Source: Bdellovibrio sp. ArHS (GTDB lineage Bacteria; Bdellovibrionota; Bdellovibrionia; Bdellovibrionales; Bdellovibrionaceae). From it: 43,788 nucleotides of DNA. Of this stretch, positions 1-43,788 are shown piece after piece. Under the pieces are notes generated by a model, which did no database searches, had not been told where the DNA came from, and saw only the letters and a program-made list of their open reading frames with translations. Every line of letters begins with the position of its first letter. The first letter of the stretch is position 1. A program made the translations under genes and the position numbers. The stretch covers positions 1 through 43,788 of the forward strand of contig NZ_JTEV01000031.1 in the NCBI RefSeq assembly GCF_000786105.1, in the 5' to 3' direction.

Positions 1-94
1 CCCCCCATCTCTCAATGATCTCTGATTTTGGTAAAATTCACAAGAGTGTGCACTTGGCGAACAACTCATTTCTTTCTTAACGGGATCTTGTTAT

Positions 95-1435
95 ATGGCC
101 TCTATGACAAGACTCACGTGGCCCCTGTATGCGCTCCTTTTTCTGATCGCTTTCCAAGTGCAAGCCAAGGTTCCTTGGACCGCGCCGGATACTCCGTATC
201 TGTCAGGGGAGGAAGTCTGTGCAAAATACCATGATCGCCGAGGGCGCGAACAAGCGGTTTGGATTTCAGTGCCGGTCAGTTACCAGGACGCGGCCCAGGG
301 CTCTTTTTCACTCTATACTTGGACACGTAAGCCGTGGATGCCGGGGAAGCCTGTATTAATTTACGTTGATGGGGGGCCCGGTAATACCTCGCATTCTTCC
401 GAGCTAGATCTGCCGGACTGGAACGTGGTCTTCTTTGATCAACGGGGGAATTCTTGTTCCCGACCACCGACAGAGGAATTGTATCTGCGTCGGGATTTTT
501 ATGACTCGCGAAACACCGCTCGCGATATCGACGAAATCCGCAAGGCTCTGGGCGAATCGCTGATTTCTGTCTACGGAGTTTCTTACGGCACAGTTCCGGC
601 TCATCTCTATGGTTTCCTGTTCCCAGAACATCTTCGCGCTCTCGTTTTAGAAGGTGTGGTGGCTCAGGCGGACGCTGAGACCTTGATTAATAACCCTCAT
701 CGCCTGACAGCGCTGCAGAACTTTTTTGAGACATTGCCTCTCTCAACGCGGCAACGCATTTTGCAGATCTCTCAAAAGCCTGAGAATGCGTATTGGTTTG
801 CCGACGTGGGACGTATGATGATGTACTTGGATCGCCCGTGGCAGGCCTTCACTCATTTTTTGGATGGGGTCTTATCCAGCGATGAGGCTTTAGAGGCTTT
901 GATTCCGTCGTTTGGTCCAAGAAAGAATCAAGATGAGGAATTTGGCTTTTCTCAAGTTATGATGAATATGCTTGCGTGCAAAGAGATGGGTATGAATACG
1001 CCTGGGGCGAGTTTCCGAGCGCGTTTTCAGGATGGCCGCTTGAGATTGGCATCCAGCAACGAACTGCGTGAAGAAAATTGCCAACCGCTGGGTTTTCAAG
1101 AAAGCGAAAATTTTAAGGTTTTTCGTAGCGAAAACTTTCCGCTGACAGTGCCCGTGACCTATCTTCAAGGAGCTTTAGATGGAGCGACAGCGGCGCATCA
1201 GGCGCGACGAAGTTATGATCTGGCGACACGGTCTTTCGCGTGTCTTATCTCTATCGACCAAGGTGGGCATGTCCCTGTTTTCGGAGCTCTGTCTTCTGGG
1301 TACGAAAGCGGCGCCAGTTTGGTTTTGCGGCAACACCTGCTTTCTGCCGCGATTCAAGGTCAAGAGGTGTCTGAAACCACACTCAATGAATTGTCCCTGA
1401 TGACTGAAATGAAGTGGGAAAAAAACTGCCGATAG
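95..1435 (+). CDS. secreted alpha/beta hydrolase, proline iminopeptidase-like (S33 family)
   Basis: A 446-residue protein with an N-terminal signal peptide (hydrophobic stretch about residues 8-20, likely cleavage after VQA near 24), so it probably works in the periplasm or outside the cell. The alpha/beta hydrolase signs are in order: an oxyanion-type DGGPG at 92-96, DQRG at 115-118, the nucleophile elbow GVSYG at 161-165 (Ser163), a late Asp in a DGA motif, and a GGHVP near residue 390 that would supply the catalytic His. This order fits exported aminopeptidases of the proline iminopeptidase/tripeptidyl aminopeptidase group, which release N-terminal residues from peptides. The exact substrate cannot be read. 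The start at 95 has a weak GGGAT upstream; an ATG three codons later is an alternative. It stands alone, convergent with trhO. Confidence 0.8.
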   Translation: MASMTRLTWPLYALLFLIAFQVQAKVPWTAPDTPYLSGEEVCAKYHDRRGREQAVWISVPVSYQDAAQGSFSLYTWTRKPWMPGKPVLIYVDGGPGNTSHSSELDLPDWNVVFFDQRGNSCSRPPTEELYLRRDFYDSRNTARDIDEIRKALGESLISVYGVSYGTVPAHLYGFLFPEHLRALVLEGVVAQADAETLINNPHRLTALQNFFETLPLSTRQRILQISQKPENAYWFADVGRMMMYLDRPWQAFTHFLDGVLSSDEALEALIPSFGPRKNQDEEFGFSQVMMNMLACKEMGMNTPGASFRARFQDGRLRLASSNELREENCQPLGFQESENFKVFRSENFPLTVPVTYLQGALDGATAAHQARRSYDLATRSFACLISIDQGGHVPVFGALSSGYESGASLVLRQHLLSAAIQGQEVSETTLNELSLMTEMKWEKNCR

Positions 1436-1501
1436 CACACCTTAGCCCTATGAGGCGCGAACAGGTTGTTGGTGCTTTAGTTAAGTCTATGGAAGTAAAA
1501 A

Positions 1502-1524
1502 AAAGGGAGCATGAAGCTCCCTTT
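1502..1524. terminator. intrinsic terminator between hydrolase and trhO
   Basis: Arms AAAGGGAGC (1502-1510) and GCTCCCTTT (1516-1524) enclose a 5-base loop. Read on the minus strand the stem is followed by a run of eight T, so it is chiefly the trhO terminator. It may also stop transcription from the plus-strand hydrolase gene. Confidence 0.8.
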
Positions 1525-1529
1525 ATCAT

Positions 1530-2567
1530 TTAATTTTTGGATGTCACCGTTTCGGATTCACCCTTCGAGTTCACCGTCACAAATTTTGTTTTTGAAACGC
1601 GAATCGTAGGAATGTCATCGGCGCCTTCAGCTTTCAGTTTTTCGATTTCAAAAGGCACAATTTGTTTTGGACCTTTTTTACCCGGATGCAGTTTGTATTG
1701 ATGGGCGCAGTTTTTGGAACAAGTGTCTTTTTTGAATTCCAGTTCAGCACAGTCCACGCAAATAAGTTCTTCGGAGTCACAGCGTTTGCATTCGATTTTG
1801 ACTTCGGAAGGCTGCCCACAGTGAGGACATAATCCGTACTTTTCTGAAGGTTGTAAATTTTGATCCAGGGCCACGCGGTGGTCGAAAACAAAACACTCAC
1901 CTTCGAATTGATCGTTTGGATATTCCTTCATGTAATTGATGATACCGCCTTCCAATTGGAAAACGTTGTCATAGCCTTGCTTTTGCAGTTCAAGAATTCC
2001 TTTTTCGCAGCGAATTCCGCCAGTGCAGAAAATCAGCATTTTTTTGTCTTTAGGAATGCCTTGTTCCTCAATGTATTCAGGAAAATCCGTGAATTTTTCA
2101 ATATCAGGATTTAATGCGCCTTTAAATGTACCGATTTTATATTCATACCAATTGCGCGTGTCGATCATCACAAAATCTTTTTCTTCTTTCAGTACTTTGT
2201 TCCACTCTGCCGGCGACAAGTGATGATTTTTGCCTTCGGGAGGCATCATTTCAGGAATACCAGTGGTGACGATCTCTTCGCGGATTTTCACCTTGAAGCG
2301 GCGGAAGGGGGCTTTGTGTGATTCGGAATCTTTAAAAAACAGTTGAGGCGCATTAAAATAATCGCGAATGAATTGCTTCCACGCCTCGAAGGATGCCAAC
2401 GAGTCCGCAGACACCGTCGAGTTGAATCCCTCTGCGCCTAAAATAATCAGGCCCTTTACATTCAATTCTTCAGCTTTATTTTCCAGGTCTTTTTGTATAG
2501 CGGGAACGTCAGAAAGTTTGAGAAACTTATAAAAAGTCGTAACATAATGCTTCGAAACGGCATTCAT
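1530..2567 (-). CDS. trhO: tRNA uridine(34) hydroxylase, rhodanese family (TrhO/YceA)
   Basis: A 345-residue protein of the TrhO family, which hydroxylates U34 of some tRNAs to 5-hydroxyuridine. The N-terminal acylphosphatase-like part (about 1-100) contains the family stretch LGAEGFNSTVS. The rhodanese domain (about 125-215) has the active-site loop FCTGGIRCEKG with Cys181 and Cys187. A Cys-rich tail (CPHC near 247, CKRC, CVDC, then two more Cys) looks like zinc ligands. The frame stays open up to 2750, but the ATG at 2567 has a GAGGTG ribosome-binding site seven bases upstream and gives the normal family N-terminus, so it is preferred. The gene is divergent from prfC and has an unusual structured leader. 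Confidence 0.93.
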   Translation of the reverse strand: MNAVSKHYVTTFYKFLKLSDVPAIQKDLENKAEELNVKGLIILGAEGFNSTVSADSLASFEAWKQFIRDYFNAPQLFFKDSESHKAPFRRFKVKIREEIVTTGIPEMMPPEGKNHHLSPAEWNKVLKEEKDFVMIDTRNWYEYKIGTFKGALNPDIEKFTDFPEYIEEQGIPKDKKMLIFCTGGIRCEKGILELQKQGYDNVFQLEGGIINYMKEYPNDQFEGECFVFDHRVALDQNLQPSEKYGLCPHCGQPSEVKIECKRCDSEELICVDCAELEFKKDTCSKNCAHQYKLHPGKKGPKQIVPFEIEKLKAEGADDIPTIRVSKTKFVTVNSKGESETVTSKN

Positions 2568-2575
2568 AGATTTGC

Positions 2576-2629
2576 ACCTCAATTGTCCTGGTAGGCTCCA
2601 AACCCACCGGAGTTGTAGTTCTCCGAGGT
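2576..2629 (-). promoter_or_regulatory. candidate three-way-junction leader RNA of trhO covering the ribosome-binding site
   Basis: Read on the minus strand, ACCTC (2629-2625) can pair with GAGGT (2580-2576). The latter is part of the trhO ribosome-binding site. Between them sit two back-to-back hairpins: GGAG/CTCC with an 8-base loop (2624-2609) and GGTGGG/CCTACC with a 7-base loop (2608-2590, one G-U pair). A 9-base single strand follows. The sequence does not match a riboswitch class I know. A possible -10 box at 2633-2628 would start transcripts inside the first stem, which argues against the full fold unless a promoter lies further upstream. Confidence 0.35.
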
Positions 2630-2657
2630 TATAAGTGAATATGGGCAGCGTACGCAA
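2628..2657 (-). promoter_or_regulatory. possible sigma-70 promoter of trhO
   Basis: On the minus strand TTGCGT (2657-2652) and TATAAC (2633-2628) are separated by 18 bases. The -10 box matches five of six consensus positions; the -35 box matches only weakly. Initiation would be near 2621. Confidence 0.4.
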
Positions 2658-2658
2658 G

Positions 2659-2690
2659 GGGTGGAGGCGGAAAATCTCCAAAATCCACCC
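2659..2690. repeat. inverted repeat in the trhO-prfC divergent region
   Basis: Perfect 7-base arms GGGTGGA (2659-2665) and TCCACCC (2684-2690) with an 18-base spacer. There is no T-run on either side, so it is not an intrinsic terminator. It lies just upstream of the proposed trhO -35 box and could be a protein-binding dyad. Confidence 0.5.
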
Positions 2691-2770
2691 AGATTTGAAT
2701 GAAATCCCATTATTTGCTTTTTTCCCGTTAAATTCCACGGAATTGGTCATGGTGGCGCTGCGCTAAATGC

Positions 2771-2799
2771 TTGTAACCTCGAGCTTTTCCCCGTAAAAA
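2771..2799 (+). promoter_or_regulatory. possible prfC promoter
   Basis: TTGTAA (2771-2776), a 17-base spacer and TAAAAA (2794-2799) sit about 27 bases before the prfC start. Each box matches four of six consensus bases, so the call is tentative. Confidence 0.35.
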
Positions 2800-2825
2800 T
2801 GAGTCTTTAGACAGGATCTCTGAAT

Positions 2826-4433
2826 ATGTTAGCCACACCTCAAGTTCAAAAAGAAATTCAGCGCCGCCGTACGTTTGCGATCATTTCGCATCCCGATGCT
2901 GGTAAAACAACTCTCACTGAAAAGCTCCTTTACCACGGTGGGGTGATTCACGAAACAGGTGAGGTCAAAGGAAAGCAGGGAACCAAGGCCGTCACGTCCG
3001 ATTGGATGGCGATGGAACGAGAAAAAGGGATCTCTATCACCTCATCAGTGATGACCTTTGATTATAATTCCTTGCGAGTGAATCTTCTCGATACCCCCGG
3101 GCATAAAGACTTCTCGGAAGACACGTACCGCGTTTTGATGGCGGTGGATTCGGCCTGCATGTTGATCGACGTCGCCAAAGGGGTCGAAGAGCGTACGAAG
3201 AAGCTCTATGAAGTCTGTCGGCTGCGTAAAATTCCTATTTTCACTTTTGTGAATAAACTTGATCGTGAGGGTAAAGATCCTCTGACCTTGATTGACGAAG
3301 TTGAGAAGACTTTGAATATGCAATGCTATCCGGTGACGTGGCCTTTGGGTATCGGTCAGCGCTTTCGCGGTATCTACAACCGTTTGACCAAAGAAATTTG
3401 GATTTACGATCAACGTCGTGAAGAAGTGGAAGATTATAAAATCATTCCATTCGAAAAAGGCAAAGACGATCAAATCCTTTATGACTATCTTGATAAAGAA
3501 TCTGCGGATCAAGTTATTGATGAATTGGATTTGATCGAAAGTGCGCTCCCGCCCTTTGATGTGAATGAGTTTTTAAATGGAACGATTTCTCCGGTGACTT
3601 TCGGCTCGGCAAAGCAGAACTTTGGGGTGGATACCTTCCTGCAATTTTTTACCAAGTATGCGCCGGGACCGCAGCCTCGTTATACCAAAGACGACAAGGA
3701 AGTGGACCCCTGTGATGCGAACTTCACGGGGTTTGTCTTTAAAATCCAGGCGAATATGGACAAACGTCATCGTGATCGTATCGCCTTTATTCGCATTTGT
3801 TCGGGTAAATTTGAACGAGGAATGAAGGTGAAACACTCTCGCCACGACAAAGAACTGCGTCTTTCTTATGCCAGTCAATTCATTGCTGCGGATAAGGAAA
3901 CTGTGGATGACGCCTACGCGGGCGACATCGTTGGCGTCGGGGATACGGGCAACTTTGCAATCGGTGACTGTGTTTATGCGTCAGGGAAAGTGCACTTCGA
4001 AGATATTCCAAAATTTGCGCCAGAATTATTTGGCCGCCTTTCCGTGCGTGATGCCTTGAAGCGCCAGAAGATGCAAGAGGCTTTGAATCACCTTTCGGAA
4101 GAGGGCGCTATTCAGTTATTCATTGATCCCATCGTTGGTCCTCAAGATCCGATCATTGGTGCCGTCGGGGAACTTCAATTCGAAGTTCTTCTGCGTCGCT
4201 TGCAAGACGAATACAACTTGGAAGTGAAGCTGAATCGTCTGCCTTACGGTGTGGCTCGCTGGCCTCGAACAGAGGATGGTAAGGCCGTTGCTGAGCTAAA
4301 AGGGGGAGCCCACATGTTCCGTGATCTGCAAGACAACCCTGTTGTTCTTGTCGCACAGGAGTGGGATCTGAATTGGTTAAAACGTGAAAATCCGACTGTT
4401 GAATTTCACACAAGCATCACTCGCGCACGCTAG
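2826..4433 (+). CDS. prfC: peptide chain release factor 3 (RF3)
   Basis: A 535-residue translational GTPase, close to the usual RF3 length of about 530. RF3 removes RF1 or RF2 from the ribosome after peptide release. The P-loop SHPDAGKTT lies at residues 21-29, the switch II motif DTPGHKDF near 90, and NKLDREG near 140. The remainder matches the RF3 domain II/III order, including a QFMA-like region and ELQFEVLLRRL. The ATG follows an AGGAT-type ribosome-binding site. Eleven bases separate its stop from the following ABC ATPase gene, so the three genes may share a transcript although the functions look unrelated. Confidence 0.96.
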   Translation: MLATPQVQKEIQRRRTFAIISHPDAGKTTLTEKLLYHGGVIHETGEVKGKQGTKAVTSDWMAMEREKGISITSSVMTFDYNSLRVNLLDTPGHKDFSEDTYRVLMAVDSACMLIDVAKGVEERTKKLYEVCRLRKIPIFTFVNKLDREGKDPLTLIDEVEKTLNMQCYPVTWPLGIGQRFRGIYNRLTKEIWIYDQRREEVEDYKIIPFEKGKDDQILYDYLDKESADQVIDELDLIESALPPFDVNEFLNGTISPVTFGSAKQNFGVDTFLQFFTKYAPGPQPRYTKDDKEVDPCDANFTGFVFKIQANMDKRHRDRIAFIRICSGKFERGMKVKHSRHDKELRLSYASQFIAADKETVDDAYAGDIVGVGDTGNFAIGDCVYASGKVHFEDIPKFAPELFGRLSVRDALKRQKMQEALNHLSEEGAIQLFIDPIVGPQDPIIGAVGELQFEVLLRRLQDEYNLEVKLNRLPYGVARWPRTEDGKAVAELKGGAHMFRDLQDNPVVLVAQEWDLNWLKRENPTVEFHTSITRAR

Positions 4434-4444
4434 GTTATTAACGT

Positions 4445-5362
4445 ATGACTCTTCCTTTAGAAATCCAGAACCTTCGTAAGCACTACGAAGGTTCAAAAAC
4501 GGAAGCCGTAAAAGGGGTCTCGTTCTCAGTTGAAGGGGGCGAGATTTTCGGTCTATTGGGACCCAATGGTGCAGGGAAAACCACGATCATTTCGACAATC
4601 ACGACGTTGGAAAAACCCTCCTCGGGTTCGGTCAAAGTTTTTGGCATTGAAGTCTCTGAAGATCCCATGTTCACAAAGAAACAAATCGGTGTTGTTCATC
4701 AAGAGGTGATCAATTCCGGTTTCTTTGATGTCCAGGAGATTCTACAGTTTCACTCCGGGTACTACGGCCTCAGAAAAAATAATGAGCGTATTGATTTTGT
4801 TTTAAGCAAACTGGCTCTTTATGAGCATCGCCATAAAAAAGTGAAGCAGCTTTCCGGCGGAATGAAACGCCGACTGATGATAGCCAAGGCGTTAGTTCAC
4901 AACCCCAAATTACTGCTGCTGGATGAACCGACGGCCGGCGTGGATATCCGATTGCGAGAAGACCTATGGAAGTTCGTGCAAGAACTTCGCAACGAAGGTA
5001 TGTCGATTTTGCTAACGACTCACTATCTTGAAGAGGCAGAAGAGCTGTGCGACCGCGTCGGTATTATTAACTTAGGTAGCCTGGTAGAACTGGGCAACAC
5101 CAAGGATTTGATTCGCCAGTACACGCATAAAAAAATTCGTCTTAGTTTGACGGCGTCGCACGAAGTTCGTTCGGAATATCTGATGGAAGTTGTCGGGAAA
5201 GAATTCTTTTTCGTGGTGCCTCAGAATAAAACTCTGGGAGATTTTTTAAACGAGGTTTCTATTCCCGTGAATCTGATCCGTGATATTCAAATTGAAGAAG
5301 GTGACCTCGAAGAGGCCTTCTTAAAGCTCGTCAGTAGAAAAGAAATGCAGGCCCTGCCATGA
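4445..5362 (+). CDS. ABC exporter ATP-binding subunit (DrrA/NodI/CcmA type)
   Basis: A 305-residue ABC ATPase that would energise the membrane partner encoded next. Visible parts are Walker A GPNGAGKTT (39-47), the Q-loop Gln near 86, signature LSGGM (136-140), Walker B LLLLDEP (156-162) and the H-loop in LLTTHYLEEAEE near 193. A C-terminal extension of about 80 residues is common in the ABC-2 multidrug and polysaccharide exporter group. The gene overlaps the permease gene by four bases (ATGA), so the two are translationally coupled. The substrate cannot be inferred; lipid, drug or polysaccharide export are all possible. Confidence 0.92.
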   Translation: MTLPLEIQNLRKHYEGSKTEAVKGVSFSVEGGEIFGLLGPNGAGKTTIISTITTLEKPSSGSVKVFGIEVSEDPMFTKKQIGVVHQEVINSGFFDVQEILQFHSGYYGLRKNNERIDFVLSKLALYEHRHKKVKQLSGGMKRRLMIAKALVHNPKLLLLDEPTAGVDIRLREDLWKFVQELRNEGMSILLTTHYLEEAEELCDRVGIINLGSLVELGNTKDLIRQYTHKKIRLSLTASHEVRSEYLMEVVGKEFFFVVPQNKTLGDFLNEVSIPVNLIRDIQIEEGDLEEAFLKLVSRKEMQALP

Positions 5363-6132
5363 CCGGTTTTTTAACTATCTTCCAGCGTGAAATCGCACGT
5401 TTCCTGAAAGTTCTGGTGCAAACGGTGGTGACGCCGTTCATTTCCTCTTTCCTGTACCTTCTGATTTTCGGGGTTTCCCTGGGCGAGCAAATGGCAGAGC
5501 ATCAAGGCGTCAGCTATATTGCTTTCTTGATTCCCGGATTGATGATGATGGGTTTGATAAACAACTCTTTTCAAAACTCGTCGTCCTCGATTGTTTCTTC
5601 TAAATTTTCTGGCGATCTTGAAGACTTACGAGTGGCGCCGGTGACGGATCGGGAAATTATCTGGGCCATGAGCTTAGGCGCTTTGGTGCGTGGAACGATT
5701 GTGGCTTGTATCACGTACCTCGTGGGGGCGACATTTATGTACTACCAGCGCGGCGAGTGGCTCGCTATTGCGCATCCCTTTATCGCTTTGTTTTTCATTG
5801 TCGTTGCAGGCCTAATTTTTGGAATGATCGGGATCAGTGTTGCTTTTTGGGCGCGCACGTTTGATCAGCTTTCGGCCTTTTCTGCGTTCATTCTTTTACC
5901 GCTGACATATCTTGGCGGTGTTTTCCTATCGATTGAGCATCTGCACCCATTTTGGCAGACAGTTTCGCAGGCGAATCCGTTGTTATATCTGATCAATGGC
6001 CTGCGCTATGGAATTCTCGGAGTCAGTGATGTGAATGTCTGGACGGCCGCCGGGGTGTCTATTCTGGGATTTGTGTTTTTTTACTTTGGTGCCCATTTTA
6101 GCATGAAAAAGGGCTCGTTCCAGCGCTGGTAG
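5359..6132 (+). CDS. ABC-2 type permease
   Basis: A 257-residue integral membrane protein of the ABC-2 permease family with about six hydrophobic segments (near 22-42, 55-75, 105-128, 140-165, 172-192 and 228-248). The segment after helix 2, with the stretch FSGDLEDLRVAPVTDREI, is typical of the cytoplasmic loop of this family. Together with the overlapping ATPase it would form a homodimeric exporter in the inner membrane. The arrangement of one ATPase and one permease is the usual minimal unit. There is no adjacent regulator or accessory protein to suggest a cargo. Confidence 0.92.
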   Translation: MTGFLTIFQREIARFLKVLVQTVVTPFISSFLYLLIFGVSLGEQMAEHQGVSYIAFLIPGLMMMGLINNSFQNSSSSIVSSKFSGDLEDLRVAPVTDREIIWAMSLGALVRGTIVACITYLVGATFMYYQRGEWLAIAHPFIALFFIVVAGLIFGMIGISVAFWARTFDQLSAFSAFILLPLTYLGGVFLSIEHLHPFWQTVSQANPLLYLINGLRYGILGVSDVNVWTAAGVSILGFVFFYFGAHFSMKKGSFQRW

Positions 6133-6152
6133 GCCTCCCTGAACAAGAGGCC
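6132..6152. terminator. hairpin between two convergent genes
   Basis: GGCCTC (6132-6137) and GAGGCC (6147-6152) form a six-pair stem with a nine-base loop immediately after the permease stop codon. Neither strand has a clear T-run, so it may only stabilise mRNA ends or stop transcription weakly. Confidence 0.4.
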
Positions 6153-6161
6153 CAAAGTTAA

Positions 6162-6491
6162 TCAGTAATTGACTGTTTGGACGGCCTGCATGTTGTTCTG
6201 TTGAACTTCCGCAGGTGCTTGATACGGAGTTGAGGTCGTGGCAGGAGCTTGATTGTAAGAAGAGGCCCCGTCATTGACGACACTGAAGTTTAAAGACTCA
6301 AATTGTTGGCGGCGATTTCTTTCGTCTTGTAATCGAGCGGCTTCCAGTTTTTCTAAAATTGAATTTTCTGTCTTAACTTCAAGTTGCTTACGCGCGTCCT
6401 TAAGGCCTTCAAGTGCTGCCGCATTGGAAGTCACAAGTTGGGCATGAGTTGCAGTGCTGATTAATAAAGATGCAAGAATGATTTTTTTCAT
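6162..6491 (-). CDS. small secreted protein of unknown function
   Basis: A 109-residue protein with a clear signal peptide (MKKIILASLLISTATHA, cleavage probably after residue 17). The mature part is an amphipathic, charged helix-forming segment (about 28-68) followed by a Gln/Ala/Pro/Thr-rich, probably disordered tail. I recognise no family. The longer open frame starts at 6545, but the internal ATG gives the signal peptide at the N-terminus and has an AAAGGGG-like site upstream, so it is preferred. The gene is monocistronic, convergent with the ABC permease and divergent from ffh. Confidence 0.7.
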   Translation of the reverse strand: MKKIILASLLISTATHAQLVTSNAAALEGLKDARKQLEVKTENSILEKLEAARLQDERNRRQQFESLNFSVVNDGASSYNQAPATTSTPYQAPAEVQQNNMQAVQTVNY

Positions 6492-6657
6492 TGTAGAGCC
6501 CCTTTTTGCGTCTCTCATAACCATAAAGCCGTCCGAATGAATCATCTAACGCTATGCGCCTTACAATTCTACAAGGTGTCTGTGCGCGCAATGCGTCGTA
6601 TGGTTCTTTGTCAATCCGACCTTGATAGGTTAAACCTCTTTCTTTCGGGAGTTTCAC

Positions 6658-7989
6658 ATGTTCGAGAATTTATCTGACAAGATTATGACGAGCCTTAAGA
6701 AGGTCCGTGGCCAAAGCAAGATCACGGAATCCAATATTGAGGACGTCATTAAAGAAATCCGCCTCAGTCTTTTAGAAGCGGACGTGAACTTCAAAGTCGT
6801 TAAGATATTTATTGATAAAGTTAAAGCCAAAGCCTTAGGGGCTGAGGTTCTGCAAAACGTCAATCCAGGGCAAATGTTTGTTAAGATCGTCCATGATGAG
6901 CTTGTGAATGTCCTTGGCGGCGGAGCCGTTGACATCAATGTGCGTGAAAACCCCAGTGTGATTTTTATGGTCGGTTTGCAAGGGGCGGGTAAAACCACTT
7001 CCTCGGCAAAACTGGCTCTTTATATTCGCCAGAAACTGGGAAAAAAACCGGGCATGGTACCTGCGGACATCTATCGTCCTGCGGCCATCGATCAATTGCA
7101 GACTTTGGGGCGTCAAAACAACATTCCGACTTTTCCAACTCAAATGGGAATGAAGCCTGAAGAGATCTTGGAGCAATCCAAGCAATGGGCCAAGGACAAC
7201 ATGGTGGACGTTGTGATTGTCGATACAGCAGGACGCCTGCAAGTCGATGACGAATTGATGAACGAGTTGGGACGCCTGCGCGAGATCTGGACGCCGCAAG
7301 AAATCCTTCTTGTGGCCGATGCCATGCTCGGCCAGCAATCTGTGAATGTCGCTGAAGGTTTCCATAAAAAATTAAGTCTGACCGGACTTGTTCTGACGAA
7401 AGTGGATGGGGATGCACGCGGTGGGGCGGCTCTTTCTATTCGTGAAGTGACCGGCATTCCAATTAAGTTCCTGGGCGTGGGTGAAAAGGTTTCTGCTTTG
7501 GAAGTCTTCCATCCGGACCGTTTGGCTGGACGCATTTTGGATATGGGGGATGTTCTTTCTTTGGTCGAAAAGGCGCAAGAAGTGATCGACGAAAAGTCGG
7601 CGCGTGAGTCGGCAAAGAAGATCATGAAGAATGAGTTTACCTTGGAAGACTTCCTGGCTCAGATCCAACAGCTCAAAAAAATGGGCGGTTTTGAAAGTAT
7701 CTTGAAATTTTTACCGGGTATGGGGGAGTTGAGCAAACAACTCAAGAATATGACCCCTCCGGATGCCGAGATGAAAAAGATCGAAGCCATTATTCGTTCC
7801 ATGACTTATCAAGAAAGACACAACCACAAGCTTCTGAATGCTTCGCGTCGTCAAAGAATCGCGAAGGGGAGCGGGACTCAAGTTCAAGACGTCAATAAGC
7901 TGGTAAAGCAATTTGAGGACGCTAAAAAGATGATGGGCGGGATGATGAAAATGGGCATGGGTCGAGGCGGAATGAAGTTCCCATTTTAG
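6658..7989 (+). CDS. ffh: signal recognition particle GTPase Ffh
   Basis: A 443-residue SRP54 homologue that binds 4.5S RNA and signal sequences and delivers ribosomes to FtsY. The N domain is at about 1-85. The G domain has GLQGAGKTT (106-114), VDTAGR near 188 and TKVDGDARGG near 245. The M domain (about 325-443) ends in a methionine-rich tail (MMGGMMKMGMGRGG). The gene opens the classic block ffh-rpsP-khpA-rimM-trmD. The upstream ribosome-binding site is GGGAG. Length and motifs are standard. Confidence 0.97.
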   Translation: MFENLSDKIMTSLKKVRGQSKITESNIEDVIKEIRLSLLEADVNFKVVKIFIDKVKAKALGAEVLQNVNPGQMFVKIVHDELVNVLGGGAVDINVRENPSVIFMVGLQGAGKTTSSAKLALYIRQKLGKKPGMVPADIYRPAAIDQLQTLGRQNNIPTFPTQMGMKPEEILEQSKQWAKDNMVDVVIVDTAGRLQVDDELMNELGRLREIWTPQEILLVADAMLGQQSVNVAEGFHKKLSLTGLVLTKVDGDARGGAALSIREVTGIPIKFLGVGEKVSALEVFHPDRLAGRILDMGDVLSLVEKAQEVIDEKSARESAKKIMKNEFTLEDFLAQIQQLKKMGGFESILKFLPGMGELSKQLKNMTPPDAEMKKIEAIIRSMTYQERHNHKLLNASRRQRIAKGSGTQVQDVNKLVKQFEDAKKMMGGMMKMGMGRGGMKFPF

Positions 7990-8058
7990 CACTTGATATT
8001 TAATCGTTAACACAGTACACACTTGGTCTTACTGTTTTTGAAACAAGAGGTTTAAGAA

Positions 8059-8307
8059 ATGGCAGTTGTAATTCGTTTGGCTCGTATGGGCGCAAAGCAC
8101 GACCCTAAATACCGCATCACTGTAGCTGATTCTCGTCGCTATGTTACTGGTAAATTCCTTGATATTCTTGGAACTTACATCCCAACTCCTAAAGGTAACG
8201 ACAAAAAAGTTGAGCTTGATCTTGCTAAAGTTGAAGAATGGATCAAAAAAGGTGCTCAGCCTACAGATCGCGTAAAGCACGTTATTAAATTAGCTCAAGC
8301 TAAATAG
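8059..8307 (+). CDS. rpsP: 30S ribosomal protein S16
   Basis: An 82-residue protein beginning MAVVIRLARMGAKHDPKYRI, the standard S16 N-terminus, followed by the VADSRR segment. It binds 16S rRNA in the 30S body. Codon choice differs from the neighbours (many CGT, AAA, GCT and CTT codons), as expected for a highly expressed gene. The ribosome-binding site AAGAGG precedes the ATG. A weak hairpin (8012-8035) followed by T5 lies in the 69-base gap after ffh. Confidence 0.97.
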   Translation: MAVVIRLARMGAKHDPKYRITVADSRRYVTGKFLDILGTYIPTPKGNDKKVELDLAKVEEWIKKGAQPTDRVKHVIKLAQAK

Positions 8308-8310
8308 TGG

Positions 8311-8338
8311 TTGGCATTTGACCCGATTTCGTTAAAAT
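8311..8338 (+). promoter_or_regulatory. possible internal promoter for khpA
   Basis: TTGGCA (8311-8316), a 16-base spacer and TAAAAT (8333-8338); each box matches five of six consensus positions. Initiation near 8345 would place the short hairpin CAGAT/ATCTG (8345-8357) at the very 5' end of the khpA mRNA. Confidence 0.4.
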
Positions 8339-8370
8339 ATCGGGCAGATACTATCTGTGTGGGGGTAAAT

Positions 8371-8610
8371 ATGGATAGCTTGAAAGACCTTGTGGAGTTC
8401 ATGGCTAAGTCTTTAGTAGACAAGCCTGAAAAAGTTGAAGTTGATGAAATCCCTGGTCAGCAAACGACTCTTCTTGCGTTAAAGGTTGATAAAGAAGACC
8501 TTGGCAAGGTGATCGGTAAGCAAGGTAAAACCGCAGCGGCGATGAGAACGATCATCCGCGCAGCTGGTACAAAACTTAACAAGCGTTATCACTTAGATAT
8601 CGTAGAATAG
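8371..8610 (+). CDS. khpA: KH-domain RNA-binding protein KhpA
   Basis: A 79-residue single KH-domain protein, the size and context (between rpsP and rimM) of KhpA, formerly YlqC. The RNA-binding GxxG loop is seen in VIGKQGKTAAAMRTI near residue 50. In other bacteria KhpA pairs with KhpB and binds many RNAs, affecting cell size and division. A TTG at 8311 would extend the frame by 20 residues that do not resemble the family. The ATG at 8371 has GGGGGT upstream and gives the canonical start MDSLKDLVEFMAKSLVD, so it is chosen. Confidence 0.93.
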   Translation: MDSLKDLVEFMAKSLVDKPEKVEVDEIPGQQTTLLALKVDKEDLGKVIGKQGKTAAAMRTIIRAAGTKLNKRYHLDIVE

Positions 8611-8653
8611 TTAAGCCGCTAGTCCTTCGAAGGGACAAAAAAAATTCTCTAAG

Positions 8654-8689
8654 GAAGGGGTTGTCACAAGCAACCCCTTCATTTTTTTC
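8654..8689 (+). terminator. strong intrinsic terminator between khpA and rimM
   Basis: GAAGGGGTTG (8654-8663) pairs perfectly with CAACCCCTTC (8671-8680) around a 7-base loop and is followed by ATTTTTTT. An upstream hairpin at 8622-8636 (GTCCTT/AGGGAC) carries a CCTTC that could alternatively pair with GAAGG of the terminator's 5' arm. The site may therefore be an attenuator. The rimM ribosome-binding site (GAGGTT) comes directly after the T-run. Confidence 0.85.
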
Positions 8690-8700
8690 TGAGGTTCGAA

Positions 8701-9216
8701 ATGAAGTTGGTAGGTAAGGTTCGCGAGGCCCATGGACTTAAAGGTGATCTTTATGTTCTTATTTTTTCTGGTGATATTTCCTGGGCAAAAAGAATGAAGA
8801 GTTTCGGTTTGAAGTCGAAAGATTCTGAAGAGATCCAGTCTTTCACCGTCGAAAGAACAAAGCCTTTCAAAAAGGGGCTTATTGTTAAAGCGGCTGAAAT
8901 CAAAGATCGCACTGCCGCTGAAGGTGTTGAGCATCTTGAGTTCTTTGTCGATGACGAATTGTTTGTCTCTAAGCCAGGCGAAACCATCTTCCTTTCAGAA
9001 ATTAAAAATTTCAAATTGAAGGATCCTGAGCAAAAGCTTCTCGGTGAAATCGTGGATTTTTCTTCTAACGGAATTCAGGATTTATTGGTGGTCGAGGCTG
9101 CGGGTAGAAAAGTCGAAGTGCCATTCGTAGACGCGTTCATCAAAAAAATCGATTTCAAACATCAGACGGTCGTAATGGATTTGCCTGAAGGGCTTTTTGA
9201 TATCGAGAACGCTTAG
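8701..9216 (+). CDS. rimM: 16S rRNA processing protein RimM
   Basis: A 171-residue protein with the two RimM parts. The N-terminal barrel begins with the family motif GKVREAHGLKGDLYV (residues 5-19). A PRC-barrel-like C-terminal half (about 97-170) has a VPFVDAFIKKID stretch close to the usual IPxVxxxIxxID pattern. RimM assists assembly of the 30S head around S19. Its stop codon is immediately followed by the trmD start, so the pair is translationally coupled. Confidence 0.95.
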   Translation: MKLVGKVREAHGLKGDLYVLIFSGDISWAKRMKSFGLKSKDSEEIQSFTVERTKPFKKGLIVKAAEIKDRTAAEGVEHLEFFVDDELFVSKPGETIFLSEIKNFKLKDPEQKLLGEIVDFSSNGIQDLLVVEAAGRKVEVPFVDAFIKKIDFKHQTVVMDLPEGLFDIENA

Positions 9217-10044
9217 ATGTTAACGATTGACGTGATCACTCTTTTTCCTGAGATGATTGACGCCGCGGTTTCGCATGGTGTTTTAGGTCAGGCGTTAAAG
9301 AGTGATTTGCTTTCCGTGAAGGCTCACACTCCGCGCGAATTTGCTCAGGATCGTCATCGCACCGTGGATGACCGCCCTTTCGGGGGCGGGGATGGCATGA
9401 TCATGCTGCCAGAAACACTCGAAAAAACACTTCAGAAAGTGCAACATAAGACTTCCAAAGTGATCTATCTTTCCCCGCAAGGAAAGACTCTGACTGATGA
9501 AATGGCCCGGTCATTTTCCCAAGAAGAACATCTGGTTTTTATCTGTGGTCGCTACGGCGGAATTGATCAGCGTATTATTAACTCCTATGTCGATCAGGAA
9601 GTCTCGATCGGAGACTACGTATTGTCGGGTGGAGAGTTAGGGGCGCTGGTTGTGATTGATGCATTAGCGCGCTTCATTCCCGGTGTTCTGGGACACGATG
9701 ATTCGGCTGATAAAGACAGTTTCTCAGAGGGGTTGTTAGAGCATCCCAATTTCACCAGGCCTCGCACTTATTTAGAGCAAGATGTTCCAGAAGTTTTGTT
9801 AAGTGGCAATCACAAGCTGATTGAAGAGTGGAAAAAGAAAGTATCGGCGTTGGTGACGCTGAAAAAACGTCCCGATTTATTTAAAGAATTTCTTAAAATT
9901 GAAAACGAAAAATATCAGGCGCAGAAGAAAAAAAAGACAGCTCCTCCTTTAAAAGAACTCTTAGAGTTTTATAAATCTCTTTCAGAGAAGGACGTGAAGG
10001 CTTTGGCTTTGGCAGATCTGCGCGAGGAAGATTTCAATGTCTGA
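9217..10044 (+). CDS. trmD: tRNA (guanine-37-N1)-methyltransferase TrmD
   Basis: A 275-residue SPOUT methyltransferase that places m1G at position 37 of tRNAs reading CNN codons. Family motifs are [10 protein letters not shown] at the start, RPFGGGDGM near 50, [10 protein letters not shown] near 110 and [20 protein letters not shown] near 130, which form the trefoil-knot cofactor site. The protein is about 20 residues longer than the Escherichia coli enzyme, mostly in a Lys-rich C-terminal region. The start directly abuts the rimM stop, and the 3' end overlaps the next methyltransferase by eight bases. Confidence 0.97.
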
Positions 10045-10627
10045 AGCTTCAGAAGTTCCCTACGTTCCAAGACTCGCAATAGGTCTGGTTCATTATCCCG
10101 TTCGTGATCGTTTGCAGAAAACGGTCTCGACCAATATTACTAACTTCGATATCCATGATATCGCCCGTGCAGCCACGGTCTTCGGGGTGGAAAAATATTA
10201 CATTATCCACCCTATGCAAGAGCAACTCATGTTCGTAGAGCGTGTTTTGGATCACTGGAGAGTAGGGCAAGGCTCAAAGTTCAACCCCATGAGAAAAACC
10301 GCTTTAAACCCCGTTAAAACGGCGGTGAGCGTAGAAGCAGCCCTGGCTGACTGGAATGTTCCCGACTGCTTGACGATTGCAACCACGGCCCGTGTGGAGT
10401 GGGCGAAAAGAAAGTACTCATTTGCTGAGTTGCGACATGAAATGCATGTGGAAAAGAAGCCCGTATTTATGTTATTTGGTACTGGTTTTGGTATGACAGA
10501 GCAACTGATTGGGTCTTGCTCAGGAGTCTTGGAAAGCATCCGAGGGGCTCCTCCCAAGGACTACCGCCATCTTTCCGTAAGATCGGCAGTAAGTATCTGT
10601 CTTGACCGCGTAATGGGTCCATGGTAG
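10037..10627 (+). CDS. predicted SPOUT RNA methyltransferase (COG4752 / Methyltrn_RNA_4 type)
   Basis: A 196-residue protein resembling the uncharacterised SAM-dependent RNA methyltransferases of the COG4752 type. It contains [14 protein letters not shown] near residue 12, [25 protein letters not shown] and, near the end, [12 protein letters not shown] followed by [15 protein letters not shown], a knot-like cofactor region. The methylated RNA is not known to me. Overlap with trmD by eight bases and position before rplS point to a role in rRNA or tRNA modification. In my recollection the same placement occurs in other deep-branching bacteria and supports the assignment. Confidence 0.85.
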
Positions 10628-10675
10628 ACCCTTGTTTTACTTTTTGTGAAAATTGACTGCTACAAGGATTAAGCA

Positions 10676-11050
10676 ATGGCTAAAGAAACAAACCTCGTTC
10701 GTCGCGTAAGTGTAAAAGCTGCTAACAAAAATATTCAAGCATTCAGCTCTGGTGATACTGTTAACGTATTCGTTAAAGTAAAAGAGGGTGAGAAAGAACG
10801 TGTTCAGCTTTACAAAGGTATCGTAACTAAGATTCAAGGATCTGGCGCTGCGAAAACTTTCACAGTTCGCAAAATCTCTGCAGGTGTTGGCGTTGAAAGA
10901 ACTTTCCCATTTGCAAGCCCTGCACTTGATAAAGTTGAGCTAGTAAACATCGGTAAAGTTCGTCGTTCTAAACTTTACTACCTACGCTCTCTAGAAGGTA
11001 AAGCTGCGAAGATCGAATCTGAGCTAGTAACTGCAAAAGCAGAAGCTTAG
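10676..11050 (+). CDS. rplS: 50S ribosomal protein L19
   Basis: A 124-residue L19 homologue. Diagnostic stretches are [24 protein letters not shown], then [20 protein letters not shown] and [21 protein letters not shown]19 lies at the 30S-50S interface. Codon use is strongly biased (CGT, AAA, GCT), like rpsP. It closes the ffh-to-rplS block and is followed by an intrinsic terminator. Confidence 0.97.
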
Positions 11051-11084
11051 TTCCTCTCAACAGAACAATTCTATATAAATTCAA

Positions 11085-11121
11085 AAAAGACCTAGGACTC
11101 AAGTTCTAGGTCTTTTCTTTT
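11085..11121 (+). terminator. intrinsic terminator after rplS
   Basis: AAAAGACCTAG and CTAGGTCTTTT arms (11085-11095 and 11106-11116), extendable inward to a 4-base loop, are followed by CTTTTTT. This is a convincing end for the ribosomal operon. Confidence 0.9.
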
Positions 11122-11123
11122 TT

Positions 11124-11200
11124 AAAAGGTGCCAGGGGACTTTTTCCAACTGACCCGCATTAAACGCATTGTGGTTAGAAAAAGTCCCCTGGCACCTTTT
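11124..11200. repeat. long perfect inverted repeat (REP-like element)
   Basis: Two 23-base arms (11124-11146 and 11178-11200) are perfect reverse complements, with core GGTGCCAGGGGAC in the left arm and GTCCCCTGGCACC in the right. A 31-base loop contains the direct repeat CGCATT-AAA-CGCATT. The ends are AAAAGG/CCTTTT. It has no T-run of its own beyond the arm end and follows an independent terminator, so it is unlikely to be just a terminator. It looks like a dispersed extragenic palindrome; whether copies occur elsewhere in the genome cannot be tested here, and no other copy was seen in this window. Confidence 0.85.
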
Positions 11201-11227
11201 GACTGCGACTGGCTGTATGTCTAATAT
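11199..11227 (+). promoter_or_regulatory. sigma-70-like promoter of rnhB
   Basis: TTGACT (11199-11204), a 17-base spacer and TAATAT (11222-11227). The first two bases of the -35 box are the last two bases of the long inverted repeat. Initiation near 11234 leaves a leader of about 24 bases before the rnhB ATG. Confidence 0.6.
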
Positions 11228-11257
11228 GCGCTGGACTTGTGGGGATGGCGCTGAGAC

Positions 11258-11956
11258 ATGGTAGTATCGAAAAAAACGGCAGCTAAGAAAATCACACTTA
11301 AAAAAGCGAAGCCTAAGAAAACTTTCAAAAAGGAAGAATATCCTAAGGTGAATTGGCGCGAGTTTTTTCCTGAACCTGTGATTGGTGTTGATGAAGTGGG
11401 ACGCGGATGTCTTGCGGGGCCTGTCTATGCGGCGGCGGTGATTTTTAAATCAGATGCGCTTGCGGAAGATGTCACTGACTCTAAATTGTTATCCGAAGAA
11501 CGTCGTGAAGAGTTGGCGACGTTGATTCACAATGAACATCATGTCGGAATTGGTTTTGCGACAGTGGAAGAAATCGACGAGATGAATATCTTGCGCGCTT
11601 CTTTACTGGCGATGAAACGTGCGGTTGAAGCTTTGGGTGTGAAGGGTGGTCATGTGCTTATAGATGGCAACATGAAGATCCCTGGTCTTGAAGGCTTTGA
11701 GCAAACGACGATGGTTAAAGGGGATTTGCGTGTGGCTCCGATTTCAGCGGCGTCGATTGTTGCGAAAGTAACAAGAGATCGTCTGATGAAACAATTGGGA
11801 GAGAAATATCCTCTGTATGGATTCGAAGTTCACAAAGGCTATTCAACGCCGGTCCACAAAGACAGTATCGTCGCGCACGGCCCCTGTCGTGTGCACAGAA
11901 AGTCGTTCGCGGGGGTCAAAGAACACCTTGCGGACCTCATCGTCGACGAAGAGTGA
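11258..11956 (+). CDS. rnhB: ribonuclease HII
   Basis: A 232-residue RNase HII, which cuts RNA in RNA/DNA hybrids and at single ribonucleotides in DNA. The catalytic motif [14 protein letters not shown] starts at residue 43 (Asp45, Glu46). LIDGN near 133 supplies a further metal-binding Asp, and [16 protein letters not shown] matches the conserved helix. Residues 1-30 form a Lys-rich extension (10 or more Lys) that most homologues lack, possibly for nucleic-acid binding. The 3' end overlaps yraN if that gene starts at the proposed TTG. Confidence 0.95.
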
Positions 11957-12296
11957 GTCGCTTTACTGGGCTCATCAACGGGGTCTGGATTCCGAAAAAC
12001 AAGTTCAAAAATTCTATCAGGAAAAAGGTTATAGCTTTCTGGCGCAACGGGTTCTTACACCCTTTGCAGAAGTGGATTTGCTTTTTCAAGCTCCCGAAGG
12101 TCATGTCCTTATGGTGGAAGTGAAGACTTCCAATATTGCTGATTTTCAGCCGCACCGAATTTCGTGGAAGCAAAAGGCGCGCTTGGCGCGAGCCCTGCAG
12201 TTTCTTACTGCCAAAATGGACGCTCTTGTTGAGGTTCACTGGGCCTTTGTCACGAAAGAAGGAAAAGTCACAGTGATTGAAGACGTCAGTGGTTGA
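11928..12296 (+). CDS. yraN: UPF0102 (YraN) family predicted endonuclease-fold protein
   Basis: About 122 residues, the normal YraN size. After a short N-terminus the motif [20 protein letters not shown] is followed by EVDLLF and MVEVKTS, the D...ExK pattern of restriction-endonuclease-like folds. The function of the family is unsettled; a link to recombination or uptake of DNA has been suggested elsewhere. No ATG is well placed. The TTG at 11928, overlapping rnhB by 29 bases with GGGGGT 12 bases upstream, gives the family length. The ATG at 11817 would add 37 residues that are merely rnhB read in another frame. The start is uncertain. Confidence 0.8.
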
Positions 12297-12328
12297 CTCA
12301 AACCCCTGTGTCGAAGCGACAATGAAGT

Positions 12329-12664
12329 ATGCGCAAAATTTTTATCATCTTCGCCATTGTTTGCCAGTTCCAGTCAGTTCATGCCGAGGGTCTTCGTGAT
12401 TTTTTAAAAAGCTGTGCGTGGGGGACCTTAGGTGGTGCCGCCGCAGGAGTTGTCAGTCTGGCTATGGAGGACAAACCTAGCGAAAGCTGGAACAACGTTG
12501 CTAAGGGAGCCTCCTTAGGCTTGTATGCAGGTGTCGCGTATGGTCTTGTGAAGATGAATCAAGAGCCCAAGATGCAACAGGCGCCGGACTTTGCCATTAT
12601 ACCTCATTTTGAAGAAGGTAAGATCGAAGGCATCAAAATCACAAAAACCATTCTCGATTTTTAG
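12329..12664 (+). CDS. small exported protein with glycine-zipper-like segment, unknown function
   Basis: A 111-residue protein with a signal peptide (MRKIFIIFAIVCQFQSVHA, cleavage near 19). Residues 31-45 (GTLGGAAAGVVSLAM) and 64-74 (GASLGLYAGVAYG) are small-residue-rich hydrophobic segments resembling the glycine zippers of envelope proteins. The C-terminus is soluble. I know no family. It follows yraN by 32 bases on the same strand and is convergent with lptD. Confidence 0.65.
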   Translation: MRKIFIIFAIVCQFQSVHAEGLRDFLKSCAWGTLGGAAAGVVSLAMEDKPSESWNNVAKGASLGLYAGVAYGLVKMNQEPKMQQAPDFAIIPHFEEGKIEGIKITKTILDF

Positions 12665-12697
12665 TTTAAGAAAAATTATTAAGTCCGTTCGCGTGGA

Positions 12698-15112
12698 TTA
12701 GAAACCGTAGCTGTCCAGTGTTTCAGGTGGGAGTGGTGCTTTCGGAACGCCGTCGAACGTAAAGGCGAAGTTCAACTTAAAGTTGGTGTCTCCGCCTGTT
12801 ACTTGGTCATGGATAAAAGTGATAAACAGGCAGTCTCCGGTAGGTTTAAACTGAGCGATGTAAGCCCAAGACTTGATTTGATCTCCGGAACTGCGATCAG
12901 CCCAGTTGGCGTCGTACACAAATTTACCCATCAGATTTAAATATTTAGACACAAAACCTGTGGAAAAGGTGTAGTCCTCTTGGCGGGCGCTGGTGTCGAC
13001 AGCTTGGCCAGGGGTGATTTTATACTGTCGGGTCAATTGAACTTGAAAGAACTGCCCTACGTCGTTCATTAAGCGCACACGTGAGGAAGCGTTCGTCACG
13101 TTCTGATAGGGGAAATAGTTGAAGATAGAATAAGTTTGAAAGCGATCTAGGCGCACATCCAAGGTTGCCGTTAAGTCGGACCACGGTTCATAAATACTGC
13201 CTCCGCGATTCTGTTGAGAGGCATCATAGGACTGCGCGAGTTTTAAATAGCCAATCTGTCTGTATTCGGGGCGGTCACTCACCCAGCGTTTTTCAGTCAC
13301 TTTGTTCGTGAGTGCCATGGTGACGAGATTGCGGTCGTACACGCGGTCGTTATAGTCAAATTGCACGCTGTAATCACTGGCGATATCCAAGTCCGTGATA
13401 CTGTCACGCGCCGAATAGGGAGCATCGGTAACAGAGCCCTGTCCAAAGAAAGGACTGTCGTCTTGAGTGAACCATGGAAGATTGCTGTAGGTGACTTCCG
13501 GAATAATTTCGTGCTTGTAGCGAGTGGCTTTCGAACTGACGGTATCGCCATAAACACGACTTAAGCTTAAACGCGCGCCCATTTCGGCACGAAGGTAGCG
13601 GCGCACGACGTGAGAATTGTCTTCGATATTGAAGTTATAGTGAGTTTCACGATAGCTCATGGCCGGCACCAGATCTAAGCCGTCTGCCAATTTGATTGGA
13701 TAATAAACCGAGGGTTCAAAATCGATTCTTTGCCCGGTGCGAATTAGATCCACGCTGGGATCGAAGGAGCCATCGTACACGCGTTTACACAGAGGGTTAT
13801 CTTCCCATTTAGGATCATTGCAACTGTTCTTTGGAAAGCGAACAGTGGTGTCTCCGCTGGTTTGAGTGGTCATGTCATCGTAGGCGTTGCCTCCACGAGT
13901 GAAGTTCACAACGTCTAAATCGAAAGCATAGATAAAGTTACTTTCGCCGATGTTCTGTTGCGAGTGGGACCAACGCAGCTCTGGAATACGATGAACGGCA
14001 TCATTGTTCCCGGCTAAAGGATCTCCGTGCAGCATATTGACGTAATAAGAGCTGTCTACGCTCATGTGCTGATCTTCCGTGTTCTTTGTGTAGGACACAC
14101 GATTTTCCATCGCCGAGTCGCCGTGATTTAAAGTTTCAGTCGGAAAGTCCTTGGGGTATTGCAGGTCGCTGGCGAAATTAATTTGTGCTCGGTGAACGCC
14201 GCCATCGGGCATTTCCAGATAGTGGCCATAGCGAACGAAGTAGCGTTCAATCGGATCATTTTTTTCTGTCACCGGGCGATAAAGATTGAGCCGTTCATCG
14301 TCAGCAAAGGCCTTGTCGAAAAGACTTCCGAAGTTTAACGAGCCTTCGGAATTTTCATTCAGCATATAGCGATATTCTAAAAGACCTTTCAGACCTCGAT
14401 TCGCGTAATCTTTCAGTTCAATGGTGGCGTCGCTGCTGCGGGAAATAGCCCAAAAATAAGGAAGAGACATGGCAAAACCACCGGTGTCGGAGGCTTCAAA
14501 TGTCGGCGTTAACAGGCCGGACTGACGATCGCTTTTTAGTGGAACGACAAGATAAGGAAACCAAAAAACAGGGACGGGGCCAAATCGCAGAATCGCATTT
14601 TTTATGTAGGCGTAGCCGCCCAGTTCAGCGCGGACTGTGGTGCCCGAAAAGCTCCAGGTCGAAGGGCAATTTGTACAAGCGGTGTAGTCAGCGGAAGAGA
14701 CCACATATTCAGCGTCTCCCGTTTTTTGCAAAACTGTTCCGGAAAAAGTGATAGATCCAGATTGCACATAACCATTATAAATAACACCGGTGTTGTTTTC
14801 ATAATCCAGATAAACTTGATCGCCGACGATCGTGTTTTTGGCGTCCATGATTTCAACATTGCCGAAAAGTTCGACTTGTCGAGAGCGCAGCAAGACGCGA
14901 GCCTTGTCGGATCGGATGTGCTGACCTTGGTAGACGATTTGGACGTTGCCTTCAAGTTCGGCAGTTTCTTTTTCGGTATCGCGAAACATGCTATCGGCAT
15001 TGATTAAGATGCCATGGATCTTCGCCGTGGGTTCGGCAGCCCATAGAGGTGAAGCCGTAAAAACGGCGACAAATAAGAATAAAAACAAGGAGATCCAGCT
15101 CTGAAGCACCAA
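12698..15112 (-). CDS. lptD: LPS-assembly protein LptD (OstA/Imp)
   Basis: An 804-residue outer-membrane protein. A signal peptide (ending SPLWAA near 26) is followed by an LptA/OstA-like jellyroll (about 30-150, with ADSMFRDTEKETAELEGNVQIVYQGQHIRSDKA). The LptD barrel follows with PVFWFPYLVVPLKSDRQSGLLTPTF, the family's plug-barrel signature, and closes in an aromatic-rich C-terminus ending GF. With LptE it inserts lipopolysaccharide into the outer leaflet. Cys pairs (CTNC near 140 and two near 430) may form disulfides. The start is a TTG without a clear ribosome-binding site; the adjacent GTG is nearly equivalent. It is divergent from the STAS gene. Confidence 0.93.
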   Translation of the reverse strand: MVLQSWISLFLFLFVAVFTASPLWAAEPTAKIHGILINADSMFRDTEKETAELEGNVQIVYQGQHIRSDKARVLLRSRQVELFGNVEIMDAKNTIVGDQVYLDYENNTGVIYNGYVQSGSITFSGTVLQKTGDAEYVVSSADYTACTNCPSTWSFSGTTVRAELGGYAYIKNAILRFGPVPVFWFPYLVVPLKSDRQSGLLTPTFEASDTGGFAMSLPYFWAISRSSDATIELKDYANRGLKGLLEYRYMLNENSEGSLNFGSLFDKAFADDERLNLYRPVTEKNDPIERYFVRYGHYLEMPDGGVHRAQINFASDLQYPKDFPTETLNHGDSAMENRVSYTKNTEDQHMSVDSSYYVNMLHGDPLAGNNDAVHRIPELRWSHSQQNIGESNFIYAFDLDVVNFTRGGNAYDDMTTQTSGDTTVRFPKNSCNDPKWEDNPLCKRVYDGSFDPSVDLIRTGQRIDFEPSVYYPIKLADGLDLVPAMSYRETHYNFNIEDNSHVVRRYLRAEMGARLSLSRVYGDTVSSKATRYKHEIIPEVTYSNLPWFTQDDSPFFGQGSVTDAPYSARDSITDLDIASDYSVQFDYNDRVYDRNLVTMALTNKVTEKRWVSDRPEYRQIGYLKLAQSYDASQQNRGGSIYEPWSDLTATLDVRLDRFQTYSIFNYFPYQNVTNASSRVRLMNDVGQFFQVQLTRQYKITPGQAVDTSARQEDYTFSTGFVSKYLNLMGKFVYDANWADRSSGDQIKSWAYIAQFKPTGDCLFITFIHDQVTGGDTNFKLNFAFTFDGVPKAPLPPETLDSYGF

Positions 15113-15238
15113 AGTAGTGTAGGGACCAGTTAGGCGTTTGTCGAGTTAGAAAATCCTGTTTTCCGGCCTCTTTTTGGACTCAAAATGTCACAAAGTATCG
15201 CCGACAAGTTGAAACCTAGATTTGATGAGAGGTTTTTC

Positions 15239-15565
15239 ATGCAAGTAAAACTCGTGCTCGACGGGGATATTGCCGTCGTGTCTTTAAGTGGTCGTGTGGA
15301 GATTGAGAAAACGCTGTCCTTCAAAAAAGCGTGTTTACAAAATTTTTCGGATAAAAAAGTGGTGTTCTGCATGAAAAACCTGAGTTTCGTAGGTTCTTCG
15401 GGCATTCAGAACTTATTCAATGTGTTGAATGATTTGAACTCCAACAGAAAACTGAATGCGAAAATCGCGGGTTTGAACCCGGATTTTCAGCGTTTATTCA
15501 GTTTTTCAGAGTGTTCGAGTCTTGAGGTTCATGAAAGTATCGAAGGGGCTCTGCAAAGCTTCTAG
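15239..15565 (+). CDS. STAS-domain protein (anti-sigma factor antagonist-like)
   Basis: A 108-residue single STAS domain. It opens MQVKLVLDGDIAVVSLSGRVEIE and has the phospho-site-like loop NLSFVGSSGIQNLFNVL near residues 46-62, where a Ser in SSG corresponds to the phosphorylated Ser of SpoIIAA. Such proteins bind anti-sigma kinases or form part of stressosomes. No kinase or sigma factor is adjacent, so the partner is elsewhere. The frame opens at 15185, but the ATG at 15239 has GAGAGG six bases upstream and starts the fold properly. The stop codon overlaps the convergent coiled-coil gene's stop in one CTAG. Confidence 0.85.
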   Translation: MQVKLVLDGDIAVVSLSGRVEIEKTLSFKKACLQNFSDKKVVFCMKNLSFVGSSGIQNLFNVLNDLNSNRKLNAKIAGLNPDFQRLFSFSECSSLEVHESIEGALQSF

Positions 15566-16680
15566 AGCCCATCCTGTTTACGCAGCTCGTTGAGCTTCTG
15601 ACTCAGCTCAAGGTTGATCCGCTCTAAAGCCGCGGTCGCAGCCTTGAGTTTTTCTGCTTCTTCATTCTTGGCATTCCACATGTAGCGAAGGCTTTCCAAT
15701 TGCTCCATATACTGGAAGTTGTCTTTTTCCAGCTTCTGAATGCGTTCTTGGTCTTCGACAACACGGATTTGCAGATCCGCATGTTCAACACCCAGCTTTT
15801 GATTTTGCTTCGCCAGTTCGCTGATGCGCTCCTGCTGACGTTCAATCTCTGATTCCAGGCGTTCTTTGATATCTTCTTTAGTGCGGCGAAGTGTCACGAC
15901 TTCGTTTTCCAGAAGGTCCTGGCGTTCTAAAGCTGTGTGCAATTTAAGGGTCTTCACTTCAAGTTCTTCTTGAATTTGATGAAGCTGTTGAACTTCACGG
16001 TTCAGGCCCTGAATTTGGGATTCATAAAATTGCACCATCTCTTGCGCTTTTTTCTCTGAGGCTTCCACTTGATAGCGGGAATTTTTTGTTACTTCGATGA
16101 TCTGATGGCGTAGATCGCGAAGTTGCGCTTCTTTTTGCGCCAAAGAGCTTTCTGTTTCCGCAAGCTTAAGATCCTGAGTGCGGGAATATTCTTTAAGCTG
16201 TGAAATGTAAGGCTTCACCTGGTTTTTAATGCGGTCATGGTACTTCACATGACGAGCCAGTTCGGCCCCCATGTTTTGCAGTTTCTCTTGAAGGGCGCGC
16301 ATTTTTTCCGTGTGAATTTCTTTTTCTCTTTCAAGCTGATCGATCTTCTGTCTCCACAGATTGTCTTTTTCTTTCCAGACGAGAATTTGATCAGTGATCG
16401 ATGATTGAGCTAAGCGGGCCTTGCCGGTTTCTTCGGTCAGGCGCTGATTTTCGGTTTCCAATAAAGACAGACGGCGTAGGGCCACTTTAAGTCGGGCCAT
16501 GAGGTCTTCGTTCTGTGAAATGAGGTTTTCCACAGTGGATGATTTAAGAATCTCTTTGGGAAGATGACTGTAATCGTTGCGCTTGGGAAGCTCGTCGGGC
16601 AACGGGATTTGACCCACAGTCTTCTGAGGGGTTTCAAAGTCTAAATGTCCTAAAACAGCTGTCTGAAATTCGGTTTCCAT
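15562..16680 (-). CDS. long coiled-coil protein, unknown function
   Basis: A 372-residue protein. Residues 1-45 are non-coiled (Pro-containing). The segment from about 48 to the end is an almost continuous coiled coil rich in Glu, Gln, Lys, Leu and Arg with heptad-like Leu spacing. There is no signal peptide and no membrane segment, so it is cytoplasmic. Function is unknown; cytoskeletal scaffold, polar organiser or motility-related adaptor are possible. The ATG has a strong GGAGGAGGG site upstream. It shares a CTAG stop with the STAS gene on the other strand. Confidence 0.75.
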   Translation of the reverse strand: METEFQTAVLGHLDFETPQKTVGQIPLPDELPKRNDYSHLPKEILKSSTVENLISQNEDLMARLKVALRRLSLLETENQRLTEETGKARLAQSSITDQILVWKEKDNLWRQKIDQLEREKEIHTEKMRALQEKLQNMGAELARHVKYHDRIKNQVKPYISQLKEYSRTQDLKLAETESSLAQKEAQLRDLRHQIIEVTKNSRYQVEASEKKAQEMVQFYESQIQGLNREVQQLHQIQEELEVKTLKLHTALERQDLLENEVVTLRRTKEDIKERLESEIERQQERISELAKQNQKLGVEHADLQIRVVEDQERIQKLEKDNFQYMEQLESLRYMWNAKNEEAEKLKAATAALERINLELSQKLNELRKQDGL

Positions 16681-16750
16681 AGCCCTCCTCCATGAAGTCT
16701 AGGTAGCCTTTCCTTTATATTCTCAAGATGAAACAGGACTCGTCAAACTT

Positions 16751-16790
16751 AGGTCGATAAGACTAGACCTTGGTAAGATAAGGAATCCTT
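16751..16790. repeat. short hairpins in the 16.7 kb divergent region
   Basis: AGGTC/GACCT (16751-16755 and 16766-16770, 10-base loop) and the near-palindrome AAGGA-A-TCCTT (16780-16790) occupy the 143-base gap between two divergent genes. They could be operator sites; nothing identifies a regulator. Confidence 0.3.
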
Positions 16791-16823
16791 CAATGATTTG
16801 GCGTTTTTTCCGAAAAGGACAGT

Positions 16824-17414
16824 ATGGCATTACCCGTACCCAAAGATGGCAACGTTGTCGTTGCCGAAATTCGCAAGCAGGAAGAGACCGCATTCTTTGA
16901 TGTCGGTGTGGATAAAGCTGAATTCGGGCGTCCCGATTCTTTGCGCTACAATATTCTTACGTGGGTCCTTGACGAACGCTATGACCGAGCTATTGAAGAA
17001 CTTAAAGACTTTCTTGAAAAGCCGTCCGAATATCCCAATTTTAAATCAAAAATCACACGTTACATTCATCACTCCGTGGATTTGATCTATGCGATCAAAG
17101 CGAAGCGAAGTTTTCCTGGGATTAATTCTTTGACGCGCGCTAAGCAGCAAGAGTTGCGCGAAAAATTCAAAGAACACTTTAGAGAGCTGCAGTATGTGCT
17201 TAAAATCGTTGAAAAAATTCAGGGTGATTTGCGTGTTCAAGACGTGCGTTCGACCATCTATGTGGTGAAGGCAATGTGGTTTGCTGTTTTGGCCGTGATT
17301 ATTTTGGCCTTCTGGTTGGATATCGTCCACGGTCTGGCAAAGACAAGCTTCTTGGTCTTTGATGACGGATTCAGCAAGATGGCAAATTGGCTCGCTGAAG
17401 CCATCGGTTTCTAA
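16824..17414 (+). CDS. membrane-anchored protein of unknown function
   Basis: A 196-residue protein, mostly helical and charged. A single strong transmembrane segment lies at about 147-167 (VVKAMWFAVLAVIILAFWL), followed by a short amphipathic tail. Most of the protein would be on one side of the inner membrane, probably the cytoplasm since there is no signal peptide. No family is recognised. The ATG has AAAGGACAG upstream. Its stop lies three bases from the stop of the convergent VKOR-DsbA gene. Confidence 0.7.
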   Translation: MALPVPKDGNVVVAEIRKQEETAFFDVGVDKAEFGRPDSLRYNILTWVLDERYDRAIEELKDFLEKPSEYPNFKSKITRYIHHSVDLIYAIKAKRSFPGINSLTRAKQQELREKFKEHFRELQYVLKIVEKIQGDLRVQDVRSTIYVVKAMWFAVLAVIILAFWLDIVHGLAKTSFLVFDDGFSKMANWLAEAIGF

Positions 17415-17417
17415 GGA

Positions 17418-18623
17418 CTATTTTAAACTTCTATAAGCGGCTTCCAAGATAGGAATCAATTGTCCGCCACTCAAAAGTTTACCATTAGCGAAAACAGTCG
17501 GAGTTCCCTGAATTTGGGCTGTTTCACCCTCTTTGGCCATCTTGCGAATCAGTTCGGCAGTCGTAGGGTCTTTAACACAAGCTTTCAACTCTTCAAGAGC
17601 TAATCCCGTAGACTTAGAAACATCTTCAAGGTTTTTATCTAAGTTGCCAGCGCGGATGATTTCTTCCTGATTTTCAAAAAAATAGTCGTGGGCCGCCCAA
17701 CCTTTTTGCCCCATTTTTTCCGCGCACATGACTGCCGAGGCAAGGCCGCAGGAAATCCCGTCGCCGCCGCCGCGAATGGCTTCGTTGCAAGTGCCATCAA
17801 GCGGGAAAGGCTTGAAGATCAGTTTGACGTCGGGATGACTATTGGCAAAAGCATGAAGTGTTGGAGCTGCATGTTTACAGTGAGGACAGCGGAAATCCGC
17901 AAATTCAACAATGGTCATGACGGGATCTGAGGAGCCTTTTTGCATCGACAATCCTGCGGTCAGGTCGAAGCTTTGTTGCGGAGCTGCCAGCCAATAAGCC
18001 ACTTTTTCTTTGGCTAACTTTTCGATGTCTGAAAGACCGTGGCTTTCGAGATACATAATGTTTCCCAGAAAAGCGAAAGCGGGGATGGCCAAAACAAATC
18101 CGCCAACCCATTTTTCAGCGGTGAAAATATCCTTGGTGTCCTCGATAAGTTGGTTCACGGAAAGATCTTCAGCCCCCAACCAAGCGCCAATAAAACCGAT
18201 GATGGAAAGAACATAGGCGGCCATGCAGAAAATGCAGAGATTGCTCATGAAGGAAAGGGAAATCAGGGCCATTGCGATAGTACCCAGGATGGTAAGTCCC
18301 GAGAAAAGGAACGCATAACGCGATGTTTTTGCGCGATCCTGAACCATATTAAGGCGGGTTACAGCTAAGAAGTAAAGAAGGACGATGTTGGTGACCACTC
18401 CCCAAAGCGCGACAGGAACGCCGAAAAGAGCTGAGTATTTGCTGGCCGTGACAGCATCGCAGTTAAGAACTTCGTTGATGTTGCAGATGGAACCGCCTTC
18501 CGCGGTGCCGTACTTCAAGCCGTAGTAGTGAAGTGTCAGATAGAGGTGGACTCCGATCGCTATCAGAGTGGCGACCAGGGCAAGGTTCAAAAACTTGTTT
18601 TTGCTGGATGCTGTGTTTTTCAT
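17418..18623 (-). CDS. fused VKOR / DsbA-like disulfide-forming protein
   Basis: About 401 residues combining two redox modules. Residues 10-150 form a four-to-five-helix vitamin K epoxide reductase-like domain. Its loop Cys pair is at 47 and 55 (SICNINEVLNCDAV) and its active-site CIFC at 130-133. After another helix (172-190), a DsbA/thioredoxin-fold domain begins near 235 with CPHC at 246-249, and a cis-Pro loop GTPTVF lies near the C-terminus. The fusion would oxidise periplasmic proteins and pass electrons to quinone without a separate DsbB. A TTG at 18659 would add 12 residues. The ATG at 18623 is preferred although its GGGAG is unusually close. Confidence 0.9.
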   Translation of the reverse strand: MKNTASSKNKFLNLALVATLIAIGVHLYLTLHYYGLKYGTAEGGSICNINEVLNCDAVTASKYSALFGVPVALWGVVTNIVLLYFLAVTRLNMVQDRAKTSRYAFLFSGLTILGTIAMALISLSFMSNLCIFCMAAYVLSIIGFIGAWLGAEDLSVNQLIEDTKDIFTAEKWVGGFVLAIPAFAFLGNIMYLESHGLSDIEKLAKEKVAYWLAAPQQSFDLTAGLSMQKGSSDPVMTIVEFADFRCPHCKHAAPTLHAFANSHPDVKLIFKPFPLDGTCNEAIRGGGDGISCGLASAVMCAEKMGQKGWAAHDYFFENQEEIIRAGNLDKNLEDVSKSTGLALEELKACVKDPTTAELIRKMAKEGETAQIQGTPTVFANGKLLSGGQLIPILEAAYRSLK

Positions 18624-18705
18624 GCTCCCATTGAATCGTAGATTCGTGTTTGAAATCAATCAAAATTATGTAAAAATCGGAAGCACGCTATCAAGGAAGA
18701 CAGCA

Positions 18706-20340
18706 TTGAACGACTTACAGAAGTGGATTCGCATCCGCAAAGAGCTTTATCTCCAAATGCAACGCCAGGTTCGCCATAGGTTGGGCGAGGACACGCCTGA
18801 GCTGATGCGCTATCATAAGGTTTATAATAAAGAGTTTCTCAAAAAATGGACGGCGTCCAATAAAGAAGCTCTTTGGGATCAGATGGCGCAATCCCAAGTG
18901 GTGATGATCGGTGATTTTCACGCGCTTCATCAGTCGCAAAAAGCCCAGGTTCGGGTGCTGCGCAGTCTGCCTAAAAATCGCCCCGTGGTGCTTGCGGTGG
19001 AGTTCTTCGAAGCGGCGGACCAGGAAAAAATTGATAAATATCTGTCTGGGAAGTTGTCGGAAAAAGAGTTTTTGAAGGCCGTACAATGGCAGACAAAATG
19101 GGGATTTCCCTGGGAGCATTACCGTCCGCTGATGCGTTGGGCACAGAAACATAAGATTTCTGTGCGCGGACTCAATAAAAGCTATAAAAAGCGCACCGCT
19201 ATCACCTTAAAGTCGCGAGATATTTTTGCAGGTCGAAAGATTGCAGATCTGGTGCAAGAGTTCCCCGAACATTTAATTTTCGTTATCTATGGTGATCTGC
19301 ATTTGGCGTCGTCACATATTCCCGAAGAAATCACCAAAGTTTTAGGGAAGTCTTTTGCTAAGAAAATTCTCCGTTTGTTTCAAAATTCCGAATCTATTTA
19401 TTTTCAGTTGTTGAATAAGGAATTAGAAGCAACCACCGATCTGGTGCGATTGTCGCAGAATGCTTTTTGTCTGATGAGCGTTCCGCCTTGGGTGAAGTGG
19501 CAGAACTATCTGATGTATCTGGAGCAGACTTACGATGTTGGCTTGCAGGATATAGATGACGAAGACGATGAAGATGAGCATCTGGATTACACGGATCACG
19601 TGGGCCGCTATGTTAAAATCATTTCTGATGAGTTGGGCTTGAATGTCGGAATCGACGCGCTGTCCGTTTATACAGCCCGTGATAGCTCTTTTTGGATGCA
19701 GGTGCGGGAAAATTATGACGTCAAAACGCAACGCTGGATCGAGACTCTTATTGCCGAGGGCAACTCTTTCTATCTTCCGGAAATCAAGGCCGCCTATTTG
19801 GCGCGCGGAACTGTGAATCATGCGGCATCTTTGGCCATGCGATACATTCATGCGCAGGTCAGCAAGATGGAGACGACTCTGAAGGATGTTCCGGCGGATT
19901 TTTTAAGTCTCATCTGGCTGGAGGGGACGGCCTACTTCGGCTCCAAGATAATCAACCACAAAAGAAAGACTGACACGATTGCTGATATCAAAGCGTCGTT
20001 AGCGGCGCGAGGTCCTTCTGAAATGGGTAAAGAGGCCTTGCAGTTGGCACTAGCGCAAAAGATGCATGAATTGATGGTGATTACCGGAGTTCCTGGTCAT
20101 CGCCTGCAGGCGATGCCGCGAAAAAAGTGGAGTTATATGATTGCCGCTCAATTGTTGGGTGGAATGCTGGGGGAGCGACTTTACAACGGCTACCGAAAGA
20201 AAATGGTTTCCACGCAAACCCTGCGAAGTTTTCTTGTGAAGCCTTTAGATAGCAAACATTTTTCGGTGGCTTACTATGATATGCTGGAAGTGATTGAAAG
20301 TTTACCCGCGCTTTTTCACAGTAAGAAGGAAAAGTTATGA
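18706..20340 (+). CDS. ChaN-like (EreA/ChaN superfamily) cytoplasmic protein with long C-terminal extension
   Basis: A 544-residue protein. Residues about 60-215 match the ChaN/DUF399 pattern: VVMIGDFHALHQ (His72), AVEFFE (Glu99), a W-rich middle and YGDLHLASSHIP (His199, His204). ChaN of Campylobacter binds haem and is a lipoprotein, but this protein has no signal peptide. The C-terminal 330 residues, including an acidic run near 285-295 (DDEDDEDEHLD), are unassigned. A TTG start at 18706 is chosen because AAGGAAGA lies five bases upstream. The open frame from 18568 runs over the start of the divergent VKOR-DsbA gene. It overlaps the GYF_2 gene by four bases. Confidence 0.75.
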   Translation: MNDLQKWIRIRKELYLQMQRQVRHRLGEDTPELMRYHKVYNKEFLKKWTASNKEALWDQMAQSQVVMIGDFHALHQSQKAQVRVLRSLPKNRPVVLAVEFFEAADQEKIDKYLSGKLSEKEFLKAVQWQTKWGFPWEHYRPLMRWAQKHKISVRGLNKSYKKRTAITLKSRDIFAGRKIADLVQEFPEHLIFVIYGDLHLASSHIPEEITKVLGKSFAKKILRLFQNSESIYFQLLNKELEATTDLVRLSQNAFCLMSVPPWVKWQNYLMYLEQTYDVGLQDIDDEDDEDEHLDYTDHVGRYVKIISDELGLNVGIDALSVYTARDSSFWMQVRENYDVKTQRWIETLIAEGNSFYLPEIKAAYLARGTVNHAASLAMRYIHAQVSKMETTLKDVPADFLSLIWLEGTAYFGSKIINHKRKTDTIADIKASLAARGPSEMGKEALQLALAQKMHELMVITGVPGHRLQAMPRKKWSYMIAAQLLGGMLGERLYNGYRKKMVSTQTLRSFLVKPLDSKHFSVAYYDMLEVIESLPALFHSKKEKL

Positions 20341-20753
20341 AGAACAACTCTTGGTATTACAACAAAAACCTAAAGCCGCAGGGACCGGTGTCGTTACAGG
20401 AAATGCGTGCACTTATTCATCGCGGTGAGGTGGGTCCATACGATTTAGTCTGCTGCGCTCGTGACAGTGTTTGGAAAGCCACCTGTGAGTTTGCGGAATT
20501 TGAGCGCTCTCTGTTTCCGGCAGTGCAAGTTTTTGTGCCGGGAGAAGAGGTGGCGCAGGATGAACGAGAGTGGGTTTTGTTAAGCCCTTCCGAGACGGGA
20601 AAAAGTCTTATTCAGGAAGGTCCCTTTTCAGTTCGTGAACTGCGGGATATGTTGATAAATAAAAAAATTGTAGGAGAGCAATATATCTGGAAGTCAGGCC
20701 TGAGCGGGTGGTGTCGACTGCAAGATCGACCTGAGTTTTCAGAGTTAGTTTAA
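20337..20753 (+). CDS. double GYF_2-domain protein
   Basis: A 138-residue protein made of two GYF_2-like modules. The first (about 4-60) reads WYYNKNLKPQGPVSLQEMRALIHRGEV. The second (about 78-135) has LIQEGPFSVRELRDMLINKKI and ends with a WKSGLSGW motif. GYF_2 domains are protein-interaction modules common in Bdellovibrio and myxobacteria and often bind proline-rich segments. ATGA overlap with the ChaN-like gene indicates translational coupling and a possible physical partner. It is convergent with hup, overlapping by nine bases. Confidence 0.75.
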   Translation: MKNNSWYYNKNLKPQGPVSLQEMRALIHRGEVGPYDLVCCARDSVWKATCEFAEFERSLFPAVQVFVPGEEVAQDEREWVLLSPSETGKSLIQEGPFSVRELRDMLINKKIVGEQYIWKSGLSGWCRLQDRPEFSELV

Positions 20754-21017
20754 AGCGTCTTTAAAATCCTTGCCCGGTTTGAAGCGGGGAACATAGGCGC
20801 TGGGGATTTTCACGGTTTCACCGGTTTTAGGGTTGCGACCTTGGCGAGGTTTGCGCGCGCTACGTGAGAACGTTCCAAAGCCAACCAGTTTAACCTCATC
20901 ACCTTTTTTAAGAGCTTCTTGGATCACTTTTAAAGTGGCATCGAGAATCTGTTCGGATTGACTTTTTGTCGACTTGGTTTTTTCAGCGACAAGTTCAACC
21001 AATTGTGCTTTGTTCAT
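20745..21017 (-). CDS. hup: DNA-binding protein HU
   Basis: A 90-residue HU/IHF-family nucleoid protein. It contains MNKAQLVELVAEKTKSTKSQ, the GFGTF turn (LVGFGTFSRSARKPRQGRNPKTGE) and a C-terminal helix. The DNA-minor-groove arm carries the RNPKTG motif with its Pro. The open frame extends to 21098, but the ATG at 21017 gives the family N-terminus and has GAAGGAAG eight bases upstream. That site lies inside a small hairpin. It is probably HU rather than IHF, from length and the absence of IHF-specific flanks. Confidence 0.95.
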   Translation of the reverse strand: MNKAQLVELVAEKTKSTKSQSEQILDATLKVIQEALKKGDEVKLVGFGTFSRSARKPRQGRNPKTGETVKIPSAYVPRFKPGKDFKDALN

Positions 21018-21028
21018 TGCGCAGGCTT

Positions 21029-21042
21029 CCTTCAATCGAAGG
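21029..21042 (-). promoter_or_regulatory. hairpin over the hup ribosome-binding site
   Basis: On the minus strand CCTTC (21042-21038) pairs with GAAGG (21033-21029) around GATT. The second arm is the core of the Shine-Dalgarno sequence, so the fold would reduce HU translation. The stem has only five pairs. Confidence 0.35.
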
Positions 21043-21208
21043 TTCAAACTAAGAGTCACATCAAAATTGGTCAAGTGAAATACGATAAATGAAAACAACC
21101 GGTCTAGTGCCCTCTCAGAGCGAGGAAGTACTTGGGAGTATTTGTAACGCAGTTATGAACTATTGGATGTGATGCAGAAAAAAACAAACTGTTAAGGATC
21201 AGCTTTTC

Positions 21209-21238
21209 AATATTAGACGATGTCTAATATTCTTAGAC
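21209..21238. promoter_or_regulatory. 23-base perfect dyad plus a third half-site (operator candidate)
   Basis: AATATTAGAC (21209-21218), GAT and GTCTAATATT (21222-21231) form a perfect dyad. A third TTAGAC (21233-21238) repeats the half-site exactly 20 bases after the first, two helical turns. It ends 21 bases before the next start codon. No T-run follows, so it is an operator candidate rather than a terminator. Confidence 0.55.
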
Positions 21239-21259
21239 AAATATCCAGGAGACACATTG

Positions 21260-21970
21260 ATGAGCCTGTTTTCCCTAATTCTAATATCTTATTTCGCGAC
21301 GGCCCAGACAGTTTCGACAGCCACTCTTTACGATTTAAAATCGGCTCAGACAAAAAAACTATATATTCTTGAAGTCTCTTTGGTCGGAGATGAATTGCTT
21401 CGCAGCGAAGCCGTGTACAAGGATCTTCAGGGGAACACGGTCGTTAAAGAGCGAGGGTTGGTTGAAAATGCTGAGTTGAAAAGTTATGAAATTGAGCGCC
21501 CTCAAACCTCTGAAAAAGGGCGGTTCTTCGTTGAGGGTGATAAAATCTATTTTGAGTATGTCGGTGCGAACGGCAAGAAAAAAACCTCTGAAGAAAAGCG
21601 ACGCGGCCTGCTGCTTTCAACCGCCAACTTCAATCCTGTCGTCAAAGCCCACTGGCAGGAGCTTGCCTCTGGTCAGGAGCTTGATGTGCGCTTTGCGGTG
21701 TGGGATCGACTGGAAACTGTCGGCTTTACCCTTAAAAAAATGGGGGATCAGAACAAGGACTCGGATAAATGGATGGAGTTGCGAATGAAGCCCACGAGTT
21801 TCGTGATTGCCGCCCTTGTGGATCCCATTTATCTTTGGTATTCCCACGAGTCGAAGAAGCTCATGCTGATGAAAGGTCGTGTTGCGCCAAAGATTCAGGT
21901 GGGCGATCGCTGGAAAGATCTCGATGCGGAAGTGGTCTATACTTATGGCCAGCAGGCCGTCTCAAAATAA
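21260..21970 (+). CDS. secreted protein of unknown function
   Basis: A 236-residue protein with a short signal peptide (MSLFSLILISYFATAQ, cleavage near 16). The mature part is beta-rich and ends with a DVRFAVWDRLETVGF...AELY-like layout (here VGDRWKDLDAEVVYTYG) vaguely similar to DUF3108-type periplasmic proteins, but I do not claim that family. The ATG at 21260 has AGGAGA seven bases upstream; a TTG one codon earlier is less well spaced. It begins a same-strand run of four envelope or coiled-coil genes ending in pyk. Confidence 0.7.
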   Translation: MSLFSLILISYFATAQTVSTATLYDLKSAQTKKLYILEVSLVGDELLRSEAVYKDLQGNTVVKERGLVENAELKSYEIERPQTSEKGRFFVEGDKIYFEYVGANGKKKTSEEKRRGLLLSTANFNPVVKAHWQELASGQELDVRFAVWDRLETVGFTLKKMGDQNKDSDKWMELRMKPTSFVIAALVDPIYLWYSHESKKLMLMKGRVAPKIQVGDRWKDLDAEVVYTYGQQAVSK

Positions 21971-21993
21971 AACAGCCCTTTCAGTCTCAATTT

Positions 21994-22013
21994 TTATCGG
22001 TTTTCGCCGATAA
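21994..22013 (+). repeat. hairpin ahead of the TPR gene
   Basis: TTATCGG (21994-22000) and CCGATAA (22007-22013) pair around TTTTCG, directly upstream of the GTGAGG ribosome-binding site of the gene at 22021. There is no T-run after the stem. Transcription is therefore expected to continue, and the hairpin may protect or set the mRNA end. Confidence 0.45.
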
Positions 22014-22020
22014 GTGAGGC

Positions 22021-22701
22021 ATGAAGAATCAAAATGCTTTTTTCATAGCTTTCTGTTTGTCCCTCACGGTAGGGATTGTCGGGGCTTATGCCTCGTTTGT
22101 TGGTTATTTTAATGGCCATGAACAGTATGAATTAAAGCTCGCGCATTTACAAAAACAGGTGGAAAAAGAGAAGTTTAACAACTCTCTTTTAACTTACCAG
22201 TTGAAGGACTTTCAGCAGACTGTGGCGCAGATTCTTCCGGACGATAAAAAACTTCAAGCGAAGTATGAACTTAAGAATTTATCCTCTATTGTGCGTTCAC
22301 CAGCCAGCGAAGATTCTTTGGATCTTTCTGGAGTTCTTTTTGAAAAAGGAAAGAAGAACTTTAATAGTCGCGATTATGACAAGGCGATCGGGGAGTTTAA
22401 TGAACTTCTTGAGAAGTATCCGCTTTCACAGCATGTGGTCGAATCCCACTTTTTCATTGCGGAAAGCTATTTTCTAAAAAAAGACTATCGCAACAGTCTT
22501 GCGCAAATTGACTCGATGGTGACTTTGTTTCCACAGCATGAACTGACGGGCTTTATTCTATTAAGAATGGGGCAGATCAGCGAATTTAACAATCAGACTG
22601 AAGAAGCTTCGGAAATCTATAAAACAGTTTTCAAAAACTTCAAAAATGACGACTTGAAAAAACAAGCTCGTAAGCTGGCGCAAAGTGTAGAGTATAAATG
22701 A
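22021..22701 (+). CDS. membrane-anchored TPR protein (YbgF/CpoB-like)
   Basis: A 226-residue protein. An N-terminal anchor or uncleaved signal (about 6-28) is followed by a coiled coil (about 38-70). TPR repeats follow from about 108, including LFEKGKKNFNSRDYDKAIGEFNELLEKYP, SHFFIAESYFLKKDYRNSLAQIDSMVTLFP and LRMGQISEFNNQTEEASEIY. The layout coiled coil plus TPR resembles CpoB/YbgF of the Tol-Pal system, but tol genes are not adjacent, so only the general class is claimed. It overlaps the next gene by four bases (ATGA). Confidence 0.75.
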   Translation: MKNQNAFFIAFCLSLTVGIVGAYASFVGYFNGHEQYELKLAHLQKQVEKEKFNNSLLTYQLKDFQQTVAQILPDDKKLQAKYELKNLSSIVRSPASEDSLDLSGVLFEKGKKNFNSRDYDKAIGEFNELLEKYPLSQHVVESHFFIAESYFLKKDYRNSLAQIDSMVTLFPQHELTGFILLRMGQISEFNNQTEEASEIYKTVFKNFKNDDLKKQARKLAQSVEYK

Positions 22702-23435
22702 AGAAGTTCTTTCGTGTTCTGATCTTTATCCTGGCTTTTCAGATGGAAGTGCGGGTGCGCGCTTCCGGAGATTTTTTGCAGCAACCGACGGAGTGTCTGA
22801 AAGCCCAGGAAGCCTGCGCCGTCCAGGTGATCGGAAAGTCTCTTCACTATTCAAGCAAAACTTTAAAGATGCACGCTAAAGAGGGTTCAACGCTGGTAAG
22901 ACTTTCCCCAACACAATGGCGTTTTGTCAGTGGGGCTCTGTGGTTGGAAAACTCTCGCAATGTGGAAGTCGAGACATTGTATGGAAGTTTAAAGGCGACG
23001 CAAGGGCAGTATTTCGTTATCGAACAAGGCCATCGTGTGGTGATCCGTAACATGGATGCGACGTTGTCAGTGACGTTGCGAGACGGAAAAACGTTGCGCT
23101 TGCCTGAGGGCTTTGAATTCTGGATTGCCGGTCTGAATTCCAAAGGTCAGTCTGACTATGGCATGATTCAGCCCGTGGACATGAAAGCTCACTTGCCGCT
23201 GTGGAATTCCCTGTATGAAGGTTCTAAAAAGGACTTCATCACTTTGGTTTCTCACCTGCGCGAAAATTGGGGTGATTTGACGGAAAAAAGCGCCTTGATT
23301 TATCAAAATGCGGTGGAGCGGGAAATCGCTTCTGAAAAAGAAAAAGAGCGCGCCGAACAAGCTCGCAAAGCCCGCATTCAGGCGGAACGCCAGGAAATGA
23401 AGCGTCTTTATCACGAACGAGTGTTTGAACGCTAG
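22698..23435 (+). CDS. secreted FecR-like protein with charged C-terminal helix
   Basis: A 245-residue protein with a signal peptide (ends RVRAS near 23). Residues about 55-130 form a beta-rich stretch (FVSGALWLENSRNVEVETLYGSLKATQGQYFVIEQGHRVVIRNMD) resembling FecR-domain proteins of the periplasm. A C-terminal Lys/Glu/Arg helix follows (about 200-245). FecR domains are often signal-sensing or peptidoglycan-linked; no sigma factor or TonB receptor is adjacent. Four-base overlap with the TPR gene suggests that the two products act together in the envelope. Confidence 0.65.
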   Translation: MKKFFRVLIFILAFQMEVRVRASGDFLQQPTECLKAQEACAVQVIGKSLHYSSKTLKMHAKEGSTLVRLSPTQWRFVSGALWLENSRNVEVETLYGSLKATQGQYFVIEQGHRVVIRNMDATLSVTLRDGKTLRLPEGFEFWIAGLNSKGQSDYGMIQPVDMKAHLPLWNSLYEGSKKDFITLVSHLRENWGDLTEKSALIYQNAVEREIASEKEKERAEQARKARIQAERQEMKRLYHERVFER

Positions 23436-23522
23436 ACTCCGGTCCTGTTTTTAAAATCCGACACTGCTGAATTGAAGTTTCTTCCAAAGACTAATGTTAA
23501 TCTGAGGTCTGGGAGGATAAGG

Positions 23523-25199
23523 ATGTCTTCTATTTCATCTTCGGATCGCGCACGTCAGGACGACAAGATTCGCCAAACTCGTGAAGAGTATGAAAATCGA
23601 GAGTCGGAAAATGCCAAACGCCGTAATGCGGAACTCAAGCGTTTAGAACAACGCCATAGCGAAGAAATTCGTAATATCACTGACAATTATGAAGAGCGCA
23701 TCGCGGAACTCAAAGAACGTAATAGAGAGACTTTGACGGATCGGGATTTTGAGAACAATCGTAAAATCGATGAGGTTCGTCAAACTTATCGTGAGTCTCT
23801 TCGTAATAAAATGGAAGACGCCTATAATACTCGTGAAGAACAAAAGGCGGCTTATGAAGGAGAACTTCGTAAGCAGAAAGAAATCTCGCAGTCCCAAAAG
23901 GAAAACCTGGTGGGGCAGATGAATAGTGAAGTTCTGCAGCGGGATGAACGTTTTGCGCAAATGTCGGAAGAAAACCGCCTGAAAGCTCAACAGACGGTTC
24001 ATAATAACGCCCGCAAACTCAATGAGGCGCATGAAAAAGAGAAAAGCGCCATGCAGGCCGGCTTTCAAGATACTCTGCGTTCGCACACGCGTAGTGCTGA
24101 TGAAGTACGCAAGTCTTATGAGTCCCGTCTTCGTCAAAGTGAGCGGCAGCGTGAGGCGGATAATTCCCGCTGGTCGCAAAAGTACACAGATACGGTTGTC
24201 AATAAAAGCGAAGAATATGCTGACAACCTTGAAATGAAACAGATGATTTTGGATGGTGAGCGCGAAACAATTCGTGGCAAGTATGAAAACACTTTGGCCA
24301 AGAAAACCGACATCATGGATGGACAAAATCAAGACTTCCGTGATTCGGTGAATGAGCGGGTTAACTCTCAGGTGCGTTCTCGCGACAGTCAGATTCAACG
24401 TTTGAATAGCAAGCTGAATAATGAAATTTCAAAGAATGAACGACTGCGGGGGTTAGAGCGCCGTAATCTGACCGAGGCTTATGAAAAGCGTTTCGATCTT
24501 GTGGATCAGCAAAGACAAGATGCGGTTGATCAGATGAAGGGTCTGAACGATGAAAGAATCGATAGTGTTCTGACTGAAAATCGTAAGCTCTTAAGAAATG
24601 CGGACCGGGATAATAAGTCGCGGATGGGTATGACCAATGCGCGCCACCGCGAGGATCGAGAAAATTTAATCCAGCAGCACAAAGATCAGGTGACTCAAAT
24701 CTCTAACAACGCGGAAAGTCGGGTTAAGAAGGTCTTGGATTTAACCAATAAGCGTTCCGGGGATATGGAGCGCTACTATGCGGATTCCTTGGACACCGTA
24801 AAAGCGAATTATATGGATCGTATGGATGCTTACCGCGATAAGACAGTGAGTGATCAAACGGTCACGAATAAAGTCATGACGGAGCGTTTTAGAAATATGG
24901 AAGCGGGTTTTAACTCGAAGTTGGAACAGACGGTGAAGACTTATGAGGACAAGATCGCCCAGTTGAAAGAAAGCAATGACCGGGAAATCAAACGCCTGGA
25001 AAATTTGTATTCCACTCGTTCCGGGGACCGTGAAAAGGCCGTGAAGATGGAAAAAGAGTCTTTGGCCATGAAGTATGAGGCAAAGCTGGCTCAACTCAAT
25101 GAGTCTCATCAGGATCAATTAGATAGAATGAATAGACGCCACCAGGAGGATATGCAAAACTTATCTGTGAAGATGAGTTCATATAGCAGGAAGGCGTAG
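23523..25199 (+). CDS. 558-residue coiled-coil protein, possible filament or scaffold
   Basis: Nearly the whole length (about 10-550) is charged coiled coil, very rich in Arg, Glu, Asp, Lys, Asn and Gln, without signal peptide or membrane helix. Short Asn/Arg/Asp-rich repeats such as ERxRE and NRKxxD recur. It could be a cytoplasmic filament or scaffold. Bdellovibrio is known to have an intermediate-filament-like protein, Ccrp, but I cannot decide whether this is its orthologue. The frame opens at a TTG at 23472; the ATG at 23523 follows GGGAGGATAAGG and is preferred. Its stop is four bases before pyk, so the two are co-transcribed and probably coupled. Confidence 0.75.
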   Translation: MSSISSSDRARQDDKIRQTREEYENRESENAKRRNAELKRLEQRHSEEIRNITDNYEERIAELKERNRETLTDRDFENNRKIDEVRQTYRESLRNKMEDAYNTREEQKAAYEGELRKQKEISQSQKENLVGQMNSEVLQRDERFAQMSEENRLKAQQTVHNNARKLNEAHEKEKSAMQAGFQDTLRSHTRSADEVRKSYESRLRQSERQREADNSRWSQKYTDTVVNKSEEYADNLEMKQMILDGERETIRGKYENTLAKKTDIMDGQNQDFRDSVNERVNSQVRSRDSQIQRLNSKLNNEISKNERLRGLERRNLTEAYEKRFDLVDQQRQDAVDQMKGLNDERIDSVLTENRKLLRNADRDNKSRMGMTNARHREDRENLIQQHKDQVTQISNNAESRVKKVLDLTNKRSGDMERYYADSLDTVKANYMDRMDAYRDKTVSDQTVTNKVMTERFRNMEAGFNSKLEQTVKTYEDKIAQLKESNDREIKRLENLYSTRSGDREKAVKMEKESLAMKYEAKLAQLNESHQDQLDRMNRRHQEDMQNLSVKMSSYSRKA

Positions 25200-25203
25200 T
25201 AAA

Positions 25204-26691
25204 ATGTTAGCAGATCGTCGCGCAAAAATTGTGGCCACTATCGGCCCCGCAACTCGTGATGAAAAGAACTTAGAAAAAGCGATTAAGGCGGGCATGAATG
25301 TGGCTCGCCTTAATTTTTCCCACGGCAGTCATGAAGATCACCTTAAGGTGATTCATTCACTGCGAAAACTTTCCCAGGAATTAAGAGCCCCCGTGGCCAT
25401 TTTGCAGGATCTTCAGGGTCCGAAAATTCGTGTGGGAAAATTCGAAAAAGGTTCTATTGAGATCAAACCGGGTGAGCAATTGGTGATCACGACGGATGCC
25501 GTATTGGGAACCACGGGTTTGATTCCCTCTGATTTTAAAGAGCTTCCTTTGGCCTGCTCGCCAGGCACCCGCATTCTTCTTGATGACGGCTTGATGGAGC
25601 TGAAGGTTCTTAAAATTCGCGGCCACGAAGTGGATGCGGAAGTTGTCTATGGTGGTATTTTAAAAGACCGTAAAGGAATGAATCTTCCGGGAGTGAATCT
25701 TCCGGTCGAGTGCATGACCCCGAAGGATCTTGAGGATCTTGATTTTGGTATCGCCAACAAGGTGGATTACATCGCCTTGAGTTTTGTTCGTCACGCCCGG
25801 GATATTCGTAAACTGCGTGAAATCATTGAATCAAAAAATTCCAACGCCAAAATCGTCGCCAAAATTGAAATGGTGGAAGCTTTAGAAAATCTGGAAGAGA
25901 TTTGCCGTTTAAGCGATGTTGTGATGGTGGCACGCGGCGATTTAGCGGTCGAAGTCGGACAGAGCCGTCTTCCTGGTTTTCAAAAGCGTATCATTCAAGT
26001 TTGTAACCAGTTAGGAAAACCGGTTATCACCGCCACTCAGATGCTAGATAGTATGGTGGAAAATCCTCGTCCTACGCGCGCTGAAATCACGGATGTGGCC
26101 AACGCGGTTTTGGATGGCTCTGATGCCTTGATGCTTTCTGCCGAGTCGGCCAGTGGTAAACATCCATTTAAGTGCATTCGCACCATGCATGAAATTATCA
26201 CGGAAGTGGAGCGCAACGAGGAAGAGTACTACAAGCTGTCGTTAGAGAGTGAATTTTTAAGCACTCCTGCAGCGATTGCCGCAAGTGCCTCTTTAAGTGC
26301 TTTAAAGCTGAATGCAACGGCGATTATCTGTTTAACCACTTCCGGTAAAACAGCGAATATTATTTCGGGTTTCCGTCCGAAGGCGCGCGTGATTTCCGTG
26401 ACTCAGCATATGGATGTTTTAAATTCCATGGAGTTGATGTGGGGGATTCAGACTCATGTCATTAAGCCCTATAAAACCATGGAAGACATTCTTAGTCAGA
26501 TCGATCAACTCATGGTGACTCATGGTTTGGCAAAAACAGGAGACCGGGTGATTTTAACTCTGGGGCAGCCCATTGCCCAGGGAGCGAAAACAAACTCTAT
26601 TTACGTGCACACGGTGAACGGAGAAAGCTACACAAAGCTTCCTGACGAGCAGTTGCCTTTGCGCTGTCGTGCGGTCACTAGTATCGATTAA
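25204..26691 (+). CDS. pyk: pyruvate kinase
   Basis: A 495-residue enzyme making pyruvate and ATP from phosphoenolpyruvate. Family motifs are RRAKIVATIGPATRDEKNLE at the start, NFSHGSHEDH near 37, LQDLQGPKIRVGKF near 70, AKIEMVEALENLEEI near 217 (catalytic Lys) and VITATQMLDSMVENPRPTRAE near 275. The C-terminal domain for allosteric effectors begins near 350. The length is slightly above the usual 470. The ribosome-binding site AGGAAGG lies within the end of the coiled-coil gene. Confidence 0.97.
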   Translation: MLADRRAKIVATIGPATRDEKNLEKAIKAGMNVARLNFSHGSHEDHLKVIHSLRKLSQELRAPVAILQDLQGPKIRVGKFEKGSIEIKPGEQLVITTDAVLGTTGLIPSDFKELPLACSPGTRILLDDGLMELKVLKIRGHEVDAEVVYGGILKDRKGMNLPGVNLPVECMTPKDLEDLDFGIANKVDYIALSFVRHARDIRKLREIIESKNSNAKIVAKIEMVEALENLEEICRLSDVVMVARGDLAVEVGQSRLPGFQKRIIQVCNQLGKPVITATQMLDSMVENPRPTRAEITDVANAVLDGSDALMLSAESASGKHPFKCIRTMHEIITEVERNEEEYYKLSLESEFLSTPAAIAASASLSALKLNATAIICLTTSGKTANIISGFRPKARVISVTQHMDVLNSMELMWGIQTHVIKPYKTMEDILSQIDQLMVTHGLAKTGDRVILTLGQPIAQGAKTNSIYVHTVNGESYTKLPDEQLPLRCRAVTSID

Positions 26692-26718
26692 AAAGAATAG
26701 TTTTTAGAAACAAAAAAA

Positions 26719-26746
26719 AGCCCAAGAAAACTCTTGGGCTTTTTTA
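26719..26746. terminator. bidirectional terminator between pyk and the cyclic-nucleotide-binding gene
   Basis: AGCCCAAGA (26719-26727) and TCTTGGGCT (26732-26740) with a 4-base loop have T6 downstream on the plus strand and T8 downstream on the minus strand. It serves both converging genes. Confidence 0.92.
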
Positions 26747-26795
26747 TTAAATTAAATGTATGCCTGGCGGCTCCGTGCGCAAGGACGATTTGAGC

Positions 26796-27779
26796 TTAGC
26801 GCAGCTTCTTCTTCAGACTATTCACTATGGACCAGTTGCGCGCCAGCGGTTCGACATAGGGCAGTTCCACCATGATGTAGACGCCTTTTTCATCCATGAT
26901 TTTTTCGGTGAGATATTTTTTCTCAATCAGAGAGTTCACATCGTCGGGACGAATAAGGTTGCCCAATTCTTTCATGGATTCGTTCTGAACCTCGTTCAGA
27001 TCCACTTTGTAAAGTCCCTTGTTGTTGGGTTCCACTTTTCGCGCGAAATGCAGAATGCCGTTTAAGACATTGACCTCAGGGTCGGTCATTGCTGGCAAAC
27101 GATCTTTTTCCTGCTTAAAAAGCCATTCGTTGTACCAATCCACAAACGAGAAAAGTTCCTGGGGTTTTAGGTTTGTGATTTTTTGCGAACCGTCGCCGCG
27201 GTCTTCCTGTTTCAAATAACCAAGGTCTGTCAGCGCGTTCACCACGCTTTGCATTTTATTTGTGGCCTCTTGGAAAATCTGAATCGTGTAGTTGCGAATA
27301 AGAACAGAGGAAAAAGCCAAAGTGCCTGGAGATTCTTCCTTGCCATATTTGTTTCCGACCAGATTTAAAATGGAAATATACTTATTCACGATATGAGGCG
27401 GGAAGCGCTCTTCGTCGGGATTTGAATTCTCAAGAATTTTGATTTTTTTGTTTGCTTCGCGCATGTTCTCGTTCAGAGTTTTCATGATCGCGCGCACCCA
27501 CACGGGAAGCTGTTCCATTTGTTTCGTCAAAGATTCGTAAGGCAAGGCGATGACTTCGGATTCTTTCGTGGCTTTGACGTTTGCGCTGCGGGGCTTGTTG
27601 TCGAAAAGAGCCATTTCTCCGACCATGGCTCCGGGAGCAATTTCCGCCAGGACGATTTCCGTGCTACCTTTGGTTTTCGTAATCGCGAAAGCCCCTGACT
27701 TCACAATGTACATAGCATCAGGAGCATCACCTTCACGGAATAGGTAAGTATCTTTCGCCACCTTTTTCTGCTCTGCCAC
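26796..27779 (-). CDS. cyclic nucleotide-binding domain protein without HTH
   Basis: A 327-residue protein. Residues about 8-120 form a cyclic nucleotide-binding domain with the phosphate-binding cassette PGAMVGEMALFDNKPRSANV (about 49-68), including the Glu and Arg needed to hold the phosphate. A long helical C-terminal part (about 125-327) has no helix-turn-helix I can recognise, so it is unlike Crp. It may be a non-DNA effector regulated by cAMP or another nucleotide. The frame opens at a GTG at 27842, but the GTG at 27779 with AGAGG six bases upstream gives the better start. The neighbouring minus-strand thiolase/CoA-transferase operon ends in a terminator before it. Confidence 0.8.
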   Translation of the reverse strand: MAEQKKVAKDTYLFREGDAPDAMYIVKSGAFAITKTKGSTEIVLAEIAPGAMVGEMALFDNKPRSANVKATKESEVIALPYESLTKQMEQLPVWVRAIMKTLNENMREANKKIKILENSNPDEERFPPHIVNKYISILNLVGNKYGKEESPGTLAFSSVLIRNYTIQIFQEATNKMQSVVNALTDLGYLKQEDRGDGSQKITNLKPQELFSFVDWYNEWLFKQEKDRLPAMTDPEVNVLNGILHFARKVEPNNKGLYKVDLNEVQNESMKELGNLIRPDDVNSLIEKKYLTEKIMDEKGVYIMVELPYVEPLARNWSIVNSLKKKLR

Positions 27780-27882
27780 CAAAGACCTCTTTGCTGAATG
27801 TGAATTGTTATTATCACTGGAAAAAACACCAGGGGCAAACACTGACTAGACCTTTGATGGAGAGTGTTTTTCTTTGATACAA

Positions 27883-27910
27883 AAAGACCCCAAGGATTCT
27901 TGGGGTCTTT
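27883..27910 (-). terminator. terminator of the thiolase/CoA-transferase operon
   Basis: AAAGACCCCAAG (27883-27894) and CTTGGGGTCTTT (27899-27910) form a 12-pair perfect stem with the loop GATT. Read on the minus strand it is followed by TTTTT, just downstream of scoB. Confidence 0.92.
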
Positions 27911-27935
27911 GAAAATAAAGAGATTTGATATTTTT

Positions 27936-28592
27936 CTAGAAGCTCATCGGTTTGCAGTCGGGAGCGATCGTCATCTTTCCTTCGGTCGCAGCGAGAACTT
28001 TTTCCGGAGACAAATCGGGAGCATATTCTTTTAACACGAACCCTTGAGGAGTGACCTCGATCACACCGAAATCACTGACGATTTTTTTAATACACTTTAC
28101 GCCTGTCAAAGGCAGAGTGCATTTGGTGCGAAGTTTGGAGTTTCCTTCCTTGTCCGTGTGTTGCATAGCTACGATGACGTTGCGAGCTCCAGCCACAAGA
28201 TCCATGGCGCCGCCCATGCCTTTCACCATTTTTCCTGGAACCATCCAGTTCGCGATACTGCCTTCTTCATCCACTTCCATGGCGCCGAGGACGGTGAGGT
28301 CCACGTGTCCACCACGGATCATGGCGAAGCTGTCAGCGCTCGAGAAAAAACTTGCTCCAGGCAGAGCGGTGACTGTTTGTTTTCCAGCGTTGATCAAGTC
28401 GGGATCAATGTCTTTCTCGAAGGGGAAAGGCCCCATTCCTAAAAGACCATTTTCGCTTTGTAACATAACAAACTTGTTCGTGGGGATGTAGTTTGCAACC
28501 AAAGTCGGAATACCGATTCCTAAGTTGACGCAATACCCATCTTCCACTTCCTGAGCGATACGTTGCGCGATTTGTTCACGAGTTAATGGCAT
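27936..28592 (-). CDS. scoB: 3-oxoacid CoA-transferase subunit B
   Basis: A 218-residue B subunit of the SCOT family, transferring CoA between succinyl-CoA (or acetyl-CoA) and acetoacetate. The catalytic Glu is in the motif LQSENGLLGMGPFP near residues 43-56. GGHVDLTVLGAMEVDEEGSIANWMVPGKMVKGMGGAMDLV follows the standard order. The choice between succinyl-CoA-dependent ScoB and AtoA types is not certain. Three bases separate it from scoA, so both are in one operon with the thiolase. Confidence 0.92.
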   Translation of the reverse strand: MPLTREQIAQRIAQEVEDGYCVNLGIGIPTLVANYIPTNKFVMLQSENGLLGMGPFPFEKDIDPDLINAGKQTVTALPGASFFSSADSFAMIRGGHVDLTVLGAMEVDEEGSIANWMVPGKMVKGMGGAMDLVAGARNVIVAMQHTDKEGNSKLRTKCTLPLTGVKCIKKIVSDFGVIEVTPQGFVLKEYAPDLSPEKVLAATEGKMTIAPDCKPMSF

Positions 28593-28595
28593 GTC

Positions 28596-29294
28596 TTAGC
28601 CCTTTCTCACAGTTCTTTGCTCGATGCGTTTTTCGTAGTTCGCACCTTTGAAGATGCGCTGTACGTAAACACCTGGAGTGTGGATTTGGTCAGGATCAAG
28701 CTCGCCAATTTCGACAAGTTCTTCCACTTCGGCCACAGTGATTTTACCTGCGGTGGCGGCCATCGGATTGAAGTTGCGAGCCGTTTTTCGGAAAACCAGA
28801 TTCCCGAACTTATCGCCCTTCCAGGCTTTCACAAAGGCAAAGTCACCTGTGATGCCTCTTTCTAGAACGTAAGCACGACCGTCGAAGTTCTTAATTTCTT
28901 TTCCTTCAGCGACCAGTGTTCCCACGCCTGTCGGCGTATAGAAACCAGCAATACCGGCGCCGCCAGCACGAATTCTTTCTGCCAGCGTGCCTTGTGGACA
29001 AAATTCCAGTTCGAGTTCGCCACTCATATAGAGTTTTTCGAACAGGGCATTTTCACCCACATAAGATGAAATCATTTTTTTAATCTGGCGATTTTGCAAA
29101 AGCTGGCCCAAACCGAAGTCATCCACACCGGCGTTGTTTGAAACGCAGGTCAGGCCTTTGACTCCCATATCACGAAGAGTCGCGATGCAGTTTTCCGGGA
29201 TTCCGCAAAGGCCGAATCCCCCCAGAATCAAGGTCATGTTGTCTTTCACGTCAAAGAGCGCGCTCTTTGCATCGGCAAAAACTTTTTTGCTCAT
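28596..29294 (-). CDS. scoA: 3-oxoacid CoA-transferase subunit A
   Basis: A 232-residue A subunit. [13 protein letters not shown] near 25-37 is the CoA/oxyanion-loop motif of the family. [17 protein letters not shown] and the glycine-rich [13 protein letters not shown] near 118 follow. With scoB it forms a heteromeric transferase that activates acetoacetate for thiolytic cleavage. The gene starts six bases after the thiolase stop. A predatory diet supplying lipids and amino acids makes such an enzyme useful, but that is inference. Confidence 0.92.
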
Positions 29295-29300
29295 GACCGA

Positions 29301-30476
29301 CTACGCTTTTTCCACGATCAAAGCAACAGCCTCACCACCACCGATGCACAAAGTTGCCAGACCATAGCGTTTATTGTGCGTGTGCAGACCGTGTACCAAG
29401 GTTGCAAGAATACGCGCACCTGAAGCGCCGATCGGATGACCGATGGCCACAGCTCCGCCATGCACGTTGACCTTTTCAGCCGGGATTTCAAGTTCTTTCA
29501 TGGCAATTTGAGTCACCACGGCGAAAGCTTCATTGATTTCCCACATGTCGATATCACCTACGTTCAAGTTGGCTTTTGCCAAAGCTTTTTTGATCGCACC
29601 CACGGGTGCCGTCGTGAAGTACTTAGGTTCGTGTGCGAAAGTACCGTGAGCGACGATTTTTGCCAAAGGTTTCAAACCACGTTTTTTGGCTTCGCTCTCG
29701 GACATCAAGACGTGAGCGGCAGCGCCGTCGTTGATTTTTGAAGCATTCGCAGCTGTGATTGTTCCAGCCTTGTCAAAAGCCGGCTTCAAGCCTGGGATCT
29801 TATCAAAGTTCGTGTTGAAGGGCTCTTCATCTTTATCCACTGTCACAGGGCCTTTTTTGCCTTCAATAGTGACGGGAACGATTTCGTTTTTGAATAGGTT
29901 CTTGCTCCAAGCGTCCTGTGCTTTTTTGTAGGAATCAATAGCGAAAGCATCTTGTTGTTCGCGAGTGAAATTATGCTCTTTTACACAGATTTCCGCCGCA
30001 CTTCCCATGTGGAAATTGTTATACGGATCCCACAGGCCGTCTTTGATCATAGAATCAGTCATTTGGGTTGGACCCATGCGATAGCCCGAACGGGAGTTTT
30101 CCAACAAATGCGGAGCCAAAGTCATGTTCTCTTGACCGCCAGCAACGGCGACTTTCGTGTTGCCCAAAGCGATCGAGTCCGCAGCAAGCATGACGGCTTT
30201 CAAGCCGGAGCCGCAGACTTTATTGATCGTCAGACAAGGCGTCGTATTTTTCAAACCTGCGTAGATCGCGGCTTGACGAGCCGGTGCTTGGCCTACGCCC
30301 GCAGTTAAAACTTCACCCATAATACACTCGTCAATTTCGTCGGGAGAAACGCCCGCACGAGAGATCGCTTCTTTGATTGCAATCGCACCGAGTTTTGGTG
30401 CCGGAAGAGAAGAGAAACCTCCCTGAAAAGAAGCCACAGGAGTTCTTACACTGCTCACAATTACGACATTTTCCAT
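29301..30476 (-). CDS. acetyl-CoA acetyltransferase (thiolase)
   Basis: A 391-residue type II thiolase joining or splitting acetoacetyl-CoA. The active-site Cys is in INKVCGSGLKAV near residue 88, NEAFA near 315 and HGGAVAIGHPIGASGAR near 342 give the His pair, and CIGGGEAVALIVE closes the protein. It is the first gene of the minus-strand operon thiolase-scoA-scoB, which can interconvert acetoacetate and two acetyl-CoA. Symbols atoB or phaA could apply; the direction of use is not readable. Confidence 0.95.
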   Translation of the reverse strand: MENVVIVSSVRTPVASFQGGFSSLPAPKLGAIAIKEAISRAGVSPDEIDECIMGEVLTAGVGQAPARQAAIYAGLKNTTPCLTINKVCGSGLKAVMLAADSIALGNTKVAVAGGQENMTLAPHLLENSRSGYRMGPTQMTDSMIKDGLWDPYNNFHMGSAAEICVKEHNFTREQQDAFAIDSYKKAQDAWSKNLFKNEIVPVTIEGKKGPVTVDKDEEPFNTNFDKIPGLKPAFDKAGTITAANASKINDGAAAHVLMSESEAKKRGLKPLAKIVAHGTFAHEPKYFTTAPVGAIKKALAKANLNVGDIDMWEINEAFAVVTQIAMKELEIPAEKVNVHGGAVAIGHPIGASGARILATLVHGLHTHNKRYGLATLCIGGGEAVALIVEKA

Positions 30477-30492
30477 TTTTCACCTCTATTAG

Positions 30493-30521
30493 TTGTCAAT
30501 GCCCCGATACTTTTTTATATT
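30493..30521 (+). promoter_or_regulatory. sigma-70-like promoter of the secreted beta-rich protein gene
   Basis: TTGTCA (30493-30498), a 17-base spacer and TATATT (30516-30521); each box matches five of six consensus positions. It implies a leader of about 30 bases before the ATG at 30557. Confidence 0.6.
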
Positions 30522-30556
30522 TTAAAGGCAGAGTCAATTTCCCAGGGAGTCAACGC

Positions 30557-31537
30557 ATGTCAGCGATCAGTGTCATTCTTACTTCTTTTCTATTTCAGCC
30601 GCTTATGGCCGCCACATTTGAAGTTCCTGTCGCCGAAGGAGATCGTCTGGTCCTCAAAGGATTGGATGCCCAGGTGCAGGTTGTGGGACAGGGTGGTAAT
30701 TTCTTAAAAGTTTCTGGCGTGGATGAGGCCAGCACCGAGGGCTTATTTGTTGTTACGAAGAGGAATAATATCATCGAAGTGAAGATGAATGAATACGCTG
30801 GAAAAAAGAACTGGTTGAACATCTTGCCTAAGGGCGGCGGAGTTGCGAGAAAAATTGAAATTTGGGGAGCAGCCGTGCCTGCGGAAATCCAGTTGCGCAG
30901 CGGTTCTGTCGTCGCGCAGAAGTGGAGCAAAGATTTGAAAGCGAGCGTGACTCAAGGTCGCGTCAGTTCGCTTAACGGCGCGGGTTCTTTGAATGTCTAC
31001 GTGCAAAAAGGCGATATCAACATTGCAGAGCATACGGGAAAAGTGGACGCGGATTCGTACAACGGCACCATGACGCTTAAGAATATTCAGGGCGATGTGA
31101 GCGCCAGTCTTTTTTCGGGTCAGTTGCAGATCGAAAAAGTGCGCGGCTTTTTGACTTTGGCGACTCAGCAATCCAATAGCAAAATCAATCAAGGAAATGG
31201 CACCATTCAGTTTGAAAATGGCCGGGGAAGTCTGAGTATTCAAGGCTTCCAAGGACGCATGGAAGGGCAAAATCAGGAAGGCTCAGTCAGCGTGACGATG
31301 ACTTTGGATTCGGAGCTGGATGTGAAAGCAAAATCCGGCAAGGTTGCAGTGCAAGTGCCGGCTTCGTCTGGGATGAGCTTGAATTTGCTGACGACCGAAG
31401 GCGAAATCTTCGTTCCTTCAGAATTGAAAGTGACCAAATTAAGTGCAGAAAAATCGGTGCGTGGACGTCTGCGGGGCGATGCGCAAAGAGGAAGCGTATT
31501 TGTGCGCAGTCAAGATGGAACAATTTCCGTGAAATGA
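30557..31537 (+). CDS. secreted beta-helix/adhesin-like protein (DUF4097-like)
   Basis: A 326-residue protein with a signal peptide (ends PLMAA near 19). The mature protein is almost all short beta strands with turns of G, N and D spaced about every 20 residues (for example VQKGDINIAEHTGKVDADSYNGTMTLKNIQGDVSASLFSG). This is the pattern of DUF4097 'putative adhesin' beta-solenoids. No anchor is seen. The frame runs open from 30377, across the thiolase start; the ATG at 30557 follows CAGGGAGT, lies downstream of a good promoter and gives the signal peptide. Confidence 0.75.
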   Translation: MSAISVILTSFLFQPLMAATFEVPVAEGDRLVLKGLDAQVQVVGQGGNFLKVSGVDEASTEGLFVVTKRNNIIEVKMNEYAGKKNWLNILPKGGGVARKIEIWGAAVPAEIQLRSGSVVAQKWSKDLKASVTQGRVSSLNGAGSLNVYVQKGDINIAEHTGKVDADSYNGTMTLKNIQGDVSASLFSGQLQIEKVRGFLTLATQQSNSKINQGNGTIQFENGRGSLSIQGFQGRMEGQNQEGSVSVTMTLDSELDVKAKSGKVAVQVPASSGMSLNLLTTEGEIFVPSELKVTKLSAEKSVRGRLRGDAQRGSVFVRSQDGTISVK

Positions 31538-31613
31538 GTTGACGCCCCTCTAGAAATGCATCACACATGAAAGACTAATTGTTACGCGATCTAAGCACTA
31601 TCTAGGTAGAATT

Positions 31614-32531
31614 ATGGCAAAAATCGTTAAAAAGAAGCCCGCAGCAAAACCTGCTGCAAAATCTGCTAAAAAGGCGCCCGCAAAAGCGGCCGCAAAACCT
31701 GCTCCTAAAAAAGCGGCACCTAAGGCTGTGGTTAAGAAAAAGGCTGACAAAGCTCCGGTAAAACCGGTGGCTAAAAAGCCTGAAGTAAAGAAAAAGCCCG
31801 AGGTGAAAGCTCCTGCGAAAGCAGGAGTTAAGTCCGCAAAGGAAAAGGACGTCAAAGAGACGAAAGTCGTCGAGACGAAGAAGCAAGATAAAAAGGCGGC
31901 TGCTCCTCAGCCTGTTGCTGATAAAACGGCGAAAAAGGACGCGAAAGCTCCTGTCGCTGCTAAAAAAGGCAAAGGTAAAAAGGAAAAAGAGAAGGAAGAA
32001 TCCGATCTTGATGACGACTTTATTGCTGATGACGATTTGATGGGCGATGAAATTGGCGAGTACGAAGAAGAACTGAAAGCCGTTGAAGAGTCCGAAGAAG
32101 ATGTCGAAGAAGAAGAAGAATGGTCGGGCGAAGAAAAGCCTAAGACAGATGAAGAGATCATTCTGACAGATGCAGAAGGCAATCGCTATTGCCGCGCTCG
32201 TGATTGTGACCAGATTGCTGCGGTCGATGCTTATTGCCGTTACCACTATCTTCTTTTCTGGAAGAAGATCCAAGTTCGTAAGAAGATCTTGGCCGATGGT
32301 AAATTGGAGCGTTATGTAGATGAGTTGACGTCCCGTTATCCAGATAAATTCTTGGAAATGATCCGTCGTGATTTGCGTACGGAAAAGGACTTCTTGGCGG
32401 CGATTCAGGAACTTGAGATTGATGAATCAGCTCAGGATAATGAGTTTGAAGAGGATACTAGTGCCTTTATTGAAGAAGTCCGCGGTATGGGTGACAATGG
32501 CACTCCAGGCGTCGAGGACGACGAGTACTAG
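31614..32531 (+). CDS. histone H1-like Lys/Ala/Pro-rich protein with acidic middle and Cys/His C-terminal domain
   Basis: A 305-residue protein in three parts. Residues 1-125 are Lys/Ala/Pro repeats (KKPAAKPAAKSAKK style) as in histone H1-like and AlgP-type DNA-binding tails. Residues 129-182 are strongly acidic. Residues 185-270 form a folded-looking domain with CX4C-X9-CX2H (Cys193, Cys198, Cys208, His211), a possible zinc site, followed by helices. Nothing is secreted or membrane-bound. The basic arm probably binds DNA or RNA; the function of the C-terminal domain is unknown to me. The ribosome-binding site TAGGTAG is present, and the repeat tract is a likely source of length variation. 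Confidence 0.75.
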   Translation: MAKIVKKKPAAKPAAKSAKKAPAKAAAKPAPKKAAPKAVVKKKADKAPVKPVAKKPEVKKKPEVKAPAKAGVKSAKEKDVKETKVVETKKQDKKAAAPQPVADKTAKKDAKAPVAAKKGKGKKEKEKEESDLDDDFIADDDLMGDEIGEYEEELKAVEESEEDVEEEEEWSGEEKPKTDEEIILTDAEGNRYCRARDCDQIAAVDAYCRYHYLLFWKKIQVRKKILADGKLERYVDELTSRYPDKFLEMIRRDLRTEKDFLAAIQELEIDESAQDNEFEEDTSAFIEEVRGMGDNGTPGVEDDEY

Positions 32532-32553
32532 TTGTTATATTGATAAATTAACG

Positions 32554-32590
32554 AAAAGCCCCGCTAGCGATGCTGTCGGGGCTTTTTTTT
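32554..32590 (+). terminator. intrinsic terminator after the histone-like gene
   Basis: AGCCCCG (32557-32563) and CGGGGCT (32577-32583) with a 13-base loop are followed by eight T in total. Upstream A4 extends the pairing with the T-run. Confidence 0.9.
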
Positions 32591-32776
32591 GTCCGTTTGG
32601 CAAAGGGCGCGTTGCAGTTATATTTCTTCAATACCTTTCATTGAAGTCACCGTGAGTTCAAAAGGGGTTGGCTGCGTTCGTACTTCTCTAAGCACGATCC
32701 TTTCGCTAGAAAATCCTTATCTATTTGCTAGCTATTTCAGGGGTGCTCGTGATGGGCATTGCAGACTTGAGGGGTG

Positions 32777-32801
32777 TTTTACCGCCACGGTGGCGGTAAA
32801 A
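32777..32801. repeat. 25-base perfect palindrome
   Basis: TTTTACCGCCAC (32777-32788), one central G and GTGGCGGTAAAA (32790-32801). The arms are complete reverse complements. Without a T-run beyond the arm it resembles an operator or a palindromic repeat more than a terminator, although on either strand the arm itself ends in four T. Confidence 0.75.
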
Positions 32802-32823
32802 ATCCTGTTCACCAGGAGAGAAC

Positions 32824-32867
32824 TTCATTCTTCATTCTTCATTCATTTATTTATTTATTTATTTATT
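32824..32867. repeat. simple tandem repeats TTCATTC x3 and ATTT x5
   Basis: Three perfect copies of the heptamer TTCATTC (32824-32844) run into five perfect ATTT units (32845-32864) plus ATT. Such tracts slip easily during replication. They lie about 350 bases upstream of the nuclease gene and outside any supported coding region. Confidence 0.85.
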
Positions 32868-33219
32868 CTTTGGCTATCGCTCTTTCAGTCTTGTTGTCTT
32901 ATCTAGATGAATGAAACCACTCATCCCCGGGGGCTTATTAAATTTAGGTACGTTCTTAAAGCAGGGATGTCTTGATGACTCATTTCTTATGTTTCTGATG
33001 CATTACGCTATTGCCGGCATATCGGAAGATTCCATTTTGATTTGTTTGGGAATGGTTAAGATTTGAGTTTGCTGTTGCGTTAAAGCCGCTACCACGGACT
33101 TTTTTCATTGCAAGAAAGAAATCTGATCGGTAGGACTAACCGAAATTGTTCAAATATATGTCAGAGATGGGTCTGATGTTTCTACCTGCCACCGTAAGGG
33201 CAGACTATTTGGAGGGGAA

Positions 33220-33699
33220 ATGTTTAAGAGCGCGGCTCTTTTAGCAGTAGTGGTTTTGTTATCAACGGTTTCTCATGCGGATGGGAACTTTCCAAAGGGG
33301 CCGGATGCCAGTCTAACTCCGGGTGCTCTTTGTTCACGAGCGGATTCTTACAGATATCCTGAAAAGATCAAATACTGCGAACGTGATGTCTCTTCTTCTG
33401 AAAAAGCAGCTATCTTCCAAAAGTACGACCAGCTTGGCTACCGTACTCGTTCTATGAAACGTCAGGCGTTTAAAATCGATCACTACATCCCACTGTGTGC
33501 CGGTGGTGCGAATTCAGAGAGAAATCTTTGGCCACAGCATGAAAGCATTTACAGAATCACGGACCAGCTTGAAGCTTTGGTTTGCGAAAAGATGGCTGAA
33601 GGCCGCTTGAAGCAAAAGGAAGCCGTGGCGCTGATCATGCAAGCAAAGAACAACTTGGATGAGGTTCCTGAGATCGAAGCACAGGTTCGCGCTCTTTAA
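33220..33699 (+). CDS. secreted HNH-type nuclease
   Basis: A 159-residue protein with a signal peptide (cleavage near 20, SHA-DG). The core FKIDHYIPLCAGGANSERNLWPQH (residues 85-107) matches HNH/beta-beta-alpha-metal nucleases: Asp87-His88, Asn102 and His107. Four Cys in the mature part (38, 53, 93, 122) suggest two disulfides, fitting export. It would cut nucleic acid outside the cytoplasm; for a predator that may mean degradation of prey DNA or RNA. There is no immunity gene next to it. The ribosome-binding site is GGAGGGG, and the gene stands alone with a terminator. Confidence 0.8.
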   Translation: MFKSAALLAVVVLLSTVSHADGNFPKGPDASLTPGALCSRADSYRYPEKIKYCERDVSSSEKAAIFQKYDQLGYRTRSMKRQAFKIDHYIPLCAGGANSERNLWPQHESIYRITDQLEALVCEKMAEGRLKQKEAVALIMQAKNNLDEVPEIEAQVRAL

Positions 33700-33734
33700 T
33701 TTAAAAATATAAATTCAATCTCTCTCGGAGGGGT

Positions 33735-33769
33735 GCCCATGTCGCAAAACGATGTGGGCTTTTTTTTTT
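33735..33769 (+). terminator. intrinsic terminator after the nuclease gene
   Basis: GCCCA-TG-TCG (33735-33744) pairs with CGA-TG-TGGGC (33750-33759), leaving a small internal loop, and is followed by ten T. It is the end of the nuclease transcript. Confidence 0.8.
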
Positions 33770-33788
33770 ATTTAAAGCAGATTGAAAT

Positions 33789-33812
33789 AAAAAAAAGCCT
33801 CCCAAGGGAGGC
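33789..33812 (-). terminator. terminator of the acidic-tailed protein gene
   Basis: GCCTCC (33797-33802) and GGAGGC (33807-33812) close a 4-base loop. On the minus strand the stem is followed by eight T (33796-33789). It lies six bases past the stop codon. Confidence 0.88.
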
Positions 33813-33817
33813 TTTGC

Positions 33818-34447
33818 TTAGTGAAGATCGTCTTTCTTCTTTTTCGGTCCACCGAACATACGCGGTCCACGATCTTCGCTGTCATCCTCATCGTCGTCTT
33901 CTTCGTCTTCCGGCGTGAAGTCCTCATCATCACGAGGAGGAGAAAGCTCTTCGCTTTGTTCGGCCCGAGAAAGAGCATCTTCGTCGGATTCGTCCGTTTC
34001 GTTGTACAAAGACTCTTTATCCACGCCCAAAAGTTTGTTGGCTTCAGCTTCTAAAGAAGAGTTTTCTGTGGTGAATTGCAGATAAAGTTTTTTCCCTTGA
34101 AATGGAAATTCCTTCCAAGTGTAGGGGAAGTCGACTTCACCGTCGTTTTCCAAATAGTCCATCATCATTCCAGCGGCAGCGTCCACGCAGTTGTGAATGC
34201 GTTGGACGGCGTCCTGCTGATCCTGAGAGTAACTCATGGAAACTTCGAAGTTTGCTTGCGCAAGGCGGCCTTTTTCAAGATATCCGACGCGCAGCAGAAT
34301 TTCTTCAGGATAAATACGACCGTCGATAACGAGTTCCGCATTGTCGAGATATTGGGCGAAGTTTTCGGTAAAAACGGCCTGAATCTGTTCTGAGTACTCT
34401 TTAGGGAAGGCAGTCCATTTTTTTGAGCTTTTAAGTCTTGGATTCAT
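33818..34447 (-). CDS. acidic-tailed cytoplasmic protein, unknown function
   Basis: A 209-residue protein. Residues 1-145 look like a compact alpha/beta domain (WTAFPKEYSEQIQAVFTENFAQYLDNAELVIDGRIYPEEILLRVGYLE...). Residues 150-200 are an acidic, disordered tail with many Asp and Glu, ending in GGPKKKKDDLH. No family is recognised. The frame opens at 34489, but the ATG at 34447 with AGAGG six bases upstream is preferred. It is divergent from miaB, whose promoter lies in the gap. Confidence 0.7.
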   Translation of the reverse strand: MNPRLKSSKKWTAFPKEYSEQIQAVFTENFAQYLDNAELVIDGRIYPEEILLRVGYLEKGRLAQANFEVSMSYSQDQQDAVQRIHNCVDAAAGMMMDYLENDGEVDFPYTWKEFPFQGKKLYLQFTTENSSLEAEANKLLGVDKESLYNETDESDEDALSRAEQSEELSPPRDDEDFTPEDEEDDDEDDSEDRGPRMFGGPKKKKDDLH

Positions 34448-34490
34448 AGGAGACCTCTGCACCCGAGAGACGTTTTTTGCGTCGGGCATT

Positions 34491-34519
34491 TTGACAAAAT
34501 TAAGACGCTCCTCTATAAC
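34491..34519 (+). promoter_or_regulatory. strong sigma-70 promoter of miaB
   Basis: TTGACA (34491-34496), a 17-base spacer and TATAAC (34514-34519): a perfect -35 box and a five-of-six -10 box. Initiation near 34526 leaves too little leader for an ATG at 34532 and favours the GTG at 34553. Confidence 0.8.
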
Positions 34520-34552
34520 TCACTTTCTTTAATGACACAAGAGGTAAGAACC

Positions 34553-35914
34553 GTGGAAAACACTTCGCAAAACCCTGAAAGTCTTCAGCAAAACAACGAC
34601 ATCGGTCAGGGCCGTGGTGTTTATATTTCGACGTACGGCTGTCAGATGAATGTCAATGACACCGAACGAATGTATTCCCTGCTAGAGATGCAAAATTTCA
34701 CTCCGGTAGAAAAACCAGAGGATGCTTCCCTGATTATTATCAACTCTTGCAGTGTGCGTGAAAAGCCTGTGCACAAAGTTTATTCTGAAGTGGGTACTTT
34801 CAGAAAGATGAAAGAGAAAAACCCCGAACTGCGTATTGGTGTGGGTGGTTGCGTAGGACAGCAGGAAAAAGAGAATTTGATCAAGAATCAACCGATGATC
34901 GATTTCGTCTTCGGGACGGATCAAATCGACAATCTTCCGAACTTGGTGGCGAGAACCTACGAAGGTGAAAAAAAGCTGATCAATGCGAAGTTTGAACACC
35001 GGGCGCCTTATCACATTGAAACCATGGTTCGTAATCCAGGTGTTGCGACTTTCGTGAACATCACCAAGGGCTGCGATAATTTCTGTACGTTCTGTGTGGT
35101 GCCTTACACTCGCGGTCGCGAAAAATCCCGTCCTTTGCAGCACATCCTGACGGACATTCGTCATCTCGTGAAACGGGGAGTGAAGGAAGTGACGTTGCTT
35201 GGACAAAACGTCAATTCGTACAAGGCCGAAGAAGGTCTTGATTTTGCCGATTTGATGGCGAAGGTTGCGACAGAGACGGACATTGAAAGAATTCGTTTCA
35301 CCACGTCTCATCCAAAAGACTTCAATCAGAAGTTGGCGGACACCATGGCCGCGCATCAAGATAAGATCATGGAGTACATCCACCTTCCGTTCCAAAGCGG
35401 AAATTCTCGCATTTTGGATCGTATGAACCGCAATTACACGCGCGAACACTATTTGGAAAAAATCGCGATGTTGAAGAAAACCATTCCGAACGTGGTTTTC
35501 TCTACCGACATCATCGTGGGCTTCCCCGGTGAAACGGAAGAAGAGTTTCAAGATACGGTGTCGCTGGTCGAAGAAGTGGGTTTTGAGACCATCTTTGCCT
35601 TTAAGTATTCTCCACGTCCTTTCACGAAGGCCGCGAAGTTTGAAGATCAAGTCAACGAAGAGGTAAAAACAGAGCGCTTGAATCGTCTGTTTGATGCCCA
35701 TGATAAAATGGCTTTTGAATTGGTAAAAAGATATGAAGGCCAAGTGATGAAGGTCCTGGTGGAAAACGTCGACCGCGAAGACGGAAAGATTCAGGGACGC
35801 AGCACTGGCAACAAACTTGTTCACTTCATGGGAAGCAAAGATCTTATTGGTCAGACCGTGAATGTGAAAATCACCAAAGCCTTCCCGGCGGTCTTCAGAG
35901 GAGAATTAGTTTAG
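34553..35914 (+). CDS. miaB: tRNA-2-methylthio-N6-dimethylallyladenosine synthase
   Basis: A 453-residue radical-SAM methylthiotransferase that adds the 2-methylthio group to i6A37 in tRNA. The N-terminal UPF0004 domain holds three cluster-binding Cys (YGCQMN near 30, NSCSVRE near 66, GGCVG near 100). The radical-SAM motif CX3CX2C reads KGCDNFCTFCVVPYTRGRE near 172-190. The C-terminal TRAM domain binds RNA. The start is taken as GTG 34553 (GAGGT seven bases upstream); an ATG at 34532 adds seven residues but would sit almost at the transcript end. Two bases separate it from the next gene. Confidence 0.95.
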   Translation: MENTSQNPESLQQNNDIGQGRGVYISTYGCQMNVNDTERMYSLLEMQNFTPVEKPEDASLIIINSCSVREKPVHKVYSEVGTFRKMKEKNPELRIGVGGCVGQQEKENLIKNQPMIDFVFGTDQIDNLPNLVARTYEGEKKLINAKFEHRAPYHIETMVRNPGVATFVNITKGCDNFCTFCVVPYTRGREKSRPLQHILTDIRHLVKRGVKEVTLLGQNVNSYKAEEGLDFADLMAKVATETDIERIRFTTSHPKDFNQKLADTMAAHQDKIMEYIHLPFQSGNSRILDRMNRNYTREHYLEKIAMLKKTIPNVVFSTDIIVGFPGETEEEFQDTVSLVEEVGFETIFAFKYSPRPFTKAAKFEDQVNEEVKTERLNRLFDAHDKMAFELVKRYEGQVMKVLVENVDREDGKIQGRSTGNKLVHFMGSKDLIGQTVNVKITKAFPAVFRGELV

Positions 35915-35916
35915 AC

Positions 35917-36474
35917 ATGAAAGATCTTTTGGATTTACAAAATCTTAAAGCTCAGATTGTGTTTGCGCAAGACACGCAAGAAGAGGAAACCTTTCATCAG
36001 AATGATCTGGTGCAGATGTTTCCCTATGGTCTGTCGGTCACGACCGATGCGGCTCGTCCTTTTTTTCTTTTAAAAGATGAAGCGCACATGTACACCTTGC
36101 CGGTCGCGGTCAGCCCTATTGATGCGGGCGTGGCTCTGTCACAAAACAATAAACTGGTGCCGGAGTCCTCACCCCATAAATTCACTGCGGTTTTGCTGAG
36201 CTCGTTGGGGATTGAAATCAAACAAGCTGTCTTTGTCGAGATCAAAGGTTCGCATCAATATGTGCGCCTTTATATCAGTGGACATCCGCAGACGAACTCC
36301 GTAAAGCTGCGTGCCGATGAAGCGATGTCTTTGTGTCTTTATCTAAATGTGCCTCTTTTCGCGACAAAATCTTTTATTGGACGCTCGCGTATTTTGAATG
36401 CCGAAATTGAAGGTGGAGCACAGAAGTCTCAGAACTTTGGATTGTTCGATCGTGGGACAGGTTATCTGAATTAG
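35917..36474 (+). CDS. bifunctional nuclease family (DUF151) protein
   Basis: A 185-residue protein matching the DUF151/bifunctional nuclease fold: RPFFLLKDEAHMYTLPVAVSPIDAGVAL near 48-75, then PHKFTAVLLSSLGIEIKQAVFVEIKGSHQYVRLYISG, and the RADEAMSLCLYLNVPLFA stretch that replaces the usual RPSDAIALAL. Some plant members have nuclease activity; the bacterial role is unclear. Two bases after miaB and in the same operon, it may act on RNA or in tRNA modification, but this is contextual only. Confidence 0.85.
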   Translation: MKDLLDLQNLKAQIVFAQDTQEEETFHQNDLVQMFPYGLSVTTDAARPFFLLKDEAHMYTLPVAVSPIDAGVALSQNNKLVPESSPHKFTAVLLSSLGIEIKQAVFVEIKGSHQYVRLYISGHPQTNSVKLRADEAMSLCLYLNVPLFATKSFIGRSRILNAEIEGGAQKSQNFGLFDRGTGYLN

Positions 36475-36563
36475 TTTCGGTAGCACTGCACAATATCGCA
36501 AAAAAATTGCAGTTCTCGGGGATAAAGGGTTGGAGATCGGGTTGTTCTTTGTAAAAATGAGGC

Positions 36564-38789
36564 ATGACACATTTGCCTCATTTGATCACTGATCTTGGTT
36601 TTATTCTCATCATTGCGGCTTTTGCCACTCTCTTATTTAAAAAATTAGGCCAGCCTTTGGTGTTAGGGTATTTGATCGCGGGTTTTCTAGTCAGTCCGCA
36701 CGTGCCTTTTTTTCCCACGGTCACAGATAACGAAAGCATCAAGGTCTGGTCTGAAATTGGTGTGATTTTTCTTTTGTTCAGTTTGGGATTAGAGTTCAGC
36801 TTTAAAAAGCTTTTCAAGGTCGGCGGCTCCGCAGGCTTTGCCGCCATCTTTGAAGTCGTCTTCATGGTCGGGTTTGGTTATCTTTTTGGACAGATGTTTG
36901 GTTGGAACAGTATCGACAGTCTTTTCTTCGGTGCGATTCTTTCGATGTCGTCAACGACGATCATCGTCCGCGTTTTTCAAGAAATGGGATTGAAAGGCAA
37001 AAAGTTTGTTGAATTGGTTTTTGGTGTTCTCGTGGTTGAAGACATCATGGCCATTTTGCTTTTGGTCCTGTTGACGGCTATCGCCGGTTCGGGCGAGTTT
37101 TCAACTGCGCGCCTGGCTCTGGATGGACTCCGTCTGTTCTTTTATATCGCCCTGTGGTTTATCGTGGGGATCTTCGTTATTCCAATATTCCTTCGCCGCA
37201 TCCGCCGGCTTCTGGAGGATGAAACGACTTTATTAGTGGCTATTGGGCTTTGCTTTTTGATGGTGATGATTGCCGCTTATGTAGGCTTTTCTCCAGCCCT
37301 GGGGGCTTTTGTGATGGGTTCACTTTTGGCCGAAACGCCTGAAGGTCATAATATGGAAAAGGTTTTGCAGTCAGTGAAAAATCTTTTTGCGGCTGTGTTC
37401 TTTGTTTCGGTCGGGATGATGATTGATCCGAAAATTCTTTTGGAAAGATGGGATCTTATCATTATTGTGACGTTGTTGACGGTGGTTGGAAAATTCCTCA
37501 GTACTTTTTTGGGAACTATTTTATCTGGTCAAACTCGCAAAGTGTCTTTTCAGGCCGGAATGAGTATGGCGCAAATCGGAGAGTTCTCTTTTATCATCGC
37601 CTCTTTGGGTGTGACGATGAAAGTGACGAGCGACTTCCTTTACCCTTTGGCCATTGCGACGTCAGCGGTCACCACTTTCACGACTCCTTATCTTATTAAA
37701 TTTTCGGGGCCGTTGCATAACTGGGTGGAAGCAAGGCTGCCGGAAGGAATTAAACTTATTCACGATCGTTATCAGCAGTCCTTTAATCAAGAGGGACGAG
37801 TCCGAGTGGGCGCTTTGATTTTTAGAACCTATGGTCTAAAGATTTTAATGAACACCGTGATGGTTGTGGCGATTCTTTTGGCGTTTAATACTTTCCTTGT
37901 GGGTGAAGTGCAGAATTATCTGCAGGAAAGTTCTTGGGCAAGCAGTGTGTCGCTGTTCCTGTGTCTGTTACTTTGCGGCCCTTTTCTGTGGGGGATCGTC
38001 ATGGGCAGTCCGGCCTTGCGATCTGAAAGAGATGTGGAAGAGTTGCAGAAACTTCGTGGTTTGCAAGCGGGACTTTTTGCAGGACGTTTGCTTTTGGGGT
38101 TTGTCTTAGTGTCGGCCATCCTTTCGCAATTTGTGACAGCGAAAATGGCCACAGGTGTGATTGTCGCTGTTTTCTTAATTGCGGCGGTCTTGGCGCAACT
38201 TTGGGTTAAAAAGCTTTATCAATTGATTGAAAAAAACTTCCTGAAAAATCTGACGGAAAAAGAGCGCAAAGAACTAGTCAGCGCCAATGTTGCTAAAAAC
38301 TTTCTGCCTTGGGAAGCCACTTTGGGAAGTTATGAGATCTTTCCAGAGTCCGGCATCGTCGGGAAGAGTTTGCGAGAGCTTTCTTTCAAAGAAAAATACG
38401 GCGTCACCGTGGCGGCGGTTTTTCGTGGCACTCATCGTACGTTTGCGCCAGATGGGGAATTTATCGTCTACCCCTTTGATCGGTTGATCTGTTTCGGAAG
38501 TGAGGAAGAGCTGCAAAAGTTTCATCTGACGTTAGAGACGGAACGCTCTTTAAAGACCCAGCCAGCTCAAACCGATCAACAAGATTTCAAGCTGGTGTCC
38601 TTTGCCGTGACCGAGGATTCGCCGTTTAAAGATAAATCCATTCGCGAAAGTGGTTTGCGCGAACGAACCCATGGCATGGTTGTCGGCATTGAAAGAGGCT
38701 CGGAAAGAGTCTTAGGTCCAAGGGCGAGCTTTGTTATTCTGGAAAACGATCTTTTATGGGTGGTTTCTGACCGAAAGCAAAATGCCTAG
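36564..38789 (+). CDS. KefB-type cation:proton antiporter (CPA2) with two TrkA-C domains
   Basis: A 741-residue inner-membrane antiporter. About 12-13 helices (about 5-395, then further helices at about 425-560) include the Na+/H+ exchanger signature regions: LFSLGLEFSFKKL, MSSTTIIVRVFQEMG and GAFVMGSLLAETP. Two tandem TrkA-C (RCK_C) domains follow (about 590-660 and 675-741). There is no N-terminal RCK domain, so NAD binding as in KefC is not expected. The ion may be K+ or Na+. The 90-base gap after the DUF151 gene suggests a separate unit. Confidence 0.9.
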   Translation: MTHLPHLITDLGFILIIAAFATLLFKKLGQPLVLGYLIAGFLVSPHVPFFPTVTDNESIKVWSEIGVIFLLFSLGLEFSFKKLFKVGGSAGFAAIFEVVFMVGFGYLFGQMFGWNSIDSLFFGAILSMSSTTIIVRVFQEMGLKGKKFVELVFGVLVVEDIMAILLLVLLTAIAGSGEFSTARLALDGLRLFFYIALWFIVGIFVIPIFLRRIRRLLEDETTLLVAIGLCFLMVMIAAYVGFSPALGAFVMGSLLAETPEGHNMEKVLQSVKNLFAAVFFVSVGMMIDPKILLERWDLIIIVTLLTVVGKFLSTFLGTILSGQTRKVSFQAGMSMAQIGEFSFIIASLGVTMKVTSDFLYPLAIATSAVTTFTTPYLIKFSGPLHNWVEARLPEGIKLIHDRYQQSFNQEGRVRVGALIFRTYGLKILMNTVMVVAILLAFNTFLVGEVQNYLQESSWASSVSLFLCLLLCGPFLWGIVMGSPALRSERDVEELQKLRGLQAGLFAGRLLLGFVLVSAILSQFVTAKMATGVIVAVFLIAAVLAQLWVKKLYQLIEKNFLKNLTEKERKELVSANVAKNFLPWEATLGSYEIFPESGIVGKSLRELSFKEKYGVTVAAVFRGTHRTFAPDGEFIVYPFDRLICFGSEEELQKFHLTLETERSLKTQPAQTDQQDFKLVSFAVTEDSPFKDKSIRESGLRERTHGMVVGIERGSERVLGPRASFVILENDLLWVVSDRKQNA

Positions 38790-38880
38790 TTTGAAATCGT
38801 GTATTTCGTCTGTTTGTTAAGGCCGGTTTTTTCTCTTCCGCCAAATGGATCTATTATAAAAATCCAGGGAAGGAGCCGGC

Positions 38881-40068
38881 ATGCCTTGTTTGGGACTTGT
38901 TCTATCAGGTGGAGGCGCACGAGGAGCTTATCAGGCTGGTGTTCTTGCCGCTATCGCTCATGTCGCCAATAAACTCAATATAAGAAATCCTTTTCAGATT
39001 TATAGTGGTGTTAGTGCGGGCGCTATCAATGTTTGCATGCTAGCGGGCCATAGCGGTGACTTCGTTGAAGGAGCGCGGAACTTGGTTTCCCTGTGGAGTC
39101 ATATCACTAGTGACCAAGTCTTCTACGCGGACCTTATGGCCCTTTCGCGTGGTGGTTTGCAGTGGATGAGTGAACTTTCCTTAGGGGGAGGTAAAAGTGA
39201 AACGTCCCTGCGTTCGTTGCTGAGCACTCATCCCTTGAACAATTTTATTTCTGATCAATGTCACTTCGACCAGATCGAAAAGAAAATTAAGACCGGCAAT
39301 TTGCGCGCTATTAGTGTTTCCGCTTTAGACTACGACAGTGTTTCCACGGTCACCTTTTATCAGGGCGCTGCGGATATTCTGCCGTGGGAACGCGGAATGC
39401 ATCGCAGTGAAAAAGCTGTTTTAACAACGGAACATGTGATGGCGTCGTCAGCGATTCCGTTGCTTTTTCCGCCCATTAAAATTGGCGAGCGCTATTTCGG
39501 CGATGGGTGCATTCGCAATCAATCTCCCTGCGGACCTGCGATTTATATGGGTGCGGATAGTTTGATCGCCATTGGAGTTCGACGGCGGCAAGACACGTGG
39601 TATTCCTATCACCACAATTTAAGCACGACGGTGCCGACAGTTTCCCGCGTCGCCAACGTTCTTATGAACGCGGTGATGATGGATGGTTTTGAGTCGGACG
39701 TAAATCGCCTGGAGCAAATCAACCAGGGATTTTCCTCTTTAACCTCGGGACAAAGAAAAAAATCGACTGTTCGCAAAATCGACTATCTGTGGATCTCGCC
39801 CTCTGTGGACTTTTCCGAGATTGCAAAAGAGAAAGGTTCCGAGTTGCCACGGATGATTCGCTATCTTCTGCGTGGCCCCGGTTCAATGGAAGAATCGCGT
39901 GAGATGTTGAGCTATCTTTTATTTACGCCCCATTACTGCAAGCAGTTGGTTGATATCGGTTTTTCTGATGGAATGAAGGAAAAAGACAGGATCGAAGAGT
40001 TGATCGTCACGAAGGCGGCAAAACCCCATTCTGTAAAGCATCACGCCAATTCACGAAGTGTTCAATGA
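38881..40068 (+). CDS. patatin-like phospholipase
   Basis: A 395-residue patatin-like lipid hydrolase. The oxyanion loop GGGARGAYQAG is at 10-20, the nucleophile GVSAG at 43-47 (Ser45), and the catalytic Asp in FGDGC at 207-211 (Asp208). This variant has DGC where DGG or DGA is usual. There is no signal peptide. The C-terminal about 150 residues are specific to a subgroup and end in a basic tail. Substrate (phospholipid or lysophospholipid) and localisation cannot be read. AAGGAG precedes the ATG. Confidence 0.92.
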   Translation: MPCLGLVLSGGGARGAYQAGVLAAIAHVANKLNIRNPFQIYSGVSAGAINVCMLAGHSGDFVEGARNLVSLWSHITSDQVFYADLMALSRGGLQWMSELSLGGGKSETSLRSLLSTHPLNNFISDQCHFDQIEKKIKTGNLRAISVSALDYDSVSTVTFYQGAADILPWERGMHRSEKAVLTTEHVMASSAIPLLFPPIKIGERYFGDGCIRNQSPCGPAIYMGADSLIAIGVRRRQDTWYSYHHNLSTTVPTVSRVANVLMNAVMMDGFESDVNRLEQINQGFSSLTSGQRKKSTVRKIDYLWISPSVDFSEIAKEKGSELPRMIRYLLRGPGSMEESREMLSYLLFTPHYCKQLVDIGFSDGMKEKDRIEELIVTKAAKPHSVKHHANSRSVQ

Positions 40069-40124
40069 TTCTTGCATTGCACTAAAAAAGTCGTATTCTA
40101 AGGAGCGATCTAGGGGATGGTTCT

Positions 40125-40634
40125 ATGAACGACATTTTTGTAAGAGCTCGTGGCATTTCACCGGTAGTTGCTGAAGATGTATTTATTGCTGACAACGCGC
40201 GAATCATCAGCGACGTGGAAATCGGCCAGGGTTCCTCGATCTGGTATAACGTGGTTATTCGCGGGGATGTTATGCCGATTCGTATCGGTAAAGAAGTCAA
40301 TGTTCAGGATGGTTCCGTGATTCACGGCACCTATGGAAAATGGGGCACCACGCTTCATGATCGCGTGACTATTGGGCATTTGGTGATGCTTCACGGGTGT
40401 GAAGTAGGACGTGGCACGCTTGTTGGCATGGGCTCAATTCTTATGGATGGTGTGAAGGTAGGGGAACACTGTCTTATCGGCGCAGGCTCTCTTTTAACCG
40501 AAGGAACGGAAATTCCCCCGCGCAGTTTGGTGGTAGGACGCCCTGCGAAAGTCAAACGGTCCCTGACAGATGAAGAAGTGGCTCTTTTAGAAAAGTCCGC
40601 CGACAACTACCTCCTATACAAAACCTGGTATTAA
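40125..40634 (+). CDS. gamma-carbonic anhydrase-like hexapeptide-repeat protein (YrdA type)
   Basis: A 169-residue left-handed beta-helix protein with hexapeptide repeats, as in the Paenibacillus and Escherichia coli YrdA group. His residues in VIHGTYG and TIGHLVMLHGC (near 66, 86 and 91) correspond to the metal-binding triad of gamma-carbonic anhydrases. Members bind Zn or Fe and are proposed as carbonic anhydrases or acyl carriers, so activity is not certain. It is followed by a structured 95-base leader and guaB. Confidence 0.9.
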   Translation: MNDIFVRARGISPVVAEDVFIADNARIISDVEIGQGSSIWYNVVIRGDVMPIRIGKEVNVQDGSVIHGTYGKWGTTLHDRVTIGHLVMLHGCEVGRGTLVGMGSILMDGVKVGEHCLIGAGSLLTEGTEIPPRSLVVGRPAKVKRSLTDEEVALLEKSADNYLLYKTWY

Positions 40635-40656
40635 CACGCGCTTTAAAAACTTATTT

Positions 40657-40719
40657 CTGACAGAGTTCCTGTTGAACTCTCAAATTTTTCGTTTGAGAAT
40701 GAAGAAACCCTGTCAGGAG
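40657..40719 (+). promoter_or_regulatory. candidate three-way-junction leader RNA of guaB
   Basis: The closing stem CTGACAG (40657-40663) pairs perfectly with CTGTCAG (40710-40716). Inside are two adjacent hairpins: GAGTTC/GAACTC with loop CTGTT (40663-40679, sharing G40663 with the closing stem) and TCAAA/TTTGA with a 7-base loop (40680-40696). A 13-base purine-rich single strand follows. The last two bases of the closing stem are the first of the AGGAG ribosome-binding site (40715-40719). It does not fit the purine riboswitch consensus I know. Confidence 0.5.
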
Positions 40720-40729
40720 CAAGTCTTTT

Positions 40730-42193
40730 ATGGAACGCGAAATTCCCTACGCCTTAACCTTTGATGACATTCTTCTTCTTCCCCAATATTCCGAAATCAC
40801 ACCGACGGAAGTGATTCCTCGCGCGCTTTTTGCCCGAGACAAATATTTAAACACGCCGATCATTTCCGCAGCGATGGATACTGTCACTGAAAATCGCATC
40901 GCCCGTGTAATGGCCCAACACGGGGGCTTGGGGATTATTCATAAAAATCTTGATATCGATAAGCAGGCCCTTGAAGTTGAAAAAGTGAAGAAGTACGAGT
41001 CTGGTATGATTATGGACCCGATTACGCTGGGCCCCGATCACCTGGTGCAGGAAGCCGTGAATCTGATGGAGAAATTTTCTATCAGTGGCGTGCCGATCAC
41101 GGTTGATGGTGAATTGGTCGGGATTCTGACCAATCGCGATCTGCGTTTTGAGGAAAACTTCAACCAACCTATTCGCAATCTGATGACGAAAGAAGATCTG
41201 GTCACCGCAAAAATGGGGACCACGTTGGATGAAGCTAAAAAGATTTTGCAAAAGCATCGTATTGAAAAACTTCCGGTGGTGGACGCAAAAGGAAAATTGA
41301 AAGGCCTTATCACTATCAAGGATATTGAAAAAGCCAAGAATTATCCTCAAGCCACAAAGGATGAACACGGACGTCTTTTTGTGGGGGCTGGTGTCGGAGT
41401 GGGCGCTGACTCCCGGGACCGCGCAGATGCCTTGGTTGCCGCGGGTGTGGATGTTCTGTGTGTCGACACGGCTCATGGTCATTCGAAGAACGTGATTGAA
41501 ATGGTGAAGTACATTTCGCAAAAACACAAAGATGTGATTGTTGTCGCGGGCAACGTGGTGACGGCGGATGGCACGAAAGCTCTTCTGGATGCGGGAGCTG
41601 AAGTTGTGAAAGTGGGCGTGGGACCGGGAAGTATTTGTACAACCCGTGTTGTCGCCGGTGTGGGCATGCCGCAGATTTCAGCGGTTATCGAGTGCGCCAA
41701 ACTGGCAAAGTCCAAAGGAAAAACAGTGATCGCCGATGGTGGCATTAAATTTTCCGGTGACATCACAAAAGCATTGGCCCTCGGTGCTAATACAGTGATG
41801 ATCGGAAACCTTCTTGCGGGAGCCGAAGAGTCCCCTGGTGAAACCATCTTGTTCCAGGGACGTACCTATAAAGTTTATCGCGGCATGGGAAGTATTGGAG
41901 CCATGTCTCGCGGCTCTAAAGATCGTTATGGGCAGATGGATATTGAAGAAAACGACAAACTGGTGCCGGAAGGAATCGAAGGCAAAGTGGCTTACAAAGG
42001 ATCTGCTTCGGGTGTCATTCACCAATTGGTGGGCGGTCTTAAATCCGGAATGGGTTACTTGGGCGCGCGCAACATCGACGAGCTTCAAGCCAAAGCGAAG
42101 TTTGTGCGTATTTCAGCAATGGGTCTTCGCGAGTCTCACGTGCATGATGTCAGCATCACGAAAGAAGCTCCTAACTATCGCATTGAAACTTAG
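40730..42193 (+). CDS. guaB: inosine-5'-monophosphate dehydrogenase
   Basis: A 487-residue IMPDH oxidising IMP to XMP, the committed step of GMP synthesis. The barrel starts [15 protein letters not shown]; two CBS domains (about 95-205) are inserted (MIMDPITLG, then LMTKEDLVT). The active-site loop [11 protein letters not shown] carries the catalytic Cys near 303. The flap stretch [20 protein letters not shown] is near 385. The start follows AGGAGC and a branched leader. It is followed by guaA after a 9-base gap to the chosen start, so the pair is co-transcribed. Confidence 0.97.
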
Positions 42194-42202
42194 GAGTCGG
42201 TG

Positions 42203-43723
42203 ATGCGCGGTTTTGTTATTTTAGATTTTGGTTCTCAGTTCACCCAATTGATTGCGCGTCGCTTGCGCGAGTTGGGATTTTATTCGGAAATTCATTCTTA
42301 CAAATTTCCGGTCGAAGAAATTCGCAAAAGAAATCCCTATGGGATTATTTTGAGTGGTGGGCCAAATTCGGTTTACGAAAGTGGAGCGCCACAACGAGAT
42401 GTCCATGAGCTTCGTAACATAAGTCCTTTAATGGGCGTGTGTTATGGAATGCAGTTGCTCACGCATCAATTGGGCGGAAAGGTTTCGCGTTCGGAACATC
42501 GTGAGTATGGTTTGAATTATGTAACATGGACTTCAGTCATAGGTAGTATTCCGCATCGTCAAAAAGTATGGATGAGTCATGGTGATGTCGTGGAAAAGCC
42601 GCCGGAAGGTTTTCAAGTCATTGGCATGTCGGATGGAAATCATCCTGCGGCGATGCAGGGGCCTGGCGTGTTGGCAGTGCAGTTTCATCCGGAAGTGGCG
42701 CACACGGATCACGGCACAGATCTTTTGAGATATTTTGCGCAAGAGATGTGTCACGCTCCAGCGGATTGGGATGCGCCCCATATCAAGGATATGCTAATTG
42801 AAAACGTGCGCCAACAGGTCGGTCCTTCGGATCATGTTCTGGTGGGGCTGAGTGGCGGGGTGGATTCAACTGTGGTGGCCACACTTCTAACGAAGGCGTT
42901 AGGGGCTGAACGTGTTCACTGTGTTTTTGTCGACAACGGTCTTTTGCGTAAGAATGAATTTACTACGGTTTTGGAAAATTATCACCGGATCGGTTTGAAT
43001 GTGAAGGGTGTTGATGCTTCGGAAGAATTCCTGTCGGCTCTGCAGGGAAAATCTGATCCAGAGGAAAAACGCAAAACCATTGGTCGAGTGTTCATCGAAG
43101 TCTTCGATAAAAGTTATGACACCAATTTCCCGATCAAATGGCTGGCGCAAGGAACGTTGTACCCCGATGTGATTGAAAGTGTTTCTTCCGTCGGTGGCAG
43201 TGTGACGATCAAGTCCCATCATAACGTCGGCGGATTGCCGGAAAAAATGAATCTGGGGTTGGTCGAACCGGTCAGGGAATTGTTTAAAGATGAAGTGCGT
43301 GCATTGGGTGCGCAATTGGGTTTGCCCCATGAAATGTTGTGGCGCCATCCATTCCCGGGACCGGGTTTGGCCATCCGTGTGCTGGGTGAGGTGACCAAAG
43401 AAAAACTGCAGATTCTTAAAGAGGCGGATGATGTTTTTATTTCAGAACTTCGTCGGCGCGGCCTATATGAAAAGATCTGGCAGGCCTTCTGTGTTCTGTT
43501 GCCGGTAAAAACGGTCGGTGTGCAAGGGGACTCGCGCACCTATGATCACGTTCTTTCTTTGCGGGCAGTGACTTCCAGTGATGGGATGACTGCGGACTGG
43601 TATCCTTTTGAATTTCAATTCTTAAGGGAAGTCTCTAATATGATTACGAACAAAGTGAAGGGTGTGAATCGTGTGGTGTACGATATCACCAGCAAGCCGC
43701 CGGGGACGATCGAATGGGAGTAG
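42203..43723 (+). CDS. guaA: GMP synthase (glutamine-hydrolysing)
   Basis: A 506-residue two-domain enzyme converting XMP to GMP with glutamine. The class I amidotransferase half has GVCYGMQLL (Cys80), with the HPEVAHTD stretch near 175. The ATP-pyrophosphatase half has GLSGGVDSTV near 218. The C-terminal dimer domain ends DITSKPPGTIEWE, the standard tail. A GTG at 42200 precedes it by one codon, but AGGAG (42192-42196) is better spaced for the ATG at 42203. Confidence 0.97.
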   Translation: MRGFVILDFGSQFTQLIARRLRELGFYSEIHSYKFPVEEIRKRNPYGIILSGGPNSVYESGAPQRDVHELRNISPLMGVCYGMQLLTHQLGGKVSRSEHREYGLNYVTWTSVIGSIPHRQKVWMSHGDVVEKPPEGFQVIGMSDGNHPAAMQGPGVLAVQFHPEVAHTDHGTDLLRYFAQEMCHAPADWDAPHIKDMLIENVRQQVGPSDHVLVGLSGGVDSTVVATLLTKALGAERVHCVFVDNGLLRKNEFTTVLENYHRIGLNVKGVDASEEFLSALQGKSDPEEKRKTIGRVFIEVFDKSYDTNFPIKWLAQGTLYPDVIESVSSVGGSVTIKSHHNVGGLPEKMNLGLVEPVRELFKDEVRALGAQLGLPHEMLWRHPFPGPGLAIRVLGEVTKEKLQILKEADDVFISELRRRGLYEKIWQAFCVLLPVKTVGVQGDSRTYDHVLSLRAVTSSDGMTADWYPFEFQFLREVSNMITNKVKGVNRVVYDITSKPPGTIEWE

Positions 43724-43777
43724 TGCGGACTTTATAAACTGATCCCGTAGTCTGGTTGTAGCGCGGGGGATTTGGTG

Positions 43778-43785
43778 CGGAGGAA
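43778..43785 (+). promoter_or_regulatory. ribosome-binding site at the window edge
   Basis: CGGAGGAA lies at 43778-43785, three bases before the end of the window, with no start codon inside. A plus-strand gene probably begins just beyond the window. Confidence 0.5.
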
Positions 43786-43788
43786 ATA

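Follow-up and report, generated by a model that had tools for sequence, protein, structure and literature searches.

Gene organization at the pyk locus

The window analyzed here, the whole 43,788-nucleotide stretch of Bdellovibrio sp. ArHS DNA, carries four genes, hereafter named A to D, that lead into pyk. All five were found on the + strand, and the same-strand run described in the original prediction is thus real. Gene A (21260..21970) encodes a secreted protein of 236 amino acids with a signal peptide, and gene B (22021..22701) a protein of 226 amino acids with an N-terminal membrane anchor, a helical linker and a C-terminal CpoB/YbgF-like TPR domain. Gene C (22698..23435) encodes a secreted protein of 245 amino acids with a predicted FecR/PupR-type beta-solenoid; as first described, its overlap with B is exactly four bases. 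Gene D (23523..25199) encodes an uninterrupted hendecad array of 558 amino acids, a predicted alpha-helical rod of constant length. The single-copy pyruvate kinase gene pyk (25204..26691) starts 4 bases past the D stop. Its Shine-Dalgarno-like AGGAAGG (25188..25194, + strand) lies within the final D codons (R-K-A), 9 nt 5' of the pyk ATG, and is kept in many members of the genus. A terminator-like palindromic stem (26714..26745) is located between pyk and a convergent cNMP-binding gene; a scan for promoters and terminators gave matches no more numerous than in shuffled sequence.

Orthologues of D were found in 104 of the 141 genomes searched in the order Bdellovibrionales, representing 10 families. 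In 101 of these 104 genomes pyk is directly 3' of D, a count of non-independent events since the species are phylogenetically nested. The original prediction had staked the run on a gene order shared among relatives, and the B-C-D-pyk order is indeed found across the order. Together with the D-pyk adjacency, this places the gene run far beyond chance. Judged from sequence, the conserved unit comprises the TPR protein B, the FecR-like protein C, the putative coiled coil D and pyk.

Gene A had also been counted in the run, and an operator-like dyad placed ahead of it, but both are local additions outside the conserved system. Gene A is an optional passenger, present at the pyk locus only in some species of the genus Bdellovibrio and in one neighbouring genus (G034), while other genera have homologues of it at different loci or none at all; this distribution rules it out as a core member. 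It has no match in Pfam, NCBIfam or PHROG. The dyad (21208..21230), a perfect 10-3-10 palindrome AATATTAGAC-GAT-GTCTAATATT located about 30 bp 5' of A, is the sole perfect copy in the genome. Of the genus members examined, one near relative (L070) carries a compensated form and a second (L069) a disrupted one, and the rest lack it. Its lineage-limited presence, and a genomic count of the pattern no higher than that of a reversed control pattern, rule it out as a conserved operator.

In B, about 5 cytoplasmic residues precede the N-terminal membrane segment, and the TPRs follow. The protein matched TIGR02795 with an E-value of 2e-19 and 70.3 bits, under the curated cut-off of 90.1. For C, the fold model (pLDDT 88) matched 6ovk (Z 16.3, rmsd 2.3, 127 aligned) and 4m0n (Z 14.7), the next beta-rich structural match reaching only Z ~4. 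The FecR-like character first proposed for C is thus borne out by the model, which predicts a FecR/PupR-type periplasmic fold; the Pfam FecR profile had no match in 27 C orthologues at E-values up to 1. Two cysteines of C, C33 and C40, are near-invariant as a pair, and the protein ends in a helical tail of about 50 amino acids.

Co-occurrence had been suggested as a check, and D was found almost only where C occurs: 100 genomes carry both genes, 4 carry D without C (at least three of them fragmented assemblies), 17 carry C without D and 20 carry neither (Fisher p ~1e-10, without phylogeny correction). A clean joint loss of B, C and D is partly ruled out. The genus g17 (14 genomes) has lost D and kept B, C and pyk, and four other genomes (G071-G073 and G110) have kept C without D, at other loci. 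In seven genomes with pyk and without D, a search of the pyk locus itself found neither B nor C.

Repeat, length and distribution of the D protein

In D, hydrophobicity recurs with a peak at 3.665-3.67 residues per turn (11/3), where the Fourier power is 71.6; the highest value among 2000 permutations was 11.8. The power was 74.0 at 11/3 in a D set restricted to the order, and at the heptad value of 3.5 the power of D was 0.47; the repeat is an 11-residue one, not a heptad. Its phase holds within ~27 degrees over the 558 residues, giving an uninterrupted array of ~50 x 11 residues in a single register. Aromatic residues are concentrated at one register position (0.30 versus ≤0.04 at any other), and two further positions hold most of the I/L/V/M residues, forming a narrow hydrophobic face of 3 positions in 11. 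Charged residues, both acidic and basic, are dispersed over the remaining positions, with no cationic rim. Every D orthologue peaks at 11/3 (3.66-3.67), and together they take ranks 1-65 among 1059 proteins from these loci, followed by heptad coiled coils with a peak of ~3.52. No DNA-level repeats worth reporting were found within D.

The AF2 monomer model of D places helix at residues 6-422 and 430-557 (pTM 0.19, with low pLDDT around residues 66-71, 268-283 and 424-430). Forty-six D orthologues contain 0 Cys and ≤8 Pro in ~25,500 residues, and neither a signal peptide nor a membrane segment was found in D. The 558-residue coiled-coil protein of the original prediction is thereby refined, periodicity and model together predicting an elongated, essentially continuous helix.

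The length of D varies little (sd 3.0 in the 46 orthologues). Orthologues align gap-free from about residue 6 to about residue 550 at 15-24% identity, and 19 of 20 from nine other families have no indel in this interval at that identity. A nearby heptad coiled coil in the same genomes ranges from ~309 to 393 amino acids, save one 558-amino-acid ORF taken as a mis-called start. A length nearly unchanged across ten families suggests that exact length matters inside the cell. D is not indispensable, however, because genus g17 lives without it.

No family matching D was present in Pfam, NCBIfam or PHROGs. Elsewhere in the phylum, outside the order, D-like matches were partial only (E-values of 1e-4 to 1e-7), and we put them down to chance coiled-coil similarity. 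When the D profile was run against PDB sequences, the only match was apolipoprotein A-IV (E-value of 0.004). Hydrophilins are glycine-rich, and group 3 LEA proteins contain Ala/Lys-rich 11-mers in variable number. Both identities were ruled out for D, given its 2.1% Gly, 5.8% Ala and fixed repeat number. D as a phage protein, tape-measure or otherwise, was likewise rejected, no PHROG entry matching it.

Linkage to pyk and possible roles of D

Across the family, the gap between D and pyk is mostly 1-6 nt, and the two genes overlap by 4 nt (ATGA) at L063, L107 and L109. Intervening genes, secreted ones among them, can stand between C and D, and none stands between D and pyk; D is therefore more firmly linked with pyk than it is with B or C. 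No intact D was found without pyk, and 16 of the 37 genomes lacking D also lack pyk. Stand-alone N-terminal paralogues of D adjoin sdhAB (L113), isocitrate lyase (L114), or acyl-CoA dehydrogenase and methylmalonyl-CoA mutase (L119), these enzyme names having been read by eye from sequence.

On balance, we consider it probable that B-C-D-pyk is an ancient unit of the Bdellovibrionales in which D acts as a cytosolic, constant-length rod, serving as a scaffold, spacer or filament subunit. The four genes would most likely form one transcription unit. D, as a continuous hendecad alpha-helix, would most likely self-oligomerize into a nearly straight rod of ~82-84 nm, given 558 residues with a rise of 0.15 nm each. 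What selection would maintain is its length and repeat register, not its sequence, which is why a role of this kind, resting on constant length, is the most likely. Translation of D and pyk appears to be coupled, so that the rod would be made in step with central metabolism; the coupling may also be purely regulatory. B, anchored in the inner membrane, and C, in the periplasm, would be the envelope proteins of the unit. Since both are predicted to sit on the outer side of the inner membrane, leaving only ~5 residues in the cytoplasm, neither would reach D alone, and any contact with it would need a further membrane-spanning partner.

The same observations can be read in other ways. The original prediction envisaged an envelope complex connected to an internal filament. 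Conserved order, a FecR-like C and a helical D agree with part of this picture, but the physical complex is unsupported and D is tied more to pyk. In our view it is unlikely that the B, C and D proteins join in a single structure running from envelope to cytoplasm, with D as the inner filament. The order-wide co-occurrence of C and D would fit it, uncorrected for phylogeny as it is, as would the overlapping B and C genes directly 5' of D in most genomes. Yet no encoded product crosses the inner membrane with both a periplasmic and a substantial cytosolic domain, the genomes described above keep B and C, or C, without D, and secreted genes can separate C from D. We find it improbable to a similar degree that D is a metabolic scaffold, a rod to which pyruvate kinase and possibly further enzymes attach and which spaces or concentrates pyruvate kinase, so that the genes are never separated. 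The D-pyk adjacency, which holds even where B-C is interrupted or distant, the lack of intact D without pyk and the paralogues beside metabolic genes all point that way. However, adjacency of genes is not contact of proteins, the pyruvate kinase of genus g17 works without D, joint loss of D and pyk may reflect a single deletion in reduced genomes, and the paralogue neighbours are few and chosen by eye. In a bolder form of the same idea, D would be an intracellular molecular ruler, a rod of ~50 hendecads scaffolding pyruvate kinase into a cytoskeleton-like metabolic assembly found only in the Bdellovibrionales, its N-terminal mini-paralogues being placed beside further metabolic genes; the ruler would have been lost in a genus apparently including the epibiotic predator B. 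exovorus. We regard this as quite unlikely. About as little credit goes to a membrane-surface amphipathic helix, coating or sensing the inner membrane: the periodicity is exactly the 11/3 of synuclein and apolipoproteins, and apolipoprotein A-IV was the sole PDB sequence match, but the hydrophobic face is narrow, charges are spread without a cationic rim, and lipid binding needs no strict constant length.

Least likely of all is that D is already known as the published Bdellovibrio Ccrp, the protein whose absence leaves the cell dented. A 2022 paper describes a 'sole' Ccrp in B. bacteriovorus (PMC8938487), and D is easily proposed as that protein. In genome G003, the D orthologue adjoins HU (Bd2104; PMC11318664). 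The same genome carries an S8-type protease at 2614527-2616068 and, four genes on, a coiled-coil ORF with a signal peptide. We take G003 to be HD100 and ccrp to be Bd2697, in which case the protease presumably corresponds to Bd2692 and the coiled-coil ORF to Bd2697. This ORF peaks at 3.52, not 3.667, and lies 600 kb from the D orthologue. Provided that G003 is HD100 and ccrp is Bd2697, the different locus and the 11-residue periodicity rule out D as Ccrp; D is thus probably not the published protein.

D can differ in as much as 85% of its sequence but admits hardly any insertion or deletion over ~545 positions, and so provides a clear natural example of selection acting on length and register. 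Absent from the family databases searched and locked to a central metabolic gene, the family spans much of the bacterial order that holds the best-studied predatory bacteria. For an organism credited with one Ccrp protein only, D would add another candidate component of the cytoskeleton.

Comparison with known systems

B resembles CpoB/YbgF, the Tol-Pal-associated periplasmic TPR protein, in its N-terminal export or anchor segment, helical linker and C-terminal TPR domain. It differs in scoring below the curated TIGR02795 cut-off, in keeping an apparent membrane anchor and in its location within the pyk unit, beside C, D and pyk across the order rather than by tol-pal. C shares the periplasmic beta-solenoid of the FecR/PupR anti-sigma regulators. 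Unlike them, it has no cytoplasmic anti-sigma domain and no ECF sigma-factor neighbour (its neighbours being B and D), and it carries a signal peptide in place of the mid-protein membrane segment as well as an extra helical tail.

Ccrp (presumably Bd2697) and the intermediate filament-like coiled-coil-rich proteins crescentin and FilP are, as is predicted for D, long rod-like coiled coils and candidate cytoskeletal elements, Ccrp also being from a Gram-negative predator. Proteins of this filament-like class are heptad-repeat rods that self-assemble into filaments. D differs from them in its locus, its lack of a signal peptide and its 11-residue rather than heptad periodicity. Its closest likeness in repeat type is to the hendecad coiled-coil proteins, reportedly surveyed by Martinez-Goikoetxea and Lupas in 2023, with which it shares long runs of 11-residue repeats, a 3-4-4 hydrophobic pattern and a predicted continuous helix. 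D stands apart from these in being uninterrupted over the full protein in a single register, with ~50 repeats fixed across ten families, in one order only and tied to pyk.

Gene order around D and its distribution

In the window genome (G000, Bdellovibrio-type, 47 contigs, 3.54 Mb), five genes follow one another on the forward strand: A (21260-21970), encoding a secreted protein; B (22021-22701), a membrane-anchored TPR protein; C (22698-23435), a FecR-like secreted protein whose start overlaps the end of B by 4 bases; D (23523-25199), a predicted coiled-coil protein of 558 residues; and pyk (25204-26691), pyruvate kinase. The positions first proposed for A to D were confirmed. B, C, D and pyk were consecutive and on one strand in nearly all Bdellovibrionaceae loci examined. 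Only some members of the genus Bdellovibrio and one neighbouring genus have gene A at this position; outside those lineages, it is elsewhere in the genome or absent. Because A is tied to this place in few lineages and B-C-D-pyk extends across the order, the conserved unit, as judged from gene order, is B-C-D-pyk. The predicted same-strand run into pyk therefore holds across the order, but without A.

A relative of D was present in 52 of 66 genomes and 19 of 20 genera of the family, nearly always at full length, and in 104 of the 141 Bdellovibrionales genomes (10 families, fragments counted; a 105th match, in G080, is a short paralogue only and is left out). The rest of the Bdellovibrionota gave weak partial matches only. 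In 101 of the 104 genomes, pyk is the next gene 3' of D and has the same orientation; the other three are broken or incomplete assemblies. pyk was also missing in 16 of the 37 genomes without D. Both C and D were detected in 100 genomes, D alone in 4 (at least three of them fragmented assemblies), C alone in 17 and neither in 20 (Fisher p ~1e-10, without phylogenetic correction). Thus C occurs without D, and D hardly ever without C.

Among 20 loci from nine other families, B-C is immediately 5' of D in most. In five (L092, L093, L095, L098 and L104; families f4, f6, f8 and f10), C and D are separated by two to four additional genes, most of them of envelope type. A recurring pair encoding lipoprotein-like proteins of ~410-450 and ~780-1093 aa is found there, with one further gene in L095. 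At another locus, L091, D and pyk are together and C is ~14 kb upstream.

Within the family, D and pyk are mostly separated by 1-6 nt, and the two genes overlap by ATGA in L063, L107 and L109. A Shine-Dalgarno-like AGGAAGG of pyk (25188-25194, forward strand) lies within the final codons of D, so the conserved end of D may partly reflect this site.

Upstream of the unit, a block encoding a VKOR-DsbA-type fusion (reverse strand), a ChaN-like protein and a GYF-domain protein (17418-20753) stays beside HU and B-C-D-pyk in many of the order's genomes. It places a disulphide-forming system close to C, whose product has a conserved Cys pair. Convergent genes for a cNMP-binding protein (26796-27842) and a CoA-transferase (27936-28592) adjoin pyk across much of the order.

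The operator-like dyad predicted upstream of A does exist as a perfect 10-3-10 palindrome (21208-21230). L070 carries a compensated form and L069 a broken one, and the remaining genus members examined lack it. A genome-wide search found no second perfect copy, and near-copies in the genome were no commoner than a reversed control pattern. Given how poorly relatives keep it, the palindrome can be no more than a local regulatory site.

Length and periodicity of D

Alignment of 26 family orthologues of D (22-72% identity) required 561 columns for 558 residues, with no internal indels outside the termini. Of 20 orthologues from the nine other families (15-24% identity), 19 were indel-free from about residue 6 to 550 and one carried a single compensated -1/+1 pair. 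Lengths ranged from 549 to 560 (sd 3.0); some start codons were chosen to suit, and the gap-free core is independent of this choice. As a length control, a heptad coiled-coil protein of ~370 aa encoded nearby, upstream of the VKOR gene (L038 16962-18095 and orthologues), varied from ~309 to 393 in the same genomes, leaving out one 558-aa ORF taken as a mis-called start; C needed 334 columns for 245 residues. Few residues of D are conserved, only two of them invariantly, and it contains no cysteine. Gap-free alignment at low identity, with so few conserved residues, indicates that length and register are under stronger selection than the side chains.

The alignment-averaged hydrophobicity of D gave a single sharp spectral peak at 3.665-3.67 residues, i.e. 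11/3 (power 71.6; highest of 2000 permutations, 11.8), with a power of 0.47 at the heptad period of 3.5. The phase stayed within ~27 degrees across successive 66-residue windows; D is therefore without stutter or skip across its 558 residues. In the 11-residue frame, positions 0, 4 and 7 are hydrophobic, and aromatics, mainly Tyr, are almost confined to position 0. When the 1059 non-redundant proteins encoded in the loci analysed were ranked by periodicity, D orthologues took ranks 1-65, all at 11/3, and those just below were heptad coiled coils (~3.52). AlphaFold2 modelled helices at 6-422 and 430-557 (mean pLDDT 75). The repeat of this predicted coiled-coil protein is thus a hendecad rather than a heptad. 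Since an alpha helix rises 0.15 nm per residue, D as a continuous rod would be ~82-84 nm long.

Possible role of D

The best-supported reading among those considered is a rod of constant length. We consider it rather probable that D is a cytosolic, self-associating rod of this kind, acting as a scaffold, spacer or filament subunit and made in step with pyruvate kinase. Sequence gives good support for the rod shape and the fixed length; the cellular role is an inference.

The original prediction offered, as one reading, an envelope complex connected to an internal filament or scaffold. The co-occurrence of C and D favours such a link, but a bridge from D to the envelope would need a missing membrane-spanning partner, and B-C persist without D in genus g17. 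D was undetected in all 14 genomes of this genus, and the 11 pyk loci read (L078-L088) have the order Vkor-ChaN-HU-B-C-pyk: D has dropped out cleanly, and the end of C lies ~17 nt 5' of pyk; L079 lacks C too. B is shorter in these loci and has diverged (17-23% identity to window B). One member, G043, is presumably the epibiotic predator B. exovorus JSS, and g17 seems to be the genus containing that species. Seven further genomes have pyk and lack D; at their pyk locus neither B nor C was found.

As to the proposed link between the rod and metabolism, about a dozen genomes carry stand-alone paralogous ORFs of 93-97 aa (mini-D) that match D residues 1-100 and retain its 11/3 periodicity (among them L110 3011-3301, L111 2823-3110, L113 2859-3140, L114 2768-3058, L115 2796-3077, L116 2791-3078, L118 2791-3081 and L119 3067-3360). 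Their neighbours in some genomes, named by eye, are sdhAB, isocitrate lyase, or acyl-CoA dehydrogenase and methylmalonyl-CoA mutase genes, a suggestive if anecdotal pointer to metabolism. Some adjoin TCA or glyoxylate-cycle genes directly, namely sdhB of sdhAB (L113) and isocitrate lyase (L114).

Comparison with known systems

B comprises ~5 residues, a membrane segment, a helical linker and TPRs. Its top NCBIfam match, tol_pal_ybgF, scores E 2e-19 yet misses the family cut-off; at most, therefore, B would act as CpoB does, and it is not classed as one. Pfam FecR matched none of 27 C orthologues. The structural model of C (pLDDT 88) matches 6ovk, the PupR cell-surface signalling domain (Z 16.3, 2.3 A, 127 residues), and 4m0n, a putative anti-sigma factor (Z 14.7), well above unrelated matches, so "FecR-like" is right at the level of the fold. 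Unlike FecR and PupR, C is without the anti-sigma part and bears a helical tail of ~50 residues; its Cys pair is near-invariant.

We take ccrp to be Bd2697 and the G003 genome to be that of HD100. According to a 2022 paper (PMC8938487), B. bacteriovorus has a sole Ccrp, and D was considered as a candidate for it. In G003, an S8-type protease at 2614527-2616068 fits Bd2692 (PMC6510308). Four ORFs further on, a 407-aa coiled-coil protein with a signal peptide (L060 18741-19964, equal to G003 contig C1 2618740-2619963) fits the position of Bd2697. The D orthologue lies at another locus, 2012503-2014176, adjoining HU (Bd2104; PMC11318664). If the 407-aa ORF is Bd2697, Ccrp would be an exported protein. 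Given the separate loci and the differing periodicity, 3.52 for the signal-peptide protein versus 11/3 for D, D is very probably not Ccrp.
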